Shown in pieces: positions 1 through 64,000 of a DNA stretch of 64,000 bases. The position numbers were made by a program, and so were the translations under genes. The stretch comes from Slackia piriformis YIT 12062 (GTDB lineage: Bacteria > Actinomycetota > Coriobacteriia > Coriobacteriales > Eggerthellaceae), in the NCBI RefSeq assembly GCF_000296445.1, contig NZ_JH815198.1, forward strand, positions 1,303,114-1,367,113, written 5' to 3'. The notes beneath the pieces are model-generated. The model saw only the letters and a program-made list of their open reading frames with translations, did no database searches and had not been told where the DNA came from. How positions within the stretch are numbered: the first letter of the stretch is position 1; each line of letters starts with the position of its first letter.

Positions 1-156
1 GCGAACGCCAACGAGGCGCGACCGACAGCCGTCCTATAAGTCTTTTGCCCGCTCAAGAGTGCCTTGTATGCAAGACGGCGACGGAATCACCCGTCGCCGT
101 CTTTTCAAATTCGAACCACAATCTGGCGCGAAGTCGATTGTGCCACACGTTTTCGC
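1..156. other. Left-edge non-coding stretch downstream of dxs
   Basis: No convincing gene is seen between the window edge and the dxs stop codon. The only clear structure is the strong hairpin at 72-103, listed separately. The first 60 bases may belong to the upstream region of a gene outside the window. Confidence 0.5.
72..105. terminator. Hairpin terminator after dxs
   Basis: A perfect 13-bp stem (72-84 with 91-103) with a six-base loop AATCAC lies about 55 nt beyond the dxs stop. The T-rich side is on the plus strand (CTTTT at 101-105), so it is a better intrinsic terminator for plus-strand transcription. On the minus strand it could still end or stabilise the dxs transcript. Confidence 0.55.
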
Positions 157-2058
<1,902 letters not shown>

Positions 2059-2115
2059 AGACCTTGCCTTTGTTGCGGGTTGTCAAACGGGTGCGATACG
2101 AATCGCACCCGCACG

Positions 2116-2316
2116 CTATACCTGTTTGTCGACGTTTCCAGAATCGTCCTCTTCGATGACCTCGAGAAGCTCCGTAGCCATCATGCCAAGCTTCACTGCT
2201 TCATCGTAGAGGTCGAGTGCCTTGTCCAAGGCTATATCGTCTCCGCGCACCTGAGATGCAATTTCCTCTAGGCGGCTGCGAATTTCCGTAAAACTCCTAT
2301 CGGATGCCACGTCCAT
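2116..2316 (-). CDS. xseB: Exodeoxyribonuclease VII small subunit
   Basis: Small subunit of exonuclease VII, which degrades single-stranded DNA to oligonucleotides with the large XseA subunit. The 66-residue protein has the usual all-helical core (FTEIRSRLEEIASQV, then ALDLYDEAVKLG) and a short acidic tail. It starts 8 nt after the nusB stop and is followed by dxs after 57 nt, so the three are probably cotranscribed. The large-subunit gene xseA, normally directly upstream, is not in this window; it may lie elsewhere. Assignment rests on length, the helical pattern and position between nusB and dxs. Confidence 0.88.
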   Translation of the reverse strand: MDVASDRSFTEIRSRLEEIASQVRGDDIALDKALDLYDEAVKLGMMATELLEVIEEDDSGNVDKQV

Positions 2317-2324
2317 GCTTGAAC

Positions 2325-2960
2325 CTATTCAGCGACCGTCGAAGGATCGGCGGAATCCGTCTGCAAAGTCGCATTCAGCTCACTGCAGTCCTCGGCCGAA
2401 ACGGCATCTTCCGTCGAAGCCTGGTCGCGTTCATCCTTAAAGCCTTCTACGGCAGCCTCTTCTTCTGCGAAAGACGCAGGGGCTTCCTGCTGGGCCGCAG
2501 GGTCGGATTGCTCCTCGCCCTTGGCTTCTTCCTCGCAGTCCTGCTGGTCTTCGCCATCCAGCTTGCGCGCAAGACGACCCAGGACGCCGTTGACGAATCG
2601 ATGAGAATCGTCTTCGCCGCCGAATTCCTTGGCAAGCTCGACCGCCTCGTTGATAGAAACCGAAACGGGCACGTCTTCAACGTATTTCAGCTCGAACACG
2701 GCAAGACGCAGCAAGCAGCGGTCAACCACGGGCATGCGGTCGATCGCCCAATTTCGTGAACACATGCTGATAGTACGGTCAAGCTCCGCGCTATGGGAGG
2801 CAACGCCGAAGATGAGCATGCGCGCATAATCGCCCATGCCTGCATCTTCGGGAACAAGACCTTCCTCCACAACGATGTCGGCCGGTTTATCAAGCAGCTC
2901 GCTCTGATACAGAACCTGCAGCGCGCAACGGCGCGCCAAAGAGCGTTCGTGTCGTTTCAT
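2325..2960 (-). CDS. nusB: Transcription antitermination factor NusB with long acidic C-terminal tail
   Basis: NusB binds boxA RNA with NusE/S10 and promotes antitermination on rRNA operons. Residues 1 to about 140 form the helical NusB domain, beginning with RSLARRCALQVLYQ and containing INEAVELAKEFGGEDD and FVNGVLGRLARKL. About 70 further residues (roughly 142-211) form a low-complexity tail rich in Glu, Asp, Ala and Gln, which is unusual because most NusB proteins end soon after the core. The tail keeps the reading frame and an ordinary stop, so it looks genuine. ATG follows a GAGGGG ribosome site. It lies 21 nt after asp23 and 8 nt before xseB. Confidence 0.94.
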   Translation of the reverse strand: MKRHERSLARRCALQVLYQSELLDKPADIVVEEGLVPEDAGMGDYARMLIFGVASHSAELDRTISMCSRNWAIDRMPVVDRCLLRLAVFELKYVEDVPVSVSINEAVELAKEFGGEDDSHRFVNGVLGRLARKLDGEDQQDCEEEAKGEEQSDPAAQQEAPASFAEEEAAVEGFKDERDQASTEDAVSAEDCSELNATLQTDSADPSTVAE

Positions 2961-2981
2961 CTAACCCCTCAATCAAATGTA

Positions 2982-3332
2982 TTAAGCCGAAAAGCGAATA
3001 CCGTCGACATACACGTCCACCGACGACACTTTGAAGCCGACCTGGGTGACAACGGCGTCGGCAACACCCTGGCGGACATCGGACGCGATGGCAGGAATGG
3101 GCCTGCCGTAGAAAACGTCGATATGCACGGCGATATCCACGCCTTCGGTTTCGTTCATGCTGACTTCGATACCCTGGCTTGCCGCGTTGGACACGAAACG
3201 CGAACGGATGCCGGAAAACGTGGAGGCACCCACGCTCGCAACGCCCTCGACTTCTTTAGCGGCGATGGCCACGATAGTTTCCATAACGCCAGGGGCAAGA
3301 CCCAAGCCGTCGACATACAATTCTTCGCTCAT
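2982..3332 (-). CDS. Asp23/Gls24 family envelope stress response protein
   Basis: Member of the Asp23/Gls24 (DUF322) family; such proteins associate with the cell envelope in Gram-positive bacteria, but their biochemical role is poorly defined. The 116 residues include the family's conserved stretches GLAPGVMETIVAIAAKEVEG, VDIAVHIDVFYGRPIPAIA and VTQVGFKVSSVDVYVDGI. The start ATG at 3332 follows a GAAAGGA site; the frame runs further upstream but lacks a good ribosome site there. It sits directly before nusB, as yqhY does in Bacillus subtilis, where yqhY is linked to accB-accC and acetyl-CoA carboxylase homeostasis. Here accC also lies upstream, though across 764 nt of repeat-rich DNA. Confidence 0.9.
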   Translation of the reverse strand: MSEELYVDGLGLAPGVMETIVAIAAKEVEGVASVGASTFSGIRSRFVSNAASQGIEVSMNETEGVDIAVHIDVFYGRPIPAIASDVRQGVADAVVTQVGFKVSSVDVYVDGIRFSA

Positions 3333-3554
3333 GACGGTCCTTTCGGCTCGTTGTTGAATAAGCATCCTATCATTCTACCCCAAACATGGGCGGCATCCGA
3401 AACCCATCTTGGTTCCACGGAATATACGAAACGCGCTGCGAATCCCAAGTTGCAAACCGTTTCGGGACCGCAAGCAGCCCACGAGCCGGAAATCGGCCTT
3501 GACCTCCCGAGCAAGCGGCCCCGATTCCCCGCGCAAGCGGCCCGGCGGCCGAAA

Positions 3555-3771
3555 ATCCATACTATCTCGTCCGTTTGCGCAGGCGAAATGCACGTAACGC
3601 CTAAATAGTATGGATGAAGCGCCCCTTCTTTTTCGCAAGGCTCGAGCGCACGGCTCTGACCTGGTGTTTTACAAGACGCTCTGCGCGCAAGGCCCGAATG
3701 TCCGAGGCGAATCCATGCTATCTCGTCGAAAGGTGCATTTTGGCTGCACAAACGGCCTTTATAGTATGGAC
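3555..3771. repeat. Paired 61-nt palindromic element, copy A
   Basis: Two 61-nt units (3555-3615 and 3711-3771) each open with ATCCATRCTATCTCGTC and close with ATAGTATGGAY, giving outer stems of about 10-11 bp. Unit 1 has an inner stem around GGCG...CGCC, unit 2 one around GTGCA...TGCAC. Between them (3616-3710) lies GCACGGCTCTGACCTGGTG followed by TTTTACAAG. The same architecture recurs at 9835-10041 with substitutions that mostly keep the stems. It could be a structured RNA, a mobile miniature element or a REP-like sequence; nothing here shows which. Confidence 0.7.
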
Positions 3772-3798
3772 GAGCGGCCCGGCGGCCTGCAGAGCAAC

Positions 3799-3910
3799 AG
3801 CTCGATAGCGAGGCAACGACCCGGCGGCTCGGTGACGGGGCCGCGAGGGACAACATCCGGCGACCTGGCGGCTCGATAGCCGGGCCACGCCTGACGGCTC
3901 GGTGACAAAA
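3799..3910. repeat. Degenerate GC-rich short repeats
   Basis: Variants of a CCYGGCGGCTCGRTGAC-like unit recur at about 3822, 3866 and 3892, with a related CAGCTCGATAGCG at 3798. Spacing is irregular (about 44 and 26 nt) and each copy has substitutions, so it looks like an old tandem expansion. No coding meaning is apparent. Confidence 0.45.
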
Positions 3911-4029
3911 CGGCGGTTCGTGCCGACTTGAAGGCGTGCCCCTTTGTCGACGGCGAATCCCATTCCACATGCAGACGCACAACCGTTGGATCCACAAATG
4001 CAAACCGGCGCGAAACGCGCTGCATGCGA

Positions 4030-4053
4030 AAGCGGCGCCCAACCGGACGCCGC
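4030..4053 (-). terminator. Possible terminator hairpin after accC
   Basis: On the minus strand AAGCGGCG and CGCCGCTT form an 8-bp GC-rich stem around the loop TCCGGTTGGG, about 45 nt beyond the accC stop. There is only a short TTT after the stem, so termination would be inefficient or factor-assisted. If it works, asp23-nusB-xseB-dxs would need its own promoter in the gap. Confidence 0.45.
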
Positions 4054-4096
4054 TTGCATGTATCTTTGAGGCCTTTTCCTTTATGGCCTATTCCAG

Positions 4097-5446
4097 CTAT
4101 TCCTCGCCGAAGGCCACATCCAAAAAGTCCGTGCGAGCTTCGCCTTTCTGGAAGATTTCGGCATCAAGAACACGCTTATGGAACGGAATAGTCGTTGCAA
4201 TGCCCTCGATCTTAAACTCCTCGAGCGCACGACGTCCGCGAGCAAGCGCCTCTTCACGATCCTGGCCCCAAACAATAAGCTTGGCCACCATGGAGTCATA
4301 GAACGGAGAGATAACCGACCCTGCATTGATGTAAGACTCGACACGAATGCCAGAGCCGCCCGGAACGTCAAAACGCGTGATGGTGCCCGGACAAGGACGG
4401 AAGCCGTTCTCGGGGTCTTCCGCGTTGATGCGGAATTCGATCGCATGGCCGTTCGGAGAGAACGGAGCGCGATCGGCGCAGCTCATAGGCTCGCCCGAAG
4501 CGATACGCAGCTGCTCCTTGATGATGTCGGTACCGGTGATCTGTTCGGTCACGGGATGCTCCACCTGCACGCGCGTGTTCATTTCCATGAAATAGAACTT
4601 GCCGCTCTCGTCAAGCAAGAACTCGATCGTGCCGGCGTTGCGATAATCCACGGCCTCGACAGCCTTGACCGCGGCTTCGCCCATGGCGGCGCGAAGCTCG
4701 TCGTCAAGCGCCGGAGAAGGGGCCTCTTCGAGAAGCTTCTGATGGCGACGCTGGATGGAGCAATCACGTTCGCACAGAGCCACATGATTGCCGAAATCGT
4801 CCGCAAGAACCTGAATCTCGATATGACGGGGACGCAGCACGAGCTTCTCGAGATATACATCGTCGTTGCCGAACGCGGCAGCAGCCTCGGCCTTGGCAGC
4901 CGTAAACGCGCCCTCCAGGTCTTCAGGCCTGTGCACTTCACGCATGCCCTTGCCGCCGCCGCCTGCAGAAGCTTTGATCAAAACGGGGTATTCGACGGCC
5001 TCGGCGAATGCGCGGGCGTCTTCGACCGTTTCCACCACGCCGTCCGAACCGGGAACCGTAGGAACTCCGCATGCGGCCATGGTCTCGCGGGCAACCGCTT
5101 TGTTGCCCATGCGTTCGATGCATTCGGGGGCAGGACCTATAAAAACAAGGTCGTTTTCAGCGCATGCGCGGGCGAAATCGGCGTTTTCGGCCAAGAAACC
5201 GTAGCCGGGATGCACCGCTTCGCAACCCGTGGTAACAGCGGCCGCAATGATGTTGGACATGACCAGGTAGGACTTTCCTGCCGGGGCAGGTCCGATGCAA
5301 ACCGCCTCGTCGGCGTATTTCACCGGCAACGTGTCCTTATCCGCCGTTGAATACACCGCGACCGTTTTCACGCCAAGTTCGCGAGCGGCACGCATGATAC
5401 GCAGCGCGACCTCTCCGCGGTTGGCAACCAGAATCTTTTTGAACAC
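4097..5446 (-). CDS. accC: Biotin carboxylase subunit
   Basis: ATP-dependent carboxylation of the biotin carried on a BCCP domain, the first half-reaction of acetyl-CoA or pyruvate carboxylase. The 449 residues show the full three-part fold: N-terminal domain ([18 protein letters not shown], then YADEAVCIG and [17 protein letters not shown]), ATP-grasp domain with the glycine-rich loop [12 protein letters not shown] near 160-170, and the active-site region [14 protein letters not shown] near 290. The GTG start lies 2 nt after the stop of the upstream carboxyltransferase-BCCP gene, so the two are translationally linked. The gene order efp...accB-accC-asp23-nusB of Bacillus places this at the fatty-acid accC position. 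No second biotin carboxylase gene is visible in the window, so this subunit may serve both carboxylases discussed under findings. Confidence 0.95.
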
Positions 5447-5448
5447 GC

Positions 5449-7338
5449 CTATTCCCCCTCGCCTGCATCTGCGGCACCATGAGGCTCAATATAGAACAAA
5501 GGCGTGCCGAATTCGACGGGGGTAGTGTCATCGAGGCAAACCTCGCGCACGGTGCCCATCTGAGGAGCAGCGATTTCGTTCATGAGCTTCATGGCCTCGA
5601 CGATACACAGGGTCTCGCCCGCGGCAACTTCGTCTCCCACCTTGACGAAGGGAGCTTCGCCCGGAGCCGGAGCGGCGTAGAACGTACCGACCATGGGAGC
5701 GGTTACCTCCACCCAATGCGCGGGACGAGCCGGAGCGGCCTCGGCAGGAACGGCAGCGGGCGCGGCTGCGGCAGGAGCGGCAGGAGCGGCAGGCGCAGCT
5801 GCAGCAACGGGAGCCGCGGCGGCTGCAGGAGCAGAGCCGGGCATGCGGACGCTGATGCGCATGCCTTCCTCTTCAACGGTGATTTCGCCGACGCCGGATT
5901 CTTCGACAACTTTTACCAGCTCACGAATCTGATTGATGTCCACGTAATCGTCCTCCTTGGTCTGGCTGGATTCACGTTCCAGCAGGAAATCAACTTGCTC
6001 GGTAGCGCGATGCTTGGAGAGGAAAGTGCGCGCCTCGTTGGGGAACAAGGCGTACATGAGCACATCTTCCTCAGACGTTGCCAGATCGCCGATTTCATCT
6101 TTGACCTGCTCGAACGTCGTTGTTGCAAGGGAGGCGGGAGCAACATCGGGAGGAAGCACGTCCGCGTTGCCAACAACCTTCTTGTAAATCTCGGGAGAAA
6201 TGGGGCCCGGCGCCTTGCCATAGTAACCGCACAGGTAATCTTTCATCTCCTTGGAGACAACGCTCCAACGAGAGCCCGTGAGCACGTTGAACACGGCCTG
6301 CGTGCCGACGATCTGACTCATGGGGGTGACCAGCGGCGGATAGCCGACCTCGGCGCGAACGCGCGGGATTTCGCGCATGACCTCGTCCAAGCGGTCAGAT
6401 GCGTTCTGGATTTCCAGCTGGGAAACTAGGTTGGACATCATGCCGCCGGGAACCTGGTGCGAGTACACCTTCATATGAGTGAGAGAGGAGACGCCGCGCT
6501 TGTAATGGCCGCGCTTGCGCACTTCCTCCCAGTAATCGGCAATTTCGAACAAAAGATCGAGATCGTAGCCGGTGTCATAACGGCTTTCCTGAAGCGCCGC
6601 CACGATGGTCTCGACCGCAGGATGGCTGTTGCCGAAAGAAAGCGGGGCGGAAGCGGTGTCCGCGATAGCGGCACCAGCCTCGGCGGCCTTGATGATGTTC
6701 ATAGGAGCCATGCCGCCCACGTAATGGCAGTGAACGTGCACCGGAAGGCCGATTTCGGCATTGAAAGCCTTGACCAAGCGCTCGGTGCGATACGGCGTGA
6801 GCATGCCCGCCATGTCCTTGATGGCGATGGAATCTGCGCCAAGGTCTTTGAGTTGCTGACCGTACTCCAGATAGCCGTCCAAGGTATGCACGGGGGAAAC
6901 CGTGTAGGAAATGGCAGGCTCGAACCAGCCGCCGCACGCCTTGATGGCCTCGGCGTTGTCAACCACGTTGCGAATATCGTTCAAGGCGTCGAAAACGCGG
7001 AATACCTGGATGCCGTTTTTCTTCGCGCACGCGATGAAGTGATTCACGATGTCTTTGGAATAATGCTTATAGCCCACCAGGTTCTGGCCGCGCGAAAGCA
7101 TGGCGAGGTCAGTGTTGGGCATATGCGCCTTGATGGAGCGCAGGCGCTCCCAAGGGTTTTCGTCCAGAAACCTCAGACAGGTATCAAACGTTGCACCGCC
7201 CCAAGCCTCGACAGCCCAATAGCCCACCTTGTCCATCTTGGGCAGAATGGGCAGCATGTCGCCGAGCTGCATGCGGGTAGCCCAAAGGCTTTGCTGGCCG
7301 TCACGGATGGTGGTATCCATCAGTTGCAAACCTGGCAT
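5449..7338 (-). CDS. pycB: Pyruvate/oxaloacetate carboxyltransferase fused to an AccB-type biotin carrier
   Basis: Residues 1 to about 450 form a carboxyltransferase of the PycB/OadA family: metal-binding start [44 protein letters not shown], the biotin-site lysine segment [13 protein letters not shown] and [12 protein letters not shown]. It transfers carboxyl groups between biotin and pyruvate. Residues about 467-629 resemble a whole AccB protein, including its distinctive N-terminal helix ([17 protein letters not shown]), an Ala/Pro linker and a biotinyl domain with EAMKLMNEI, Lys584 being the biotin site. Ordinary PycB carriers usually end in AMKM and lack the AccB helix. With accC next door it should form a two-subunit pyruvate carboxylase; no decarboxylase beta or gamma membrane subunit is present. 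ATG follows GGAGAGGTG. Confidence 0.9.
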
Positions 7339-7648
7339 GCTTCACCTCTCCATCTCCGAAACGCCTCCATACCGAGAGCGTTTTGCGTAACTTGCTTCTA
7401 ACATAGATATACAGCTAGTGAATTATATACGCTCCATAAGGCCAGAAATCTTTGGCGAGGGCCGTTTTCTGGCGAACGTACGCTTTAATGCACTAAAGCA
7501 CTATATCGCTCGAATGCTACATTGTCGAGAATGCACCTTCCAGGTTGCCGAAGCGTTACGGTAGAGAAACGTCAGCGATCGGCCCCCTCGACCATGCGCA
7601 TGAGCTCTTGCTGCACACCGTATTTCTGCATCACGCAACGACTAAGAG
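7339..7648. other. Intergenic promoter region of pycB-accC
   Basis: No gene is supported. The minus-strand side nearest pycB holds a TATAAT-like -10 (7422-7427). A stem CCAGAAA (7442-7448) with TTTCTGG (7466-7472) lies just upstream of it and might be a regulatory hairpin or a weak terminator for the flavin/ferredoxin gene. A-T rich sequence around 7480-7530 contains short direct repeats of AGTGC. Confidence 0.5.
7422..7427 (-). promoter_or_regulatory. Candidate -10 box for pycB-accC
   Basis: Minus-strand TATAAT within GCGTATATAATTC, about 85 nt upstream of the pycB ATG, in an AT-rich pocket. No good TTGACA-like -35 is seen at the right distance, so this is a candidate based only on the -10. 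Confidence 0.4.
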
Positions 7649-8284
7649 CTATTTCACGACAATAATCGCTTCCTGGAAGCATGCCATTTCGCAATTGCCG
7701 CATCGCGTACAGCGTTCCTGGTCTATGACGGCGGGAACCATACTCACATCGATGCACCCTTCTGGACATTTCGAAACGCACGCCCTGCAGCCGTCGCAAT
7801 CTTCGGTGATGAAATACGAGCGTTTCTTGATGCCGGCGTTCATACGTTCGTCGCCGAAGCGAAGAGGAGTGCGGGCGACCGTCCCGGCGTGACGCTCCGT
7901 TCGCTCCCCCACGCCCTGATACATCCGAAACACCGTAAGGTTCTTACGCGATTCTTCGTTTTTATAAAACTCGAAAACCGCTTCGTTTTTCTCAAGCAGC
8001 GGCAAAACGAACCCCGAGCCCATTTCCTCAACACGACCGCGAAGCGTCACCGTAGCGCACTCGCCATACGAAGCTCCCTGAACCCCCGTGAAAGCAAGCG
8101 ATTTCCTGGCCATCAATTGCGCATAGAAAGCCGTGGTGCGATCGACGATGAAATAAAGACCCTCGGCGTCCGCGTCGAGCATCTCCACGGCACGCGTTTC
8201 GGGCATTCCCGCATCATCGACCGTGGCGATCACTACACGCTGCACATCGCGCACGATGCGCATCAAATCGTTGACGAAATCCAT
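7649..8284 (-). CDS. PPOX-fold flavin-binding protein fused to a 2[4Fe-4S] ferredoxin domain
   Basis: The 211-residue protein has two parts. Residues 1 to about 130 resemble the pyridoxamine-phosphate-oxidase-like split beta-barrel (DVQRVVIATVDDAGMPETRA, then LYFIVDRTTAFYAQLM), which normally binds FMN or F420. Residues about 150-211 form a bacterial-type ferredoxin with two complete cluster motifs: Cys163, 166, 169, 173 and Cys192, 195, 198, 202. It could shuttle electrons between ferredoxin and a flavin; the substrate is unknown. The ATG at 8284 is preceded by AAAGGGAAA; the longer upstream frame lacks a ribosome site. It stands alone between pycB and a divergent pseudogene, so context gives no clue to its function. 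Confidence 0.82.
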   Translation of the reverse strand: MDFVNDLMRIVRDVQRVVIATVDDAGMPETRAVEMLDADAEGLYFIVDRTTAFYAQLMARKSLAFTGVQGASYGECATVTLRGRVEEMGSGFVLPLLEKNEAVFEFYKNEESRKNLTVFRMYQGVGERTERHAGTVARTPLRFGDERMNAGIKKRSYFITEDCDGCRACVSKCPEGCIDVSMVPAVIDQERCTRCGNCEMACFQEAIIVVK

Positions 8285-8484
8285 TCTTTTTCCCTTTCGC
8301 CTATGCGGTTCAAGTCCACAACGCACTCGGACGCAGTCTGACCTTTTTCCTCGTTCAATCTTACCAAAGGGGCCAAAAGAGCTCGCAAGCTCTTTACCTA
8401 GTTCTAATAATGCCTGATGAAGTACCATTTTTCTATATTTTTCGCTCACTGGACAAAGAATTTTCCGATTTTTATCATGCTCGC

Positions 8485-9599
8485 ATGGTTCCAGCGATTT
8501 CTCACATATCGGCAGCGCGGTTCTGGCTCTCTTGCGGCCAGCAAGACATTCCGCGCCATTTCCTCGACTCCTCGTCAAACAGCAAGGAATACCCGCTGAG
8601 CGCCGATTGCCATCTCGGCAATGCCAGCCGACGCGCGCTTGCCGCCAATCGCCAAGCCGGCATTGCCGATTGCCATTGCGATGCCGCGACCTGCAGACAC
8701 GACGCTGCCGAACGCCGGCCGCTGAGCGCCGATTGCCTCGATGCCGCCCGCTCCGCCTTTTCGATCGAGCAGGACGAACCGCTCCATTTCCTCGTAAGCG
8801 GGCAGAATAACAAACGCATCCTTGAAGGAGCCGTGTCTCACAGCATCGACGGCGAACTTCCGCCTCGATCGATTCTCGGATATTCGGCTGGGGCGAAAAT
8901 CGGCATCGTTTCGCCAGGAATAAGCTTTATGCAGATGGCCTGCCTTCTTTCTCGCGTTGATGCAATCCGCTACGGATCCGCACTATGCGGACGCTTCGCG
9001 GCGCCAGCGGATACCGGCAGACTACCTGCGCGCAAGCCTTTGACCAACGTACACGTTATTCGAAAGCACCTTAAGGCGTCTCCTCAGATGAGCGGAAGAA
9101 AGCAAGCGTCCGCGGTTCTGCCCTACATCATCGAAAATACCCGTTCGCCCAGAGAAGTAGATGTCGCTCTGTTTTGTCACTCCCGATTAGAAAGGGAGGC
9201 TTTGGACTGCCTCGCCCTGCAATCAACGAAAGCGTCCGATTAGACAAGCCGGTGAGAACGCGAAACCAATACGGCGGAACAAGCTATATCGAGTCGTTCG
9301 AATGCGACATGGTGTGGCATATCTCTGGCAAAACCATCGTGGTCGAATACCAGGGCGAACAATACCACGAACACCAATTCAGCATCCATCGCGACTCGAT
9401 CAAAAGAAACTCCCTTATCGAGCAGAGAGTTCGCGTATTCACCCTAAGCAACGAGCAATTCCGCGACTTCGACCAATTCAAGCGGTTCGCTACGTTGTTG
9501 AAAGAAACCTTGGGCATTCGGCCACGCTCGCGCATCTCCGATCCCGAGCAACGACAAAAAAGCTTGCACGCACAGCTCGTCAGGCCATTCGCGCTTTAG
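8485..9599 (+). pseudogene. Frameshifted DUF559-like endonuclease-domain gene, paralogue of the gene at 60422-61456
   Basis: Two overlapping frames together match one protein. The first, from ATG 8485 (MVPAISHISAARFW), aligns with MAFCICHISALEFW of the intact paralogue and continues through PLHFLVSG and LPYIIENTRSPREVDVALF. The second frame picks up at about 9176 with SLPIRKGGFGLPRPAINE, matching HAPRSLGGYGLPKPCMN of the paralogue, and runs to a stop at 9599 through the nuclease core CDMVWHISGKTIVVEYQG. The shift falls within about 9172-9190, next to a TTTT run. A segment with an exact 19-nt duplication (8593 and 8719) makes the N-terminal half about 30 residues longer than in the paralogue. 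A sequencing error is possible but the insert suggests real decay. Confidence 0.75.
8593..8737 (+). repeat. In-frame 126-nt spaced duplication inside the pseudogene
   Basis: A 19-nt sequence, CCGCTGAGCGCCGATTGCC, occurs exactly at 8593-8611 and 8719-8737. The offset of 126 nt is a multiple of three. Between the copies lie further partial copies of GCCGATTGCC with AATGCC/GATGCC variants. In protein terms this gives two PLSADC blocks. It marks slippage or local duplication within the gene. Confidence 0.6.
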
Positions 9600-9834
9600 T
9601 TCGCAATCGGCGAAACAACTTGGCACGCTCCGATACTCCTGAGCCAGAGCCCCTTGCTAGAAACTTCCTGGCTCGCACCTTTCATCCCCTGCCGGAACCT
9701 TTTAATCCGATTGCTCAGCCACCAACTTACGGCATCTGACTTTCAATCCTCAAACCCCGAATCCCACTCCCCCGGCTCTCGATTCCGAATCTCGAACCCC
9801 AAATCTCAGCCCCGACCCTAGACCCACGAATAGC

Positions 9835-10041
9835 ATCCGTACTATTTCGACACTTCTTGCCAGACGAAACGCACGTTTCGCCGACATAGTATGGAAAAAG
9901 CAGCACAGACGAATAGAGAGCCGAAGGCACGGCTCTCTGGCCTGGTATTTTGCTTTTGAGGAAAACGAAGCACCGCAACAATCCATACTATTTCGTTCGC
10001 TTTGCCAAAACGCATGCACAAACGAACGAAATAGCATGCCA
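9835..10041. repeat. Paired 61-nt palindromic element, copy B
   Basis: Unit 1 (9835-9895) begins ATCCGTACTATTTCGA and ends CATAGTATGGA, with inner stem CGAAACG/CACGTTTCG. Unit 2 (9981-10041) begins ATCCATACTATTTCGTTCG and closes with CGAACGAAATAGCATGCC; its stem has 12 consecutive perfect pairs (CTATTTCGTTCG with CGAACGAAATAG). The spacer holds a hairpin AGAGCCG/CGGCTCT followed by CTGGCCTGGTATTTT, matching the spacer of copy A at 3555-3771. Both units are exactly 61 nt in both copies. Confidence 0.7.
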
Positions 10042-10180
10042 TACCGCAGTCTGGACGTCCGAAGCCAAAAAAGCAACCTAAGGCGCTCGAAACCGAGGCT
10101 AGATCGAGCTGAGCGGCGGGATGAAGGAGCCGTGCTGCAAATCGGATCTGAATCGAAGCTCCGTCGGCCACGGCATACAT

Positions 10181-10206
10181 AAAAACGGCGGCCGAAAAGG
10201 CCGCCG
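10181..10206 (-). terminator. Intrinsic terminator of efp
   Basis: On the minus strand CGGCGGCC and GGCCGCCG form an 8-bp stem with loop TTTTC, followed directly by TTTTT. It lies about 90 nt beyond the efp stop and is one of the clearest intrinsic terminators in the window. Confidence 0.85.
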
Positions 10207-10296
10207 CAATCCATCGTCCATAACGAGTCGGCTTTGCCGTCCACGGCAGAACAACTCGCCGCTTTCAGCAAACCGACCCACGATAGCAATGAGCTG

Positions 10297-10857
10297 TTAC
10301 ATGCGCTTGACGAAGCGACCGTCGCGCGTGTCGATCTGAAGAACGTCGCCCACGTTGACGTACATGGGAACCTTCACCTCGGCGCCAGTCTCGAGCGTAG
10401 CAGGCTTAGTGCCGCCCTGAACAGTATCGCCCTTGAAGCCAGGGTCGGTCTCGGTGACTTCGAGCTCGACGAACATCTGAGGCTCGCAGCCGATTAGCTC
10501 ACCGTCAGCATACTCCAGCGTAACGGGGTCGTTTTCCTTAAGCCACTGAGCGGCATCTCCGACGTGATCGGTCGGAAGAGAGAACTGCTCGTAGCTGTTG
10601 GGGTCCATGAAGTAGAAGTCGGAACCGTCGTTGTACAGATAGGTCATCTCGCGCTGCTCAAGACGAACGGTGTCGAACTTCACGCCTGCATTCACGGTGT
10701 CGGAAAGCACGCGGCCCGTCTTGATGTCGCGAAGCTTCATGCGAACGAACGCACCGCCCTTGCCAGGCTTCACGTGCTGGAATTCGATGATGGTGCACAT
10801 CTTGTTGTTGTACATGATGCACATGCCGTTCTTGAAATCGGCGGTAGAGATTGCCAT
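10297..10857 (-). CDS. efp: Translation elongation factor P
   Basis: EF-P binds between the P and E sites of the ribosome and relieves stalling at consecutive prolines. The 186 residues match family length. The KOW-like N-terminal domain includes the modification loop HVKPGKGGAFVRMKLRD, where Lys at the tip (PGKGG) corresponds to the residue modified in other bacteria; two OB domains follow, ending in GDVLQIDTRDGRFVKR. ATG at 10857 follows GGAGGAAACA with ideal spacing, so the longer upstream frame is rejected. The gene follows pepP after a 344-nt gap and ends at a strong terminator, so it can be transcribed alone. No lysine-modifying enzyme is in the window. Confidence 0.97.
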   Translation of the reverse strand: MAISTADFKNGMCIMYNNKMCTIIEFQHVKPGKGGAFVRMKLRDIKTGRVLSDTVNAGVKFDTVRLEQREMTYLYNDGSDFYFMDPNSYEQFSLPTDHVGDAAQWLKENDPVTLEYADGELIGCEPQMFVELEVTETDPGFKGDTVQGGTKPATLETGAEVKVPMYVNVGDVLQIDTRDGRFVKRM

Positions 10858-11201
10858 TGTTTCCTCCTTCAAACTCGCTGGACGGGCGCCTTGCCCCGCT
10901 GGCCTTCGCGCTCGAAGCTGCTGAGCAGACCACGAAAGAATTCGCAGAAAGCCGAGGGCAATTCGCTCCGTCGATCGGGTGCAAGGACGCACTCTGGGCC
11001 GTCATTGAGCAGAATCGAACGAAGCCGACGCTTCAGCCTTTACCTTATGTTGCGCGCTGCTCGTCATCCGCGATCGCCCGCGAAAACCTCATCCGCAGAT
11101 TCCTCGCCAAGCGACGCATGGCCCACATGGAGCAAACAGACCCAGATGCTATGCCGGCGCTGATTCACGCGATCGCAGCATATTCAACGAAAAACGCGAC
11201 G
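10858..11201. other. 344-nt leader/promoter region of efp
   Basis: No minus-strand gene fits. A plus-strand frame (10851-11291) overlaps both neighbours, has no recognisable family sequence and is treated as spurious. A TATAAT -10 near 11206-11211 would give an efp leader of about 340 nt. No recognised riboswitch or T-box was seen. Confidence 0.5.
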
Positions 11202-12317
11202 CTATATTATAACGAGTTCATGCGTCGATTGCGTGAAAACCTCAAAACCATCGGGAGTTATAACGCCGAAATCTTCCAAGCGACAGCCTAGGATTCCGCC
11301 GAGATACACTCCCGGCTCAACCGTCACCACGTTTCCGGCGCATAGCGGTTCCGTGTTACGCGGCGACAGATTCGGCTGCTCGTGGATGTCGATGCCCACG
11401 CCATGACCGAGGCCGTGGCCCATCTTTCCTCCGTAGCCCGCATGTTCAAGGACACGCTCCGCCAGCTCGTGCGCCTCGGCGCCCGTAACGCCGGGACGAA
11501 GCATGCGCTCCACCGCCTCGTTCGCAGTGCGAACGGCCTCGTATACGCGCTTCGCCTCCTCGGTCGCGTATTCCATGCAGACGGTCCTGGTCATGTCTGA
11601 GCAATAGCCGCCCTTGCGTGCGCCGAAATCGAGCACGACCATGTCCCCCGACTCAAGAACCTTTCCGCCCGGAATGCTGTGCGGAGCGGCACCGTTGGCT
11701 CCTGAAGCCACGATCGAAGAGAACGCGAGGCCTTCGGCCCCCAAGTGACGCATAGCCTCTTCCAGCTCCAGCTGGACTTCTCGCTCCGTCATGCCGACGC
11801 GCATGAACGACACGATATGCTCGAAAGCCGCATCGGTAATCGCCTGGGCGGCCTTCATCGCTTCGATCTCCACGTCGTCTTTCACGGCACGCAGCTTCAA
11901 AACAAAATCGCTCGTCTCGATAGCGGGCGGAAGCTCCTTCTCTTCAAAGCTTTTTTCAAATCGGCGAAATGCCGCAAGCGACATGGAGTCCTCGATGGCA
12001 AGGGCAGGCAAACCATCCCCAGGCGCTTTGCGCCCATCACGAGAAAGCTTGTCCGCAACCCATCGCGCATGAAAACCGCCCGACGCATCGACCTTCCAGG
12101 GTCCGCCGCATGCGGCACGACACGCCGCGTCCGCATAGCGCGAATCGGTATGCAAGACGGCTTCGTCGTCCGAAACGAATGCAAGGTGAGCGGGCTCGTC
12201 GTCGAATACGTTGTCAAATGCGGTAAGCCACTTCACATTGGAAAGATCCGTGCAGCAAAAACAGGCCATACCCTCTTCGCGCATGCAGGCACGCATGCGG
12301 TTCAAATGGCTCTCCAT
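11202..12317 (-). CDS. pepP: M24 family Xaa-Pro aminopeptidase
   Basis: Metal-dependent exopeptidase that removes an N-terminal residue preceding proline, acting in the cytosol. The 371-residue length fits the short Gram-positive PepP/PepQ type. The N-terminal creatinase domain spans about 1-130; the pita-bread catalytic domain follows with the metal ligands visible in VVLDFGARKGGYCSDMTRT (two Asp), the His in GKMGHGLGHGVGIDIHE and the Glu residues in VTVEPGVYLGG and CRLEDFGVIT. ATG follows AAGGAGGAAT. It lies between aroK (35 nt upstream) and efp, as in many Gram-positive genomes, so cotranscription with aroC-aroK is likely. A TATAAT at its stop codon may drive efp. Confidence 0.92.
   Translation of the reverse strand: MESHLNRMRACMREEGMACFCCTDLSNVKWLTAFDNVFDDEPAHLAFVSDDEAVLHTDSRYADAACRAACGGPWKVDASGGFHARWVADKLSRDGRKAPGDGLPALAIEDSMSLAAFRRFEKSFEEKELPPAIETSDFVLKLRAVKDDVEIEAMKAAQAITDAAFEHIVSFMRVGMTEREVQLELEEAMRHLGAEGLAFSSIVASGANGAAPHSIPGGKVLESGDMVVLDFGARKGGYCSDMTRTVCMEYATEEAKRVYEAVRTANEAVERMLRPGVTGAEAHELAERVLEHAGYGGKMGHGLGHGVGIDIHEQPNLSPRNTEPLCAGNVVTVEPGVYLGGILGCRLEDFGVITPDGFEVFTQSTHELVII
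11206..11211 (-). promoter_or_regulatory. Candidate -10 box for efp
   Basis: Minus-strand TATAAT in CTCGTTATAATATAG, overlapping the last codons of pepP. No clear TTGACA-like element lies 17 nt upstream, so this is only a candidate; it would make a leader of about 340 nt. Confidence 0.35.
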
Positions 12318-12352
12318 GCGATATTCCTCCTTATCTCAAACTACAGAAAGAA

Positions 12353-12880
12353 CTACGCGCGGTATACCCCCTCCGCCTTGAGGATCTCGGCGATCTCGTG
12401 GGCAACGCAAGCAGTACCCTTTTCCCGCACGTCAACGATGACGTCGGCCACCTCTTCATACAAGGGCTTCCTGTCATCCCAAAGCTTGTCGGTATCGCAC
12501 CCCGAAGCCAGCAAGGGCCTTGTCTTGTAGCTTCTGACGCGCGCCAAAGAGCCTTCAGCGGAAGATTCGAGAAGGACGGTGAATCCTTCGTTTCTCAGCA
12601 ATCCCCTGTTCTTGGGCGCCACCACAATCCCTTCGCCGCACGAGATGACCGCAGGACCCATTGTGCAGCACTCGGCAAACGCGCACGACTCGGCACGGCG
12701 CAGCCCTTTCTCGCCCCGCTGCTTGAAAAGCTGGTTGGCATCCTTGCCGCACTTTCGCTGCAGGAACGAATCGACGTCTATGGCCGCAACACCAAGATCG
12801 CGTGCAAGACGGCGAGCCACCGTGGTTTTGCCCACCCCCATGAACCCCACGAGGAACACATTGCGCGATAGCGTACCCAT
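12353..12880 (-). CDS. aroK: Shikimate kinase
   Basis: Phosphorylates shikimate at the 3-hydroxyl using ATP, the fifth step of aromatic amino-acid synthesis. The 175-residue protein shows the P-loop GFMGVGKTT at 12-20, the shikimate-binding DVD near 36, and the lid region around RSYKTRPLL near 120. The usual GGG shikimate loop is written SCGEGIV, a mild variant. It starts 4 nt after the aroC stop, so aroC-aroK are translationally coupled. aroB, which often follows, is absent between aroK and pepP. Confidence 0.92.
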   Translation of the reverse strand: MGTLSRNVFLVGFMGVGKTTVARRLARDLGVAAIDVDSFLQRKCGKDANQLFKQRGEKGLRRAESCAFAECCTMGPAVISCGEGIVVAPKNRGLLRNEGFTVLLESSAEGSLARVRSYKTRPLLASGCDTDKLWDDRKPLYEEVADVIVDVREKGTACVAHEIAEILKAEGVYRA

Positions 12881-12884
12881 TAAA

Positions 12885-14048
12885 TCACCGGGCCGACATC
12901 TTCAAACGACGCTCGTAGGCGGAAACCGCGGCGTGAATATCCGACATGCTTTCGCAGCCAAATTTCTCGAGATACATGTTCGCAAGCGCAAAGGCCGCTT
13001 CGCCCTCGGCAAGAATGGCCTGAGCCGGCACCTCGCAGCAGCAATACCTTGCCGTTCGGTATTCGCAGGAAGAAAGCGTTCCCATATCGAAGGACGACTG
13101 GCTGCGACCGATGCGAGGAGAAGGAACGACATTCGCGCGAACGACAAGAGGCATGCCCGTCGAGATGCCCCCTTCTACGCCCTTGCTTTTATTGCTTGCG
13201 CGCGAAAAGCCCTGCGCGCCGTTGAGCGACGGCTTGTCGTAGGCGCCCGAACCCGACAGAAGCGAGCGAGCGGATGCATCGCAGAACTCGATGCCGTCTA
13301 CGCCCTCTATGGAAAACACCGAAGCGGCCACCCTTGACTGGATGCTCCCCTTATCGCGGCAAGCGGTTCCCATGCCTGCATGCAGCCCATATACCGCAAG
13401 GGCGAAAGATCCCCCGAGCGTATCCCTCTGGGCAACCGCACGAGCTATTTCGTCTTCCATGGCGCGCGTCATCTGCGAAGAGGGGCAACGGACGGACGAC
13501 ACCTCCACCTCAAGAGGGGAAAGCGCGGGCGCATTGTCTGCGAATGGGTCCTCCCGAACAGAAACGCCCCCGATTCTGGTGACGCACGAGATGATCTCAA
13601 TCCCGAACTCGGCAAGCAGTTCGCGAGCAATCCCCGATGCGGCGACGCGCATGATATCGAGTCTGTCATTGAATCTGCGCCCCAAAACCGAGCAATCGGA
13701 AATGTCGTACTTCAACGAAGCACCCAGGTCGACCGTGCCGGGGCGAACGGGAAAACCCGCCAAAGGCATATTCTGCAATTCGCTTCCAGGGCGACGAGCG
13801 GCATTGTTCGCAACAAGAACAATGGGCGCTCCCGTCGTGCGACCATCTGCCACGCCCGATAGAACGTTCACGTGATCTTCGCAATCAGAGTTTTGGCCTT
13901 CGCCCGACAAAGCCCTCATACGAGAAGACCACCGCGCCACATCGGCGTCGATGGCCTCTTCGCTTATGCGCAGACCCGCAGGAACACCGCTCACAACGGC
14001 ACTCAGCAGCGCGCTATTCGATTCTCCAGCTATTTCGTAGTGCATCAT
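12885..14048 (-). CDS. aroC: Chorismate synthase
   Basis: Converts 5-enolpyruvylshikimate 3-phosphate to chorismate using reduced FMN, the last common step of aromatic biosynthesis. The 387 residues cover the whole family: an N-terminal GESNSALLSAVVSGVPAG block, a central ARRPGSELQNMPLAGFPVRPG segment shortened to fit, and SGSGAYDKPSLNGAQGF and GGISTGMPLVVRANVVP regions near 260-300. Homologues show GESHG and RSRPG at these places, so several signature positions vary (GESNS, and no RPGHAD). The fold and gene neighbour aroK still support the call; activity with a diverged FMN region is likely but not proven. Confidence 0.88.
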   Translation of the reverse strand: MMHYEIAGESNSALLSAVVSGVPAGLRISEEAIDADVARWSSRMRALSGEGQNSDCEDHVNVLSGVADGRTTGAPIVLVANNAARRPGSELQNMPLAGFPVRPGTVDLGASLKYDISDCSVLGRRFNDRLDIMRVAASGIARELLAEFGIEIISCVTRIGGVSVREDPFADNAPALSPLEVEVSSVRCPSSQMTRAMEDEIARAVAQRDTLGGSFALAVYGLHAGMGTACRDKGSIQSRVAASVFSIEGVDGIEFCDASARSLLSGSGAYDKPSLNGAQGFSRASNKSKGVEGGISTGMPLVVRANVVPSPRIGRSQSSFDMGTLSSCEYRTARYCCCEVPAQAILAEGEAAFALANMYLEKFGCESMSDIHAAVSAYERRLKMSAR

Positions 14049-14152
14049 GCTCCCAACATGCGTTTGTTTCTAAGCGATTGTAGCATGGCGGGAAACAATG
14101 GACCCTGCGGCCTTGATCAGAAAGCCAGGGTTTAGGGCGAACGCCCCTTCGG

Positions 14153-14644
14153 TCAGCGTTCGATCGGCATATCGCACAAAATGCGCTTTTCAATCCTGCG
14201 CAAGAACAGCGTATGCTTCAGATCCTTCGCCACAAGAGGCTTCACCATGATGGCGCGCATCCCGAGCAAACGGCCGCCCCATACATCCGTCATGAGCTGA
14301 TCGCCGATACATGCAGTCTCTAAGCGCTTGACGCCAAGCTTCCTACAAGCGACGAAATAAGAAAACGGCAAGGGCTTGAGCGCACGGGCGACGATCGGCA
14401 GGCCGATTTCCCGGGCGCAATCGTGCGCGCTGCTGTGCCAATTGTTCGTCAGGATGCATGGCGCAATACCGGCCCGTTTCACATCGCTGAGCCACTGTTT
14501 CACATCCTCGGGAACCTCATGGGTATCGCGCGTAAGAAGCGTGTTGTCCATGTCGAGAAGGACGGCCCGCACCCCTTTTTTACGCAAATCGTCAATGGGG
14601 TCTATCGCCGAAATGCGACTGAAATAACAATCGGGTCGGAGCAA
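14153..14644 (-). CDS. YqeG family HAD IIIA-type phosphatase
   Basis: Haloacid-dehalogenase superfamily phosphatase of the YqeG branch; the physiological substrate is not established for this branch, though some HAD-IIIA members act on phosphatidylglycerophosphate or are linked to ribosome assembly. The 163 residues contain motif I VLLDMDNTLLTRD near 30, motif II LTNNWHSSA near 65 with Asn in place of the usual Ser/Thr partner context, and motif III/IV around CIGDQLMTDVWGGRLLGM near 115. The gene follows mltG by 14 nt and precedes aroC by about 100 nt. Confidence 0.88.
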   Translation of the reverse strand: MLRPDCYFSRISAIDPIDDLRKKGVRAVLLDMDNTLLTRDTHEVPEDVKQWLSDVKRAGIAPCILTNNWHSSAHDCAREIGLPIVARALKPLPFSYFVACRKLGVKRLETACIGDQLMTDVWGGRLLGMRAIMVKPLVAKDLKHTLFLRRIEKRILCDMPIER

Positions 14645-14658
14645 GACAATCCCAATCC

Positions 14659-15834
14659 CTACAGGTGCTCGGCGATAGCGGCCTGATGCTCTTCGTAGGT
14701 TTTGCTGAACGCATACTCCGTCGTACCCTGGTCGTTCGTCCAGAAGATGAAGTAATAATAGTCGCCGTAATCATCCGCAGGGGCGCACACAGCCTGCAGG
14801 CAATCAAGGCCCGGCGAGCAGATGGGCGTCGGAGGCAGCCCAGCATTGGCGTAAGTGCTGTACGGCGTATCCGCCTGGACCTCCTCCGCCGAAGGGTCGT
14901 GGCCGACCTCGTAGGCGGTGGTCGCATCCGACTGCAAGAAGCCGAACGTCTCTTTGTTGCTGGAGGAAAGGCGGTTGTAGAAGACAGCAGCAACCTGAGA
15001 GCGAATCTGCTCGTCACCGCTGGATTCCTTTTCAACAATGGACGCAAGGCTCACGGCATCGTAGATGGAGAGACCCTTGCTTTCCGGGTAAGACCAATCC
15101 AGGGCGCTTATCTCGTTGCGGAACTGGTCGAGCATCATACGAACGACGGCATCGGCCGTATCGGTCGGAGAAAGCTGGTAGGTTTTGGGGAACAGGAAGC
15201 CCTCGAGCGAATTGGTTCCCGCATCTTCCAGGAAGTCGTAATCCGCAGCGTACACGCTTGCATCTGATGCCGCAGCCGAAAAGTCCGCCGCGCTGATCGA
15301 CCCGTTGGTGGCGGATTCGACGGCGGAGGCAATATCAGAAAGCTTATAGCCCTCGGGAATGGTGAGCGAATATCCGCCCAAATCGCCCGAAGCGATGGCC
15401 TGTATAACCTGATCGACCGTCATGCCCGCGGAAAAACTATACATTCCCGCCTGGAACTTCTGATTGGCACCAAGTTCTTTCGCGCGGTCGAGAAACGCAT
15501 CCGCGGATACCGAGACGCCGGCAGATGCAAGCGCATTCGAAACGTCGGAAGCCGAAGCGCCTTCGGGAACGGTCACCTGCACATCGGAGGCGACAATCTG
15601 CTCCGTTCCCTCAAGACCGGATTTCGAACAGCCTTTGGTGATGTTGAAGATAGCAAAGGCGGCAACGATCACGACAACTGCCACCAAGACGAGAGCGATC
15701 ACCATGGGGGCTTTGCTCTTCTTCGGGCGAATCTGAGACGTATCATACGTCCTGAACTGGCGCTCCCCTTGCGCATGAACCATGCGGGCGCGATGGGTTG
15801 GATGAGAGCTATACGTAATCTGTCTACGAGGCAT
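14659..15834 (-). CDS. mltG: Endolytic transglycosylase MltG
   Basis: Inner-membrane lytic transglycosylase that cleaves nascent peptidoglycan glycan strands and may set strand length. The 391 residues have a cytoplasmic basic N-terminus, one transmembrane helix near 44-66 (VIALVLVAVVVIVAAFAIF), a LysM-like segment, then the YceG domain with the catalytic-Glu stretch ASIVEKESSGDEQ and the VFYNRL and YSTYANAGLPPTPIC motifs. It lies between ruvX (41 nt upstream) and the yqeG gene, an order common in actinobacteria where alaS-ruvX-mltG-aro genes cluster. Confidence 0.95.
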   Translation of the reverse strand: MPRRQITYSSHPTHRARMVHAQGERQFRTYDTSQIRPKKSKAPMVIALVLVAVVVIVAAFAIFNITKGCSKSGLEGTEQIVASDVQVTVPEGASASDVSNALASAGVSVSADAFLDRAKELGANQKFQAGMYSFSAGMTVDQVIQAIASGDLGGYSLTIPEGYKLSDIASAVESATNGSISAADFSAAASDASVYAADYDFLEDAGTNSLEGFLFPKTYQLSPTDTADAVVRMMLDQFRNEISALDWSYPESKGLSIYDAVSLASIVEKESSGDEQIRSQVAAVFYNRLSSSNKETFGFLQSDATTAYEVGHDPSAEEVQADTPYSTYANAGLPPTPICSPGLDCLQAVCAPADDYGDYYYFIFWTNDQGTTEYAFSKTYEEHQAAIAEHL

Positions 15835-15875
15835 GCACGTTCCTCACATCTACAGGCGCATTTGCGTGCGCGCTT

Positions 15876-16301
15876 TTACTTGTCTTCGTGCTCGAATCGA
15901 GCATCCAGCCACGCTTGCAAAAACAAACTCGCGGCAATCATGTCTACTTTACCCCTCATTGCCCTTTCATCCAAACCCTCTTCACGCAAAATGCGTTTCG
16001 CTTCACGCGAGCTCATGCGTTCGTCCGCGAAAAACAGAGGAAGGTTGCGGGCGCGTGCGATACGCGACGCCTTCTCTTTGATGGAAGCGGCCTGCGGGCC
16101 TTCTTCCCCCGACAGGGTGTAAGGCAGCCCACAGAGCAGCTGCTCGACCTCCCAATCCTGCACGAGCCGACGAAACTCGGCTCCGTCACCGAGAACGTCA
16201 GAGGCGGCGAGCACCTTCAGGGGCGTTGCGATTCTTCCTTCGGAATCGCTTATCGCCACGCCGATGCGAACCTCCCCTATGTCCAAAGCCATCGTCCTCA
16301 C
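15876..16301 (-). CDS. ruvX: Putative pre-16S rRNA nuclease / Holliday junction resolvase-like RuvX
   Basis: YqgF/RuvX family RNase H-fold protein, implicated in maturation of the 16S rRNA 5' end. The 141 residues show the first catalytic Asp in MALDIGEVRIGVAI, the LLCGLPYTLSGEEG segment, and the closing FFADERMSSREA and KVDMIAASLFLQAWLD motifs. A GTG at 16301 sits 7 nt from AGGAGGG and is chosen; an in-frame ATG at 16292 is the alternative. It follows alaS by about 140 nt and precedes mltG. Confidence 0.92.
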   Translation of the reverse strand: MRTMALDIGEVRIGVAISDSEGRIATPLKVLAASDVLGDGAEFRRLVQDWEVEQLLCGLPYTLSGEEGPQAASIKEKASRIARARNLPLFFADERMSSREAKRILREEGLDERAMRGKVDMIAASLFLQAWLDARFEHEDK

Positions 16302-16439
16302 GAATGACCCTCCTTTACAGCGTCCTTTGCCGAAGTGGACCGTTCGCATGCGAGCCCTCGACGTCGACCGCTTCGACGTAGATTCGTCGCAACGCGAAAA
16401 GCGGCCACGCTCGAAAACGCAGCCGCTTCGCAATCATTC

Positions 16440-19073
16440 CTACAGATTGAAATGGGCACGTGCCGCGTCGAGCGCCGCATCCATGCCTTCGGCGTCTTTA
16501 CCGCCGGCCTGAGCCATGGTGGGCTTTCCGCCGCCGCCGCCCTTGATGTTGGAAGCAATCTCCTTGATCAGAGCGCCAGCGTTAAAGCCAGCCGCAACCG
16601 CCTCATCGGTGCCCGCAGCCATGATGACGGGCTTGCCGTCGTTCACCGTGCCGATTACGCACGCGCCCGGCTTGGGCATGCGAGAACGCATGATATCCCA
16701 AGTGTTGCGCAGCGCGCCCGAATCAAGACCGTCGATGCGTGCAATCACAAGCGGATACCCCACATCGACCATGGACTCGAGATATTCGGCGACGCTTCCT
16801 TCGGCCGCCGCTTTCTTGGCCTGCTTCTGCTCGGCCTCGAAGACCTTGATGGCCTCGAGGTTTGCGGCCGTACGCTCGGAAACGTCGAACATGGAAACCT
16901 TGAGCTGCGCCGCCGCCTCTTTGAGCTCGGACTCGACCTTGTTCATGTAATCGAGCGCGTCAAAGCTCGTCACGGCCTCGATGCGGCGGACGTTGGCGCC
17001 GACGCTGGACTCAGAGACGATTTTCACGAAGCCGATTTCCGCCGTATTGGCAACATGGCAGCCGCCGCACAGCTCTCGGGAGAACTCGCCCGCTTCGACA
17101 ACGCGAACGACGTCGCCGTATTTTTCGCCGAACAAGCCCGTAACGCCCGATTCGCGAGCCTCATCAAGCGAAGTCTCGTAAATGTTCATGGGGAGAGCCT
17201 GCATGATGACGTTGTTGGCAACGCGCTCCACCTCGGAAATCTGCTCGGCCGTCATGCCCTCGAAATGCGTGAAGTCGAAGCGAAGGCGATCGGGGCCGAC
17301 GTAGCTGCCGGCTTGCTTGACGTGATCGCCGAGCACCTCGCGAAGCGCGGCATGCAGAAGGTGCGTGCAGGTGTGGTTGCGCGTAATGCGCTTGCGACGA
17401 AGCTCGTCGACGATCGCACGCACAGTATCGCCGGCATGCACGCTGCCTTCGACAACCTTCACAGAGTGGACAACAAGGCCTTTCGCGGGCGCTTTGGTAT
17501 CCACGACCTGAAGCTTGATTCCCTCGGCTTCGATGGTGCCGGTATCGCCCACTTCGCCGCCCATTTCGGCATAGAACGGCGTGAGGCCCAAAACAACCTC
17601 GCCTTCCTCGCCTTGCGCAAGGGACTCGACGCGCTTGCCGTCTTTGACAACAGCCTTTACCTCGGCCGTAGCGGTCAAGCGATCATAGCCCACGAAGCCG
17701 GTAGCGCCGAGTTCTTTAAGCAGATCGTCATGGATGCCGCCGTACGTGCTCCATGCAGCCTCGGCATCGTCTTTCGTGGCAGCACGGGCGCGTTCGCGCT
17801 GCTGATCCATGCATGCCTCGAAGCCCTCTTTGTCGACGGTGATGTTTGCATCGGCGCAAATCTCCTCGGTAATTTCGACCGGGAAGCCGTAGGTGTCGTG
17901 CAACGTAAAGGCGGTGGCGCCGTCAAGCACCGTGCCCTCGAGCTTTTCGAGAGCATCGGCGAGGTACGCCTGACCCTGGCGAAGCGTGACGCCAAAGCGC
18001 TCCTCCTCCGAGAGGATGACGCGTTCGACGAGCTCGCGATTATCGACGACCTCGGGATACACATGGCCCATAAGACGCACGATCGCGTCGACATAGTTGC
18101 TCAAGAATGCGCCCTCGATGCCGAGCTTGTGCGCGTGCATGACGGCACGGCGAAGCAGGCGGCGCAAAACGTATCCGCGACCTTCGTTGGAAGGAAGGAT
18201 GCCATCGGCAATCATGAAGGTAACGCTGCGGCTATGGTCGGCGATAATGCGCAGCGAAAGATCGCTTTCGGCGTTTTCCTTGTAGGACTTGCCGCTCAGG
18301 CGTTCGCCGACCGAAATCAGATCGCGCATAACATCGGTTTCGTAGTTGGACTGAACGCCCTGCATGATGGCGGCCATGCGCTCAAGACCCATGCCGGTAT
18401 CGATATTTTTCGTGGGCAAGGGAGCAAGCGTGCCATCTTCCTGACCGTCGTACTGGGTGAAGACGCAGTTCCAGAACTCGAGGAAGCGGTCGCAATCGCA
18501 TCCGGGAGCGCAGTCCGGGCTGCCGCAGCCGAAGTCGGGACCCTGGTCGAAGTAGATTTCGGAGCACGGACCGCACGGACCGGTAGGCCCAGCACGCCAG
18601 AAATTGTCATCCTCGCCCAGACGGGAGATGTGGTCTTCCGAAACGCCGAGCTTCTTCCAGATCTCGATAGTTTCGTCGTCGTTCTCGAAAACGGTGAAAT
18701 ACAGCTTTTCTTTGGGAAGCTCGAGCACTTCGGTGGCGAACTCGTAGGCCCATGCGCACATTTCATCTTTGAAATACTTGCCGAAGCTGAAATTGCCGAG
18801 CATTTCGAAGAAGCTCAGGTGGCGGCCCGTCGTACCGATAATGTCGATGTCATTGGTGCGCACGCACTTCTGAACCGTGGTCGATCCGATGTAGGCGGGG
18901 TCGAATTCCTTGACATGAAGAAAGTACGGCTTGAACTGAACCATGCCTGCGCTGGTCAGCAGAAGGCTGGGGTCATCGGGAATCAACGAAGAGGACGGCA
19001 TGCGTTTGCAGCCTTTCTCCTCGAAGAAGCTCAGGTACTTCTCGCGGATTTCCGCGGTAGTCATGTACTTCAT
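16440..19073 (-). CDS. alaS: Alanine--tRNA ligase
   Basis: Charges tRNA-Ala with alanine and edits mischarged Ser and Gly. The 877 residues are full length: class II catalytic domain (start with TTAEIREKYLSFFEEKGC; HLSFFEMLGNFSFG motif near 85), tRNA-recognition middle, editing domain with zinc/catalytic residues HTCTHLLHAAL and CGGCHVANTAEIG, coiled region and C-Ala domain ending in the glycine-rich GGGGGKPTMAQAGG. ATG at 19073 begins MKYMTT; the ribosome site is weak, and the second Met three codons later is possible. A tRNA-Ala(CGC) with the G3:U70 identity pair is present at 49589-49664. Confidence 0.97.
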   Translation of the reverse strand: MKYMTTAEIREKYLSFFEEKGCKRMPSSSLIPDDPSLLLTSAGMVQFKPYFLHVKEFDPAYIGSTTVQKCVRTNDIDIIGTTGRHLSFFEMLGNFSFGKYFKDEMCAWAYEFATEVLELPKEKLYFTVFENDDETIEIWKKLGVSEDHISRLGEDDNFWRAGPTGPCGPCSEIYFDQGPDFGCGSPDCAPGCDCDRFLEFWNCVFTQYDGQEDGTLAPLPTKNIDTGMGLERMAAIMQGVQSNYETDVMRDLISVGERLSGKSYKENAESDLSLRIIADHSRSVTFMIADGILPSNEGRGYVLRRLLRRAVMHAHKLGIEGAFLSNYVDAIVRLMGHVYPEVVDNRELVERVILSEEERFGVTLRQGQAYLADALEKLEGTVLDGATAFTLHDTYGFPVEITEEICADANITVDKEGFEACMDQQRERARAATKDDAEAAWSTYGGIHDDLLKELGATGFVGYDRLTATAEVKAVVKDGKRVESLAQGEEGEVVLGLTPFYAEMGGEVGDTGTIEAEGIKLQVVDTKAPAKGLVVHSVKVVEGSVHAGDTVRAIVDELRRKRITRNHTCTHLLHAALREVLGDHVKQAGSYVGPDRLRFDFTHFEGMTAEQISEVERVANNVIMQALPMNIYETSLDEARESGVTGLFGEKYGDVVRVVEAGEFSRELCGGCHVANTAEIGFVKIVSESSVGANVRRIEAVTSFDALDYMNKVESELKEAAAQLKVSMFDVSERTAANLEAIKVFEAEQKQAKKAAAEGSVAEYLESMVDVGYPLVIARIDGLDSGALRNTWDIMRSRMPKPGACVIGTVNDGKPVIMAAGTDEAVAAGFNAGALIKEIASNIKGGGGGKPTMAQAGGKDAEGMDAALDAARAHFNL

Positions 19074-19196
19074 CTAGCTGGTCTCACTCTCGTTTTCGTC
19101 TCAGCGCATCCGCGCCTTTTTTTGAACAGCGAAATAATACCTAAAACAAGGCGAGCGCGCTGACGTTAAGCGCGTTTGCTTCCTGCATTCTACGCA

Positions 19197-20555
19197 TTAA
19201 TCGGAGTTACGGCCCGATTCTTCACGAGAATCTACGTCATGCGATCCTAGGGGCGATTGCGAAAGACGGTCGGTCTCCGCGCGTGAGCGCTTTCCCTCGC
19301 CCAGGAAGACGGCGGCAAACGACCTGTGCTTGCGGACCGGAGCCACAGCGTCCGCCACAGCATCGGGAGCCCCGTCTTCGTCGCACAAATCGGACGGCAT
19401 GCCTTTGAAAAAGACCCCGTCTTCCGAAACCACCTGCCGGCCGGTCTCTCTTTCGAAATAGAACACGAACACGGTTTTCAAAATAGCCGCGAGCGGAATA
19501 GAGAACAGCATACCGACAACGCTGCCCACAAGCCCCGCCATGGAACCGCCTATCGCGCTTCCAACCAGCAGCACTACGATGACGATGGCGGGATGGACGT
19601 CTACGGAATTCGACATGATCTTCGGAGAGATGAACGTGTAGACGAACTGCTGCACGACGATGGTGAGAACCAGGGCAAAAAACGCCGCCCAGGGATCGAC
19701 GAACAATCCCACAAGCGCCGCTATGACGCCGCCGATCCAAGGACCCACGACGGGAATGATGTTCATGACTCCCGTGATAAGGCCGAGTGCAGCAGCATTC
19801 GGAATACCGATGAAATGAAAACCGATGCCGCACGCAAGGCCAATGAGGAAACATTGAAGAAGCGTGGCCTTCAAATAACCGCCCATGACGCGCGTAAAGG
19901 TGAGATGGAGCATTTCGGCCTCTTGCTGACGGTTCTCGGGAATGAAGCGTTTCGCCTCTCGACCGATCGATGGCAGCTCCATAAGCACCCAGAATGCCAC
20001 AACAAGCGCAAAACCTATGATCATCAGGGAATTGGCGACGCCCGTGCCGAAGACGAGGACGCCGTCCGCCGAGAGCCGCGCCGTGGTCGACGCCCAATCA
20101 GTCAGGGTCTCTGCCGCCGAATTCAGCCAATTGCGTACCGATTCGTCCTGAAGGACCGAGGCGTATTGGCTGTACAGATGGTTTCCCCACTCTATGAGCG
20201 CCTGGGCATAGCCCGGCAAGCCGGCAAGCATGTTGGAAAACTGCTCGGAGATTCCCGAAGCAGGAGAGAACATAGTGGCCAGAAGCACTGCCGCAACCGC
20301 GCCCATGCCCAGATACGAAAGGGCCGTTCCGACAACGCGCGGCACCCCGAGCGACTCGAGCTTTGCGACAGGAGTCCTCAAGCACAGCACGAAGACGACC
20401 GTCCATGCCACAACGGCCACCGGCACGGCCAAGACATCGAGCACGCGACCGAGCAGATATACCAGAAACGCAATGCCGATGAGCATCCAGACGACATAGA
20501 AACGGCGACGCGCGTCATCGCAGCGCTGCGCACTCGTCTTGCCCTTGTGAGACAT
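19197..20555 (-). CDS. AI-2E family transporter (PerM-like permease)
   Basis: Integral membrane protein of the AI-2 exporter/PerM family; substrates differ among members and include autoinducer-2 and cations. The 452 residues hold two N-terminal helix pairs (from about 20-75), a central extracytoplasmic region, then at least four more helices including the conserved GxxNxIPxxGPWIG-type turn, seen here as MNIIPVVGPWIGGVIA. The C-terminal 80 residues are cytoplasmic, charged and poorly conserved. ATG 20555 is chosen because it begins 16 nt beyond the DUF948 gene stop; the longer frame would overlap that gene. Neighbours alaS and rarA are a common actinobacterial set. Confidence 0.85.
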   Translation of the reverse strand: MSHKGKTSAQRCDDARRRFYVVWMLIGIAFLVYLLGRVLDVLAVPVAVVAWTVVFVLCLRTPVAKLESLGVPRVVGTALSYLGMGAVAAVLLATMFSPASGISEQFSNMLAGLPGYAQALIEWGNHLYSQYASVLQDESVRNWLNSAAETLTDWASTTARLSADGVLVFGTGVANSLMIIGFALVVAFWVLMELPSIGREAKRFIPENRQQEAEMLHLTFTRVMGGYLKATLLQCFLIGLACGIGFHFIGIPNAAALGLITGVMNIIPVVGPWIGGVIAALVGLFVDPWAAFFALVLTIVVQQFVYTFISPKIMSNSVDVHPAIVIVVLLVGSAIGGSMAGLVGSVVGMLFSIPLAAILKTVFVFYFERETGRQVVSEDGVFFKGMPSDLCDEDGAPDAVADAVAPVRKHRSFAAVFLGEGKRSRAETDRLSQSPLGSHDVDSREESGRNSD

Positions 20556-20571
20556 ACGACCCCGCCCGACC

Positions 20572-21261
20572 CTATTCTTGCTTTGAGCCGTAGGTGAAAT
20601 ACTTCTCCTGCGCACCTGCTTCGCCCGATTCAGACTTCGCGGCATCGGGGCAAGAAGCGCCGTCCTGCGAAGCATTCTGCTCGCAAGCCTGGAGAGGCTC
20701 TACAGAGGCCCCCTCGTCGTGCGCCGCGCGGGGCTGCTCTGCCGCCGCATTCTCGGCGGCCGTCTGAGCGCAATCCTCCCCCGATGCGCTCGGGACTGCC
20801 TTGCCTGCGCCGGATTCCTGAGCATCGGCAAGATAGGCGGATTCGTCAGAGACCCTGCGTCCCGAGAACGCATCGCGCAGCTTCTCGGTAGCCGTGTTAA
20901 CAAGGCGCAGCGGGGTGTTCGCCACGGCATCGACCGCATTCGCGGCGCTCGCCGCCGTCTCGGTGATTTCGTTCACGTTTTCCAGGATGCCGTCCAATCT
21001 CATGATTTCGAGGTTGGCAGCATCTACCGCAAGAGAAACTCGCTCCACGAGCGGATCGACCTTGTCCGCCGCAGGCTTGACGCTCTCCGTGATTTCACGC
21101 ACGTCCTTGAGAATAGGGGTGATTTCCGCCTCCATGGTTTCAACGGTCGTGCGCGTGCGGCGCAGAACCATGATGAGTTCGACAAGCGCCCACACAAGCG
21201 CGACGCCCACAACGATGAAGACGATGGGAAGAACGACCCCAGAAATAACCGATGCGTCCAT
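20572..21261 (-). CDS. DUF948 membrane-anchored protein
   Basis: The 229-residue protein has one N-terminal membrane helix (about 8-32, VVLPIVFIVVGVALVWALV) and a following helical region with heptad-like spacing (about 35-125, TTVETMEAEITPILKDVRE and onward), typical of DUF948/YtxG-type proteins of unknown function. The last 90 residues are low-complexity, rich in Ala, Glu, Ser and Gln. It starts 41 nt after the rarA stop and ends 16 nt before the permease start, so the three are probably one transcript. Actinobacterial genomes often carry a DUF948 gene upstream of alaS. Confidence 0.8.
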   Translation of the reverse strand: MDASVISGVVLPIVFIVVGVALVWALVELIMVLRRTRTTVETMEAEITPILKDVREITESVKPAADKVDPLVERVSLAVDAANLEIMRLDGILENVNEITETAASAANAVDAVANTPLRLVNTATEKLRDAFSGRRVSDESAYLADAQESGAGKAVPSASGEDCAQTAAENAAAEQPRAAHDEGASVEPLQACEQNASQDGASCPDAAKSESGEAGAQEKYFTYGSKQE

Positions 21262-21302
21262 AAACTACTCCTGACCTTCGAAAATGCTCCGATTTAGCGT
21301 GT

Positions 21303-22655
21303 TCAGCTGTGCAGTGTATCACGGGCGGCCGAGCTCCTGTCTCGACGGACCGCATCTACACGGTAGGACTCCCAGCCGTTTTCGCTCGGATGGTAGAAAC
21401 AGCCCCGTTCAAGGCCTTCGGGAAGATAACGCTGGTCGACCCAATGCCCCGGATAATTGTGCGGGTACTTGTACTCCCCGTAGTGCTCGGAACCGGGACG
21501 ATGCCTGTCGCGCAGATAACTCGGCACGTCGCGACGAGGGCCGCGCCGCACCTCGGAAAGAGCCGCGTCTATTCCCGCCTCGGCCGCATTGCTCTTCGGC
21601 GCAAGCGCCATGTAGATAACGGCCTGAGCAAGGTTGATGCGGCACTCGGGAAGGCCGATGACCTCGACCGCCCGAAAAGCCGCTTCCGCGATAAGCAGCG
21701 CCTGCGGATCGGCGTTGCCGATATCTTCGCTCGCCAGAATGAAGATTCGCCGAGCAATGAACTTGGGGTCTTCGCCGCCGTCTATCATGCGCGCGAGCCA
21801 ATACAGGGCTGCATCGGGGTCGCTGCCCCTCATGGATTTGATGAACGCGCTGATGACGTCGTAATGCATGTCTTTGTTCTTATCGTACGGAAGAGCCCGA
21901 TGAGGCGTTGCCAGCGCCACCATATCGGCATCGATGCGCAAGGCTTCGCCCTCGGACAAAACGCCCTTGCGCGCGCTTTCCCGCGCAAGCCCGGCCGAAA
22001 GCTCAAGGGTTGTCAATGCGCTGCGGGCATCGCCCCCCGAAAGGTTCACCACTGCATCGAGCGCGTCATTCGTCAGTTCGAATTCGCCTTTCAGCCCGCG
22101 TTCGTCCTCGAGAGCCCGGCGGACGATAGAAGCGATATCCTCGTCGGAGAGAGCCTCGAGCTCAATGACGCGCGAGCGGGATATCAGCGCCGAGTTCACT
22201 TCGAAAAACGGGTTCTCCGTCGTAGCGCCGATAAGCACGACCGTGCGGTTTTCCACGGCATGGAGCAATGCGTCTTGCTGGCTTCGGTTAAAACGGTGGA
22301 TCTCGTCGACGAAAAGCATGGTGCGCATTCCATTGAGAACAAGCCGCTTCTCGGCCGCGGCGATCTCTCGGCGGAGGTCGGAAACCGTGCCGCCGATGGC
22401 GGAAACCTCGACGAAGGCGGCCTTGGTGCTTTCGGCGATGATGTGCGCGATGCTCGTCTTTCCCGTTCCCGCAGGGCCGAAGAGGATGACCGACGAAAGG
22501 GCGTCGGATGCGATGGCCGCAAAAAGCCAGCTCCCAGGACCAACCGCATGCTGTTGCCCCGCCAGCTCGTCAAGCGTGCGAGGGCGCATGCGAACAGCAA
22601 GAGGCGCTGCCGCCATTTTCGCGGCATTGTCCATTTCGGTAAAAAGATTCTCCAT
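21303..22655 (-). CDS. rarA: Replication-associated recombination protein RarA (MgsA)
   Basis: AAA+ ATPase that acts at stalled replication forks and interacts with single-strand DNA-binding protein. The 450 residues show RPRTLDELAGQQH near 24, Walker A GPAGTGKTSIAH near 59, Walker B LFVDEIHRFNRSQQD near 105, sensor 1 LIGATTENPFFEVN and the arginine finger SRSRVIEL, then the tetramerisation domain with YWLARMIDGGEDPKFIARR near 285. ATG at 22655 follows AAAGGAGGAGC with good spacing; the upstream extension is rejected. First gene of the rarA-DUF948-permease-alaS run. Confidence 0.95.
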   Translation of the reverse strand: MENLFTEMDNAAKMAAAPLAVRMRPRTLDELAGQQHAVGPGSWLFAAIASDALSSVILFGPAGTGKTSIAHIIAESTKAAFVEVSAIGGTVSDLRREIAAAEKRLVLNGMRTMLFVDEIHRFNRSQQDALLHAVENRTVVLIGATTENPFFEVNSALISRSRVIELEALSDEDIASIVRRALEDERGLKGEFELTNDALDAVVNLSGGDARSALTTLELSAGLARESARKGVLSEGEALRIDADMVALATPHRALPYDKNKDMHYDVISAFIKSMRGSDPDAALYWLARMIDGGEDPKFIARRIFILASEDIGNADPQALLIAEAAFRAVEVIGLPECRINLAQAVIYMALAPKSNAAEAGIDAALSEVRRGPRRDVPSYLRDRHRPGSEHYGEYKYPHNYPGHWVDQRYLPEGLERGCFYHPSENGWESYRVDAVRRDRSSAARDTLHS

Positions 22656-22761
22656 AGACGCTCCTCCTTTCCGCTCGACGTCAGAATACACGGCACACGA
22701 ACCTATGCGCCGATGCACGAATTATAGATGATAGGCCCTTATAAGAAAACATTTGTTCGAT

Positions 22762-24438
22762 TTATGCGCCTTTTCGTATTTTGACAATGATGTAAACGCT
22801 GAGCACCGCCGCTCCGAAATAGCCGAGAAAACCGATGACCGGAACGCCGAACAGCTGCGGCTGCATACCCGCCGAATAAATGGTCGAAGACCCTATGAAC
22901 AAACCCGCCGTGATGATGGCGAGACTCAACCGGTCAACAATCCTACCGAGCATCTCCATGGGCTGATTCGCCTCGGCAAGGTCGAACCCGATTTTCAGCC
23001 TTCCTTTCTCGGCCATATCGAGCACGTTCACAACGCGTTCGGGAATCTGCATTGCCTTGTCGGTTGTGGCAACGGCTTGAACGAGCCTGTCTTCGGTCTC
23101 TTTGAACGGGTCGAAACGCCTATTCGCCGCGCTGCGCACATAGCGCTCGACCACCTTGAGAATGCTGATGTCAGGAGTGAGGGAGATAAGCGTCCCCTGC
23201 AAAGACGCGAGACCGCGAACAAGCATGACGAAGCTGCGCGGCATGATGACATTCGCCGTGTCGAGAATGGCCATGATATCGTTTAGCAGCTGGGCTATGT
23301 CCATGGAGTAGGCATCTTCGGCGGCGTAGCGGTTCACCAACGTGGTGAGGTCTTGCAGCAATTGCCCGTAATTAAGCTTCTTGCCCGGAGCGTCGCTGAC
23401 ACGCCCCCACTCTATGAACAAATCGGTGAGGGCATGGCCGTCCTTGAACACCATGGCTTTCATCATGTCGAAGAACAGGCCGCGTTCGTGGGGAGATAGC
23501 TCTCCCATCATGCCGCAATCGATCCATACGACCTCGCCGCGGTCTTTCTTGCCCTCTTCGCGTTCTTCCTTCGTCAACGCAGGACGCACGATGATGTTGG
23601 CCGCATGGGGGTCCGCATGGAAAAAACCCGCGTCGACCATTTGGTGCATATAGGAATTCGCGATGCGATCGCCGAGGTCTCTCAGGCTATAGCCCGCCTC
23701 CCTCAAGGCGTCGACATGCTCGAGAGACACCCCTTCGACGAATTCCATCACAAGGACGGTCTCGTCGGAATACTCGGGATAAACCCTCGGGCACGACACG
23801 CCGCGCTCCCCTTTGAGCCCCAGGGAAAAACGGCGGAGATTCTCAAGCTCTATTTTGAAATCTATCTCCTCGCGAACGGTTCTGTCGAACTCGTCAATGA
23901 CCGTGACGATGTCCACGCCCGCAAGCACAGTCGATCCGGCAAGGTTCATCAGGTCGGCCGCACGGCGCATAAGCTGAATGTCGCGCTGCATGTCCTCTTT
24001 GACATGGTCGCGGCGAATTTTTATCGCCACCGTGGAATCGCCCTCGGCAAGAACGGCTCGATGGACCTGCGCGATGGAAGCGGAGCCAAGCGGCGTCTGC
24101 TCAATCGAGGAAAAAATGTCGTCGTAGCGTTCTCCGTAGAAATTGCGAAAACGCTGCTCGATGTGTTCGAACGGTTCAGGAGTCGTCGAGCTTCGAAGCG
24201 ATTGCAGCGCAAGGCAGTATTCCTGCGGAAGCATGTCGGAACGCGACGAGAGTATTTGGCCCAGCTTGATAAACGTCGGACCAAGATCCTCAAGAAGCGC
24301 AACGAGCTTCTCCGGGGTAAGACCCTTGGAAACCTCGTTGCGACGCAGGATTTTGATTATCTCGCGCAGACGGGCCGCCGATGTGGTATCGCCCAATCCG
24401 TCGCGCACAAGCTTGACGACGTCTTTCGCGCGCGCCAT
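22762..24438 (-). CDS. ABC1/UbiB family atypical kinase
   Basis: UbiB/ADCK family protein-kinase-like protein. Members support quinone or isoprenoid-lipid metabolism in other organisms through ATPase activity, but the exact reaction is unresolved. The 558 residues carry the family's KxGQ motif (PTFIKLGQILSSR near 55), the Ala-rich nucleotide loop LGSASIAQVHRA near 117, the invariant Lys in STVAIKIRRDHVKED, catalytic HADPHAANI near 273 and metal-binding WIDCGMMGELS. Two transmembrane helices close the protein (about 500-555). ATG 24438 follows GGAAGGGGG. A role in menaquinone biology would suit a respiring anaerobe but is inference. Confidence 0.9.
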   Translation of the reverse strand: MARAKDVVKLVRDGLGDTTSAARLREIIKILRRNEVSKGLTPEKLVALLEDLGPTFIKLGQILSSRSDMLPQEYCLALQSLRSSTTPEPFEHIEQRFRNFYGERYDDIFSSIEQTPLGSASIAQVHRAVLAEGDSTVAIKIRRDHVKEDMQRDIQLMRRAADLMNLAGSTVLAGVDIVTVIDEFDRTVREEIDFKIELENLRRFSLGLKGERGVSCPRVYPEYSDETVLVMEFVEGVSLEHVDALREAGYSLRDLGDRIANSYMHQMVDAGFFHADPHAANIIVRPALTKEEREEGKKDRGEVVWIDCGMMGELSPHERGLFFDMMKAMVFKDGHALTDLFIEWGRVSDAPGKKLNYGQLLQDLTTLVNRYAAEDAYSMDIAQLLNDIMAILDTANVIMPRSFVMLVRGLASLQGTLISLTPDISILKVVERYVRSAANRRFDPFKETEDRLVQAVATTDKAMQIPERVVNVLDMAEKGRLKIGFDLAEANQPMEMLGRIVDRLSLAIITAGLFIGSSTIYSAGMQPQLFGVPVIGFLGYFGAAVLSVYIIVKIRKGA

Positions 24439-24657
24439 ATGCAGCCCCCTTCCCCAGCCGCGTCAACACCAGCCATTGTAGCGCAGCGCGCCCCTCCTTA
24501 CGCGACCGACACCGCATCGTAACCCTTCGGCCGCGACGCATCGCGACTCCGCGGCCGCAATATGCAACGATTTAGCAACCGCAATGCGCCGCAGACCTGC
24601 GGTCATATTCTCTTTTCGGTTTTCATGTCAAGAGGTATCTTTCCGTTGAGGGTTGGA

Positions 24658-24663
24658 TATACT
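24658..24663 (+). promoter_or_regulatory. -10 box of the 6S-like RNA
   Basis: TATACT seven bases before the proposed RNA start at 24670. The -35 side (about 24634-24640, GGTATCT) does not match TTGACA well. Confidence 0.5.
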
Positions 24664-24669
24664 CGAATC

Positions 24670-24846
24670 AAGCCCTGCTTCCGAAGCCGTCATTTTGCGA
24701 TGGACCGATGCATTTTCTCAGGGAGCTCTAGATTACGCGTGAATACAGGGATTCGCGTCCGTTGACACGAAAGCTTTGCAGCGCGTTGCGAGCACCCACC
24801 TTGTCTAGGTGGGTTCATCCTTAGGCCGGGGGCGGGGCTCTTTTTG
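24670..24846 (+). ncRNA. ssrS: Candidate 6S RNA
   Basis: A region of about 175 nt, the usual size of 6S RNA, bounded by a long closing stem: AGCCCTGCTTCCG at 24671-24683 pairs along its full length (with G-U pairs) with CGGGGGCGGGGCT at 24827-24839, followed by CTTTTT. A second hairpin, CCCACC TTGTCT GGTGGG-like at about 24795-24815, and TTCATCCTTAGGCC resemble the 3' arm of 6S RNAs. 6S RNA mimics an open promoter and binds the housekeeping RNA polymerase. SRP RNA and tmRNA were considered and do not fit (no GGAAGCAGCC tetraloop region, no ANDYALAA-type tag or CCA end). Confidence 0.65.
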
Positions 24847-25173
24847 TCGACATGCCCCGCACACGCAGATTCCAAGCGCCTGAGCGCTTCGGCACGGTGC
24901 CGAATACAAGCATCGTGTCGCTTAAGCCTTCCCGAATGCACGCATCGCCCCGGCGATTACCGACAGCTATGGCGCAGACAAAGCGTATAAGCGGCAAAAT
25001 ATTTTTTGTTCACCCGTCGCTTCGCGCCTTTTCGGGTGTAAAATGCCGTCACATTTTCCACTCAACGCACTCAAAACACGTCACAATCCCGGCAACCGAA
25101 ACATATACGCCGCTACGGCCAAGCTCCGTCAGCGACCTTTGCCTATTTCGCATTCGTTTTCGAAAGGACCCGC

Positions 25174-25758
25174 ATGAGCGAACTCGTATATACGTTCCGC
25201 CTGGCCACCGCCGCAGACGCCGAAGCACTCCAAGCCATTTACGCGCCGTATATCGAAACATCGATCACGTTCGAATGCACGTGCCCTAGCGTGGAAGAGT
25301 TCCGCAAACGCATCGAAGAGCGCGTTTGCATGTATCCTTTCATCGTATGCGAAGAAAACGGCAAGCCGGTAGGCTACGCATACGCAAGCCGACTTTTCGC
25401 ACGCGAAGCGTATGCATGGGCGGTGGAGCTTTCCGTGTATTTCGCGCAGGATTTCCGCGGGCGCGGCCTTGGACGCGTCATTTACAAAAAACTTCTTGAC
25501 CTGCTTACGCTCCAGGGCGTCCGCAGCGCTCACGGCAAAGTCACCGAGCCGAATGAAAAAAGCGACAAGCTCCACCTTGCCATGGGATTCCGCCTTGTCG
25601 GCGTCATGGACAATGTCGGATTCAAGCTTGGACAGTGGCGCGATGTGGCGCATTACGAAAAGATTCTGGGCGATTTCTCCTGCCCTCCCGCCCCGGTCGT
25701 ACCCATCACCGAACTCGATCCCGAAAAGGTCAAGGCGATTCTGGAAGCCGTCGAGTAG
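25174..25758 (+). CDS. GNAT family N-acetyltransferase (Pat/phosphinothricin-type)
   Basis: Acetyl-CoA-dependent N-acetyltransferase resembling the phosphinothricin/methionine-sulfone acetyltransferase (YncA/Pat) group. The 194 residues include the family opening RLATAADAEALQAIYAPYIE, TSITFE, the strand VELSVYFAQDFRGRGLG with the acetyl-CoA loop RGRGLG near 100, the NEKSDKLHLAMGFRLVG block near 128 and GQWRDVAHYEKIL at the end. In this group N/H residues around GVMDNVGFKLGQW line the substrate pocket. ATG follows GAAAGGACC. It converges on accDA with only a 24-nt gap. Natural substrate unknown. Confidence 0.88.
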   Translation: MSELVYTFRLATAADAEALQAIYAPYIETSITFECTCPSVEEFRKRIEERVCMYPFIVCEENGKPVGYAYASRLFAREAYAWAVELSVYFAQDFRGRGLGRVIYKKLLDLLTLQGVRSAHGKVTEPNEKSDKLHLAMGFRLVGVMDNVGFKLGQWRDVAHYEKILGDFSCPPAPVVPITELDPEKVKAILEAVE

Positions 25759-25782
25759 AACCGCCGCCTTGCGCACGCATGC

Positions 25783-28269
25783 CTAAAATTTCCTGAATCG
25801 CTCATAACGAAGGTCCAAAAGCTCTTCGAGGTCAAGCGACGAAAGCTCGTCAAGCCGGTGAATCACATACCCGCGCACAACGGCCGCGGCAAGCTCGGGG
25901 TTCGCGCTCGCCGAACCCTCCCCTTCCTCGAGCACCGCATCGATGATGCCCATCTCGAAAATCTCATAGGCGTTCATGCGCATGACCGCAGCAGCTTCCG
26001 GCGCGCGGGAGCGGTCCTTCCACAGAATGGAAGCGAACCCTTCCGGCGAAAGCACCGAATACACCGCGTGTTCCTGCATGGCAACGCGGTCGGAAAGCGC
26101 GAGCGCAAGCGCACCGCCCGACCCGCCTTCTCCGACCAAAACGCTTACGATGGGCACGCGAAGGCCCGCCATGGCGAAGAGGTTATCGGCTATGGCGCCC
26201 CCTTGCCCGCGCTCTTCAGCCTCCTTGCCGCAAAACGCTCCCTGCGTGTCCACCAGGCACACTACGGGCAGGCCGAAACGCTCGGCAAGGCGCATCACAC
26301 GCAGGCTTTTGCGATACCCCTCCGGCTGAGGGCAGCCGAAGTTGCGGCGGATGCGTTCGTCGAGGTTCGCGCCCTTTTCCTGAGCGATCACCGCCACGGC
26401 CCGCCGTCCGATCCAGCCGATGCCCGCCACGATCGCGCCGTCGTCGGCGAAGGCCCGATCCCCATGCAATTCGAAAAACCCATCCGTCATGGACCTGAGG
26501 TAGTGCATCGACGTCGGACGATGCACGTCGCGTGCTATCTGAACGCTTGCCCATGCGGGGTTTTGCGCACCGTCTGCACCCGTTTCGTCTGCGTTGCGCA
26601 CCGGTGTCGTCAACAGGGCCGCAAGCCTCCTGCTGCTCTCTTCCCTGCTGCGACGTTCCCATGCGGATTGCTTCTTGCGCGGACGGGGCATGTGGGAAAA
26701 CGCAGCTCTGAAAGCACTGCGCAACGATTCCGCAGAACGTACGTTCTCTGAGCCTCCCGCGCTCGCAACGGCGCCCTCCAGGCATTCGCGCGCGCTCGGA
26801 TGCGCCGCCAAGGCGTCGTGCAATTCCGAAACGCCCCTGACCGATTCACGCCCCAGGCCGCTCGCGCCAAACGACGTTTTTCGTCCGCACGAGCCCGCAG
26901 CGCACAGCGCAAGCAGGTTCGCCAACTCGCCGCGCAAATCAGCACGATGCACGATGGCGTCGATCAGGCCGTGTTCAAGCGCGAACTCTGCGGTCTGAAA
27001 CTCTTTCGGCAGCTCCTGACGAATGGTGTCCTGGATAACGCGGCGCCCGGCGAACCCGATAAGGGCCTTTGGCTCCGCAATGATCACGTCCCCCTGCATG
27101 GCGAACGACGCGGTAACGCCGCCTGTGGTCGGGTCGGTTATGACGGAGAAGTACGGCAGACCCGCCTGCGCGTGACGCTCTATGGCGCATGATATCTTCG
27201 CCATCTGCATAAGGGACACCAGCCCCTCCTGCATGCGCGCTCCCCCGGAGGCGCAGAAAATCACCAGCGGCAGCCCCTCGGCCGTCGCACGCTCCACGGC
27301 GTAGGTGATGCGCTCCCCTACGACCGAGCCCATGGACCCCATGAAAAACGTCGAGTCCATGACGCATACGACAACAGGCATGCCGGCAATGCGGCCCACG
27401 CCGCAACGCACGCCCTCGGAAAGATCCGTACGCGCACGCATGGCCTCGAGCTTCTCGAGATACCCCGGAAATCGAAGCGGATCGCCTTCCTCGAACGCTG
27501 TATCCCAGTCCTCGAAAGACCCTTCGTCTACAAGGTCGAAGATGCGCTCCGAAGAGGTCATGCGAAAATGATGCCCGCATGAGGGACACGTCTTGTGCCT
27601 CTCGCGCACATGGGCTGCGTCGAGCACCGCGCGGCATTTCGGGCACACCATCCAGGCATCAGGGCTCGCTTGGGCCAACATTCCGCTTTCGCAACGGCAA
27701 AAAGCCCATGCTTTCGTCAGACCCCCGAATGCGTCCGTCGTCGACGCCTCCTCAAGGCGAAAAACGCTCCTTGCATCGTCGCATGCCATGCCAACGAACC
27801 GTTCGTCGTCGGCAAGATGAGAATCGATCAGCAAGATAGCCTCGGCACGAACGACCTCCGCCGCAGAAAGCACGCGGTAGTTGTCGTCGAAGGCGCCGTC
27901 GGCCTTGCGCGCCCCGATGCAGATTTTCTGCTCTGCCAAGGCGAGATACGGGGCGTCTTTCAAATCCTCCGTATAGGCCGCACAGGGAGCAAGCGCCGCG
28001 GCACGGCATGCGGCCAGGACCTCTTCGACACGGGGTCCGCAGCCTACCACCAGCACGCGCTCGATGCCGTCGAGGCTCATGTCCGCAAGGCTCACGAGTT
28101 CGTCTTCGTCTGCAACCATGGCATCGGAGACGCCGCGCTCGTGCTTGTACTGCTCTTTCGCCGATTCGACCAGTTCGCCGATGCGCGAAAGGTCGCGCTC
28201 GTCGGCGGGAAGTTCGGTCGGGATGGTTATATAGGCCCCGCGTGCCTTTTTAGACCCAGACGCAAACAC
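25783..28269 (-). CDS. accDA: Fused acetyl-CoA carboxyltransferase AccD-AccA with N-terminal biotin-carboxylase-like region
   Basis: Transfers the carboxyl from biotin to acetyl-CoA to give malonyl-CoA for fatty-acid synthesis. In 828 residues the order is: residues about 68-165 similar to the first lobe of biotin carboxylase (RVLVVGCGPRVEEVLAACR, AEQKICIGA); a zinc ribbon with Cys209, 212, 228, 231; AccD carboxyltransferase (about 240-490, SGGARMQEGLVSLMQM); a linker; and AccA (about 600-828, HGDRAFADD, RRNFGCPQPEGYRKSLR, VGEGGSGGALALAL, PEGFASILWKD). The ATP-grasp core of biotin carboxylase is absent. The GTG start lies 10 nt after the fabZ stop with GAGGAG upstream; a longer frame would overlap fabZ. 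It closes the fatty-acid operon, which has no accB or accC of its own. Confidence 0.93.
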   Translation of the reverse strand: MFASGSKKARGAYITIPTELPADERDLSRIGELVESAKEQYKHERGVSDAMVADEDELVSLADMSLDGIERVLVVGCGPRVEEVLAACRAAALAPCAAYTEDLKDAPYLALAEQKICIGARKADGAFDDNYRVLSAAEVVRAEAILLIDSHLADDERFVGMACDDARSVFRLEEASTTDAFGGLTKAWAFCRCESGMLAQASPDAWMVCPKCRAVLDAAHVRERHKTCPSCGHHFRMTSSERIFDLVDEGSFEDWDTAFEEGDPLRFPGYLEKLEAMRARTDLSEGVRCGVGRIAGMPVVVCVMDSTFFMGSMGSVVGERITYAVERATAEGLPLVIFCASGGARMQEGLVSLMQMAKISCAIERHAQAGLPYFSVITDPTTGGVTASFAMQGDVIIAEPKALIGFAGRRVIQDTIRQELPKEFQTAEFALEHGLIDAIVHRADLRGELANLLALCAAGSCGRKTSFGASGLGRESVRGVSELHDALAAHPSARECLEGAVASAGGSENVRSAESLRSAFRAAFSHMPRPRKKQSAWERRSREESSRRLAALLTTPVRNADETGADGAQNPAWASVQIARDVHRPTSMHYLRSMTDGFFELHGDRAFADDGAIVAGIGWIGRRAVAVIAQEKGANLDERIRRNFGCPQPEGYRKSLRVMRLAERFGLPVVCLVDTQGAFCGKEAEERGQGGAIADNLFAMAGLRVPIVSVLVGEGGSGGALALALSDRVAMQEHAVYSVLSPEGFASILWKDRSRAPEAAAVMRMNAYEIFEMGIIDAVLEEGEGSASANPELAAAVVRGYVIHRLDELSSLDLEELLDLRYERFRKF

Positions 28270-28279
28270 CGTAACTCCT

Positions 28280-28717
28280 CTATGCCAAAACGTACTTTTG
28301 AACCGCCGACGCCGCAACCTGGCCGTCGACCGTCGCCTTCACCTCGGCAACGCACATGCGTCGCGAGGACTTCGCGATAATCGCCTCGAGGCGAACCGTA
28401 TCGCCGGGAACCACCTGGCGACGAAACTTCGCGCCGTCGATGCCCGTCAAAAACCCGATCGCGCCCTCTTGCCCGCGAGCAGCAAGCACGCAGCACGAGG
28501 CGGCCTGAGCAAGCGCCTCCATGATGATGACGCCCGGCAAAACGGGATGGCCGGGGAAATGTCCCTGGAACAAAGGAAGCCCGGGATCCACGTCAAGCTC
28601 CGCCACGATGCCCACGCCAGGCTCGCACGCAAGAATTCGGCTGACCCAGACGAAGGGGGCGCGATGCGGCAGCAATGCTTCAACGCCCTCTTTTCCACAA
28701 GGGAATGCAATGTCCAT
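28280..28717 (-). CDS. fabZ: 3-hydroxyacyl-ACP dehydratase FabZ
   Basis: Dehydrates 3-hydroxyacyl-ACP to trans-2-enoyl-ACP in the elongation cycle. The 145 residues are a single hotdog fold with the start LLPHRAPFVWVSRI and the active-site helix GHFPGHPVLPGVIIMEALAQ (His and Glu). ATG at 28717 follows AAAAGGCGAAG. The gene lies 12 nt after fabF and 10 nt before accDA. No FabA-type isomerase or FabI is seen in the cluster, so unsaturated-fatty-acid formation would need another enzyme. Confidence 0.95.
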   Translation of the reverse strand: MDIAFPCGKEGVEALLPHRAPFVWVSRILACEPGVGIVAELDVDPGLPLFQGHFPGHPVLPGVIIMEALAQAASCCVLAARGQEGAIGFLTGIDGAKFRRQVVPGDTVRLEAIIAKSSRRMCVAEVKATVDGQVAASAVQKYVLA

Positions 28718-28729
28718 TCTTCGCCTTTT

Positions 28730-30010
28730 CTACGAAAGCCCACGGTACGGCGCAATGGCAAGCGACGCGTTATGGCCGCCGAACCCGAGCGAATTGCTCA
28801 AGGCCACCTTCTGCTCGCACCCTTCGAGCGCGCGGCCCGTGACCACGTTTACGCCGCACTCGGGATCGACCTGCGTCGTGCCGACCGTCGGAGGAACGAC
28901 GGATTCCGACACCGAAAGCGCGCAGACAATCGCCTCGAGCGCGCCGGCTGCGCCGAGCGTATGACCTACCGTGCCCTTGACGGAGGTGACGGGAACCTCG
29001 CGCCCCTTTTCGCCCAAAAGGACGCGAAGCGCCGCAGACTCGGTCGCGTCGTTGGCATGGGTGGAAGTGCCGTGCGCGTTGAGGTGCCCCACGTCCTCGA
29101 GGGCGAAGCCTCCCTCGGATAGCGCCTGGCGCATGGCGCGCACGATGCCTTCGCCGCTCGGGTCGGGCGCGGTCATGTGAAACGCGTCTCCCGTAGACCC
29201 GAAGCCCGCGACCTCGGCGAGAATGCGGGCGCCGCGAGCCGTCGCATGCTCGAGGGACTCGAGCACCAATGCGCCGGCTCCTTCGCCGGGAACGAATCCG
29301 CTGCGGTTCACGTCGAAAGGCATCGCAGCCCGCGTGGGGTCTTCCGCCTTCGTCAGCGCCCCCAGATTGCCGAATCCGGCAAGGCAGATAGGAGAGATGG
29401 ACTCTTCGCTTCCTCCAGCCAAGGCCGCATCCGCATACCCATGGCGAATGAGACGATACGCCTCGCCCACGCAGTGGGAGCCTGTCGCGCACGCCGTGAC
29501 GATGCTGAGGCAATCGCCCTTCAGCCCGTAGCGAATGGATAGGTTTCCTGCCGCCATGTTTTCAATCATGGTGGGGATGAACAGCGGATTCACGCGCTTC
29601 GCGCCTTTTTCGTGCAGGGTGATGCAACCTTTTTCGAGCTCCTCAAGGCCGCCTATTCCACTTCCCCACACGCACGCCATGCGGCAGGCGTCGCCCTCTT
29701 CGGCGCAAAGGCCGCTTTGGGCCATGGCCTCGTCGGCCGCAACGATGGCGTACTGGACGAACGGGGCGAACCTGCGCGCTTCTTTTTTGGAAAACCCGCA
29801 TGCCACAGGGTCGAAATCGGGGATTTCTGCCGCAACGCTTCCCGCAAAACCGCTTGCATCGAATTTCGTCACCTTGCCTATGCAGCAACGCCCTTCTTTG
29901 ACCGCGCTCCACAAAGGCATAACGCCGATGCCAGCAGGAGACACAGATCCCATGCCTGTGATGACCACACGATGCGTGCCGTCGCTTTTGCGCATTTCGT
30001 TCGTGCTCAT
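28730..30010 (-). CDS. fabF: Beta-ketoacyl-ACP synthase II
   Basis: Condenses malonyl-ACP with acyl-ACP to extend the chain. The 426 residues hold the Cys-His-His triad: Cys in SIVTACATGSHCVGEAYR, His in LNAHGTSTHANDATE and His in GTVGHTLGAAGALEAI. The N-terminus after a polar extension reads VVITGMGSVSPAGIG as in FabF. The ATG overlaps the fabG stop by four bases (ATGA), so translation is coupled. The initiating synthase FabH is not present in this cluster or window. Confidence 0.97.
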   Translation of the reverse strand: MSTNEMRKSDGTHRVVITGMGSVSPAGIGVMPLWSAVKEGRCCIGKVTKFDASGFAGSVAAEIPDFDPVACGFSKKEARRFAPFVQYAIVAADEAMAQSGLCAEEGDACRMACVWGSGIGGLEELEKGCITLHEKGAKRVNPLFIPTMIENMAAGNLSIRYGLKGDCLSIVTACATGSHCVGEAYRLIRHGYADAALAGGSEESISPICLAGFGNLGALTKAEDPTRAAMPFDVNRSGFVPGEGAGALVLESLEHATARGARILAEVAGFGSTGDAFHMTAPDPSGEGIVRAMRQALSEGGFALEDVGHLNAHGTSTHANDATESAALRVLLGEKGREVPVTSVKGTVGHTLGAAGALEAIVCALSVSESVVPPTVGTTQVDPECGVNVVTGRALEGCEQKVALSNSLGFGGHNASLAIAPYRGLS

Positions 30011-30783
30011 AGCGAAATACCTCCGTCTACGCCTATGACCTGTCCCGTGATGTATCCGGCCGCATCGCTCGCCAAAAACGCGACCGCGTTCGCCACGTCC
30101 TCTGGCTGCCCAAGGCGCTTGGAAGCAATGCGGGAAAGAGCCGCCTCCCTTGCCTTTTCGCTCATAGCGCGCGTCATATCCGTCTCGATGAATCCGGGAG
30201 CGATGGCGTTGACCGTGACGTTGCGCGACGCGACTTCACGGGCGAGCGATTTCGTCAGCCCGATGATGCCCGCCTTCGATGCGGCGTAGTTCGCCTGTCC
30301 CGCGTTGCCGAACACGCCCACCACGCTGCTCATGTTGACGATGCGCCCCCGTCGGGCCTTCACCATAGCCGGAATCACGGCGCGGGAGCAGTTGTACGTA
30401 CCTTTGAGATTCACGGCGATAACGCGGTCGAAATCCTCTTCCTTCATGCGCATCATGAGTCCATCCTTGGTGATGCCCGCATTATTGACCAGCACGCGCA
30501 CCGGCCCCAAGGCGCAAGCAGCACCTTCAAGCAGCGAAACGGCCGCCTCGAAAGACGAGACGTCCGCCTCGAAGGCGCGGGCCGAAACGCCGAAGCGCTC
30601 CTCCAAGTCTCGGGCAAGATCGGCCGCTACCTGGGCGCTTCTTGCGTTCGAATGGTTGACGGCCACGTTGTAACCCGCCGCCGCAAGCGACTCGCAAACC
30701 GCCTTCCCTATGCCGCGCGCACCGCCCGTCACCACGGCGCAGCCTTGCACGCAAAGATCGTTATCCGCCATCCGGAACTCCAT
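30007..30783 (-). CDS. fabG: 3-oxoacyl-ACP reductase FabG
   Basis: NADPH-dependent reduction of 3-oxoacyl-ACP. The 258-residue Rossmann protein has VTGGARGIGKAV for cofactor binding, VLVNNAGITKDGLMMRM near 95 as in FabG, the catalytic Ser-Tyr-Lys set in NMSSVVGV and ANYAASKAG, and the C-terminal YITGQVIGVDGG. The start ATG at 30783 follows AAAGGAATC; the upstream extension read by the open frame overlaps fabD and is rejected. Overlaps fabF by four bases. Confidence 0.96.
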   Translation of the reverse strand: MEFRMADNDLCVQGCAVVTGGARGIGKAVCESLAAAGYNVAVNHSNARSAQVAADLARDLEERFGVSARAFEADVSSFEAAVSLLEGAACALGPVRVLVNNAGITKDGLMMRMKEEDFDRVIAVNLKGTYNCSRAVIPAMVKARRGRIVNMSSVVGVFGNAGQANYAASKAGIIGLTKSLAREVASRNVTVNAIAPGFIETDMTRAMSEKAREAALSRIASKRLGQPEDVANAVAFLASDAAGYITGQVIGVDGGISL

Positions 30784-30815
30784 GCGATTCCTTTCCTCGA
30801 AGCCGTGCACCGGCT

Positions 30816-31754
30816 TTAAGCATCCTGTGTTTCTGCGAGCTTCTCGACAACCGCCTCTAAATCCTCGCGCGACTCTATGCGCATGCGCACGGCGCCCTTG
30901 TCCACGCGACGGACCAGCCCCACAAGCACGCCGCCCGTTCCGCACTCCACGAACGTGTCAACCCCCTGTTCGACCAGCCACGCCACACTCTGGCTGAAAA
31001 GAACCGGGGAGGTCAGATGAGCCACGAGATGAGCGGCGGCATCGTCGGCGCGAAGAGGCCGCGCATCCACGTTGCAAACCAGGGGGATCTTCGGCTCGTC
31101 GAATACGACGCCTTCGAGACAGGCTGAAAACGCCTCCGCGGCAGGCTGCATCAAGGGACTGTGAAATGCGCCTGCCGTCGCCAGCATCGCGCTGCGCCTG
31201 CCCGGGCCCGACCACGCCTCTTTCGCACGCGCCACCGCCGCCGCATCTCCCGAGACCACGATCTGCCCCGGTGCGTTGAAGTTGGCGGGCACGAGCACGT
31301 CGCCTTCGGCGCAGGAGGAGCACACGTCACGGACTTCCTCTTCAGCGCCGCCCATCAAAGCGCACATAGAGCCCAATCGCAGCCCGCACGCTTCGGCCAT
31401 GACGCGCGAGCGATCTCGCACCAGGGAAAATACCGTCTTCGCATCGAGCATGCCGGAAACGGCAAGCGCGCCCATCTGCCCGAGGGAAAACCCCGCCACG
31501 TAATCGGGCTTAACGCCGCGCCTAACAAGCGCCCGGGCCTGGGCGACGGAAAGCGCGCATAGCGCCGGTTGAGCGACCGCCGTGTCGGCAAGCAAATCGC
31601 CTGTTTCGTCCAGGCACGCCGCCGCGACATCGAAGCCGCACGCATCAGACGCCTCGCAGAACACCTCGTCTATCTCGGGCACGCCGAATAACGTCGCCCC
31701 CATGCCGGGCTTTTGCGAGCCCTGGCCGGAAAGAAGAAACGCCACCTTTCCCAT
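30816..31754 (-). CDS. fabD: Malonyl-CoA:ACP transacylase
   Basis: Moves malonyl from CoA to ACP to supply the elongation cycle. The 312 residues contain the opening FLLSGQGSQKPGMG, the nucleophile elbow GFSLGQMGALAV and the active-site His in AGAFHSPLM. The elbow normally reads GHSLGE; here His and Glu flanking the Ser are Phe and Gln, a notable but tolerated variation. ATG 31754 follows AAAAGGAG. It lies 2 nt from fabK upstream and 32 nt from fabG downstream. Confidence 0.94.
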   Translation of the reverse strand: MGKVAFLLSGQGSQKPGMGATLFGVPEIDEVFCEASDACGFDVAAACLDETGDLLADTAVAQPALCALSVAQARALVRRGVKPDYVAGFSLGQMGALAVSGMLDAKTVFSLVRDRSRVMAEACGLRLGSMCALMGGAEEEVRDVCSSCAEGDVLVPANFNAPGQIVVSGDAAAVARAKEAWSGPGRRSAMLATAGAFHSPLMQPAAEAFSACLEGVVFDEPKIPLVCNVDARPLRADDAAAHLVAHLTSPVLFSQSVAWLVEQGVDTFVECGTGGVLVGLVRRVDKGAVRMRIESREDLEAVVEKLAETQDA

Positions 31755-31756
31755 GG

Positions 31757-32731
31757 TTAGCTCCTTTTCCGCACCACGCGAAGCGCCGAGGCATCAGCAA
31801 GCCCCTGCAGGCCGAGCGAAGCGCGACTCATGCCCTGCGCCATCAACTCTTCCACCACATCGCGCGCGCTTCTACGCTCATGGACCAAGCAGGCCGCCTG
31901 TCCGGCCATAAGCGACCCGCCATCGACATCCCCCTCGACGGCGCGGCGCAACGAGCCCGCATACAGCCCTTCGAGCTCGTCGGGCGAAGCCGCCGCGTCT
32001 TCGAGAGAGCGAACGTTGCGAGACCATGCGTTTTTCAGGCACCGCACGGGATGACCGGCCCCGCGACCGGTTACGATGGTGTCGGAATCCTTGGCCGCAA
32101 GCACCTTGGCTTTGTAGGCCTCGGCGATGCAGCATTCTTCGACCGTAAGAAAACGCGTGCCCACTTGGACGCCTTCCGCGCCAAGGGCAAAAGCCGCCGC
32201 AACGCCGCGCCCGTCGGCGATGCCGCCCGCCGCGATGACGGGGATGGTGACGGTGTCGCACACCTGCGGCACAAGGGCCATGGTGGAAAGCTCTCCTATG
32301 TGGCCTCCCGCCTCCGTCCCTTCGGCAATCACCGCATCGGCGCCGCAACGTTGCATGCGAGCGGCCAAAGCGCTCGACGCCACCACGGGAACGACTTTCG
32401 CCCCTGCCTCTTTCCACTGCTCTATGTACTTGCCAGGGCTTCCCGCACCGGTCGTTATGACGTCGACGCGAAGTTTCGCGAGCACATCGGCCACTTCGTG
32501 CGCCTGAGGGTCCATGAGCATGACATTCGCTCCGATAGGATTGTCCGTCATGGAACGGGCAATGCGCACCTGTTCTTCAATCCAGGCGATACTTGCCCCG
32601 CCGCACGCGATGACCCCCAGCCCACCAGCCGCCGAAACAGCTCCGGCAAGCCTGCCGTCGGCAATGCGGGCCATGGCTCCTTGGATGATGGGGTGCTTGA
32701 TGCCTAGCAGCTTGGTAACACGCGTATCCAT
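31757..32731 (-). CDS. fabK: FMN-dependent enoyl-ACP reductase FabK
   Basis: NAD(P)H- and FMN-dependent reduction of enoyl-ACP, the last step of the elongation cycle in streptococci, clostridia and relatives that lack FabI. The 324-residue TIM-barrel protein shows HPIIQGAMARIADGRLAG, GGLGVIACGG, DVITTGAGSPGKYIE, EGTEAGGHIGE and VIAAGGIADGRG, typical of FabK and of nitronate monooxygenases; the operon position favours FabK. The start ATG at 32731 is chosen 10 nt after the acpP stop, since the longer frame overlaps acpP. No other enoyl reductase is visible. FabK enzymes are insensitive to triclosan. Confidence 0.92.
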   Translation of the reverse strand: MDTRVTKLLGIKHPIIQGAMARIADGRLAGAVSAAGGLGVIACGGASIAWIEEQVRIARSMTDNPIGANVMLMDPQAHEVADVLAKLRVDVITTGAGSPGKYIEQWKEAGAKVVPVVASSALAARMQRCGADAVIAEGTEAGGHIGELSTMALVPQVCDTVTIPVIAAGGIADGRGVAAAFALGAEGVQVGTRFLTVEECCIAEAYKAKVLAAKDSDTIVTGRGAGHPVRCLKNAWSRNVRSLEDAAASPDELEGLYAGSLRRAVEGDVDGGSLMAGQAACLVHERRSARDVVEELMAQGMSRASLGLQGLADASALRVVRKRS

Positions 32732-32741
32732 ATAACAGCGC

Positions 32742-32963
32742 CTACTTAAGGGAATCGATGTAGGACACGAGCTGACCGACCGTGGAAAGCCCCTCGGGCT
32801 CGCCGAATTCGATATCGCACCTTTCTTCAAGGTCGCAAATCAGTTCGACCATGTCCAAAGAATCCACGCCGAGCGACTCGAACGTTGCGTCCTCGGTCAC
32901 GGAATCGGCGTCGATATCGAGGTTGTCGGAAAGGACGGATGCGACGGTTTCAAGAGTAGTCAT
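32742..32963 (-). CDS. acpP: Acyl carrier protein
   Basis: Carries growing acyl chains on a 4'-phosphopantetheine arm. The 73-residue acidic protein has the four-helix pattern with the attachment site GVDSLDMVELICDLEE (Ser in DSL). ATG follows GAAAGGTAAACAATC. It is the first gene of acpP-fabK-fabD-fabG-fabF-fabZ-accDA and has its own promoter region just upstream with a FabT-like operator candidate (32983-32999). Confidence 0.97.
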   Translation of the reverse strand: MTTLETVASVLSDNLDIDADSVTEDATFESLGVDSLDMVELICDLEERCDIEFGEPEGLSTVGQLVSYIDSLK

Positions 32964-32982
32964 GATTGTTTACCTTTCTAAT

Positions 32983-32999
32983 AGTTTGATTCTCTTATC
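32983..32999. promoter_or_regulatory. Candidate FabT-type operator upstream of acpP
   Basis: AGTTTGATTCTCTTATC lies 20 nt upstream of the acpP ATG. It matches the site at 34580-34596 (AGTTAGACTTTCTAATT) at 12 of 17 positions and its AGTTTGA half resembles FabT sites known from streptococci. The position would cover the region where polymerase initiates, consistent with repression. Confidence 0.55.
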
Positions 33000-33010
33000 T
33001 TTTTCAGACA

Positions 33011-33052
33011 AAAAAAGAGAGGCTTCTGCGCGACGACGGAAGCGTCGCGCAG
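33011..33052 (-). terminator. Terminator after the MarR gene
   Basis: On the minus strand CTGCGCGACG pairs with CGTCGCGCAG (33043-33052 and 33026-33035), a 10-bp stem with a seven-base loop, followed by AAGCCTCTC and a TTTTTTT run (33011-33017). It lies just after the regulator stop and separates degV-marR from the acpP operon. Confidence 0.7.
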
Positions 33053-33068
33053 GCCGGCCTGAGCACGT

Positions 33069-33545
33069 TTACGCAGGATCGTGGGCATCGAAGAAGGCCT
33101 TGATTTTCAGCAAGGCGACGGAAAACACTTCCTCCTCCTCTTCGCTTAACTCCCCCAAAGCGGATTCCACCATATCTCGGTGAAAGAGCTCGTGCACGCG
33201 ATATGCCTGCCTGCCTTCTTTCGTCAAAGAAACGAGCACCTGACGACGGTCGGCGTCGCTTCGGGTCCGCTTAACGAACCCCTTGTCGACAAGCTTGCCG
33301 ATCGCCGTCGTACACGTGGCAAGCGTCACGTTCAAGCGCGACGCCACCACATTCATGGGGCTTGCACCTTGCAGTCCTATGGCGTGGATGGTATGGATTT
33401 CGGCAATGGTGAGACCTTCCGTGAGGCGGTTGCGCAAAACGCCCTCCTCTACGCGAAGAATACTGTTGAAGGTTCCCACAAGCAGTTCGTTGATTTCCCT
33501 GCGCCGTGCTTCCTTCCCTATGACGTTTTTCACCGTGTTTGCCAT
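33069..33545 (-). CDS. fabT: FabT-like MarR family transcriptional repressor
   Basis: MarR-type winged-helix regulator of 158 residues. The HTH region is SPMNVVASRLNVTLATCTTA near 75-95 and the wing VKRTRSDADRRQVLVSLT near 110-125; the ends form the dimer helices. In streptococci FabT, bound to long-chain acyl-ACP, represses the fab genes. This gene sits beside acpP-fabK as fabT does there, hence the symbol, which is inferred from context and overall resemblance. ATG 33545 follows AAGGGAAGGATAC; the open frame runs upstream into degV and is not used. It lies 82 nt after degV and is probably cotranscribed with it and autoregulated through the site at 34580-34596. Confidence 0.82.
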   Translation of the reverse strand: MANTVKNVIGKEARRREINELLVGTFNSILRVEEGVLRNRLTEGLTIAEIHTIHAIGLQGASPMNVVASRLNVTLATCTTAIGKLVDKGFVKRTRSDADRRQVLVSLTKEGRQAYRVHELFHRDMVESALGELSEEEEEVFSVALLKIKAFFDAHDPA

Positions 33546-33627
33546 GTATCCTTCCCTTGACGACATGAACCGCCGTGCGGCGAGCCCCTTTTGCGCAGGC
33601 GTAATCCAAGCCCTCTTTACAACGACG

Positions 33628-34485
33628 CTATGCTTGAGCAGGCGCGACGGCGACGCATGCCGCCCCCATGCCAAGATGCGTTGCGATGGTGGCACCGCAT
33701 GCGTGCACGTGGCTTTTAGCGACCGTCACACCAGCGTCCCGAAGCGCATCGGCAAGTTTTTCAACCGCCGCCTCGTTGCGCGTATGAACGTAGCGTACCG
33801 AAACGGCGCCGTGTTCTTTTTCGTATGCGGCTATTGCGTCGACGCAGCGCGCAACGACCCCCTTGAGCCCCTTCGCCTTATCGAAGGGTACCACGCTGCC
33901 GTCTTGCGCGAGCGTGAGAATGAGACGAATGTTGAGCAGCCCCATCTGCTCGGCCGCCTCGGCAGGAAGACGACCTCCGCGCACGAGGTTCTCGAGGGTT
34001 TCCGGCAAAAGGAAGATACGTATCTTCCTGCCGAATGCCTCAACGCGCTCGGAAAGCTCTTCGAGGTCGTCCACGCCTTCGTCACGCAAGTCGCACGCCG
34101 CGTCCACCATAAGGCCGAGCGCTGCCGTGGTCACGCACGAATCGACCACCTTGACAGGAATGGGCGCGTTCTGCGCCGCGATTTCGACAGACTGCTGCGT
34201 GCCGGATAGCGGGCGGGCGATGTGCATGCACAAGGCTCCTTCGTATCCTTCGGCGGCAAGACGCTCGAACTCCCGCGCGAAATCGCCCGGGGAAGGCTGG
34301 GAGGTGCTTGGCAAGTCGGACGCCCCGATCATGCGATCGTAGAATTCTTCGGAAGCAATCTCCCTTTGGTCGAGAAAGCTCTGAGCACCGAAGCAAATGC
34401 GTAGCGGAACCATGGTCACGTCTCGCGCCGCGTAATCTTCGACGAGCCAATCGCACGTAGAGTCTGTGATGATGGCTATTTTCAC
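33628..34485 (-). CDS. DegV family fatty-acid-binding protein (FakB-like)
   Basis: DegV-fold protein that binds a single fatty acid; in Gram-positive bacteria such proteins (FakB) present exogenous fatty acids to the kinase FakA for entry into phospholipid synthesis. The 285 residues show IAIITDSTCDW, VTMVPLRICFG, the lipid-gate segment LPSTSQPSPGDFAREF near 75-90 and ALCMHIARPLSGTQQS near 105, followed by the second DegV lobe. GTG 34485 is preceded by AAAAGGAGACCAG; the longer frame is rejected. It heads the degV-marR pair beside the fatty-acid operon, which fits a role in sensing or importing fatty acids. No fakA is present in the window. Confidence 0.88.
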   Translation of the reverse strand: MKIAIITDSTCDWLVEDYAARDVTMVPLRICFGAQSFLDQREIASEEFYDRMIGASDLPSTSQPSPGDFAREFERLAAEGYEGALCMHIARPLSGTQQSVEIAAQNAPIPVKVVDSCVTTAALGLMVDAACDLRDEGVDDLEELSERVEAFGRKIRIFLLPETLENLVRGGRLPAEAAEQMGLLNIRLILTLAQDGSVVPFDKAKGLKGVVARCVDAIAAYEKEHGAVSVRYVHTRNEAAVEKLADALRDAGVTVAKSHVHACGATIATHLGMGAACVAVAPAQA

Positions 34486-34564
34486 CTGGTCTCCTTTTGT
34501 TTCGTTTCCGGCGCTCGACCAACGCAATCATGCGAGCGCAGGACGCTTTTTCGGCGACTTCGGT

Positions 34565-34570
34565 AGTATA
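34565..34570 (-). promoter_or_regulatory. -10 box of the degV-marR transcript
   Basis: Minus-strand TATACT about 80 nt upstream of the degV GTG, with an AT-rich region upstream. The operator candidate at 34580-34596 lies directly between it and the expected -35 position. Confidence 0.5.
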
Positions 34571-34579
34571 GCCGTATTT

Positions 34580-34596
34580 AGTTAGACTTTCTAATT
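34580..34596. promoter_or_regulatory. Candidate FabT-type operator upstream of degV-marR
   Basis: AGTTAGACTTTCTAATT is an imperfect inverted repeat: TAGTTAGA (34579-34586) mirrors TCTAATTA (34590-34597) with one mismatch. It matches the site before acpP and overlaps the spacer of the presumed degV promoter, so a MarR dimer there would block transcription. Confidence 0.58.
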
Positions 34597-34663
34597 ATTT
34601 TATTACCTAATAATATTTTCGACACAATTGCTCCGAAGCGATGCGCTCGGTTATGCGCCGTTG

Positions 34664-35971
34664 TCACGCCAACGCCTCCATGATCTCTTGAACGGAGTAC
34701 AGGCTTCCGAAGCAGCACACTACGCCGTCAGAACCTGCGGTCTCACGAGCGCGCAGCACCGCAAGATGCACGCTCGGGCATGATTCGACGAATGCCTCTG
34801 CAACGCAGGAGGCATACGCAGACCCCTTTTCCTTCTGCACCTCTCGAATGGCGTCGGCAAGTTCGTCGGCAGAAAGAGCGCGGTCGTTGTCGGGCGGAGC
34901 GGCCACGAAGACGCGCCGCGCGAAAGGCAGCACGCATTCGATCATGGCACGATAGTCTTTATCGCGCAGTACGCTCATGACGAACGTCACCCCTCCTTCG
35001 GGAAAGTATTCTTGCAGCGACTTGGCAAGTACCCTGGCGCCCTGCTCATTATGACCGCCGTCGACGATCGTCGTGGGACGATGCGCCACCACTTCGAATC
35101 GAGCCGGCCATGTCGTGGCCTCAAGCCCGTTTTTGATAGCGGAATCGGGAATGTCGAACCCCTTGCCGCGCAAAATCCGTGCGGCCTCAACGGCCATGGC
35201 GGCATTGCACGGCTGATACACGCCGGCAAGACGTAGATGCACGTCCTCGATGCCGTCGTAGGAAAAAACCTGCGTCAGCCCTTCGGCATGAGCGTCGACC
35301 AAAGAAAAACGAGGAGTGCGCACCGTGCATCCAAGCTCCGCTGCCCGCTTTTCGATCACCGCCGCCGCATCGGAATGCTGGGGATAGCTCAACACGTCAA
35401 CGCCGGACTTGATGATGCCGGCCTTCTCCGCGGCAATTTCTGCGATGGTGTCGCCGAGCACCGCCACATGATCGAGCGCTATAGGGGTTATCACGCTCAG
35501 CAGCGGCGTGACGACATTCGTGGAATCAAGCCTTCCCCCAAGTCCCACTTCGAGCACCACGACATCGCAGCGCTTTTGAGAGAAATAATGCAGGGCCGCC
35601 GCCGTAAGCAGCTCGAACGCCGTCGGCGCCTCATCCATGAGCAACACTTGGTCGCGCACGTCGGCGGCAACCTCGAGAAGATCTTCGTCCGATATGTCAA
35701 CCCGGTCGATCTGGATGCGTTCGTTGAAGCGAAGAATGTACGGCGATGTGAACAGGCCGGTCGTATAGCCTGCGGCCTGGAGGATGCCTGCGATGAAAGC
35801 GCTCGTAGAGCCTTTGCCGTTTGTTCCTGCCACGTGCACGATCTTCAACGAATCCTGCGGATTCCCCAACCGTTCGAGCAGTTCTTCCGTACGATGCAGA
35901 CCAAGCTTCACATCAGCCCAGGCACCTTGCTGAAGATAGGTCTTCGGATCGAAATCGTAGCGATTGGCCAT
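34664..35971 (-). CDS. folC: Bifunctional folylpolyglutamate / dihydrofolate synthase
   Basis: Adds glutamate to folates and may make dihydrofolate from dihydropteroate. The 435 residues of this Mur-ligase-like enzyme hold the P-loop VHVAGTNGKGSTSAF near 45-60, FTSPYILRFNERIQID near 75, EVGLGGRLDSTNVV near 135, ALDHVAVLGDTIAEIAAEKAG and the C-terminal-domain entry TIVDGGHNEQGARVL. ATG 35971 follows GAAAGGAACAATGT. A hairpin (35994-36013) separates it from the alr-udg transcript upstream. Confidence 0.94.
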   Translation of the reverse strand: MANRYDFDPKTYLQQGAWADVKLGLHRTEELLERLGNPQDSLKIVHVAGTNGKGSTSAFIAGILQAAGYTTGLFTSPYILRFNERIQIDRVDISDEDLLEVAADVRDQVLLMDEAPTAFELLTAAALHYFSQKRCDVVVLEVGLGGRLDSTNVVTPLLSVITPIALDHVAVLGDTIAEIAAEKAGIIKSGVDVLSYPQHSDAAAVIEKRAAELGCTVRTPRFSLVDAHAEGLTQVFSYDGIEDVHLRLAGVYQPCNAAMAVEAARILRGKGFDIPDSAIKNGLEATTWPARFEVVAHRPTTIVDGGHNEQGARVLAKSLQEYFPEGGVTFVMSVLRDKDYRAMIECVLPFARRVFVAAPPDNDRALSADELADAIREVQKEKGSAYASCVAEAFVESCPSVHLAVLRARETAGSDGVVCCFGSLYSVQEIMEALA

Positions 35972-35993
35972 ACATTGTTCCTTTCGAAGCAGA

Positions 35994-36013
35994 AAGGCCC
36001 CATACGGGGCCTT
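35994..36013 (-). terminator. Hairpin between udg and folC
   Basis: AAGGCCCC (35994-36001) pairs with GGGGCCTT (36006-36013) around ATAC. It sits about 80 nt after the udg stop and 23 nt before the folC start. The T-run is short, so it is a weak terminator or a leader hairpin of folC. Confidence 0.5.
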
Positions 36014-36091
36014 CGTTGTTACGAGAAAATACCGCCGCCATGCGATATCGCACGCATAAAAAGAGATGCGCCTCATATAAAGAATGGGCAC

Positions 36092-36706
36092 CTATGCGCG
36101 CGGCTGCTTCAGACGTTCGCCGAGCGCCGCGAAATCCGCTTCGAGCGCATCGCGCTTCGTACGATCGTATATCGCTGCAGCAGGATGAAAGACCGGATAC
36201 ACGATGAAGCGCCCAGCCGTACGAGGCTTGCCGTGAAGACCCGTGATTCCCTGTTCCGTCTTCAAGATGAATTTCGTGGCGAAATTCCCCATGGTCACCA
36301 GGTACTCAGGACCGATGGCACGAACCTGGTCTCGCAGAAACGGCGTGCATATCTCAATCTCGGACGGCTGAGGATTGCGGTTCGAAGGCGGACGGCATTT
36401 CAGCACATTGGCGATGAACACGTCTTCGCGCGTAAGACCCGCATAGCCCAAAAGCTCGGTCAGGTATTTGCCCGCCGCACCGACGAACGGCTTGCCCTGT
36501 AAATCTTCGTTCTTACCCGGGGCCTCGCCTATGAGCATAACGCGCGCCTCCGGATTGCCAAACCCCGGAACAACATTGGTCCTGCCTTCGCACAGAGGGC
36601 ATCTACGGCATGCGGCAACCTGGGACGCAATGTCCTCGAGCAGCGCGGCGGAAGATTCGCCTTCTTGGGAGACGATCGTCGCAAAATGGTCGTTAATCAT
36701 GGTCAT
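36092..36706 (-). CDS. Type 4/5 uracil-DNA glycosylase with iron-sulfur cluster
   Basis: Removes uracil from DNA to start base-excision repair. The 204-residue protein carries the family-4 signatures: cluster ligands in ACRRCPLC and in CRPPSNRNPQPSEIEIC, active-site motif A GEAPGKNEDLQGKPFVGAAG near 63, and motif B FHPAAAIYD near 170. These mark the thermophile/archaeal-like [4Fe-4S] group common in actinobacteria and clostridia. ATG 36706 overlaps the alr stop (ATGA), so translation of udg is coupled to alr. The long upstream frame lies inside alr and is not real. Confidence 0.92.
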   Translation of the reverse strand: MTMINDHFATIVSQEGESSAALLEDIASQVAACRRCPLCEGRTNVVPGFGNPEARVMLIGEAPGKNEDLQGKPFVGAAGKYLTELLGYAGLTREDVFIANVLKCRPPSNRNPQPSEIEICTPFLRDQVRAIGPEYLVTMGNFATKFILKTEQGITGLHGKPRTAGRFIVYPVFHPAAAIYDRTKRDALEADFAALGERLKQPRA

Positions 36707-38007
36707 CGCAAATACACCTTCGGCATTCTCAGGGACAAAGCACAGCACAGTTCGTGAGGTATGGTGCCCACCACATCGCATAGATCTTCGATAGTCACAG
36801 AAACGCCGTTTTGCGCGCCCACCAGAAGCACCTCGTCTCCCACGTGCGGATCGAGACGGCGGTGCGTACCGTGGCTGCGCAAATCGACTTCGAACATGCA
36901 CTGGTCCATGCAGATATTGCCTACCTGGCGGCAGAGGTGGCCATCGTAGATGATGGAGGTCCTGCTTGACAGAGCGCGTGCATAGCCGTCCGCATACCCT
37001 ATCGGCACGGCACAGATCTTCACGCTTCCAGGGCTTCGGTAGTGCATTCCGTAGCTTACACCCTCGCTCATAGGCGGCGTGTTCACCGCCGTGATGCGCG
37101 CATGGACGCTCAGCGCGGGACGGAGGTCGAAATACCCCCGGGTTTCGGGACACGGATGGAAACCGTACATGGAGATTCCCAGGCGTGCCATGTCCATATG
37201 CGTTTCCGGATAGCGCAAAAGCGCTGCGGAATTGGCACAGTGCACAAGCCCAGGGTTAACGCCGACTTGGCGAAGCGACACGATGGTTTCCTTGAAGCGG
37301 CGCAGCTGCATATTGAAATCGAGGGTCTCTGCGCAGTCTGCCGTGGCGAAGTGAGTGAAAGTGCCCACCTGCTCAAGAGCCCGATGAAACGCTATCTGCC
37401 GAACGAAATCGACCGCCTCGTCGAAACGCACGCCTATGCGGTTCATGCCCGTATTGATGGCAAGATGAAACGGCGCACGCAGCCCGTGTCTATCCGCCTC
37501 TTCGCCATACGCTACGGCAAATTCGCTTGTATACACCGAAGGCATAAGGTTGTAGCGAAGCAGAAGAGGAACTGCGGCGATGGGGGGCTCGGAGAGGACC
37601 AGGACGGGCGCGTCAATACCTGCCTTGCGCAGCTGGATGCCCTCGCTCACCGTGGCAACAGCGAGCTGCGTCGCCCCTGCGGAAAGAGCCGTTCGCGCAA
37701 CCTGCACTGCGCCGTGACCGTATGCATTCGCCTTGACGACCGCCATCAAACGCGTACCCGGAGAAAGGCGACGTTTCGCGACGGCAACGTTGTTGCGAAT
37801 GGCAGACAGGTCAATTTCGACCCAAGACCAACGACGCTGCGGTCCCACAATAGCATCGAGCTGTTCTGGCGAGTACGCGCCGCAATCCTGTGCATCGGCG
37901 GTACGGCCCTCCGACCTCTCGCCGGTATACCTCAACAGATCGGAGAAATCCTGTCCGGCTGCTCCGGAAAAGGCATTGAACCCCACTGTGTTCCTTCTTC
38001 CTTCCAT
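36703..38007 (-). CDS. alr: Alanine racemase
   Basis: PLP enzyme interconverting L- and D-alanine for peptidoglycan. From ATG 38007 it has 434 residues. The PLP lysine lies in LMAVVKANAYGHG, the second catalytic Tyr in YGMHYRSPG, and NTGMNRIGVRF, VGTFTHFATAD, NSAALL and DQCMFEVDLR follow the usual order. Family proteins begin close to the segment RRWSWVEIDLSAIRNN, so about 60 residues at the N-terminus look extra; a GTG at 37986 preceded by AAGGAA is an alternative start, and a still later one cannot be excluded. It ends overlapping udg and follows the galU terminator. Confidence 0.92.
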   Translation of the reverse strand: MEGRRNTVGFNAFSGAAGQDFSDLLRYTGERSEGRTADAQDCGAYSPEQLDAIVGPQRRWSWVEIDLSAIRNNVAVAKRRLSPGTRLMAVVKANAYGHGAVQVARTALSAGATQLAVATVSEGIQLRKAGIDAPVLVLSEPPIAAVPLLLRYNLMPSVYTSEFAVAYGEEADRHGLRAPFHLAINTGMNRIGVRFDEAVDFVRQIAFHRALEQVGTFTHFATADCAETLDFNMQLRRFKETIVSLRQVGVNPGLVHCANSAALLRYPETHMDMARLGISMYGFHPCPETRGYFDLRPALSVHARITAVNTPPMSEGVSYGMHYRSPGSVKICAVPIGYADGYARALSSRTSIIYDGHLCRQVGNICMDQCMFEVDLRSHGTHRRLDPHVGDEVLLVGAQNGVSVTIEDLCDVVGTIPHELCCALSLRMPKVYLR

Positions 38008-38064
38008 CTCTTCGAAGGCCCGCGCTACCCAGCGAAAGCGAAACCGCACACGCGCCGTCCCTTC

Positions 38065-38089
38065 GAAAAAGCATGCCCCTCGGGGCATG
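38065..38089 (-). terminator. Intrinsic terminator of galU
   Basis: GCATGCCCC and GGGGCATGC form a 9-bp stem with a two-base loop, followed on the minus strand by TTTTT (38065-38069). It starts 5 nt past the galU stop codon and is a textbook terminator. It also overlaps the start region of the alr reading frame. Confidence 0.88.
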
Positions 38090-38093
38090 CGAA

Positions 38094-38915
38094 CTACTTT
38101 TGCGCCACCAGCTTGCGCGCGTACAAGGCGTTGTTCGCCTCGAGCCAGCTTTCCACCGTGCCGGTGTCGAAGCCGTCTTCTTCAGAGATGACCAGCGCGT
38201 ACATCTCTTCCTCTTTCAGCACAGCGTCAAGGGCGTCGGTAAGCTGGATTTCGCCGCCGACCCCCGGCTCCACGTCGGCAAGAAGCTCCATGACGCGGGG
38301 ACTGAGCAGATAGCGGCCGAAAACGGAGAGATTCGAAGGCGCATCTTCCAGCTTGGGTTTTTCCACCAGGCCATCCACCTTCCAGACACCTTCCTCGACC
38401 TGCGAGCCGGCGATGATGCCGAAGCGGCTCACCTGATCGTCGGGAACGGGAAGCACGGCGATAACGCTCGCGCCGCCATGGGCCTTCGAGATTTCGAGCA
38501 TCTTCGGGCAGATATTGTTGTCGGGAACCAGCACATCTCCCAAAAGCACGAAGAAAGGCTCTCCCGCGGATTTCTCCGCCGCGCAATGAATGGCATGGCC
38601 CAATCCGAGAGGTTCGTCCTGGTATACGTACGAAACATTGAGATTGCCCGCATGCTCTACCGCGTCTGCGAAGGCGTCTTTGCCCTTGGAGCGAAGCGTT
38701 GCGACCAGCTCAGGGTCGGGCGTGAAATGCTTCTCGATGGAAGTCTTCTCGCGACTGTTGATGACCACCACTTCGTCAGCCCCCGAAGAAAGGCCCTCTT
38801 CGACCACGTACTGGATGGCAGGACGGTCGACGACGAGCAGCATCTCTTTCGGCTGTGCTTTCGTAGCCGGAAGGAAACGCGTGCCCATGCCCGCTGCGGG
38901 AATCAAAGCCTTCAT
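38094..38915 (-). CDS. galU: UTP--glucose-1-phosphate uridylyltransferase
   Basis: Makes UDP-glucose for cell-wall and surface polysaccharides. The 273 residues contain the nucleotide-binding start AAGMGTRFLPATKAQPKEM, the Gln/Asp region RPAIQYVVEEGL, the QDEPLGLGHAIHCA loop, LLGDVLVPDN, and GLVEKPKLEDAPSNL, all in GalU order. ATG 38915 follows GACAGGAGACATGC. Its leader contains two extra hairpins (38942-38990) and it ends at an intrinsic terminator, so it is a single-gene unit. Confidence 0.95.
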   Translation of the reverse strand: MKALIPAAGMGTRFLPATKAQPKEMLLVVDRPAIQYVVEEGLSSGADEVVVINSREKTSIEKHFTPDPELVATLRSKGKDAFADAVEHAGNLNVSYVYQDEPLGLGHAIHCAAEKSAGEPFFVLLGDVLVPDNNICPKMLEISKAHGGASVIAVLPVPDDQVSRFGIIAGSQVEEGVWKVDGLVEKPKLEDAPSNLSVFGRYLLSPRVMELLADVEPGVGGEIQLTDALDAVLKEEEMYALVISEEDGFDTGTVESWLEANNALYARKLVAQK

Positions 38916-38939
38916 GCATGTCTCCTGTCTATCGAAAAA

Positions 38940-38992
38940 ACGCAGCGCCCCGAAGGGCGCCTGGCGTGTGCCGACAAAAAACGGCACACGCG
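38940..38992 (-). other. Two hairpins in the galU leader
   Basis: On the minus strand, CGTGTGCC and GGCACACG form an 8-bp stem around TTTTTTGT, and a GCGCCC/GGGCGC stem lies closer to the start codon. They sit between the ccm terminator and galU. The first is followed by no T-run, so they may shape the leader. No known riboswitch family was recognised. Confidence 0.4.
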
Positions 38993-39023
38993 GCAAGCAA
39001 AGCCTGCCGCATGTATTATGACG

Positions 39024-39047
39024 CAAAAGACCCGTCAAAGACGGGCT
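39024..39047 (-). terminator. Intrinsic terminator of the ccm operon
   Basis: On the minus strand AGCCCGTC and GACGGGT pair around TTT, followed by CTTTT. It lies 13 nt past the stop of the small ccmD-like gene and ends the ccmE-F-A-B-C-D transcript. Confidence 0.75.
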
Positions 39048-39059
39048 CCTTTGCCTATT

Positions 39060-39239
39060 TTACTTCAGCGCGTCAACATGCTCTTCGAGCGCTGCGAGTT
39101 TCTTCTCGGTTCGCTTGAGCTTGGTCGTGATGAACACGACGTAACCGCACAAGACCAAGAAGATAAGAGCGTATGCGGCAATAACAAACGGAGCCGCGCC
39201 AAGAACGGTGGAATAGATTTCTGCCAAAACGGGATCCAT
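39060..39239 (-). CDS. ccmD: Small CcmD-like single-helix membrane protein
   Basis: A 59-residue frame reading MDPVLAEIYS, one hydrophobic helix (about 14-38), then a basic/coiled tail KLKRTEKKLAALEEHVDAL. CcmD proteins are small single-span peptides that hold CcmABC with CcmE during haem loading; size, topology, tail and position after ccmC fit. The ATG is 2 nt from the ccmC stop. Sequence conservation in CcmD is low, so the call depends on context. Confidence 0.7.
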   Translation of the reverse strand: MDPVLAEIYSTVLGAAPFVIAAYALIFLVLCGYVVFITTKLKRTEKKLAALEEHVDALK

Positions 39240-39241
39240 AG

Positions 39242-40009
39242 TTAGTCCTCCAGTTTATCCTGAATACGAGCGAGTTTCTCTTCCATGACCTGAGCGCGCA
39301 GACGCAGGCGATACAAGCCGAATGCAATCAAGGCAAAACCCGCCATGCCGAGCATGAGGGGCAGCAGCATCTCGGGAGAAAGCCCCGAGTCGGTCCTGAA
39401 AATCACAGGGTGCACGCCCGACGGAATCAGGCGCGTGACCAAAAAGCAGATGGGCACGTCAATGAAGATCAGAATGCCGAAAACGCTTGCGTAGACGGCA
39501 CGACGCTCGGTGTCTTCGACCGCGTTGCGTAGGATGAAATAGCCGAAGATCATCAGCATCAAGATGAAATACGTGGTGAGACGAGGCTCCCACGTCCACC
39601 AGACGCCCCATTCGAAGCGCTCCCACATCTCTCCGGAAACCATCGTGCACAGCACGAACACCAGCGCGATTTCCGTAGCAATGCGCGCACGCGTGTCATA
39701 GCAGGCGCGCTTGGTCATGAGAAACCTGATGCCGTAGTAGGCCGTGAAGACCAGCGCCGCGAAGCTCGCGATTGCAACGGGCATGTGCCAGTAGAAAATC
39801 TTCTGCGAGAGCAATAGCTTGTTTTGCACCATGGCACCGCCGATGAGCGCAGGCTCGTTGACCGCCGCTCCGTTGACCAGCGGGGCAATGGTGAAATTCA
39901 GAACAAACCCGAGCGTCGCAAGCAACGCCCCGAGAGCGAGCGCCCACGGCGCCACGCGATCGATAATCCCCCCGATCGCAGGTTCTTTGGCCTTTTCTTC
40001 GTTGGCCAT
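39242..40009 (-). CDS. ccmC: Haem exporter / handling protein CcmC
   Basis: Polytopic membrane protein that presents haem to CcmE in cytochrome c maturation (System I). The 255 residues show six hydrophobic helices, the haem-binding histidines around QKIFYWHMPVA and the tryptophan-rich WWD-type periplasmic motif FEWGVWWTWEPRLTTY between helices 3 and 4, then SGVHPVIFRT. The family usually has WxxWDxRLT; here Glu replaces the Asp. ATG 40009 follows GAAAGGATTGGT; the longer upstream frame overlaps ccmB. Ends with a charged cytoplasmic helix. Confidence 0.9.
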   Translation of the reverse strand: MANEEKAKEPAIGGIIDRVAPWALALGALLATLGFVLNFTIAPLVNGAAVNEPALIGGAMVQNKLLLSQKIFYWHMPVAIASFAALVFTAYYGIRFLMTKRACYDTRARIATEIALVFVLCTMVSGEMWERFEWGVWWTWEPRLTTYFILMLMIFGYFILRNAVEDTERRAVYASVFGILIFIDVPICFLVTRLIPSGVHPVIFRTDSGLSPEMLLPLMLGMAGFALIAFGLYRLRLRAQVMEEKLARIQDKLED

Positions 40010-40023
40010 ACCAATCCTTTCCC

Positions 40024-40740
40024 TTAAGCGCTTACCACGAAATCGTACAGCACCCACGATATCAAGATCATCACGATATCGTAGCCTGCCGAAAGAGCCA
40101 TTGACGTCACGAACGTATCCATGAATCCTTCCGGGGCGCACATGACGCATGTCGTCGCCGAAACGCACGCCCACAACAGCGGAAAGAGCAGCGGAATGAA
40201 CAGTACGGCGAGCATGACGTCTTTCCCGCGCGTATTCATGGTGATGGTGGAAAGCATGGTGCCGACGCCGGCGATGCCCACCGTGCCCGCCAAAAGCGGT
40301 GCGATCATAAGCGGCCATGTCGGCGCAGCCCCCACCTGCCCGAGGAACAGGAAGAAGAACAGGGGCACCGTGACCGCGGTGACCACGAGAAGAAATATCA
40401 GATTGGCCGTCGCCTTCGCAAGGAAGATGACCGAGCGATCCATGGGAACGAGCAGGATGCCCTCGAGACACCCCTGCTCCTTCTCATGCGAAAAGGAGCG
40501 ATTCAGACCCAGAAGACTCGTGAACAGAATTACCGCCCACAGCAGGCCTCCGGCCATCTGCAGGATATCGAGCTCGCTTCCCGCCTGTGCAAGCGCGGCG
40601 CCGTAGACCACAAGCACCAGAAGCGCATAAAGGCCCATGGAGGTGAGCATGTCCTTGGTATGCAGCTCCTGGGAAAGGTCCTTTTTCAGGAGCGCCACGT
40701 AATGGGCCCACGTGGAAGGCTTCTTCATAGCAACGGCCAT
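40024..40740 (-). CDS. ccmB: Haem exporter permease CcmB
   Basis: ABC-type membrane subunit working with CcmA during haem handling for cytochrome c assembly. The 238 residues start with a basic helix (STWAHYVALLKKDLSQELHT), typical of CcmB, then six membrane segments including LLWAVILFTSLLGLNRSF and KEQGCLEGILLVPMDRS, a CcmB hallmark. Its start overlaps the ccmA stop by one base (TAATG). 14 nt separate its stop from the ccmC start. Confidence 0.9.
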   Translation of the reverse strand: MAVAMKKPSTWAHYVALLKKDLSQELHTKDMLTSMGLYALLVLVVYGAALAQAGSELDILQMAGGLLWAVILFTSLLGLNRSFSHEKEQGCLEGILLVPMDRSVIFLAKATANLIFLLVVTAVTVPLFFFLFLGQVGAAPTWPLMIAPLLAGTVGIAGVGTMLSTITMNTRGKDVMLAVLFIPLLFPLLWACVSATTCVMCAPEGFMDTFVTSMALSAGYDIVMILISWVLYDFVVSA

Positions 40741-41480
40741 TACGCCACCCCCATCCCGACGGTTTCGCGATACAGCCCCTTAAATTCGTCAAAATCAAGC
40801 TCGTCTTTCGGAGAGCACACCATCACGCGGCCGCGAGCGAGCATCATCGCATGCGTGCAGGCGGCAAAGCCCTTCTGCAGGTCATGACTCACCATGACGA
40901 AGGTGCGCCCTTCGCGCAGGCTTGCAATGAGCTCGTCAAAGATCTCGACAGCGTGCGGATCGAGGCCCGCATACGGCTCGTCGAGAAACACCACATCCGG
41001 GTCGTTGATCAATGCGCGGGCAATAGAAAGACGCTGGGTCATGCCGCGCGAGAACGTACGAACCGAGTCGAAGCGGCGATGGTCAAGCTCGACCGCACGA
41101 AGCAGTTCGCGCACACGCGCTTCCGGATCAACCACGCCGTACAGGCGCGCCACGAACATCATATTCTCCATCGCGGTCAGGTCGGGATACAGCATGGAAT
41201 TGTGCGATATGAGACCAATATGGTCGCGCACCTTGTCTGGATCTTCCTTGGCATCTATCCCCATGACGCGAATCGTCCCCGAGGTGGGGCGGGCAAGCGT
41301 AGAAAGCATGCGCAGCATGGTGGTCTTGCCCGCACCGTTCGGACCGAAAATGGAAAGAAACGCTCCTTGCGGCAGAGAGAACGACACGTTGTCTAAGGCC
41401 TTGCGGTCGCCGAAGACCTTCGTGAGCTTTTTCACCTCAAGCGCAAGCGGCTCGTTGGCCAAAGCATCCGCCATGTTCAT
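40740..41480 (-). CDS. ccmA: Haem exporter ATP-binding protein CcmA
   Basis: ABC ATPase of the CcmAB complex that releases holo-CcmE. The 246 residues contain Walker A GPNGAGKTTMLRML, the Q-loop at LISHNSMLYPDL, the signature FSRGMTQRLSIARAL, Walker B PDVVFLDEPYAGLDP and the switch His in VMVSHDLQKG. The dimer signature reads SRGMTQR rather than SGGQ, as commonly seen in CcmA-like groups. ATG follows AGGGGAGTGA; the gene lies 8 nt after ccmF. Confidence 0.88.
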   Translation of the reverse strand: MNMADALANEPLALEVKKLTKVFGDRKALDNVSFSLPQGAFLSIFGPNGAGKTTMLRMLSTLARPTSGTIRVMGIDAKEDPDKVRDHIGLISHNSMLYPDLTAMENMMFVARLYGVVDPEARVRELLRAVELDHRRFDSVRTFSRGMTQRLSIARALINDPDVVFLDEPYAGLDPHAVEIFDELIASLREGRTFVMVSHDLQKGFAACTHAMMLARGRVMVCSPKDELDFDEFKGLYRETVGMGVA

Positions 41481-41488
41481 TCACTCCC

Positions 41489-43732
41489 CTACGCCGTTGC
41501 CTGCTCGCGTGCTTCTTCCTCATCCGACGCGCCGTCGACGCCTTCGCCACGGGATTCCTTCTTCGAGACCGAGGAAGCTTCGCCGTCTTTGCGACGGCCG
41601 AACAAAGCGATGGCCGTACCGAGCATCAGAAGCGCGAAGCCAACCCAGGCAAAGCTCACCAGCGGGTTCACGCGCACGTCCATGGAAAGATCGCCCGCAT
41701 CGTTCACGCCGCGATACACGACGAAAAGATCTTCGGTCGGGAAGCTGATCACGCTCGCGTTGAGCTTGGTCTGCTGCGTGGAAGCCACCAGCTGAACCGA
41801 CGGGTTCACATGTCCGATATAGGCGCCCGTGTTCACGTCGTACACGTCGAACTCTACGCGATACAAAATGTCGTCGCCGTTCGGCATGGTCTCCACGTCG
41901 CTGCCGGTGTAGCGCAACTCGTAATCGTCGATGACGAAGTTCTCCGCCGTATCGGCCTCTTCGTCGAAGGCCACGTAGTCGGTCTTCTCCGTCACGAACA
42001 TGGAGGAGCCGATAAGGCCCACCAGGATGATGGCCATGGCGAAGTGGGCGATGTAGCCGCCGTACTTCGAGGAATTCGAACCCAGCATGCCGAAAAATGC
42101 CGCCACAGGGTTTTTGCCCGTCGCCTTGGCGCGCTTGGACGCAGCGCGCGCAATCATGAAGAGCGTGTTGAAGAACAGCAGGCTCGCCACGGCGAAGCCG
42201 ACGACAGCGAGTCCGTTGTAATACCACACGGGGCCTTCGGACATCAGCTCTTCAGCCGCCGTTACAGCAGCCTGGGATGCTCCCTGCGCAGAGCCAGCCT
42301 GAATAATGGCATCGTACGCCGGATACAGCGTGGTCACAAAATAGGCGAGCAGGACGACGAAGAGAACGGCAGCGCAGATTGCAGGAACTTTCGCCAGACG
42401 GGAAAACTCCTTGCGGTCGGTTTTCGTCCAGGCAAGCAGCGGGCAGACCGCGATGATGAAGCAGTAGACAATGCCGAGCGGGCGGGCAATAGCATCGTAG
42501 GTGCCCGCGGAAAGGCTCTGACCGCCAAACGGAAGGAAGGTCGGCAGAGCGCTTGCCACCGTGAGGTAGCACAGGACGAACGTGAACACGATCATAATCA
42601 CGTTGTTGAAGTAATACGCGGCCGCTTTCGACGCCATGGACTCGATCGCATCGTCGGATGCGAACGCCTTCCAGCGAATTGCCAGGCCGATAAGGCCCAC
42701 CAACACGGCGACAACGATAAGCCCGCCGAAAAGCATGAGCGACACCGGATCGCCCTCGAACGCATGAACGGACTGCACCACGCCGGAACGGGTGATGAAC
42801 GTTCCTACCACAACGAAGGCAAACGTGAGGCATGCGCACATGACGCTCCAACGCTTGAAGGCGCCGCGCTTGCGATAGACCGTGAAGCTGTGCACAAGCG
42901 CAAGCGCGACCATCCACGAAAGGAGGCTCGCATTCTCAACGGGGTCCCACGCCCAGTAGCCACCCCAGCCAAGCACGACATACGCCCAAACGGCACCGAG
43001 CCCGATACCGATACCGAGGAAGAGCCAGCTGAACATGGCGTAGCGGCTCGAGCGCACGACCCATTTCGCGCTTGCATCGTTGACGATAAGCGCAGCGATC
43101 GCGTAGGCGAACGGAATCGTGAGACCCGCATACCCGACGAACAGCGTCGGCGGATGGATGGCCTGAGCCCAGTGCTCGAGCAGCGGGCTCATGCCGAGGC
43201 TCGACGCCATTGCCGTGAGATTGCCGTTCGCATCCACATAAGGCGAAGCCGTAGCGATGAAGGGCATGTTGCTTTCAGAGAACAGGCACACGGCGACGAA
43301 CGCGGTCAAAACGAGGTTCGAGACGAAAAGTGCCATGCAGTCAAGATCGTCGAGGTTCTTCATGGCGCGAACGGCCACCACCACGTTGAAGACAGAAATA
43401 AGCCACGCCCAGAACAGCAGCGACCCTTCGCGTCCGGCCCACAGACCGCTGAAGCGATAGAGCACGCCAAGCGCGCCGTCGGCATCCGAGTGCTCCATGA
43501 GAACGTATTCGATGGACATATCGCCCGTCATGAAGCAAAAGACCAGAATGCCGCAGCACACCGTCAAGGCAACGGCAGTGAGGATGGATGCCACGCAACC
43601 GCCCCACGAAGCCGTCTCTGCCGCGCCGGTCTTGCCGGCCTTCTTAAGAATGCGGCCCGCAAGCAGACAGACCACGGAAACGACTACGCCCGCAAATGCA
43701 ATGACGAGTCCCATCAATCCGAAAGTGGACAT
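41489..43732 (-). CDS. ccmF: Haem lyase CcmF
   Basis: Large membrane protein of the haem ligation complex that transfers haem from CcmE to apocytochromes. The 747 residues have a string of about 14 helices; helix 5-6 region carries the WWD motif WGGYWAWDPVENASLLSW near 240 and GREGSLLFWAWL near 95 as in CcmF. The C-terminal periplasmic region (about 570-700) is followed by the last helix FAWVGFALLMLGTAIALFG and a charged tail. It lies 3 nt after ccmE. CcmH/NrfE-type partners are absent nearby, so CcmF may act alone or with distant partners. Confidence 0.93.
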   Translation of the reverse strand: MSTFGLMGLVIAFAGVVVSVVCLLAGRILKKAGKTGAAETASWGGCVASILTAVALTVCCGILVFCFMTGDMSIEYVLMEHSDADGALGVLYRFSGLWAGREGSLLFWAWLISVFNVVVAVRAMKNLDDLDCMALFVSNLVLTAFVAVCLFSESNMPFIATASPYVDANGNLTAMASSLGMSPLLEHWAQAIHPPTLFVGYAGLTIPFAYAIAALIVNDASAKWVVRSSRYAMFSWLFLGIGIGLGAVWAYVVLGWGGYWAWDPVENASLLSWMVALALVHSFTVYRKRGAFKRWSVMCACLTFAFVVVGTFITRSGVVQSVHAFEGDPVSLMLFGGLIVVAVLVGLIGLAIRWKAFASDDAIESMASKAAAYYFNNVIMIVFTFVLCYLTVASALPTFLPFGGQSLSAGTYDAIARPLGIVYCFIIAVCPLLAWTKTDRKEFSRLAKVPAICAAVLFVVLLAYFVTTLYPAYDAIIQAGSAQGASQAAVTAAEELMSEGPVWYYNGLAVVGFAVASLLFFNTLFMIARAASKRAKATGKNPVAAFFGMLGSNSSKYGGYIAHFAMAIILVGLIGSSMFVTEKTDYVAFDEEADTAENFVIDDYELRYTGSDVETMPNGDDILYRVEFDVYDVNTGAYIGHVNPSVQLVASTQQTKLNASVISFPTEDLFVVYRGVNDAGDLSMDVRVNPLVSFAWVGFALLMLGTAIALFGRRKDGEASSVSKKESRGEGVDGASDEEEAREQATA

Positions 43733-43735
43733 GCA

Positions 43736-44416
43736 CTATCCTTCCTGCGCGACATCGGTCGCAACGAACGAACCAGAACCGGAAAGCGACCCGGTGATGA
43801 CGACCGAAGTGCCGTCGACGATAGCGTCAGGCAGCGCGCCGTCGAACTCGACGGGAACCTGCAGCGTCGCATCTTGAGAATCCGCCACGACGAAGCGAGG
43901 TTCTCCGGAGCCCGCCGCCGTCAGCGTGCCCTCGCCCACCACGCCTGCGAGCTTGACCGTCGTATCGACAATATCGTCGCCGTATTCGAGCAAGCGGGAG
44001 ACCGACAGGGCATCCGTGGCGCTTTCGTATTTAGAGGGGCATTTCGTCACCAATTCGCTTGCCACCAACTCAACACCTCCATCGGCAGAAATCAGCTTTC
44101 CCGTGCAGATGGCCGTTACGCCATTGCCGAACGTAGAAGATGCCGCCCCATCGTAGCTTACGCGCAGCGTCTGGGACTCATCCCCTTCCGGATCGCAGAT
44201 TTCAAACGTAAGAACGTTGTCTTTCGTGGCAAATGAATTGTCGACCACGTTTCCCGAGACCTGGACACGGTCGGAATCGTGCGCCCCGCTCAACGCGTCG
44301 GCAACCGTGACGGTCTTTGCGGCACCGCCGCTTCCCACCACGGCCAAGACGATTGCCAAAACCACCACGATCACGCCCGTTACCACAACGAGCCTGCGTT
44401 TGGTTTTCGTATTCAT
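43736..44416 (-). CDS. ccmE: Cytochrome c maturation haem chaperone CcmE, Cys-type with two OB-like domains
   Basis: Membrane-anchored periplasmic haem chaperone. One N-terminal helix (about 8-28) is followed by an OB-like domain (about 35-130) ending in Cys126-Pro-Ser-Lys-Tyr130. Classical CcmE attaches haem through His in HxxxY; a CxxxY type is known from Gram-positive bacteria, archaea and sulfate reducers. A second domain (about 135-224) repeats the CcmE pattern (VKLAGVV, FVVAD, GALPD, VVITGSLSGSGSFVA) but lacks the haem-attachment motif and ends the protein, making it 226 residues rather than about 150. ATG follows AAAGGAGCAGG. First gene of the ccm run. Confidence 0.85.
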   Translation of the reverse strand: MNTKTKRRLVVVTGVIVVVLAIVLAVVGSGGAAKTVTVADALSGAHDSDRVQVSGNVVDNSFATKDNVLTFEICDPEGDESQTLRVSYDGAASSTFGNGVTAICTGKLISADGGVELVASELVTKCPSKYESATDALSVSRLLEYGDDIVDTTVKLAGVVGEGTLTAAGSGEPRFVVADSQDATLQVPVEFDGALPDAIVDGTSVVITGSLSGSGSFVATDVAQEG

Positions 44417-44558
44417 GCTCCTGCTCCTTTAATACTCGCCATAGCCGACGCCGAGCAACCGGACATCGGCCGTCAAGGGTGCGCCGCACATGCGGCGGGC
44501 AAACGATACGGCAGCGCTTCATTACGCCGCAGCATCCCAGCGTGTCATTATCCAGCAG

Positions 44559-44586
44559 AAGAGCCCGTCTTTACAGGCGGGCTCTT
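44559..44586. terminator. Hairpin after the cytochrome c gene
   Basis: AAGAGCCCGTCT (44559-44570) pairs with AGGCGGGCTCTT (44575-44586) around TTAC. On the minus strand it lies about 120 nt past the cytochrome stop and may end that transcript. It is 140 nt before the ccmE start, whose own promoter should lie between. The rest of 44417-44704 shows no gene. Confidence 0.65.
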
Positions 44587-44704
44587 CGTACTACACATGG
44601 CTCAGGCAATGTACGTCAGATGCAGTATGCCTTCATTGGCTGCACGCGTCGCCATGTAGGACGCGGTGCGCCGATCAGCGCGATTCGCGCATGCTCCTCC
44701 GGGT

Positions 44705-45451
44705 TTAAAGCGTGGAAAGCTTCTTGGCCTCGGTGGTGGTCAGCCAACCCTCGGGAACGGGAGCGCTGCTGTGGCACTGCGTGCAGTAGTTCACAGACTG
44801 GCTGTGCGCCTTGTGGCACTGGCTGCATGCATACTCGCCATGCTGGGCGGTATGCGGATTGTAGGTGGAATCGAGATCTGCAGTTGCAGCCTCGAGATCG
44901 GCGCGAGAGGTGATCTCCTTGCCGTCCTCGGTGACATGGTGGCAATCGCCGTTGAGGCAAAACTCGTCCTCTTCGATGCCGCGGGCCTCGACGAGGTCAG
45001 AAAGCTCGCGCTCTTCAAGGATGGTCTGGCCGACCTTGTTCTCGCCAGCAACCTCATAGCTGCCGGTCACCCAGTGCATACCCTCGGTAATCTGCTCGCC
45101 CAGGGTGGGAACATGGCAACCGAGGCAGTTGGTGGTTTCGCCCTCGGTGGTGTGGCCGTGGTAGTAAGCCATCATGGCCATCTTGTCGGACTCTTCGGTC
45201 AGCTCGTTGCCGTACTTGTCATGAGAGCCGTCGATGTAGCTCTCGGCATATGCGTCCATCGGCGTATGGCAGATGGCATTGCAGAAGCTCGGCTGCTCGT
45301 GCCAGACGAAAAAGCCTGCACCTGCAGCAACCAACACAACGGCAACAACGCCCACGACGATAGGCCACTTCTTCTTGCCGTTCTTAGCCTTCTTGGCATC
45401 CTTGGCGGGTTCCTCGGTCGCAGCGACGTCGGTCTTGGTTTCCTCAGCCAT
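44705..45451 (-). CDS. Membrane-anchored multihaem cytochrome c (NrfH/NapC-like)
   Basis: Probable quinol-oxidising or electron-relay cytochrome. The 248 residues have a charged Lys-rich N-terminus, one membrane helix (about 29-48) and five c-type haem motifs: CNAICH (CX3CH), CLGCH, CLNGDCH (CX4CH), CSQCH and CTQCH. Three are standard CX2CH; two have longer spacing. Several such proteins feed reductases in Eggerthella-type bacteria, which fits the fumarate-reductase-like flavoprotein elsewhere in the window. It lies directly upstream of the ccm genes that would mature it. ATG follows GAAAGGGGGG. Partner enzyme not seen next to it. Confidence 0.85.
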   Translation of the reverse strand: MAEETKTDVAATEEPAKDAKKAKNGKKKWPIVVGVVAVVLVAAGAGFFVWHEQPSFCNAICHTPMDAYAESYIDGSHDKYGNELTEESDKMAMMAYYHGHTTEGETTNCLGCHVPTLGEQITEGMHWVTGSYEVAGENKVGQTILEERELSDLVEARGIEEDEFCLNGDCHHVTEDGKEITSRADLEAATADLDSTYNPHTAQHGEYACSQCHKAHSQSVNYCTQCHSSAPVPEGWLTTTEAKKLSTL

Positions 45452-46424
45452 GGATACCCCCCTTTCTCCATTCTATCTTCCTTCTTCCTCCGTATTCCGC
45501 ATACGATCTGGAGGGGATGCGTCCAGAGGACCGTGAGATAGTCCGGTTTCGGCAACCATGGGTTAAACCGTAGGCGAAATACAGAGATGACTTTAACACA
45601 CATCCTTCATAAGGAACCCAGAATACCCTCACCCATTTAGGGGGAAATTACAACTTTTAGCGTATTCCCAGGTCATTTTTCAGCCATTTACCGTTTGATT
45701 TCACCATTGGTAGAAGATGATGGGGCCGTTGGGTATTCCAAGGCGCAACTCATTACCCGCTACACGATCAGCGATGCGGACATGCGGACGCCGAGCGCAC
45801 GAACGACTTCGGGCCATGCGTGCGCCAAGTGTGCAAGCAGGTTCAGGCCATGCGCGTGCCAAGTACGCGAGCGAGTCGGGCCATGCACGTGCCAAGCACG
45901 CGAGCGGGTTCAGGCCATGCGCGTGTCAACGGAGCAACGCCGCGCCGATCGACATACGGCGCTGGCCGCACACGCAAACAGCGACCACGCACGCAAGCGC
46001 CAACCCACCCGCCGCTCGACCCATTCGTCCAGCGAGTTCCCTCAGAAGCTTTGAGAGCAAGGCAGCTGGCAAAACCGCTCCCCACCCCAAGCGCGCTCTT
46101 GCCCTTCCGGCCCCGTGGTCAAAAAGGCCCTGTTGGGGGAATTTCTCACACCGTTCGCGTACTATTTTGCGCCGTTTGCCGCAATAGGCCGCAAAAGCCC
46201 GTGCGGGCAATAATACTGCTCTTGAGTTTCCCCAGGTCAGAAAAGTGGCGGAGAGAGTCATCGTTCCTGAACGACGGAAACATTTCCCCAAACTCAGCTT
46301 CGTTGACCACGGAAGAGAGAGGCTATGCGTTTTCTTCTCCCAACAGGCGGTTTTTGACCAAAGCGAACCAAGGAATCCCGCCGCTCGCGTTGCGGCTAGG
46401 ACGCCCCTTCGGCCCCCTCCCTGC
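45452..46424. other. 973-nt gap with degenerate tandem repeat
   Basis: No gene is supported. The cytochrome promoter should lie in the AT-richer 45600-45710. A tandem repeat (about 45803-45938) follows. From 46140 to 46290 the sequence contains a GTACTATT/AATAATAC inverted repeat spanning 58 nt (46159-46216). Frames on either strand read as Arg/Ala-rich shadow proteins. Confidence 0.6.
45803..45938 (+). repeat. Degenerate 32-35-nt tandem repeat
   Basis: Four units with the core GGCCATGCGYGTGCCAAG start at about 45812, 45847, 45879 and 45913, giving intervals of 35, 32 and 34 nt. The units share TTCAGGCCATGC and AAGYACGCGAG parts with substitutions. Each unit length changes, so it is not coding and not CRISPR-like (no conserved repeat with unique spacers). 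Confidence 0.65.
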
Positions 46425-47186
46425 CTAGAGCTTCTTTCCTATATAGAAGACGTAGCCGTACAGATTGCCATATGCGGCGAAAAGCTCCTCTTCGTAATGA
46501 TTTCCGGCGATGAACTCTGCAACGGTTTCGTTGCCGGGATACTTCGCCGCAAGATTGGCCTCGGCCGCACGGCGCGGCGCAAAATAGTTCTCGGTCCAGC
46601 ATTCCTTCGGCAGGACGAACGTTGAGACGGGCACGTATCCCGCTTTCTGCAGAACGTCCACATTCTGCGCCACGGTATCGAGACCGCTTCCCGCTTGTGT
46701 CCAAAAATCGTCAACCTCGGCTACACGATTGTCAGTAAGCCACGACGGACACGTAACAGCCACGTAGCCATGCGGCTTGAGGAAAGAGCTCCAGTAGCCG
46801 AGCATCTCCTCGAACCCGACGCCGTCAATTGCGCCCTCGCACCAAATGAGATCGACGCTTTCAAGCTCGACATCAAGCTTGTCCATAGACCCCTGCACGC
46901 CGCGTACGCGATTGCTCAACCCCCTCTTTTCCGCCCGAGCGTTAAGCTCGTCAACGAAATCGGAGAACAGATCAATGCCCGTGATGCTTCCGGAAATGCG
47001 CTCGGCGAGGGTCATGGTCTGCGCACCCGTGCCGCAGCCAAGGTCGAGCACGCGTTCCATCGACCCCAAGCCCTCAACGAAATCCAGCGCACGGTTGGTG
47101 GACTCCACCGAACCAGGCCCAAGCCGGTCGAGAAGCTTATGCAGCTCTATGACAAGGTCGAGCATAGAAGGAGTTTGATCGGTCAT
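46425..47186 (-). CDS. Class I SAM-dependent methyltransferase
   Basis: The 253 residues include the SAM-binding glycine motif RVLDLGCGTGAQTM near 45, the acidic strand SITGIDLFSDF near 70, VQGSMDKL and DLIWCEGAIDGVGFEEML near 110, a methyltransferase-11-type fold. The substrate is unknown; similar small-molecule methyltransferases are common in gut bacteria. ATG follows AGGAAATACC. It is the last gene of a minus-strand run with the MFS exporter and MerR regulator upstream (120 nt gap), possibly one stress-response unit, but this is inference. Confidence 0.82.
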   Translation of the reverse strand: MTDQTPSMLDLVIELHKLLDRLGPGSVESTNRALDFVEGLGSMERVLDLGCGTGAQTMTLAERISGSITGIDLFSDFVDELNARAEKRGLSNRVRGVQGSMDKLDVELESVDLIWCEGAIDGVGFEEMLGYWSSFLKPHGYVAVTCPSWLTDNRVAEVDDFWTQAGSGLDTVAQNVDVLQKAGYVPVSTFVLPKECWTENYFAPRRAAEANLAAKYPGNETVAEFIAGNHYEEELFAAYGNLYGYVFYIGKKL

Positions 47187-47305
47187 GGTATTTCCTATCT
47201 TCTAGTTGTTGCATTTTCCTTTCTTTTTCAGCGCCGAAACGCCGTTTTTGCATATTTTCACTCAATTCGCGCAGGCAATGCTGCGCGCCGTTATCGGCAA
47301 CGCCC

Positions 47306-48538
47306 TCATTTGAAGCAACCCGCTTCCCGTCGATGCGAAGAAATCATTCGCGGCAGAAACATCACGCCGAGCAGCGCAACCGCAGCCCCGCACAACGCAG
47401 GAAGCGTCCATGCGGGCGCTCCGTCGGCAAGCAGCCCAAACAACAAGGAGCCAAGGGGCATCAACCCTGCATACATCGACCCCATGAAGCCGAACACGCG
47501 ACCCATCATGGCGGGGTCGACGAAAGATTGTAGATGAGCAGTCACCGCCGCCTGCACCAGAGGAATCGCCGCGCTGAGCACAACGAGACCGACCAAGAAA
47601 AGCGGACACCCCGTCGCAAGGCCGACGCCCATGCTTCCCGCACCGTAGGTGATAAGACCGAGCGGCAATGCGACGCCTTTCATTCTGTCCGCAAAAGCGG
47701 CTAGGACAACGCCTCCGACAACCATTGAAAAGCAGCCGGCACCCTCGGCGAAGGCGAGCATGGCATACGAAGCATCGAATGCGCGCTCCATAAGAAGCGG
47801 AACGAAAAACCCCGAAGGAACGCTCAGAAAAATGAAGGCGCCATACGAAGCCAAAACAAAACCGACCGCACGCTCGTCTCGAGCGTAACGCGCGCCCTCG
47901 CGCACATCCTCAAACAGACCCGCCTTCTCTTGCGAAAGAGCGCAAGACGTCGCCTCGACACGAGGCAGCTTCACCGCAACCGCAAGCACGCCGACCGCAA
48001 CCGCCGCTGTGACCACATCAAGCAGCATAGCCGACGAAATGCCTCCGAAAGAAAGAGTGAGTGCAGCAAGCGGAACGGCAGCGAACTGCGCAACGTTTTG
48101 AACCGCCGAAACGATTCCGTTGTAGCGCAACAATGCTTCTTCGGGCACAAGAATAGCCACGCTCGACTGGACCGCTGGCATCTGAACGCCCGCGCATAGC
48201 GACCTTACCGACGAGGCCGCGACAAGGGCCGCCATATCTCCAAAACTCGTTGCCAAAAAGACGGCAAGAGCAAGCGCTGTTGCCGCCGAGACCGCATCGG
48301 CAGCGATGATGGCCGCCTTGCGAAATCCGCGGCGATCAATCCAGGCTCCCGCAAACGGCGATACGGCCATTTGAGGCACGAACCCCGCAACGAGCATCGC
48401 CGCAGCCCATGCACCGGAAGACGTTTCAACGGCAACATACCAGGCAATCGCCATCTGAACGGCAGAAGACCCCACAAGCGTCAGGCATTGGCTGGCAAGA
48501 AACGCTGCCGCCACCAATTTCCAGTTTCCATCCCGCAT
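47306..48538 (-). CDS. MFS transporter (DHA3-type efflux pump)
   Basis: Twelve-helix major-facilitator protein of 410 residues resembling the MFS_3/EntS-MefA export group: helix 1 LVAAAFLASQCLTLVGSSAV, the loop motif GAWIDRRGFRKAAIIAADA after helix 2, a helix-4 basic/charged segment SVRSLCAGVQMPAVQSSV, and the second half beginning about residue 215. Members export macrolides, siderophores and other compounds; the substrate here is unknown. ATG 48538 is chosen (AAAGGAT upstream), rather than the TTG three codons earlier. The divergent-free arrangement merR then MFS suggests that the MerR gene controls it. Confidence 0.85.
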   Translation of the reverse strand: MRDGNWKLVAAAFLASQCLTLVGSSAVQMAIAWYVAVETSSGAWAAAMLVAGFVPQMAVSPFAGAWIDRRGFRKAAIIAADAVSAATALALAVFLATSFGDMAALVAASSVRSLCAGVQMPAVQSSVAILVPEEALLRYNGIVSAVQNVAQFAAVPLAALTLSFGGISSAMLLDVVTAAVAVGVLAVAVKLPRVEATSCALSQEKAGLFEDVREGARYARDERAVGFVLASYGAFIFLSVPSGFFVPLLMERAFDASYAMLAFAEGAGCFSMVVGGVVLAAFADRMKGVALPLGLITYGAGSMGVGLATGCPLFLVGLVVLSAAIPLVQAAVTAHLQSFVDPAMMGRVFGFMGSMYAGLMPLGSLLFGLLADGAPAWTLPALCGAAVALLGVMFLPRMISSHRREAGCFK

Positions 48539-48659
48539 CAAGCACAATCCTTTCTCCCGTCGCTTCGCCGCGCGAGAAAGGGATTAAAGCCCTTCTAGCA
48601 AGTCTGGTGTGCTAATGGAGGGTTTTCGTGCAGTTTTTTTCATGGCAAGAATCCGGAGC

Positions 48660-49427
48660 TTACGAATAGGCTTTCTTCGCGGCAAGAACCCGAGCTTGTT
48701 CGATCAACATCAGAATCTCTTGCGCATCCTGCATCGCTGACGCTATGGCCTCCCGCAGATGGTCGCAGGCGCGCACCACATCGTCATCCTGCCCTCGCGC
48801 GTCGAGCACATCGCCCACATTGGCGCACATTCCCCTGTCGAGCGCCACCATAAGTCGAAGAATGGACGCGATTGAATAGTTCGCACACCGCAAGGCGCAG
48901 ATGACACGAAGACGATCCATATCCTCGGGGGCGTATATGCGGTATCCGTTCTTCGAGCGCTTTACGCTCAAAAGGCCGTTCGCCTCCCAATTGTGCAACA
49001 CGTCTATCGATACGCCCAGCTCAAGCGCCGCCTCTTTACGCTTGAGGAAACGAACCGCCCGACCGGCGTCAGGCACGGCATCACCTGCAAGCAACCGCTC
49101 TGCAATATGCGCGGCATCGTCCGCTTTTCGAGATTCGTCGGACAGCTTCTTTATGTAGGCAGTGCAGAGTTCATGCGCTTTTCCGTACTTGCGTGCGCCT
49201 GCTGCTCTCACAATACAGACAGCATCTTTCCGAAGGCCGTTCTGAAGAATCTCCGCCCGAAAAGCGCGACGAGCAATGAAGAACTGAACAAGATGCTCAT
49301 CGTCGAAGCGGCGATAGCCGTTTTCGAGCCTACGCGCGGGTGCGATAAACCCCTCTTGCTCATACATGCGCACCGTATTCGCATGCACGCCCATTACGCG
49401 CGCAACCTGCCCTGTGCTGTACTCCAC
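48660..49427 (-). CDS. MerR-like regulator with two HTH domains
   Basis: The 255 residues hold two MerR-type winged helices. The first (1-60) reads STGQVARVMGVHANTVRMYE with the wing LENGYRRFDDEHL. The second (126-195) reads RKEAALELGVSIDVLHNWE with the wing SKNGYRIYAPEDMDRLRV. A helical linker joins them and a C-terminal helix (about 205-250) could be a dimer or sensor part. Single-HTH MerR proteins are the norm, so this tandem form is unusual. GTG 49427 follows AAAGGAGCGC. The gene precedes the MFS exporter and may regulate it. Confidence 0.85.
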   Translation of the reverse strand: MEYSTGQVARVMGVHANTVRMYEQEGFIAPARRLENGYRRFDDEHLVQFFIARRAFRAEILQNGLRKDAVCIVRAAGARKYGKAHELCTAYIKKLSDESRKADDAAHIAERLLAGDAVPDAGRAVRFLKRKEAALELGVSIDVLHNWEANGLLSVKRSKNGYRIYAPEDMDRLRVICALRCANYSIASILRLMVALDRGMCANVGDVLDARGQDDDVVRACDHLREAIASAMQDAQEILMLIEQARVLAAKKAYS

Positions 49428-49552
49428 CGCGCTCCTTTCTTAACCCTAAACCTCTGCTGCGTTTCTTCCCAAGCCGCTGCTGCATTCTTTCCTCAAGTCT
49501 CGGCCACGTACGTCTTCCCCTCAAGCCCCTACCGCGCTTCTCCTCCAAACGC

Positions 49553-49580
49553 AAAAAACGCCGCTCTTGCGAACGGCGTT
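49553..49580 (-). terminator. Terminator of tRNA-Ala
   Basis: On the minus strand AACGCCG and CGGCGTT form a 7-bp stem with loop TTCGCAAGAG, followed by TTTTGC. It lies 9 nt beyond the tRNA 3' end. Confidence 0.8.
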
Positions 49581-49588
49581 AAAAATCA

Positions 49589-49664
49589 TGGTGGAGATGA
49601 AGGGGCTCGAACCCTCGACCCCCACGTTGCGAACGTGGTGCTCTCCCAGCTGAGCTACATCCCC
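49589..49664 (-). tRNA. tRNA-Ala (anticodon CGC)
   Basis: 76-nt cloverleaf with encoded 3' CCA. Acceptor arm GGGGATG pairs with CATCTCC and includes the G3:U70 pair that identifies alanine tRNA. D arm TAGCTCAGCTGGGAGAGCA, anticodon stem CCACG/CGTGG with loop TTCGCAA (anticodon CGC, reads GCG), variable loop and T arm GAGGGTTCGAGCCCCTT are all regular. Confidence 0.98.
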
Positions 49665-49838
49665 ATAAATAGGCAAGACGGTATTTTCCTACCAAGCGTT
49701 GCTCTTGTCAAGCATAAAACGAAACGCAAATACAAAATGGCGAACGACCGAACGAGAACCGTCTCGTAAACGCATCCGAGCGAGAAGGCGATTCATGACC
49801 AGACCAAGTGCGCAACAAGCACAGCTGTCACATACAGC

Positions 49839-50189
49839 CTAGAAATCCTCGTTCTCTTCGTCTTCGTCATCAATCAAGATGGCGTGAGCACCCGGCTCTT
49901 CGCCGTTTTCAACAAGCGTTTCGAAGATGGGCTTGCCCGTCTCCACATCGAAAAGTTCAACCATGCCGGTAAGAACATCGACATACTGGTAAGACTGACG
50001 AGCTTTGCGGCCGCGTTTGCGATCGATCTCGAGAATGAACAGCGACGGATGAGCCTGCATAAGAATGCCCTCGCATTCGACAACCTTAGAACGGCCCATG
50101 TTCGCACGAACCTTCAGGCGCGTTTCGATGCGCTGCTGAAGTTCTGCGCGAATGTCATCGACAATACGCGCGCGCTTTTCAAGTTCCAT
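49839..50189 (-). CDS. veg: Veg family protein
   Basis: Small protein of the Veg (DUF1021) family, known from Bacillus subtilis where it affects biofilm regulation; its molecular role is unresolved. The 116 residues show the family core RLKVRANMGRSKVVECEGIL, SLFILEID and SYQYVDVLTGMVEL, followed by an acidic tail DDEDEENEDF longer than in Bacillus. The start ATG 50189 follows GCGAAGGAATAT; the upstream extension is not used. It lies after rsmA as in Bacillus (ksgA-yabG-veg). The AT-rich region 50220-50280 contains TTGACA and TTGACC elements. Confidence 0.88.
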   Translation of the reverse strand: MELEKRARIVDDIRAELQQRIETRLKVRANMGRSKVVECEGILMQAHPSLFILEIDRKRGRKARQSYQYVDVLTGMVELFDVETGKPIFETLVENGEEPGAHAILIDDEDEENEDF

Positions 50190-50361
50190 ATTGTTATATT
50201 CCTTCGCTTTAGCGTGAGTCAGTGTAGCTGAAAATGATATCACGTCTGTCAAAGGTAATTAAATATCTGCAGGTCAAATTCACATTTTGCAGACAAAGAG
50301 GCAAAGGGGCCTCGAGGCGCTTCGAAGATGCGACTAAGCGCTTGACGGCGCGCAGGACGCA

Positions 50362-51294
50362 TTACCTCTTCAGGTAGGCTTCGCAGCACTCCGGAGCACA
50401 AGCAAGAAACACCCGCCCGAGCTCGATGAATTCATCGAGCGTCAGGCTCTCGCCGCGCCTGCGCGAATCGATGCCAGCGCGCTCCAGAAGCCCAGGCAGA
50501 AGCTCGACGACACCAGCGGCCGATTTCCGGCCCGAGAAAAACGTCTTCATTGAATTGGCGATCGTCTTGCGCCTGGTGGCAAAAGCCGCATCCGCCATCA
50601 AAGAAGCCGCCGCAATCTCGCAATCGCTTATTCCCAGGTCATCGCGACGATCGAGACGAATGACCGCGGATGTGACGCGCGGTGGCGGAAAGAAGTTGCC
50701 CGGAGAAACCTGGAATCTGCCGGTTGCCTTCGCAATAAGGTTCAACTTTACAGTGTAAGCAGCATAATCCTTCGTGCCAATTTTGGCCATCATGCGGTCG
50801 GCAACCTCGCTTTGCACCATCACCGTCGCGCTCTGAATGCTCTTAAAACGCTGGAAGTAATCAAGCACAAGCGTCGCGGCAACGGCATACGGGAGGTTGG
50901 CAACGAATTTATTGGGGGCAACCCCTAAACGAGCCCCATCTCCAAACGCCTCCTCAAGATCGCCCTGCGTAAGCTCGAGCGCATCTTTCGAAAGAAGCGA
51001 AAAGGTGTCAAAATCCGCACAGGTTTCGGATAGAACAGCAGGCAAATCCGTATCGCGTTCCACCGACAGCACGCGAGCGGCGCGAGGCAGCAAGGCCACC
51101 GTCAACGTGCCGATGCCGGGCCCCACCTCAAGAACCGTATCTTGCTCGGACACCTCGGACAGCTCGCAAATCTTCGCAATGACGGCGTCGTTGACAAGAA
51201 AGTTCTGCCCGAGCGCCTTCTTCGTCGCCAAGCCGTGCCTCTCCAAAACGGCACGCGTAGCCGAAGGCGATGCCAGATACGATACGCTTCCCAT
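50362..51294 (-). CDS. rsmA: 16S rRNA (adenine(1518)-N(6)/adenine(1519)-N(6))-dimethyltransferase
   Basis: Dimethylates two adjacent adenosines near the 3' end of 16S rRNA (KsgA). The 310 residues show KKALGQNFLVNDAVIAKI near 25, SAM motif LEVGPGIGTLTVALL near 55, acidic VLSVERDTDLP, the catalytic NLPYAVAATLVL near 138 (IV motif NLPY) and the C-terminal FFPPPRVTSAVIRLDRR. ATG follows GAAAGGCAGTT. Its neighbours tatD upstream and veg downstream mirror the Bacillus order metS-tatD-...-ksgA-veg. Confidence 0.96.
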   Translation of the reverse strand: MGSVSYLASPSATRAVLERHGLATKKALGQNFLVNDAVIAKICELSEVSEQDTVLEVGPGIGTLTVALLPRAARVLSVERDTDLPAVLSETCADFDTFSLLSKDALELTQGDLEEAFGDGARLGVAPNKFVANLPYAVAATLVLDYFQRFKSIQSATVMVQSEVADRMMAKIGTKDYAAYTVKLNLIAKATGRFQVSPGNFFPPPRVTSAVIRLDRRDDLGISDCEIAAASLMADAAFATRRKTIANSMKTFFSGRKSAAGVVELLPGLLERAGIDSRRRGESLTLDEFIELGRVFLACAPECCEAYLKR

Positions 51295-51473
51295 AACTGC
51301 CTTTCTTCTACGAATTCAACGCCCCACAGCGAGATGGGACGAATTCCAAGATTCCACAATAAGCCAGAAGCATCAAAATCTCACGACAAGGCGGAAGAAT
51401 TTCACCGCCCTTGAACGCTTCGCCGCTCAAACTCCCATGCATAGTAGGCCATCCGTAGCCGCCGAGCAACGAA

Positions 51474-52046
51474 CTATCGCTCAGAGCCCTTCCTCGGAAA
51501 GAGCATCTTGCCCTCTTCCTCGAAGCCTTGCCCCCATCCGATGCGGTCGACAACGTCTGCCAGGAAAAACCCCGCCGACCCAAAAGCCGATTTGACGATG
51601 GTGAGCAAGGGCTCATAACCGAACGGGTCTCCCCCGGCGCCGATGACATGCAGCACCACCGGCCGTTTGACCTCGCTTGCGCGATCGTGGCAAGCACACG
51701 GCCCGATCCGACGCTCCCAATACGGCTGCAATCGATCGAGCACGCACTTGAACTGGCCCGTAGGCCCGGAAAAATACACCGGGCACACCAACTGAATCTC
51801 GTCCGCCATATCAATCAGGGCGTAAAGCTCTTGCATGTCGTCTTCTATGATGCAGGAAAAATCCCCGCGACACCCTTCGCAGCCGATGCATCCCGCCACG
51901 TTTTTACGCGCTAGATCCCACCTGGACACGCTTGCCCCCTTCGCCTCAAGGTCATCGGCAAGCAGATCGGCATAACGTGCCGAAACGCCCGACGTACGAG
52001 GTGATCCGCATATAAGCAGAGAGCGCTTCGGAGCATCTTCTGACAT
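51474..52046 (-). CDS. Flavodoxin-fold FMN reductase with CX2CX2CX5C cysteine motif
   Basis: NADPH-dependent FMN reductase-like protein of 190 residues. After the flavin strand LLICGSPRTSGVSARYADLL comes Cys53, 56, 59 and 65 in the spacing CX2CX2CX5C, which in iron-sulfur flavoproteins binds a compact [4Fe-4S] cluster and which in other family members is present without a proven cluster. LVCPVYFSGPTGQFKCVLDR closes the flavin site. ATG 52046 overlaps the tatD stop by one base (TGATG), so it is translated with tatD. Electron partner unknown. Confidence 0.8.
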   Translation of the reverse strand: MSEDAPKRSLLICGSPRTSGVSARYADLLADDLEAKGASVSRWDLARKNVAGCIGCEGCRGDFSCIIEDDMQELYALIDMADEIQLVCPVYFSGPTGQFKCVLDRLQPYWERRIGPCACHDRASEVKRPVVLHVIGAGGDPFGYEPLLTIVKSAFGSAGFFLADVVDRIGWGQGFEEEGKMLFPRKGSER

Positions 52047-53164
52047 CAAAGACCTCCCTGCGTCGCAACGCACTGCCATGCCGTTGGCTCGCGGTCGAGC
52101 AGCTCGAGCGCATTGGCGCGAAGCCGGGCAAGAAACTCCTCGCGTTCGACGCCCGGTGTGATACCGCGCGTCGATGCAAGGTACTCCGCCACATACAGCG
52201 TGAAATCGGGGCCGCACTCGATGCCGCGAAACGGCACAGGCGCCATGTAGGGAGAATCGGTCTCCGTAAGCAGGCGGTCAGCAGGAACGATTTGGGCGGA
52301 AGTGCGCAGATCGTCGCTGCGGGAAAACGTGACCGCACCGCCGAACGCCACGTAGCAGCCGCGATCGATCCAGCGAGCAAGCTCCTCGGGACCGACGCTG
52401 CAGCAATGAAGCAAAACGCCCGCCGCCGGCCAGCCTTCTTCCTCGAGAATCGCAAAGCCGTCATCGTGCGCGTCGCGCATATGCAAAATGAGCGGCAACC
52501 CGCTTTCGTGAGAGAGCTCGACCTGGCGGCGAAACACGTCGCGCTGCACATCGCGGGGCGAAAAGTCGTAGTGATAGTCCAGACCCACTTCGCCGAGGGC
52601 GCACGTGAGCGGATGAACCAGCATGCGACGAAGCGATGTTTCCACCTCATCGCTCCAATGCGACGCATTGTGAGGATGAACGCCCGCCGCCACGCGCACT
52701 TTCGGAATGGGGACGGTCTCGCATGGGCAGCGATGCGCCCGCCATTCGTCGGCGGTCATCTCGCTCGAGGCGCCCTCTTTCTCGGCATGAGCGGCGCGAC
52801 GCGTTGCTTCGAATACCTCGGGGAGCATGCGCAGCGCCTCGCTACGCCATTTGTCCACCAGGGAAAACGTAGCATCGCCGTCCTCGTAGGCGTCTATAAT
52901 CGTGCAGACGAAATCCACACCTTGCACCGCGCAGCGCGCAAGCGAAAGTGGAGCATCAGAGATAAGGGCCAGATGCGCATGGGTATCGGCAACAGGGGCC
53001 TCGAGCAGCGGATTGGGAGCTTCAACATAGCGCCAACCGCTCTTTTTCTTTTTGCGGAAAAGAGCATCGCGAAATGCCAGATAGCCAGCCGGGCCTTCAG
53101 GGTCAATACCCCCGAAAACATGCTGAGCCGCCATATCCTCCGATGCGTTCGCTTCCTGAGTCAT
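52046..53164 (-). CDS. tatD: TatD family deoxyribonuclease/hydrolase with extra segments
   Basis: Metal-dependent TIM-barrel hydrolase (TatD), implicated in DNA and RNA processing. The catalytic features are VADTHAHLAL (HxH), AAGVHPHNASHW, ALGEVGLDYHYDFSPRDVQ (Glu), LILHMRDAHDD and TETDSPYMAPVPFRG (Asp). At 372 residues it is about 110 longer than typical: about 65 residues before HxH, and a Cys/Glu-rich insertion (RAAHAEKEGASSEMTADEW and onward) between the first strand and VHPH. ATG 53164 follows AAAGGTGAACG. It is in the metG-tatD-rsmA conserved run. Confidence 0.9.
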   Translation of the reverse strand: MTQEANASEDMAAQHVFGGIDPEGPAGYLAFRDALFRKKKKSGWRYVEAPNPLLEAPVADTHAHLALISDAPLSLARCAVQGVDFVCTIIDAYEDGDATFSLVDKWRSEALRMLPEVFEATRRAAHAEKEGASSEMTADEWRAHRCPCETVPIPKVRVAAGVHPHNASHWSDEVETSLRRMLVHPLTCALGEVGLDYHYDFSPRDVQRDVFRRQVELSHESGLPLILHMRDAHDDGFAILEEEGWPAAGVLLHCCSVGPEELARWIDRGCYVAFGGAVTFSRSDDLRTSAQIVPADRLLTETDSPYMAPVPFRGIECGPDFTLYVAEYLASTRGITPGVEREEFLARLRANALELLDREPTAWQCVATQGGL

Positions 53165-53368
53165 ATCGTTCACCTTTGTTCTGGTTATAAACCCGCGGAT
53201 TGGCTCCTGACCGCCTGCAATCAATTCCGAAACAGCCCGCTGATCGACCTGGAACGGCCTGCCAGCCAACGGCAGCCCACCCGCCGATTGCCTCTGCCTT
53301 GATCCGCAAACTGACCAGCGACGGTTCAAGAGCCCACGTTCGTCTTTTAATGATATATAACGCATCGG

Positions 53369-53397
53369 GGCCGCAGGCTCATGCCCACGGCCCCATC
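53369..53397 (-). terminator. Possible terminator after metG
   Basis: On the minus strand GGGGCCG pairs with CGGCCCC around a 15-base loop, about 50 nt past the metG stop, without a T-run. A TATATATCATT pocket just downstream could hold the tatD promoter. The evidence for termination is weak. Confidence 0.4.
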
Positions 53398-53444
53398 TCT
53401 AGACAACGTTCATGCGGAAAGCCCCGATGACAGCGTCTGTGCAA

Positions 53445-55022
53445 TTAGAGTTGAATGTCCTTCACGTCAAGACGCGGGAACAGCGGATCGCCCTTTTCCA
53501 CGTCGTTGCCTGCAGGCAGCTGGCCCCAGACGCTTGCCGCCTTGATGTCGTCGATTTCCTCGATGGCGCCAAGGCTCAGGCGACGGAACACTTCGGCCGA
53601 GGTATTCGGCATGAACGGCGCGAAGAACAGTGCCAGGATGCGGCACGCTTCCGCAGCGTTGTAGAGAACGAAGGCGAGCTCGCCCCGCGTTTCTTCGGAC
53701 TTGGCCAAATTCCACGGAGCGCTCTCTTCGACATAGAGGTTCACGCGGCTTGCCAGCTCTTGCACAGCGGCGGCGGCGTCGGTGAAGTTCACATCCGCCA
53801 TGCAGGCGTCGTATTTTTCATACAGAACATCGGCAATATCCTTGAGCGGATTGGGAGCGTCGGCAAACTCTGCCGGCACGGCGGGAACCTTGCCGTCGAA
53901 GTACTTGCCCACCATGTTGAACACACGGCTGCACAGATTGCCCCAGGTATTGGCCAGGTCTGCGTTGTAGACCTGCGTCATGCGCTCGATGGAGATATTG
54001 CCATCCGCGCCGAAGCGAACATCGGACATAAAGTAGTAGCGATAGGCATCCACGCCGAAAACTTCCACCAGATCGGCGGGTTTGATGCCGTTACCCTTGG
54101 ACTTGGACATCTTCTCGCCGCCCACGAGCAGGAAGCCATGACCAAAGACGGTGCCCGTAATGGGCAGGCCGGCGGCCATGAGCATAGCGGGCCAAATCAC
54201 GCAATGGAAACGCGTGATGTCTTTGCCCACGAAGTGGTACTGCATGGGCCAACGGCGCTCGAATTCCCCCTCGCGCTCGGGGTCAGCGTAGCCGATGCCC
54301 GTAAGGTATGCCAGCAGCGCGTCAGCCCACACGTAGCACACGTGACCTTCGTCGAAGGGCAGCGGGATGCCCCAGTCGAAGGTGGAACGGCTGATGGAAA
54401 GGTCCTGCAGGCCGCCCTTGACGAAGGTGACGATTTCATTTTTGCGGGTCTCGGGACGGATGAACTCGGGATGTTCCTCGTAGAATTTCAGCAGCGGCTC
54501 CTGGAATTCAGAAAGCTTGAAGAACCAGTTTTCCTCGCCAGAAGCGCGGCGCACCGGACGATGACAGTCGGGGCAGACGAATTCGCCCTCTTCGTTTTTC
54601 TCGAGGTCGTTTTCCGCGTAGTAGGTTTCCTCGTGAACGCAGTACCAGCCTTCATAGGCGCTCTTGTAGAGGTAGCCCTTCTCGTACAGATCGGTCCAGA
54701 ACTTCTGCACCGTGCGCGTCTGGCGCTCTTCGGTGGTGCGCACGAAGTCCGTGTAGGTGATATCGAGCATATCCCAGGCGTCTTTGAACGCGGGGACCAT
54801 GGAATCGCACCACTCCTGAGGCGTCATGCCGTTCTTTTCGCCCGTCTCGGCAACCTTCTGGCCGTGCTCGTCAAGACCGGTGACGAATGCAACGTCGCAG
54901 CCGTTCATGCGCTGATAGCGCGCCACGGTGTCGGCGGCGATGGTGGTGTATGCAGTGCCCAGGTGGGGCGCCGCATTTACATAGTAAATAGGCGTGGTGA
55001 AAGAATAGGTGGGCTTTGACAT
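53445..55022 (-). CDS. metG: Methionine--tRNA ligase
   Basis: Charges initiator and elongator tRNA-Met. The 525 residues start MSKPTYSFTTPIYYVNA and contain the HIGH-like AAPHLGTAYT near 20, the Cys/zinc insert EGEFVCPDCHRPVRRASG, EVFGVDAYRYYF and KMSKSKGNGI near 300 (KMSKS). The protein stops after the anticodon-binding domain; no EMAP-type C-terminal domain is fused, as in short MetG forms. ATG 55022 is chosen; the open frame extends upstream without a ribosome site. It lies 280 nt before tatD. Confidence 0.96.
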   Translation of the reverse strand: MSKPTYSFTTPIYYVNAAPHLGTAYTTIAADTVARYQRMNGCDVAFVTGLDEHGQKVAETGEKNGMTPQEWCDSMVPAFKDAWDMLDITYTDFVRTTEERQTRTVQKFWTDLYEKGYLYKSAYEGWYCVHEETYYAENDLEKNEEGEFVCPDCHRPVRRASGEENWFFKLSEFQEPLLKFYEEHPEFIRPETRKNEIVTFVKGGLQDLSISRSTFDWGIPLPFDEGHVCYVWADALLAYLTGIGYADPEREGEFERRWPMQYHFVGKDITRFHCVIWPAMLMAAGLPITGTVFGHGFLLVGGEKMSKSKGNGIKPADLVEVFGVDAYRYYFMSDVRFGADGNISIERMTQVYNADLANTWGNLCSRVFNMVGKYFDGKVPAVPAEFADAPNPLKDIADVLYEKYDACMADVNFTDAAAAVQELASRVNLYVEESAPWNLAKSEETRGELAFVLYNAAEACRILALFFAPFMPNTSAEVFRRLSLGAIEEIDDIKAASVWGQLPAGNDVEKGDPLFPRLDVKDIQL

Positions 55023-55572
55023 GCTCGTCCTCTCGTGCTCAGGCGACTGATGATGCCGCTTTTGCCGTACTGCATCGCAACGGGTCGTTGACTCGACACC
55101 GGCGAAGCCGGCTTGAGCGCAGATGCCAGCAGGCGGAAACGAAACGGTCCGCAACACCGCCGCAAGACCCGTAACAACAACGGATTTTCAAAACCTGCCC
55201 ATTGTAGCGCAGTCTTAGTGCAATAAGCAGGTGCGAGCAAGCATCTTGCGCCCTCTTTCCCGAACCGCGCAGGGAAGCAAATGCAGACGGTATCCGCAAC
55301 GCGATGCTCGATATGCGTCCGACGAAGCGCGAGGCACAATCGCTTTACGGCACGAAATCCCTCACACCAGGCCATATGCGAAAGCTACGCACATCGCATG
55401 CCATCGGAAGAATTGGGACTTTCCGACCTGTCCCCCTTTTCGTGCGATACAGGATTTCGTGCGATACGCCCCTTGGCAAAACGCGGCATCATGAAGGCGA
55501 AATCGAACGCGTCGCAAAATCGGCGCGTTCAAAGGCCCTCGGAGGGGCTTGCGTGAACAAGGAGGGAATCTC
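55023..55572. other. 550-nt divergent promoter region of metG and the flavoprotein gene
   Basis: No gene is supported. The metG promoter should lie in the left part. The right part contains two tandem copies of TTTCGTGCGATAC (55438-55450 and 55455-55467), about 105 nt upstream of the flavoprotein ATG. No T-box leader was recognised upstream of metG. Confidence 0.5.
55438..55467 (+). promoter_or_regulatory. Tandem 13-bp direct repeat upstream of the flavoprotein gene
   Basis: TTTCGTGCGATAC occurs exactly twice with a 17-nt period. Such exact direct repeats before a regulated gene suggest a binding site for two regulator units. The site belongs to the region of the plus-strand flavoprotein gene at 55573. 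The binding regulator is not known; the nearby LuxR protein is one candidate. Confidence 0.5.
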
Positions 55573-57132
55573 ATGAACACCACCGGCATGACCATGGGTC
55601 GTCGCGCATTCTGCGGCGGACTCGCCGTATTCGGTGCATCCGCCGCGCTCGCAGGATGCTCAGCACCCACCAAACAAAACGAGTCCGCCGGCGGCGAGAC
55701 CGCTGAAACCGACATCGTCGTCCTCGGCTCCGGCCTTGCCGGTTCCGCATGCGCTCTCGCTGCGGCGCAAGGCGGCGCGCGCGTGACCATCGTCGAGAAA
55801 TCACCGTCGCTCGGCATTTCGTTTCTTACCTCGAAAGGCAACGTGTCAATCTGCCAGACCGTCGAAAACGAAGAATTCTGGCAGTTCGTCCCTGAAATTC
55901 CCGACACCATGGACGATTTCGTCGCCCGCTATGACAAGGTGACCAAGACCGGCGCTCGTGATGTCGCCTACCCCGATTACAACCGCGTGCGCGCATTGAT
56001 GGGCGCGAGCTGCGAAACGATCAATTGGGTCGAGCAAATCGGCGTCGACTTCACGCAGTCTTTCACGAAAGAGCAGGTCGGAACCGACACGGTCAAACCC
56101 GACATGGCAGCCACAAACGAACCCGATAAAGCCCCTGGGCTCTTCGTGTTCGAATGCATGAAAAAGGCGCTCGAGGAAAACGGCGTCGAAATCCTGCTCG
56201 AACATGAAGCAACGACGCTCGTTTCCGAAGAAGGCTCCATCGTCGGCGTCGAAGTACTCGACGGATCCAAAACCAAGCAAATCCACGCCAAGGCGATCGT
56301 GCTGGCGACAGGCGGCTTCGGAGGAAGCGAGGAATACCTCGATGAGCTGGTCCCCAGCGTGAAATCGGTCGGATTCCAGTACCTCGGCAACGCCCTTAAC
56401 ACCGGCGACGGCATTTCCATGGCGAAGACCGTCGGTGCAGCGTGCTACGAAGACGGTTGGGTCATCCCGTTCAACGTCATGCCGTGCAAAAAGCTGACCG
56501 ACGCAAACCCCGATTTCAAGCGTCTGTGCGACATGCCCATGTCGGGAGCGCCCATCGAGGGTGGAGACGTCAAATCGAAGCTGCTCGTCGATGCCGCAGG
56601 CGAACGATTCATCAACGAAGCCTCCCCCGCAATCGCCCAAGTGACCGCGATGGCCGACCACGATGCCGCGCCGTATTACGTACTGTTCGACGCCTCGAAC
56701 GCCGATGTGGCCGCTATGCTCGACGAGGCTGCCGATGGCGAGTCGGTCGTGAAGGCCGATACGGTCGAAGCGCTCGCCGAAGCGGCCGGCACCCCCGCGC
56801 TCGTCGCAAGCTACGAAGCCTATCGCGACGCCGCAGCCGCAGGTGCAGACGAAGCGTTCGGCAAGCCCGCCGAAGCCTTCGCCTCCTATCAAGAATCCGG
56901 CCCTTACTATCTGGTCAGCTACGTTCCCTCCTACGTGGCGACCATGGGCGGCGTGAAAACCGATGCCGACTGCCGCGTCGTCGACGAGAGCGAAGCGCCC
57001 ATCGAAGGCTTGTACGCCATCGGTGAGATTGCGCACCGCTTCATGTACAACCGCAGCTTCGTGCGCCATTGCTCCAACTCGAGCGCATTAAGCATGGGCC
57101 GCATTCTCGGCACATCGCTGGCGGCCGAATAA
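55573..57132 (+). CDS. Secreted FAD-dependent fumarate-reductase-like flavoprotein
   Basis: Extracytoplasmic FAD reductase of the fumarate/urocanate-reductase flavoprotein family. The 519 residues begin with a twin-arginine signal (GRRAFCGGLAVFG, Arg10-Arg11) and lipobox LAGC at Cys29, suggesting a Tat-exported lipoprotein. The Rossmann motif DIVVLGSGLAGSACALAAA lies near 47, VDAAGERFINEAS near 345, and the closing FAD-binding NSSALSMGRILGTSLA. The haem domain of soluble Shewanella-type enzymes is missing, so electrons must come from another protein such as the multihaem cytochrome at 44705. The acceptor is unknown. ATG follows AAGGAGGG. Paired tail-to-tail with a membrane LuxR gene. Confidence 0.88.
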   Translation: MNTTGMTMGRRAFCGGLAVFGASAALAGCSAPTKQNESAGGETAETDIVVLGSGLAGSACALAAAQGGARVTIVEKSPSLGISFLTSKGNVSICQTVENEEFWQFVPEIPDTMDDFVARYDKVTKTGARDVAYPDYNRVRALMGASCETINWVEQIGVDFTQSFTKEQVGTDTVKPDMAATNEPDKAPGLFVFECMKKALEENGVEILLEHEATTLVSEEGSIVGVEVLDGSKTKQIHAKAIVLATGGFGGSEEYLDELVPSVKSVGFQYLGNALNTGDGISMAKTVGAACYEDGWVIPFNVMPCKKLTDANPDFKRLCDMPMSGAPIEGGDVKSKLLVDAAGERFINEASPAIAQVTAMADHDAAPYYVLFDASNADVAAMLDEAADGESVVKADTVEALAEAAGTPALVASYEAYRDAAAAGADEAFGKPAEAFASYQESGPYYLVSYVPSYVATMGGVKTDADCRVVDESEAPIEGLYAIGEIAHRFMYNRSFVRHCSNSSALSMGRILGTSLAAE

Positions 57133-57225
57133 GCCTGATGCGGGCCTTGGTAAAACGTCTCGAAACCGAAGCGATGCAACGCCTGCAACGAACCCCGAGG
57201 CGCTCGGCCCGCGTCCCCTCCTACA

Positions 57226-57253
57226 AGCCGCCTGATTGCAGGCGGCTTTTTTA
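57226..57253 (+). terminator. Terminator after the flavoprotein gene
   Basis: AAGCCGCCT pairs with AGGCGGCTT (9 bp) around GATTGC, followed by TTTT on the plus strand. It lies about 95 nt past the flavoprotein stop and before the convergent LuxR gene. Confidence 0.85.
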
Positions 57254-57335
57254 CGCAACGATTCATCCCCCATGCGTCTCTTCATGCACCGTCGCCTCGC
57301 GCATCCACGAACAAAGGAAGCGCCGCGGGGACAGG

Positions 57336-58970
57336 CTAGCGCCCCCTATGCAGCAGGTCGGACTCGACCCGCTCGATCGCATCGAGAAACTCCTGGCGCG
57401 AGTGAACGCCCGCTTTCGCGTAGGCGCGCCTGATATGAGTCTTCACCGTATGCTCGGACAGCATGCACCATTCGGCGATGTAGCGAGCGCTTCTTCCCGC
57501 CGCATATTCCCGCATAACCTGGGTTTCGCGTTGAGAGAAAGCGAACCGACGCGCAGCCTCATCGAACGCAGTCGCATTCTTCTCGAACGCAGACTCGGGA
57601 ATCCTCTTTAATTCGGCATCCATCGATTCGAAACCCATATCCCGTCCGCACGAACCGGCGGGCAAATCATGCGACGAACAGCTACCGAGTGCCTGGCGCG
57701 ACGATCCGCATGCCACAAGTGGCTCCTGCACGCCATTCGAAACCGCGCATTCCATGCGGGCTTCCTTCGCGGTGGAAAGAATTTGCCCGACACCGGCTGA
57801 ACCGCATTCGGCAAGCCGTTCTTCCTGGCGGTAGCGCGACGACGCCTTCAAATAGGCGAAACTGATCAGCGACGATGCAGCCACCAGAGCCCATAACGCC
57901 ACGACATCAACCAATCCGTCAATGGCGATGCCGAAATCGCGCAGCACAACGAACGCACCACGACCAGCCGCAACCGAAAGGCGCGCGACGCCTAAAGCGG
58001 CTCCAAGCAGCAAGAATGGAGGCAGCATGCGTTCCCTTGCCTCGCTCACCAGCATAAGCCAGAGCAACACGTAAAACGAAATGAGCGTCACCGTCATGAG
58101 GCTCCCTGCGACCGACGGATCAAAAATCCCCGTCGAACGTACCAGCACAGCCGACGCTATGAAAACGGATGCAATCGGAAACGCATAATCAAGATCGGCC
58201 TTATCGACCCGAAAGACGATCAATGCAATCGTCATCGCAACCGCCACCACCAAGGCGATACCCGCCGTGGTGTCAGTTTGCGAATACCCCATTGCGCGCA
58301 TGCTCAAATCCGATTGAATCACAAACCCGCATACAAGAGAAAAAACGCATGCACCAGCCACAGCGCGTCGCGTACGCGAAAACGCTTCCGAAAGCGATGT
58401 GCGCGGAATAAGCGTTTCCCGCATAGAAAGCGCGACGAATTCGTTCGATGCCAGGCAGATACGCAGCAAGACGATCGAAACGAAAAGCATTGCCACAAGA
58501 AACGCCTTGTCGTATGGAACAAGCATGGAAGACAAGGGCTGGACGCACACATTGATAACGTAGCCAACAGCGATCATCGGCAGCGCGTAGCGCGATCGGT
58601 AGCTGACGAAAACAGTCATCCAGCACAAAATGTTAAGGGACCACCCCAATCCCGCAAACGTTTGCATCAATGCGAGCATCGCCATGTCGTCCGGAGCGAA
58701 CGCCGCCATGAACACGTATGCAGCGCTCGAAACTGCGCCCGCGAGAAAAAGAGATCGCCACCCTTCGATTTTGCCCGCGTACGAAAGCGCGGCGACCGCG
58801 AGAAAAACCGCCCCGTCCACCGCAAGGCCCCACAACGCCAGCGGACTTGCGCTATAAGGGCCGGAATTCACGTCGACAAGACGAGCGCCCTGCAGCAAGC
58901 CGAACCCGATTGTTGCCGCAGTCATCAAAATGAGCATGCGTCCGTTCGGTCTTTCCAGACGTTCAGCCAC
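57336..58970 (-). CDS. Membrane-bound LuxR family transcriptional regulator
   Basis: The 544 residues consist of about twelve transmembrane helices (residues about 12-370) joined to a charged linker and a C-terminal LuxR winged DNA-binding domain (about 478-535: FSQRETQVMREYAAGRSARY, then ILSEHTVKTHIRRAYAKAG written CMLSEHTVKTHIRRAYAKAG). This architecture, common in Eggerthellaceae and often beside secreted reductases, suggests that it senses a small molecule at the membrane and controls the neighbouring flavoprotein. GTG 58970 follows AGGAGGTCGAC. It is convergent with the flavoprotein gene rather than upstream. Confidence 0.85.
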   Translation of the reverse strand: MAERLERPNGRMLILMTAATIGFGLLQGARLVDVNSGPYSASPLALWGLAVDGAVFLAVAALSYAGKIEGWRSLFLAGAVSSAAYVFMAAFAPDDMAMLALMQTFAGLGWSLNILCWMTVFVSYRSRYALPMIAVGYVINVCVQPLSSMLVPYDKAFLVAMLFVSIVLLRICLASNEFVALSMRETLIPRTSLSEAFSRTRRAVAGACVFSLVCGFVIQSDLSMRAMGYSQTDTTAGIALVVAVAMTIALIVFRVDKADLDYAFPIASVFIASAVLVRSTGIFDPSVAGSLMTVTLISFYVLLWLMLVSEARERMLPPFLLLGAALGVARLSVAAGRGAFVVLRDFGIAIDGLVDVVALWALVAASSLISFAYLKASSRYRQEERLAECGSAGVGQILSTAKEARMECAVSNGVQEPLVACGSSRQALGSCSSHDLPAGSCGRDMGFESMDAELKRIPESAFEKNATAFDEAARRFAFSQRETQVMREYAAGRSARYIAEWCMLSEHTVKTHIRRAYAKAGVHSRQEFLDAIERVESDLLHRGR

Positions 58971-59267
58971 GTCGACCTCCTATAAAGCCGCCATGCGGCC
59001 ACAGCAAACGAAATCTTGCAAAAAGCAGCTCGAATGAGCCCCGATCAAAAGCGTCCTCGCCGTAACCACGATATTGTCGACGAGACGCAATCGGAAGAGC
59101 CGCGCTGTGTTCGGCGAACCGGCCCAACCGTTCAAGGTGAATCCAAAGATCCGCCGACCGACTAAAATCGACGCGATTGCGAAGCCTTCCCTGCAGACCT
59201 CAGCACACTCTACCAAAACAACGCGCTACTTCAACGCCCGACGCCCGTGCAGCTTCTAATCGTGGCT
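58971..59267. other. 297-nt intergenic region upstream of the LuxR gene
   Basis: No gene is supported. It contains the LuxR-gene promoter on the right and the tail of the metallopeptidase transcript on the left. Nothing structured beyond short AT-rich patches was seen. Confidence 0.45.
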
Positions 59268-59843
59268 TCAACGCCTGATTCCCCCGCGCAGTTTCGCCTC
59301 GCGCTCCCGCCAATCAGGCAAAAACGTGTCCATGAGCGCCTTGAATCGCGGACCGTGGCTCGCCTCGAGCAAATGGCAGAGCTCGTGAACCACCACGTAT
59401 TCCAAGCACTCCGGCGGATGAGCGGCCAACTGCACGTTTATGCAAATGCGACCCGTTTTCACATTGCAGCTGCCCCAACGGCTCACCATGCTGCGATACG
59501 CAAGCTTGCCTGGCTTCACGCCCATAATAGGAGCCCAGCGTTCCACGAGCACGGGCGTAAACGCCGCCACCACAGCCCGCCATTCGGCGATTTCCTCGGG
59601 AGTGGGCGCGCCGGGGTTCAGCCTTTCACGCTCAGCCAGCTGAAGTCGCTGCTGCTCTATCCAGCCGATATGGGCCGAAACGAAGCGTTTGATTTCGGCA
59701 TCGCCCATCCGCCAAGGAGCGGAAACTTCGATGCGTCCATCGGGCGCCTTGGCCCGTATGTACATACGCCGCTGATTGCGGCGACGCGTTACACGGATGT
59801 GCTCTCCAGCAACTTCAAGCACCGCCTGAGTTGAATGAGACAT
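59268..59843 (-). CDS. YgjP-like M48 family metallopeptidase (DUF45)
   Basis: The 191-residue protein has the DUF45/YgjP fold: a basic strand-rich N-terminus (HIRVTRRRNQRRMYIRAK), a helical middle and the zinc site VVHELCHLLEASHGPRF near 150 (HExxH plus downstream His), preceded by SMVSRWGSCNVKTGRICINV. Family members are predicted metal-dependent hydrolases with unknown natural substrates. ATG 59843 follows GAGCTGA, a weak site. Isolated between the LuxR gene and a 578-nt gap. Confidence 0.85.
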   Translation of the reverse strand: MSHSTQAVLEVAGEHIRVTRRRNQRRMYIRAKAPDGRIEVSAPWRMGDAEIKRFVSAHIGWIEQQRLQLAERERLNPGAPTPEEIAEWRAVVAAFTPVLVERWAPIMGVKPGKLAYRSMVSRWGSCNVKTGRICINVQLAAHPPECLEYVVVHELCHLLEASHGPRFKALMDTFLPDWREREAKLRGGIRR

Positions 59844-60421
59844 TCAGCTCGCCCCCCACTTTATGCAGCGCCGCACGCAGCGCTTTATCTGCGAACTTTT
59901 TTCGATTATGAACTCAAAAAGGCACCGACACCCCGAAAAACGGCACTTAGCACGGGAGCTGCACACGTCGGCACCGACCAAGTCATTTCAGAGCCCTTCT
60001 TGAGGCCCTAACCCTTTTTGGGTGCGAAATTGGATATTTTTTTCGATTTCCTGTCACCAAGAATCCAATTTCGTAATCCAGAACGGAAAACAGTTTCCTT
60101 CATTTTGCAACGCGCTTCTGTGACCTGGTCTTATGATTCCATGAGCTGCTTAAGCAATCGAAAATCGAGCGCTAGTATGGATAATTCGCTGATACCACGC
60201 CCTGAGAAAGGCTATGTTACCGTCATTTTGATCGGAAATCGAAAAAAGTTGGCATATTCAATCCGATTTTGGGTCGCGGCTATCGCCTATGGCTTTAGCC
60301 AGCGCAACCAAGCGCGCTCAAACCTCATTCAAGACTCGACCAAATGCTCCAACGCCTGCACTTCGGAATCAAACGCCCTCTCTAAAGCCAATCTGGCAAT
60401 CCCTCAGTCGCGAGACACGCC
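59844..60421. other. 578-nt gap upstream of the metallopeptidase gene
   Basis: AT-richer than surroundings (59990-60260). GGCACCGAC occurs twice (about 59920 and 59970). A plus-strand frame at 60018-60425 codes for 135 residues without recognisable features. TGACCTGGTCTT at 60121 and TAGTATGGAT at 60173 are faint matches to parts of the paired-hairpin element. No gene is claimed. Confidence 0.45.
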
Positions 60422-61456
60422 CTAGCGCCTGGATGCTATTCCTGCGGATGCAAAAAGCTCTTTCCTGAATTCTCGCTGCTTAAGCCGATAGTCGTAAGAA
60501 AAAACACGAGGCCGAATACCCAGCCTTTTCGCAAGCAGCAAAGCAGTCCTATCCATTTCAACGCTGTTTGCAATCTGATTTCCCGTCACCGAAACAACCG
60601 TTATCCCCTTTTGGGCAAGCGCGGTTCTCCGCGCAGAATCAGCCGCAATTCTGTCAGGGCCAGTGTGGAACATATTGCTATCGTACTCAACGCAAAGCTT
60701 TGCTTGAGGCCAATAAAGATCGCAAACATAGTACGTCTTCGCTGAAAGCCACTTCGCGCTTCCAGACATGTCAATGCGATAATTCATACAAGGTTTGGGC
60801 AAGCCGTATCCTCCAAGAGAACGCGGAGCATGCAGAAGAATCGCAAGCACGGCCTCCATCGGGGAAGCGCAGTTTTCCGGAATATAGCGCAAGGCTCGAC
60901 GGGCATTTTTGACGCCATGCTCCCCCGAAACCCTATCAACATACGACTGAATCTTCTTCAGGGATGTTAAAGGCTCGCTATGCACGAAGCCACACCCGCA
61001 ACCTTCGATGTCGCCGTCTAATGAATCGCGCTCAACCGCATACGAACCCGTTATTTCAGCGCCTACGACCAGAAGCTCAACAATCGAAGCTTTGCATGCA
61101 TGCTGCACAAACGCAAGCTCAGGAACAACAACGAGCCATTCTTCCGATATCTTGCAAAAAGATTTTTTCGGATACGAATTGGAATGAGCGTGGGCAATCA
61201 CGCTCTCTGAGCGAAGCCTGTAGCTCTCAGAAGGCACAAGAATATGCACGGGACGCGAGAGGCCTCCCGACAAGTCTTGAAGCGCCTCTTCCAAAACACC
61301 GATGGCCACCTTACCCGTACGGGCACCTTTTTCGAACGGAGGCGCGAGCGCGCTCATTTTCCGCGAAGCCACACAAGCCAAAAGACGCGTTCGATTCGAA
61401 GAATCCAGCGAACGCCAAAACTCTAGTGCTGATATGTGGCATATGCAGAAAGCCAT
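60422..61456 (-). CDS. DUF559/Vsr-like endonuclease-domain protein
   Basis: The 344-residue protein has an N-terminal half without clear homology (MAFCICHISALEFWRSL start, LSRPVHILVPSESYR near 68) and a C-terminal PD-(D/E)XK-type domain: Glu201 in SPMEAVLAILL, Asp246 in YYVCDLYWPQAKLCVEYD, Glu257 and Asp259, then ADSARRTALAQKGITVVSV. The DUF559 family occurs as the tail of AbiEi-like antitoxin proteins in actinobacteria, so an abortive-infection or orphan nuclease role is possible. A decayed paralogue lies at 8485-9599. ATG 61456 matches the paralogue's start; the longer frame upstream lacks a ribosome site and similarity. Confidence 0.75.
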   Translation of the reverse strand: MAFCICHISALEFWRSLDSSNRTRLLACVASRKMSALAPPFEKGARTGKVAIGVLEEALQDLSGGLSRPVHILVPSESYRLRSESVIAHAHSNSYPKKSFCKISEEWLVVVPELAFVQHACKASIVELLVVGAEITGSYAVERDSLDGDIEGCGCGFVHSEPLTSLKKIQSYVDRVSGEHGVKNARRALRYIPENCASPMEAVLAILLHAPRSLGGYGLPKPCMNYRIDMSGSAKWLSAKTYYVCDLYWPQAKLCVEYDSNMFHTGPDRIAADSARRTALAQKGITVVSVTGNQIANSVEMDRTALLLAKRLGIRPRVFSYDYRLKQREFRKELFASAGIASRR

Positions 61457-61716
61457 GCCAGAAAGATACCTGGCATGGCTTTCCGAAATTGGATCTGAAC
61501 CCCTAGGTTGTTTTGGAAGTATCCGCGCTTCCTCTGTCAAAGCTATCTCGAGTTTCCTACCGAGTGCTAGACAAAAACAAGCTCAACTCTCACACGAACG
61601 CATTAAACATCGCGAAAACGAGCGGCCTCGAACAGGAAGCGCTCCTTACTCCTCAGTATCTTCCGTGTAAGAAAACACCCAGTTCATCGTCCAGCTCGAG
61701 CGCATCGGGGTCGATC
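61457..61716. other. Intergenic region with a relic alcohol-dehydrogenase 3' end
   Basis: Contains a 27-nt copy (61645-61671) of the alcohol-dehydrogenase stop region (61716-61742), with 22 identities. Frame preserved as YTEDTEE plus stop. The rest shows no gene. Confidence 0.55.
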
Positions 61717-62961
61717 TTACTCCTCGGCGTCCTCCGTGCAAGGAAGCGCGGGATCGTTGAAGGCGGATTCGTAGATTGCGCGGGCATCATCCATGGTGAG
61801 CGGCTTGAACGCACCGAACACATCGCCTTTGGTAGCATGCAGCGTCTCGATAACGGCGTCGAGGTCTTCCACGCGCAGACCCAGTTCGCCCATGGTCTTG
61901 GGCATGCCCATGTCGACGAAGAACGCCTGCAGCTCATCGATGGCCGCGGTCACCGCGTCCTCAACGGCTTCGTCCGTATCGTCGATCGGTTCGATGTCAA
62001 AAACATCCAGTGCAAACTGAAGGAAGCGGCTCGGATCCTCGCGCCAAACGTAGCGCATCCACGCAGGCATTACGACGGCAAGTCCTGCACCATGCGTGAT
62101 GGACGTATCGAACGCAGAAAGTTCGTGCTCAAGACCGTGGCTTTCCCAACCTCCTGCGCGGCCCGTCGGGTTCAGCGCACGACCGCAGCCGGCGATGTCG
62201 TTGTGAGCAAGCATACCCGCCCACATGATGTCGGCACGCGCATCGTAATCTTCGGGGTTATCCAAGACGCACGGCGCCGCCGCCATGAGCGTGCGGATGA
62301 GGCCTGCTGCGATGTTGTCCGTCACACGAACGGCCCCAACGCCCGAGAACCAACGCTCGCAGATGTGAGCGATCATGTCGGTCACGCCCGCCGCCGTCTG
62401 GTACGCCGGAAGCGAGAACGTGATTTCGGGGTTCATGAACGCGACCATAGGACGGAACGCATCGCCATTCGTGCCGCGTTTCGCGTGAATCTCGTCATTG
62501 CTGATCACGCACGAGCTTGACGCCTCAGAACCCGCCGCCGGAATGGTAAGCACGCAGAAAATGGGGAGCGCCTGGGTGACCTGTGCCTTTCCGCAGAAGA
62601 AATCCCATACGTCGCCATCGTGCAGAGCACCGAACGCCACGGCTTTCGCGCAGTCGATCACGCTGCCGCCTCCGATGGGAAGAATCAGGTCAATGCCCTT
62701 TTCGCGAACGATGCGGATACCTTCGCGCACGCTTTCTACCTCGGGGTTCGGGCGAATGCCGGCAAACTCGACATGCGCAACGCCCGCCGCATCCAGCGAC
62801 GCCTTCACGCGGTCGAGCAGGCCCGAACGCACCACGGAGCCTTTTCCGTAAACGATCAGGGCTCTCTGGAACCCCTTTTCGGCGGCGCGTTTGCCAATAC
62901 CTTCCTCGACGCCGCGGCCGAACACGAATTCGGTCGGAGAATAATAGGTGAAGTTGTTCAT
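61717..62961 (-). CDS. Iron-containing alcohol dehydrogenase
   Basis: NAD(P)H-dependent butanol-dehydrogenase-like enzyme. The 414 residues carry the N-terminal Rossmann part with GKGSVVRSGLLDRV and LILPIGGGSVIDCAKAVA (GGGSxxD), VLTIPAAGSEASSSCVIS, and the iron ligands in GVTDMIAHICERW (Asp, His), HGLEHELSAF and ITHGAGLAVVMPAW (His). The HGLEHELSAF block is typical of the group. It reduces aldehydes or oxidises alcohols during fermentation; substrate unknown. ATG 62961 is used; the upstream extension lacks a ribosome site. The C-terminus is acidic (CTEDAEE). Confidence 0.9.
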   Translation of the reverse strand: MNNFTYYSPTEFVFGRGVEEGIGKRAAEKGFQRALIVYGKGSVVRSGLLDRVKASLDAAGVAHVEFAGIRPNPEVESVREGIRIVREKGIDLILPIGGGSVIDCAKAVAFGALHDGDVWDFFCGKAQVTQALPIFCVLTIPAAGSEASSSCVISNDEIHAKRGTNGDAFRPMVAFMNPEITFSLPAYQTAAGVTDMIAHICERWFSGVGAVRVTDNIAAGLIRTLMAAAPCVLDNPEDYDARADIMWAGMLAHNDIAGCGRALNPTGRAGGWESHGLEHELSAFDTSITHGAGLAVVMPAWMRYVWREDPSRFLQFALDVFDIEPIDDTDEAVEDAVTAAIDELQAFFVDMGMPKTMGELGLRVEDLDAVIETLHATKGDVFGAFKPLTMDDARAIYESAFNDPALPCTEDAEE

Positions 62962-63169
62962 GCGTTCCTCGCTTTCAGGCGCGTACGCCGCTTGTCGGGC
63001 ATCGACCGCTTCGTAAAACCGTCCGCAACGCCAGCCCGGTCGCCCATGCGCGCCGTTCGCCAAGTGTCGGTTGCTTGCGCTATCGTACCCTTTTCGTCCA
63101 AGCGAACGCGCCTCACGGCGCAATTAACCCGCTATCGGCCGCAATTCCATGCATCGTTCGTTTCGTCGG

Positions 63170-64000
63170 CTACGCCTGCACGGCAAGATCGTAGGCCTCG
63201 TTGCGCGATATGCCGAATTCGTCACGAAGGACCTTGACGATTTCTTTGCGGCTCAATCGGCCTTCGGCGACAAGCTCCGCAGCTCGATCGGCGGCCGATG
63301 CAGAAGCGCTCTCGCGGCGAACCTCCTCCTCCGCATGCGTGGGCGGCCCGACCACAAGCGCAATTTCCCCCTTGATGCCGCAGCGTTCGTGACGATCGAG
63401 GAATTCATCACGTACGTCGCATGCGCCGGCCCGAAACACCTCTTCGTGAAGCTTGGTGAGCTCACGGCAAACCGCGACTTCGCGGTGGGGAAACACGTCC
63501 GCCACCGCTTGCAACGAAGCTGCGATACGACGGGGGCTTTCATAAAACACCAGCACGGCGTCAAGCAGGGCGAGCGACTCGAGAACCTCGCGACGCTCGG
63601 AATCCTTGCGAGGAAAAAAGCCGCCGAAATAAAAACGCGGATTGCTGAAACCGCTGGCCACATACGCCGTCGTAGCAGCCGATGCCCCGGGAAGCACGGT
63701 GATATCGCAATTTTGCGCCTGAGCCGCCTCTATGAGACGAGCACCCGGATCGGAAACGCCCGGCATGCCCGCATCGCTGCAAAACGCCACGATTTCGCCC
63801 TCGGCGATGCGGCGGGCAATGCGCGCGGCTTCGCGGCTGATGGTAGCCTCGTCCAAGCGTTCAAGCCTCTTCTCTATACCGAAGTGCGCAAGCAGTTTTC
63901 CCGTCACGCGCGTATCCTCGGCGCACACCACATCCGCCTCGCGCAGTTCGTCGAGCGTGCGCAGGGTCATATCCCCCAGATTCCCGATCGGCGTCGGGCA
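63170..64000 (-). CDS. rsmI: 16S rRNA (cytidine(1402)-2'-O)-methyltransferase, N-terminus outside the window
   Basis: RsmI 2'-O-methylates C1402 in the 16S rRNA decoding centre. Frame continuity from the window edge begins CPTPIGNLGDMTLRTLDEL, the SAM-binding start of the family, so only a few N-terminal residues are missing. The signature AEDTRVTGKLLAHFGI, CSDAGMPGVSDPGARLI near 90, GASAATTAYVASGF and FGGFFPRKDSERREVLESL follow, with EIALVVGPP near 200. In Bacillus rsmI lies upstream of metS-tatD-ksgA; here about 8 kb of unrelated genes separate it from metG. Confidence 0.93.
   Translation of the reverse strand, partial: CPTPIGNLGDMTLRTLDELREADVVCAEDTRVTGKLLAHFGIEKRLERLDEATISREAARIARRIAEGEIVAFCSDAGMPGVSDPGARLIEAAQAQNCDITVLPGASAATTAYVASGFSNPRFYFGGFFPRKDSERREVLESLALLDAVLVFYESPRRIAASLQAVADVFPHREVAVCRELTKLHEEVFRAGACDVRDEFLDRHERCGIKGEIALVVGPPTHAEEEVRRESASASAADRAAELVAEGRLSRKEIVKVLRDEFGISRNEAYDLAVQA

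Follow-up and report, generated by a model that had tools for sequence, protein, structure and literature searches.

A biotin carboxylase N-lobe fused to the AccD-AccA carboxyltransferase of Slackia piriformis and its relatives

The fab operon of the window (the whole 64,000-nucleotide stretch of Slackia piriformis DNA analysed here) has the order fabK-fabD-fabG-fabF-fabZ-accDA. Its final gene encodes a single chain in which equivalents of AccD and AccA, the carboxyltransferase (CT) subunits of acetyl-CoA carboxylase (ACC), are preceded by a lobe resembling the N-domain of biotin carboxylase (BC). A second locus in the window, that of pyruvate carboxylase (PYC), bears on the supply of the remaining ACC subunits. 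The features of both are as follows.

4097..5446, minus strand: AccC, the genome's only full BC (TIGR00514, 681 bits, cut-off 626.5; PF00289 search of the genome)
5449..7338, minus strand: PycB-type CT fused to AccB, adjoining accC on its upstream side (PF00682, PF02436, PF00364; NF006761, 747 bits)
5485..5943, minus strand: complete ACC-type AccB with thumb motif, the C-terminus of the PycB protein (TIGR00531)
25783..28269, minus strand: lobe-AccD-AccA fusion gene, 828 aa, GTG start (open reading frame and ribosome-binding site; Pfam and NCBIfam matches to ACCA, accD and Biotin_carb_N)
25786..26574, minus strand: AccA (CT alpha) part, residues 566-828 (PF03255, 355 bits; TIGR00513, 321.5 bits, cut-off 319.3)
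26890..27654, minus strand: AccD (CT beta) part with Cys4 zinc ribbon, residues 206-460 (TIGR00515, 361 bits, cut-off 317)
27754..28071, minus strand: BC N-domain-like lobe, residues 67-172 (PF00289; profile against PDB; AlphaFold2 model; Foldseek and VIA-align)
28280..28717, minus strand: fabZ, adjoining the fusion on its upstream side (PF07977)
28730..30010, minus strand: fabF (Pfam)
30007..32830, minus strand: fabG, fabD and fabK-type genes of the same operon (Pfam adh_short, Acyl_transf_1, NMO)

The frame of the fusion gene is open from the GTG at 28269 down to the stop at 25783. The fabZ stop lies ten bases before this GTG, and GAGGAG (28280-28275) lies five bases 5' of it; between fabZ and fabF, accB is absent. 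Both the AccD and the AccA equivalog models score above their cut-offs and the Cys4 ribbon is present, its four cysteines (C209, C212, C228 and C231) being invariant (alignment A4), which identifies the predicted product as an ACC carboxyltransferase.

The first-pass annotation of this DNA had aligned the lobe by eye with the first lobe of the AccC encoded at 4097-5446, and had proposed a profile search. That alignment proved essentially correct. PF00289 (Biotin_carb_N) matches the full-length protein with 28.4 bits (cut-off 25.5; profile positions 2-101 of 110) and the lobe alone with 32.1 bits against the same cut-off, and NCBIfam AccC models also match this stretch. A profile built from 16 lobes and searched against the PDB sequences (E <= 0.01) gave 59 matches, every one of them a BC or a BC-containing carboxylase (best E 6.4e-15). 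The lobe was further compared with alignments of AccC N-domains by hhalign, giving a probability of 98.7% (E 4.5e-16, 108 columns), the controls (eight column shuffles and a reversal) reaching at most 1.2% and E 0.045 or worse. By these comparisons the homology of the lobe to the BC N-domain holds over approximately residues 67-172. Past model position ~114, similarity to AccC was found in none of the lobe proteins, the stretch between lobe and AccD included, and the ATP-grasp and C-terminal domains of AccC are absent from them; the lobe had rightly been described as partial and devoid of the ATP-grasp core.

Structure prediction agrees with this assignment. The AlphaFold2 model of the lobe alone, made from an alignment of lobe sequences only, has an alternating beta-alpha fold with a core pLDDT of 93-98, and the top 50 entries retrieved with it by Foldseek (best E 8.6e-8) and by VIA-align (Z 15-16, up to 16.1) are all BCs or BC-containing carboxylases. 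The lobe is thus predicted to have the pre-ATP-grasp fold, and the ordered, BC-like model argues against the dissimilar domain or disordered linker that had been considered as the alternative. The model of the whole chain has three folded regions, the lobe and the two CT parts, and mostly low confidence for the linker (461-565) and the first 60 residues. The VIA-align match reaches AccC residues ~308-316, past the ATP-grasp domain, which may be a retained element or chance packing.

Counted at a score of at least 60 bits, the lobe is present in 58 of the 298 genomes of our class sample, nearly always within an open frame of ~750-1000 aa. Most of these genomes belong to the Eggerthellaceae, the family of the window, and three further families contribute a single genus each; among the carriers are Slackia exigua, Adlercreutzia caecimuris, A. 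mucosicola, Gordonibacter sp. 28C, Enteroscipio rubneri, Parvibacter caecicola and Raoultibacter timonensis. Canonical relatives have the order fabK-fabD-fabG-fabF-accB-fabZ-accC-accD(A), and lobe genomes the order fabK-fabD-fabG-fabF-fabZ-(lobe-accDA), with accB missing. The lobe sits exactly between fabZ and accD, that is, in the slot of accC, and because it occupies this place it is most likely an accC stump. In a tree of the AccD and AccA parts (57 taxa), the 31 lobe CTs all fall together on a single branch (97/94). Next to it stands genome G050, whose AccDA lacks the lobe and has no accC upstream of it, followed by four genomes in which the operon is canonical. A single putative gain explains the distribution of the lobe. 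The tree of lobes and BCs (106 columns) sets the two groups cleanly apart across a long branch, and no donor AccC can be named from it. The simplest history that we infer from gene order and tree is that the operon accB was lost, accC was truncated and the stump was joined to accDA. The evidence thus fits an in-place remnant of a separate accC, and not the relic of a larger fused AccC-D-A protein that had been suggested at first.

Two lobe-less operons deserve mention. The AccDA of G050 (contig L112, 13330-15201, plus strand) has a leader, KKYIEI, that resembles the YITI-type leader of the lobe proteins, which may mean that G050 once had the lobe and lost it, instead of never having acquired it. 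G009 (L113), placed in the genus of the window, encodes AccD and AccA as separate, lobe-free proteins in a canonical accB-fabZ-accC-accD-accA operon; this CT clusters with those of other families, which suggests either retention or replacement of the operon.

To describe what the lobe has kept, we scored, across 34 lobes, the positions whose conservation among 76 AccC sequences is 90% or more. The motifs that the first-pass annotation had seen as common to lobe and AccC are real and correspond to residues of the fold core (G52 kept in 100% of lobes, G25 and A69 in 97%, F91 in 94%, L6 and L85 in 91%), but those of the BC signature motifs NRGE and HPG[FY]G have not survived: N9, H79, P80 and G83 are kept in 0%, E12 in 3%, and retention over these positions and G81 is 0-9% in all. 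Residues of the BC homodimer are kept in a minority of lobes (R16 35%, R19 12%, E23 24%), which leaves the idea that the lobe simply imitates the BC dimer contact unsupported. The lobes have kept residues of their own (T at 33, L59, F60, V66, A95 and V102). With the signature residues, the ATP-grasp domain and the C-terminal domain all missing, the lobe does not qualify, as far as its sequence tells, as a functional BC, and cannot carboxylate biotin. In close species pairs, the dN/dS of the lobe is nevertheless low (0.014, 0, 0.06, 0.10 and 0.11), similar to that of AccD and AccA, sometimes lower than that of AccD, and in most pairs lower than that of the 461-565 linker; in more distant pairs the lobe has evolved faster than the CT parts. 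Lobes have been retained across dozens of species despite divergence to 21-33% identity. Judging from these ratios, the lobe is under purifying selection. As the catalytic motifs are gone and yet selection acts, we regard it as a re-used domain, and not as the decaying relic that the word originally applied to it would imply.

The fused CT would have to obtain its BC and carrier from elsewhere than its operon. A PF00289 search of the genome matches only the lobe and the AccC at 4097-5446, which is part of the PYC locus. Next to it, TIGR00531 matches residues 466-618 of the PycB protein with 159.6 bits (cut-off 115.2; model positions 1-155 of 156), and a reading of this part reveals a thumb-like insertion of 16 residues and the biotinyl-lysine motif EAMKLM. 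On this profile evidence the carrier, which alone in the genome matches PF00364, is an ACC-type AccB of full length, unlike an ordinary PYC biotin domain. An assignment of 5449-7338 to a Na+-pumping oxaloacetate decarboxylase is unsupported, as the genome has no match to PF03977 (OadB) and TIGR01108, the oadA equivalog, scores 649.8, below its cut-off of 756.5. In total, the genome, which is 98.85% complete and lacks OadB, encodes a single copy each of a full BC, a biotin carrier, a CoA-type carboxyltransferase (the fusion described above) and a biotin ligase. Its gene content implies that acetyl-CoA and pyruvate carboxylase probably share BC and carrier; given a single BC, a single carrier and an ACC-type AccB on PycB, sharing is the most economical reading.

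This sharing may be old in the class. Of 99 class genomes that are 90% complete or better, ~67 have a TIGR00531 match in a frame of ~610-710 aa, as expected for a PycB-AccB fusion (judged by frame length), and in several relatives whose tails were read directly the junction is identical in kind. In the other orders of the class, the match of this size is usually the sole one, alongside a separate AccD, and in deeper lineages the fusion is the only AccB, together with a plain AccD. Lobe genomes occur both with and without a second AccB-AccC pair, separate gene pairs of this kind lying outside the fab operon in several of them (L125-L131). In view of these extra pairs, and of the plain-AccD lineages with PycB-AccB alone, the lobe appears to be independent of sharing, neither needed for it nor tied to it.

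What, then, might the lobe do? The reading we favour, with a probability of about one half, is that an in-place accC stump has been kept as a docking or assembly domain for a CT whose BC and carrier are supplied in trans. The operon accC would have lost its ATP-grasp and C-terminal domains, the N-terminal pre-ATP-grasp stump joining the front of accDA. The single AccC would load CO2 on the biotin of PycB-AccB (or of a separate AccB, where present), and AccDA would take the carboxyl group from the carrier and make malonyl-CoA. The lobe, itself non-catalytic, would bring the AccC-AccB complex into position at the CT, which is the weakest step of the scheme. Placed in front of AccD, it could preserve or replace an AccC-AccD contact like that proposed for E. 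coli, and this might be why only the N-lobe of AccC was kept. In E. coli the contact is predicted by an AlphaFold2 complex model and linked to coevolution data, the passages of PMC10863985 that concern it not assigning it to the N-domain; PDB entries for the solved E. coli complex are 8uxz, 8uz2, 9e4n and 9e4o. One might speculate further that the lobe is an adaptor letting the fatty-acid CT compete for the carrier within a dual pyruvate/acetyl-CoA carboxylase system, and thereby coupling anaplerosis to lipid synthesis, but we consider this doubtful.

The main rival to docking fits the data nearly as well. The lobe may be purely structural, stabilising the zinc-ribbon side of AccD or providing a new CT-CT contact without any recruitment of AccC or AccB. 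Its fusion directly before the zinc ribbon, its presence whether or not a dedicated AccB-AccC pair is available, and the loss of the BC dimer and catalytic surfaces with conservation of the fold core and of new lobe-specific residues would all be expected of such a part. However, AccD-AccA works without a lobe elsewhere, including in the sister G050, and a BC piece at exactly the place of accC suggests a BC-related role; we hold the structural reading to be possible, at well under even odds. Control of ACC activity by a small ligand or regulator bound to the lobe is unlikely. Fatty acid synthesis is usually controlled at ACC, pre-ATP-grasp folds are Rossmann-like and the lobe is under selection, but no conserved ligand motif is seen and NRGE and HPG[FY]G are lost.

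It is improbable, too, that the lobe is a neutral accC relic awaiting removal. The exact position of accC, the missing catalytic motifs and the one sister lineage without lobe (G050) would be in keeping with this, whereas the low dN/dS, sometimes below that of AccD, and the intact, confidently predicted fold kept in dozens of strongly diverged species speak against it. An unrelated Rossmann-like domain with only a resemblance to the BC N-lobe, which the low pairwise identity between lobe and BC (~25%) might bring to mind, is highly improbable and already refuted at the sequence level: the profiles single out BCs, the hhalign E value stands against clean controls, and the lobe lies where accC should be.

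Neither the fusion of AccD with AccA nor the sharing of carboxylase subunits is new in kind. The four-subunit ACC of the E. coli type (AccA, AccB, AccC, AccD) has the same families of CT subunit, BC and AccB, and the Bacillota and the canonical relatives have the same fab context (accB-fabZ-accC-accD-accA); here, AccD and AccA are fused behind a BC N-lobe, accC and accB are gone from the operon, and AccB is fused to the PYC carboxyltransferase. The AccDA fusions of Clostridia/Lachnospiraceae and of other Coriobacteriia have the same one-chain AccD-AccA order (~560-620 aa), but lack the lobe and have a full accC directly upstream. In two-subunit PycA/PycB pyruvate carboxylase, too, an AccC-like BC accompanies a PycB-type CT whose C-terminus is a biotin domain (NF006761); in the present case this domain is an entire AccB, ACC thumb motif included, and plausibly able to serve AccDA as well. 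In actinobacterial acyl-CoA carboxylases, one alpha (BC-BCCP) chain serves several CTs, and one BC/carrier for more than one CT is what we propose here; there, however, BC and BCCP make up one chain that works with acyl-CoA-type CTs, while here it is to the pyruvate CT that the carrier is fused. CT and BC pieces also share one chain in multidomain ACC of the AccADCB type (PDB 9kkm, by its name) and in a Saccharopolyspora carboxylase, as portrayed in passages of PMC6491548; in these the BC appears complete, and here only ~106 residues remain. In the literature searched (most subscription journals lay outside it), we found no description of a conserved non-catalytic BC N-lobe on AccDA, of a PycB-AccB fusion as the only carrier, or of the sharing of BC and carrier between PYC and ACC.

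Little is understood so far of how BC, carrier and CT meet in bacterial ACC of the multi-subunit type, which is an antibiotic target, and a natural CT carrying the BC N-lobe alone is a ready-made probe of the BC-CT contact. PycB-AccB with a single AccC suggests, moreover, that one BC-carrier pair runs both carboxylations in much of the class, which is directly testable and, if true, alters the metabolic models of these bacteria.

Two lobe carriers have unusual loci. In Parvibacter caecicola (L111/L143), the fabZ before lobe-AccDA ends an open frame of more than 2500 aa that has no other Pfam match and may be spurious in this G+C-rich DNA; discrete fabK, fabD, fabG and fabF genes were not detected beside its fabZ and lobe-AccDA. 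Raoultibacter timonensis (L152, 4631-9711) has two tandem copies of fabZ and lobe-AccDA, by an assembly join or possibly by true duplication, each with a disrupted frame, and one of the AccDA frames runs into a FabF-like stretch.

Follow-up and report, generated by a model that had tools for sequence, protein, structure and literature searches.

Why would a CcmE protein carry, fused behind its haem-attachment motif, a second CcmE-like domain that has no such motif? The question is raised by an open reading frame (ORF) in a stretch of 64,000 nucleotides from Slackia piriformis YIT 12062, class Coriobacteriia (contig NZ_JH815198.1; hereafter the window). The frame runs on the minus strand from an ATG at 44416 to a stop codon ending at 43736 and is open throughout, which confirms the position given by a first-pass annotation made from the letters alone. 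Its parts are as follows, in window coordinates.

43736 to 44416, minus strand: ccmE, a tandem two-domain CcmE of 226 aa (ORF call and two PF03100 matches in one frame)
44333 to 44410, minus strand: N-terminal membrane anchor, residues 3 to 28 (helix in the AlphaFold2 model; hydrophobic sequence)
44021 to 44311, minus strand: domain 1 (D1), OB-fold CcmE domain, presumed to carry haem, residues 36 to 132 (PF03100, 53.5 bits; model strands within 34 to 125)
44027 to 44041, minus strand: haem-attachment motif Cys126-Pro-Ser-Lys-Tyr130 (DNA TGC CCC TCT AAA TAC)
44006 to 44026, minus strand: interdomain linker, residues 131 to 137 (sequence; in the model the last D1 strand ends at 125 and the D2 helix starts at 139)
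43742 to 44005, minus strand: domain 2 (D2), haem-free CcmE-like OB domain, residues 138 to 225 (PF03100, 49.8 bits; fold of D2 modelled alone; PDB profile search)

Both PF03100 matches exceed the curated cut-off of 24.6 bits, with E values of 4.5e-14 for D1 (44021 to 44311) and 6.7e-13 for D2 (43748 to 44008; residues about 137 to 223). The protein also has other features of the CcmE family, namely, an OB-fold domain and a single N-terminal membrane helix in the AlphaFold2 models, the CxxxY motif in D1, and adjoining genes of the ccm system. Judged by its sequence, the ORF is a CcmE with two CcmE domains; the second domain that the first-pass annotation had proposed is real, and the string quoted there lies at about residues 153 to 219. 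The numbering of Cys126 and Tyr130 was likewise right, and both residues are invariant in the 31 aligned proteins of the class. By analogy, D1 probably binds haem at Cys126: in Methanosarcina acetivorans CcmE, the Cys of CxxxY is reported to bind haem, which is lost in a C120A variant (PMC9084895). The description of CxxxY as the Gram-positive and archaeal variant was too narrow, since records under titles such as Acidobacteria, Chloroflexi, Deltaproteobacteria, and Deferribacteraceae also contain KCPSKY. In the Slackia protein the motif is positioned between D1 and D2, and sequence and model indicate that the haem-bearing loop is tethered at both sides by a short linker.

Downstream of ccmE, the following genes of the same operon were recognized.

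41489 to 43732, minus strand: ccmF, haem lyase of 747 aa, the next gene downstream (PF01578 and PF16327)
40740 to 41480, minus strand: ccmA, ABC ATPase (PF00005; ccmA model below its cut-off; position)
40024 to 40740, minus strand: ccmB (PF03379)
39242 to 40006, minus strand: ccmC, start approximate (PF01578; ccmC subfamily model 100 bits, below its cut-off)
39060 to 39239, minus strand: candidate ccmD-like small membrane protein of 59 aa (size, place, and one hydrophobic stretch with a basic tail, by eye)

Upstream of ccmE, across a gap of about 290 bases, lies a gene for a Cgr1-like multihaem cytochrome (44705 to 45451, minus strand), which scores 288 bits with the Cgr1 model, below the cut-off of 340. 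It encodes three CXXCH motifs and apparent CX3CH (CNAICH) and CX4CH (CLNGDCH) motifs.

The descent of D2 was addressed with a profile of 29 D2 sequences, which returned solved CcmE chains as the top matches in the PDB (2kct, E = 3.7e-9; 1sr3, 3.7e-8; 8ce8_E, 5.3e-8; 1j6q, 2.1e-7); this argues for a CcmE ancestry of D2. Because the structural neighbours of the full-length model were all taken by D1, D2 was also modelled alone (mean pLDDT, 90.6; pTM, 0.77). This model aligns with E. coli CcmE 1sr3 over 89 residues (Z, 11.6; rmsd, 2.6); OB folds of tRNA synthetases and replication proteins match it about as well, so that structure by itself identifies an OB fold only and the CcmE assignment is carried by the sequence profile. 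By Pfam, the D2 profile, and the D2 model, the two halves of the protein are both CcmE-family domains, and the second is not an unrelated fold. The full-length model (pLDDT, 92.6) comprises a helix at residues 3 to 28, a barrel at 34 to 125, a helix at 139 to 149, and a second barrel at 154 to 225; with a pTM of 0.61, it was read for the order of the domains and not for how D1, D2, and the haem loop are arranged relative to one another, which counts against any reading in which D2 caps the haem or docks on CcmF.

What D2 has lost is consistent across the class. A C/HxxxY motif is present in D2 of 0/31 class proteins, as the first-pass annotation had noted for this one, and D2 taken alone is thus a CcmE-family domain and not a haem-carrying CcmE; 28 of the 31 have no cysteine in D2 at all. 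The D1 residue F96, aligned with the Phe of E. coli LPDLFREG, which we take to belong to the haem platform, is conserved in all 31 proteins, and the matching D2 column is non-aromatic in every one of them, with Met, Val, Ile, and Leu among the residues there (set A1); in a partly different set (A4), Phe occurs there in 2 of 29. G158, R174, F175, and G209 are conserved in D2 among the 31 proteins. Invariant D2 residues are few (three in A4), and mean pairwise identity is 0.40 for D2 versus 0.51 for D1. Nei-Gojobori dN/dS values, obtained for 13 of the 14 closest pairs, range from 0.08 to 0.50 for D2 and from 0 to 0.29 for D1, the pairs being non-independent and several of them near saturation at silent sites; D2 has the higher value in 12 of 13. 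Substitution patterns of this kind indicate that D2 is under purifying selection while evolving faster than D1; the faster evolution and the small number of invariant residues both count against a capping or docking role.

The doubling of CcmE is, on these sequence data, the rule in the class Coriobacteriia. At least one PF03100 match was found in 219 of 396 class genomes and at least two in 213 of these 219. Among the six exceptions, G103 and G131 have a diverged D2 that a D2-specific profile detects, ccmE is cut by a contig end in G091 and G149, the sole match in G133 is an insert in ccmF, and the match in G308 is below the cut-off and lies in an unrelated 415-aa protein that is not ccmE. 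The sharing of one frame by both domains was verified for individual sequences in three partly overlapping sets: 31 class proteins, the 29 fused loci among 80 named ones, and stretches chosen from further genomes and family groups (20/20). The titles of the fused named loci include Collinsella, Enorma, Adlercreutzia, Rubneribacter, Eggerthellaceae, Anaerosomatales, and Coriobacteriia, with 8 of the 29 titled by phylum or a broader actinobacterial name only; the rest of the named set consists of one Coriobacteriia locus cut after D1 (L145) and 50 single-domain loci from many phyla. The doubled length is therefore not common to all CcmE proteins but is common to essentially the whole class, and it is no peculiarity of this genome.

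Elsewhere the fusion was not encountered. A match to PF03100 is present in 169 genomes of Actinomycetota, comprising 24 in the class, with two matches each, and 145 outside it; of the latter, 134 have a single match, and the remaining 11 have a second one, never in the same frame as the first and in 5 of the 11 in an adjacent gene, so that no fused pair was found among these 145. Neither was one found in Chloroflexota (match in 140 of 201 genomes), in archaea (match in 35 of 80), or among the 50 named single-domain loci. In six Chloroflexota genomes there are several matches, full or partial, but they fall at different places or in different frames; in a seventh, G925, as in one frame of G877, a single domain is split by the profile. 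These wider surveys covered Actinomycetota, Chloroflexota, and archaea, and since the Pfam profile missed the diverged D2 of G103 and G131, it could likewise have overlooked the odd diverged second domain in them. The first-pass annotation had called a doubled CcmE unusual, which holds globally but not within Coriobacteriia.

Three kinds of side observation came from this survey. In other Actinomycetota, ccmF is preceded at five loci (L086, L087, L088, L090, and L091) by a pair of neighbouring but separate ccmE genes; the first encodes CPENY, CPDNY, or CPDKL (without Tyr) and the second KCPSKY, and CcmH is present. In 4 of the 35 matching archaeal genomes, a match is interrupted by a single in-frame stop (G980:C169:23281-23559, G1023:C5:42703-42981, G1041:C31:2943-3221, and G1000:C15:13185-13466); three are TAG and one is TAA, and the TAG stops could be pyrrolysine codons or errors. 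CcmE-like matches also occur within longer archaeal frames of 562 aa (G1023:C2:38508-38735) and 297 aa (G1035:C40:13482-13715), possibly other CcmE fusions.

The origin of D2 was examined in a domain tree of 109 rows. Of 199 domain rows collected, 107 were used, fragments, repeats, and L128 having been discarded beforehand, and the two domains of the window were added. D1 forms one clade (support, 99), which is joined by single-domain CcmE sequences from other Actinomycetota, among them Candidatus Aquicultor (95); D2 and domains inserted in CcmF, described below, form another (99) on a long branch. When D1 and D2 were constrained to one clade, with L001, L068, L072, and two long rows additionally dropped, the likelihood was better than that of the free search and the constraint was not rejected (p-AU, 0.79). 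The deep order of the tree is weak because the alignment has fewer than 100 columns. The simplest reading of these sequences is that the domain was duplicated within the gene once, long ago, in the common ancestor of the class. We also considered an origin by fusion of an adjacent ccmE pair, which is not favoured: in such pairs the KCPSKY gene is second, and the first genes do not group with D2.

A D2-like domain of about 95 aa was further found inside CcmF in two genomes of one family group, G109 (L094, 1992 to 4445; 40 bits) and G133 (L076/L095; 38 bits). It is flanked by the WWD motif and the ARPLG segment, which are 247 residues apart where it is present versus 150 to 156 in eight other CcmF proteins of the class. 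From helix parity, we infer that the loop carrying it is external and near the P-His2 and WWD haem site. The inserts group with D2 and are nearest to the D2 of their own lineage (support, 93), which counts in favour of D2 acting as a cap or dock; in G109, ccmE retains both of its domains besides the insert. The insert is seen in these two genomes only and is absent from two relatives in the family group, and the neighbouring ccmE and ccmF genes could have exchanged a D2-like module without functional meaning; both points weigh against that role.

Taken together, these observations are consistent with the following scheme. An ancestral Cys-type ccmE of Coriobacteriia would have undergone in-frame duplication of its OB domain. 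D1 would have stayed the haem chaperone, with CcmC loading haem onto Cys126 in the loop after the last D1 strand and Tyr130 beside it. Since D2 follows within about eight residues, this loop would have ceased to be a free tail and become a hinge that links the two OB barrels. D2, having lost the haem Cys and Tyr and the platform Phe, would cap the haem borne by D1 and/or dock on CcmF, presenting the haem to its external haem site. D2 is most likely such a haem-free docking or capping module because it is under purifying selection despite the lost Phe and because a D2-like domain was inserted in CcmF. In the window, ccmF directly follows ccmE with a gap of 3 bases, and the computational model described in PMC8975832 has E. 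coli CcmE turned towards the haem site of CcmF; both count for the proposal. Against it, archaeal and Desulfovibrio CcmE are reported to function with a single domain (PMC9084895), which means that Cys-type chemistry does not, as a rule, require D2. The tandem architecture, its distribution, the CcmE ancestry of D2, and selection on D2 could all be shown by sequence comparison; the capping or docking role is what we infer from them, and the suggestion in the first-pass annotation that the second domain serves as an intramolecular docking partner is plausible. For duplication and capping or docking as one explanation, we consider the chances evenly balanced. More tentatively, the protein may be a two-barrel chaperone that holds haem covalently at the hinge joining an OB domain that carries it to one that does not, with D2 as a portable cap or dock that one lineage also built into CcmF.

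Other roles for D2 are conceivable. It may be a structural spacer or stabilizer retained by constructive neutral evolution, such that its removal destabilizes the protein although it has no partner of its own. The weaker conservation and higher dN/dS of D2 would fit this, but D2 is kept in every intact class ccmE examined, with the same four residues conserved, and was copied into CcmF in one lineage, and we consider the idea doubtful. D2 might instead dock on the loading side (CcmABCD), holding CcmE at CcmC or CcmB while haem is coupled to Cys126 and being released with the haem. CcmE must indeed engage CcmC first, in a contact reported to be protein driven in E. coli (PMC6204919), and the ABC-type ccmA, ccmB, and ccmC share the operon of ccmE; the only fusion outside CcmE is nevertheless with CcmF, albeit in two genomes, and none was found with CcmA, B, C, or D. 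A loading-side dock thus appears unlikely.

The absence of CcmH offers another possible reason for D2, which could replace this missing partner of CcmF. PF03918 was found in 0/119 class genomes (4 of 14 control genomes were positive, and CcmH is present in 10 genomes of a chosen set of 30). But CcmH is also missing in all ten single-domain genomes of families f31, f45, f79, f34, f78, and f89 and in the three of f46, and a CxxC pair is all but absent from D2. With the closest single-domain families devoid of CcmH, its loss seems older than D2; it agrees with the known variant System I but gives no reason for D2, so that replacement of CcmH is disfavoured as highly improbable. Finally, the fusion might be an artefact in which two adjacent ccmE genes were falsely joined by an assembly or frameshift error. 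Adjacent pairs do exist in other Actinomycetota, but they carry the KCPSKY gene second, not first; moreover, the same fusion recurs independently in many assemblies and family groups of the class, and a single frame is open throughout the ORF. The probability of an artefact is accordingly negligible.

How holo-CcmE engages CcmF is debated, the proposals being entry by way of the periplasm and entry by way of the membrane leaflet (PMC10663686), and a CcmE with a haem-free paralogous domain fused at the haem loop, together with the same module in CcmF of one lineage, gives a direct handle on this step. If the reading of D2 as a portable cap or dock is true, haem hand-over from CcmE to CcmF would be mediated by a dedicated module that can move between donor and acceptor. 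The tandem CcmE may also have practical value: the multihaem cytochrome Cgr1 of Eggerthella, of the same class, was reported not to be matured in foreign hosts, possibly for reasons of incompatible maturation factors (PMC5953540), which makes the tandem protein a candidate factor for coexpression. CcmE itself is already known; what appears to be new, from sequence, is a haem-free second domain fused to it and fixed in a class. We found no description of this class-wide fusion in the literature searched, mostly open access, on CcmE, Coriobacteriia, or Eggerthella cytochrome maturation; domain databases may list the architecture.

Among known systems, the adjacent ccmE pairs of other Actinomycetota likewise place two CcmE domains side by side upstream of ccmF, but as separate genes with their own N-terminal hydrophobic starts, with motif variants (CPENY, CPDNY, or CPDKL, then KCPSKY) and with CcmH. 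E. coli CcmE (1sr3; 8ce8 chain E) shares the OB fold of D1 and D2 and the same family profile; it has an HxxxY motif, whereas the Coriobacteriia protein has Cys for His, two domains, and a haem loop tethered at both ends. The Cys-type CcmE of M. acetivorans and Desulfovibrio (variant System I) is alike in having CxxxY after the OB domain, an N-terminal anchor, and ccmABCEF, and the absence of CcmH from the class is a further feature of that variant. The one-domain CcmE of variant System I is not found in the class: where the Methanosarcina and Desulfovibrio proteins have one OB domain and a free tail, the Coriobacteriia protein has a haem-free second domain after the motif, and the operon in the window includes, in addition, a candidate ccmD-like gene.
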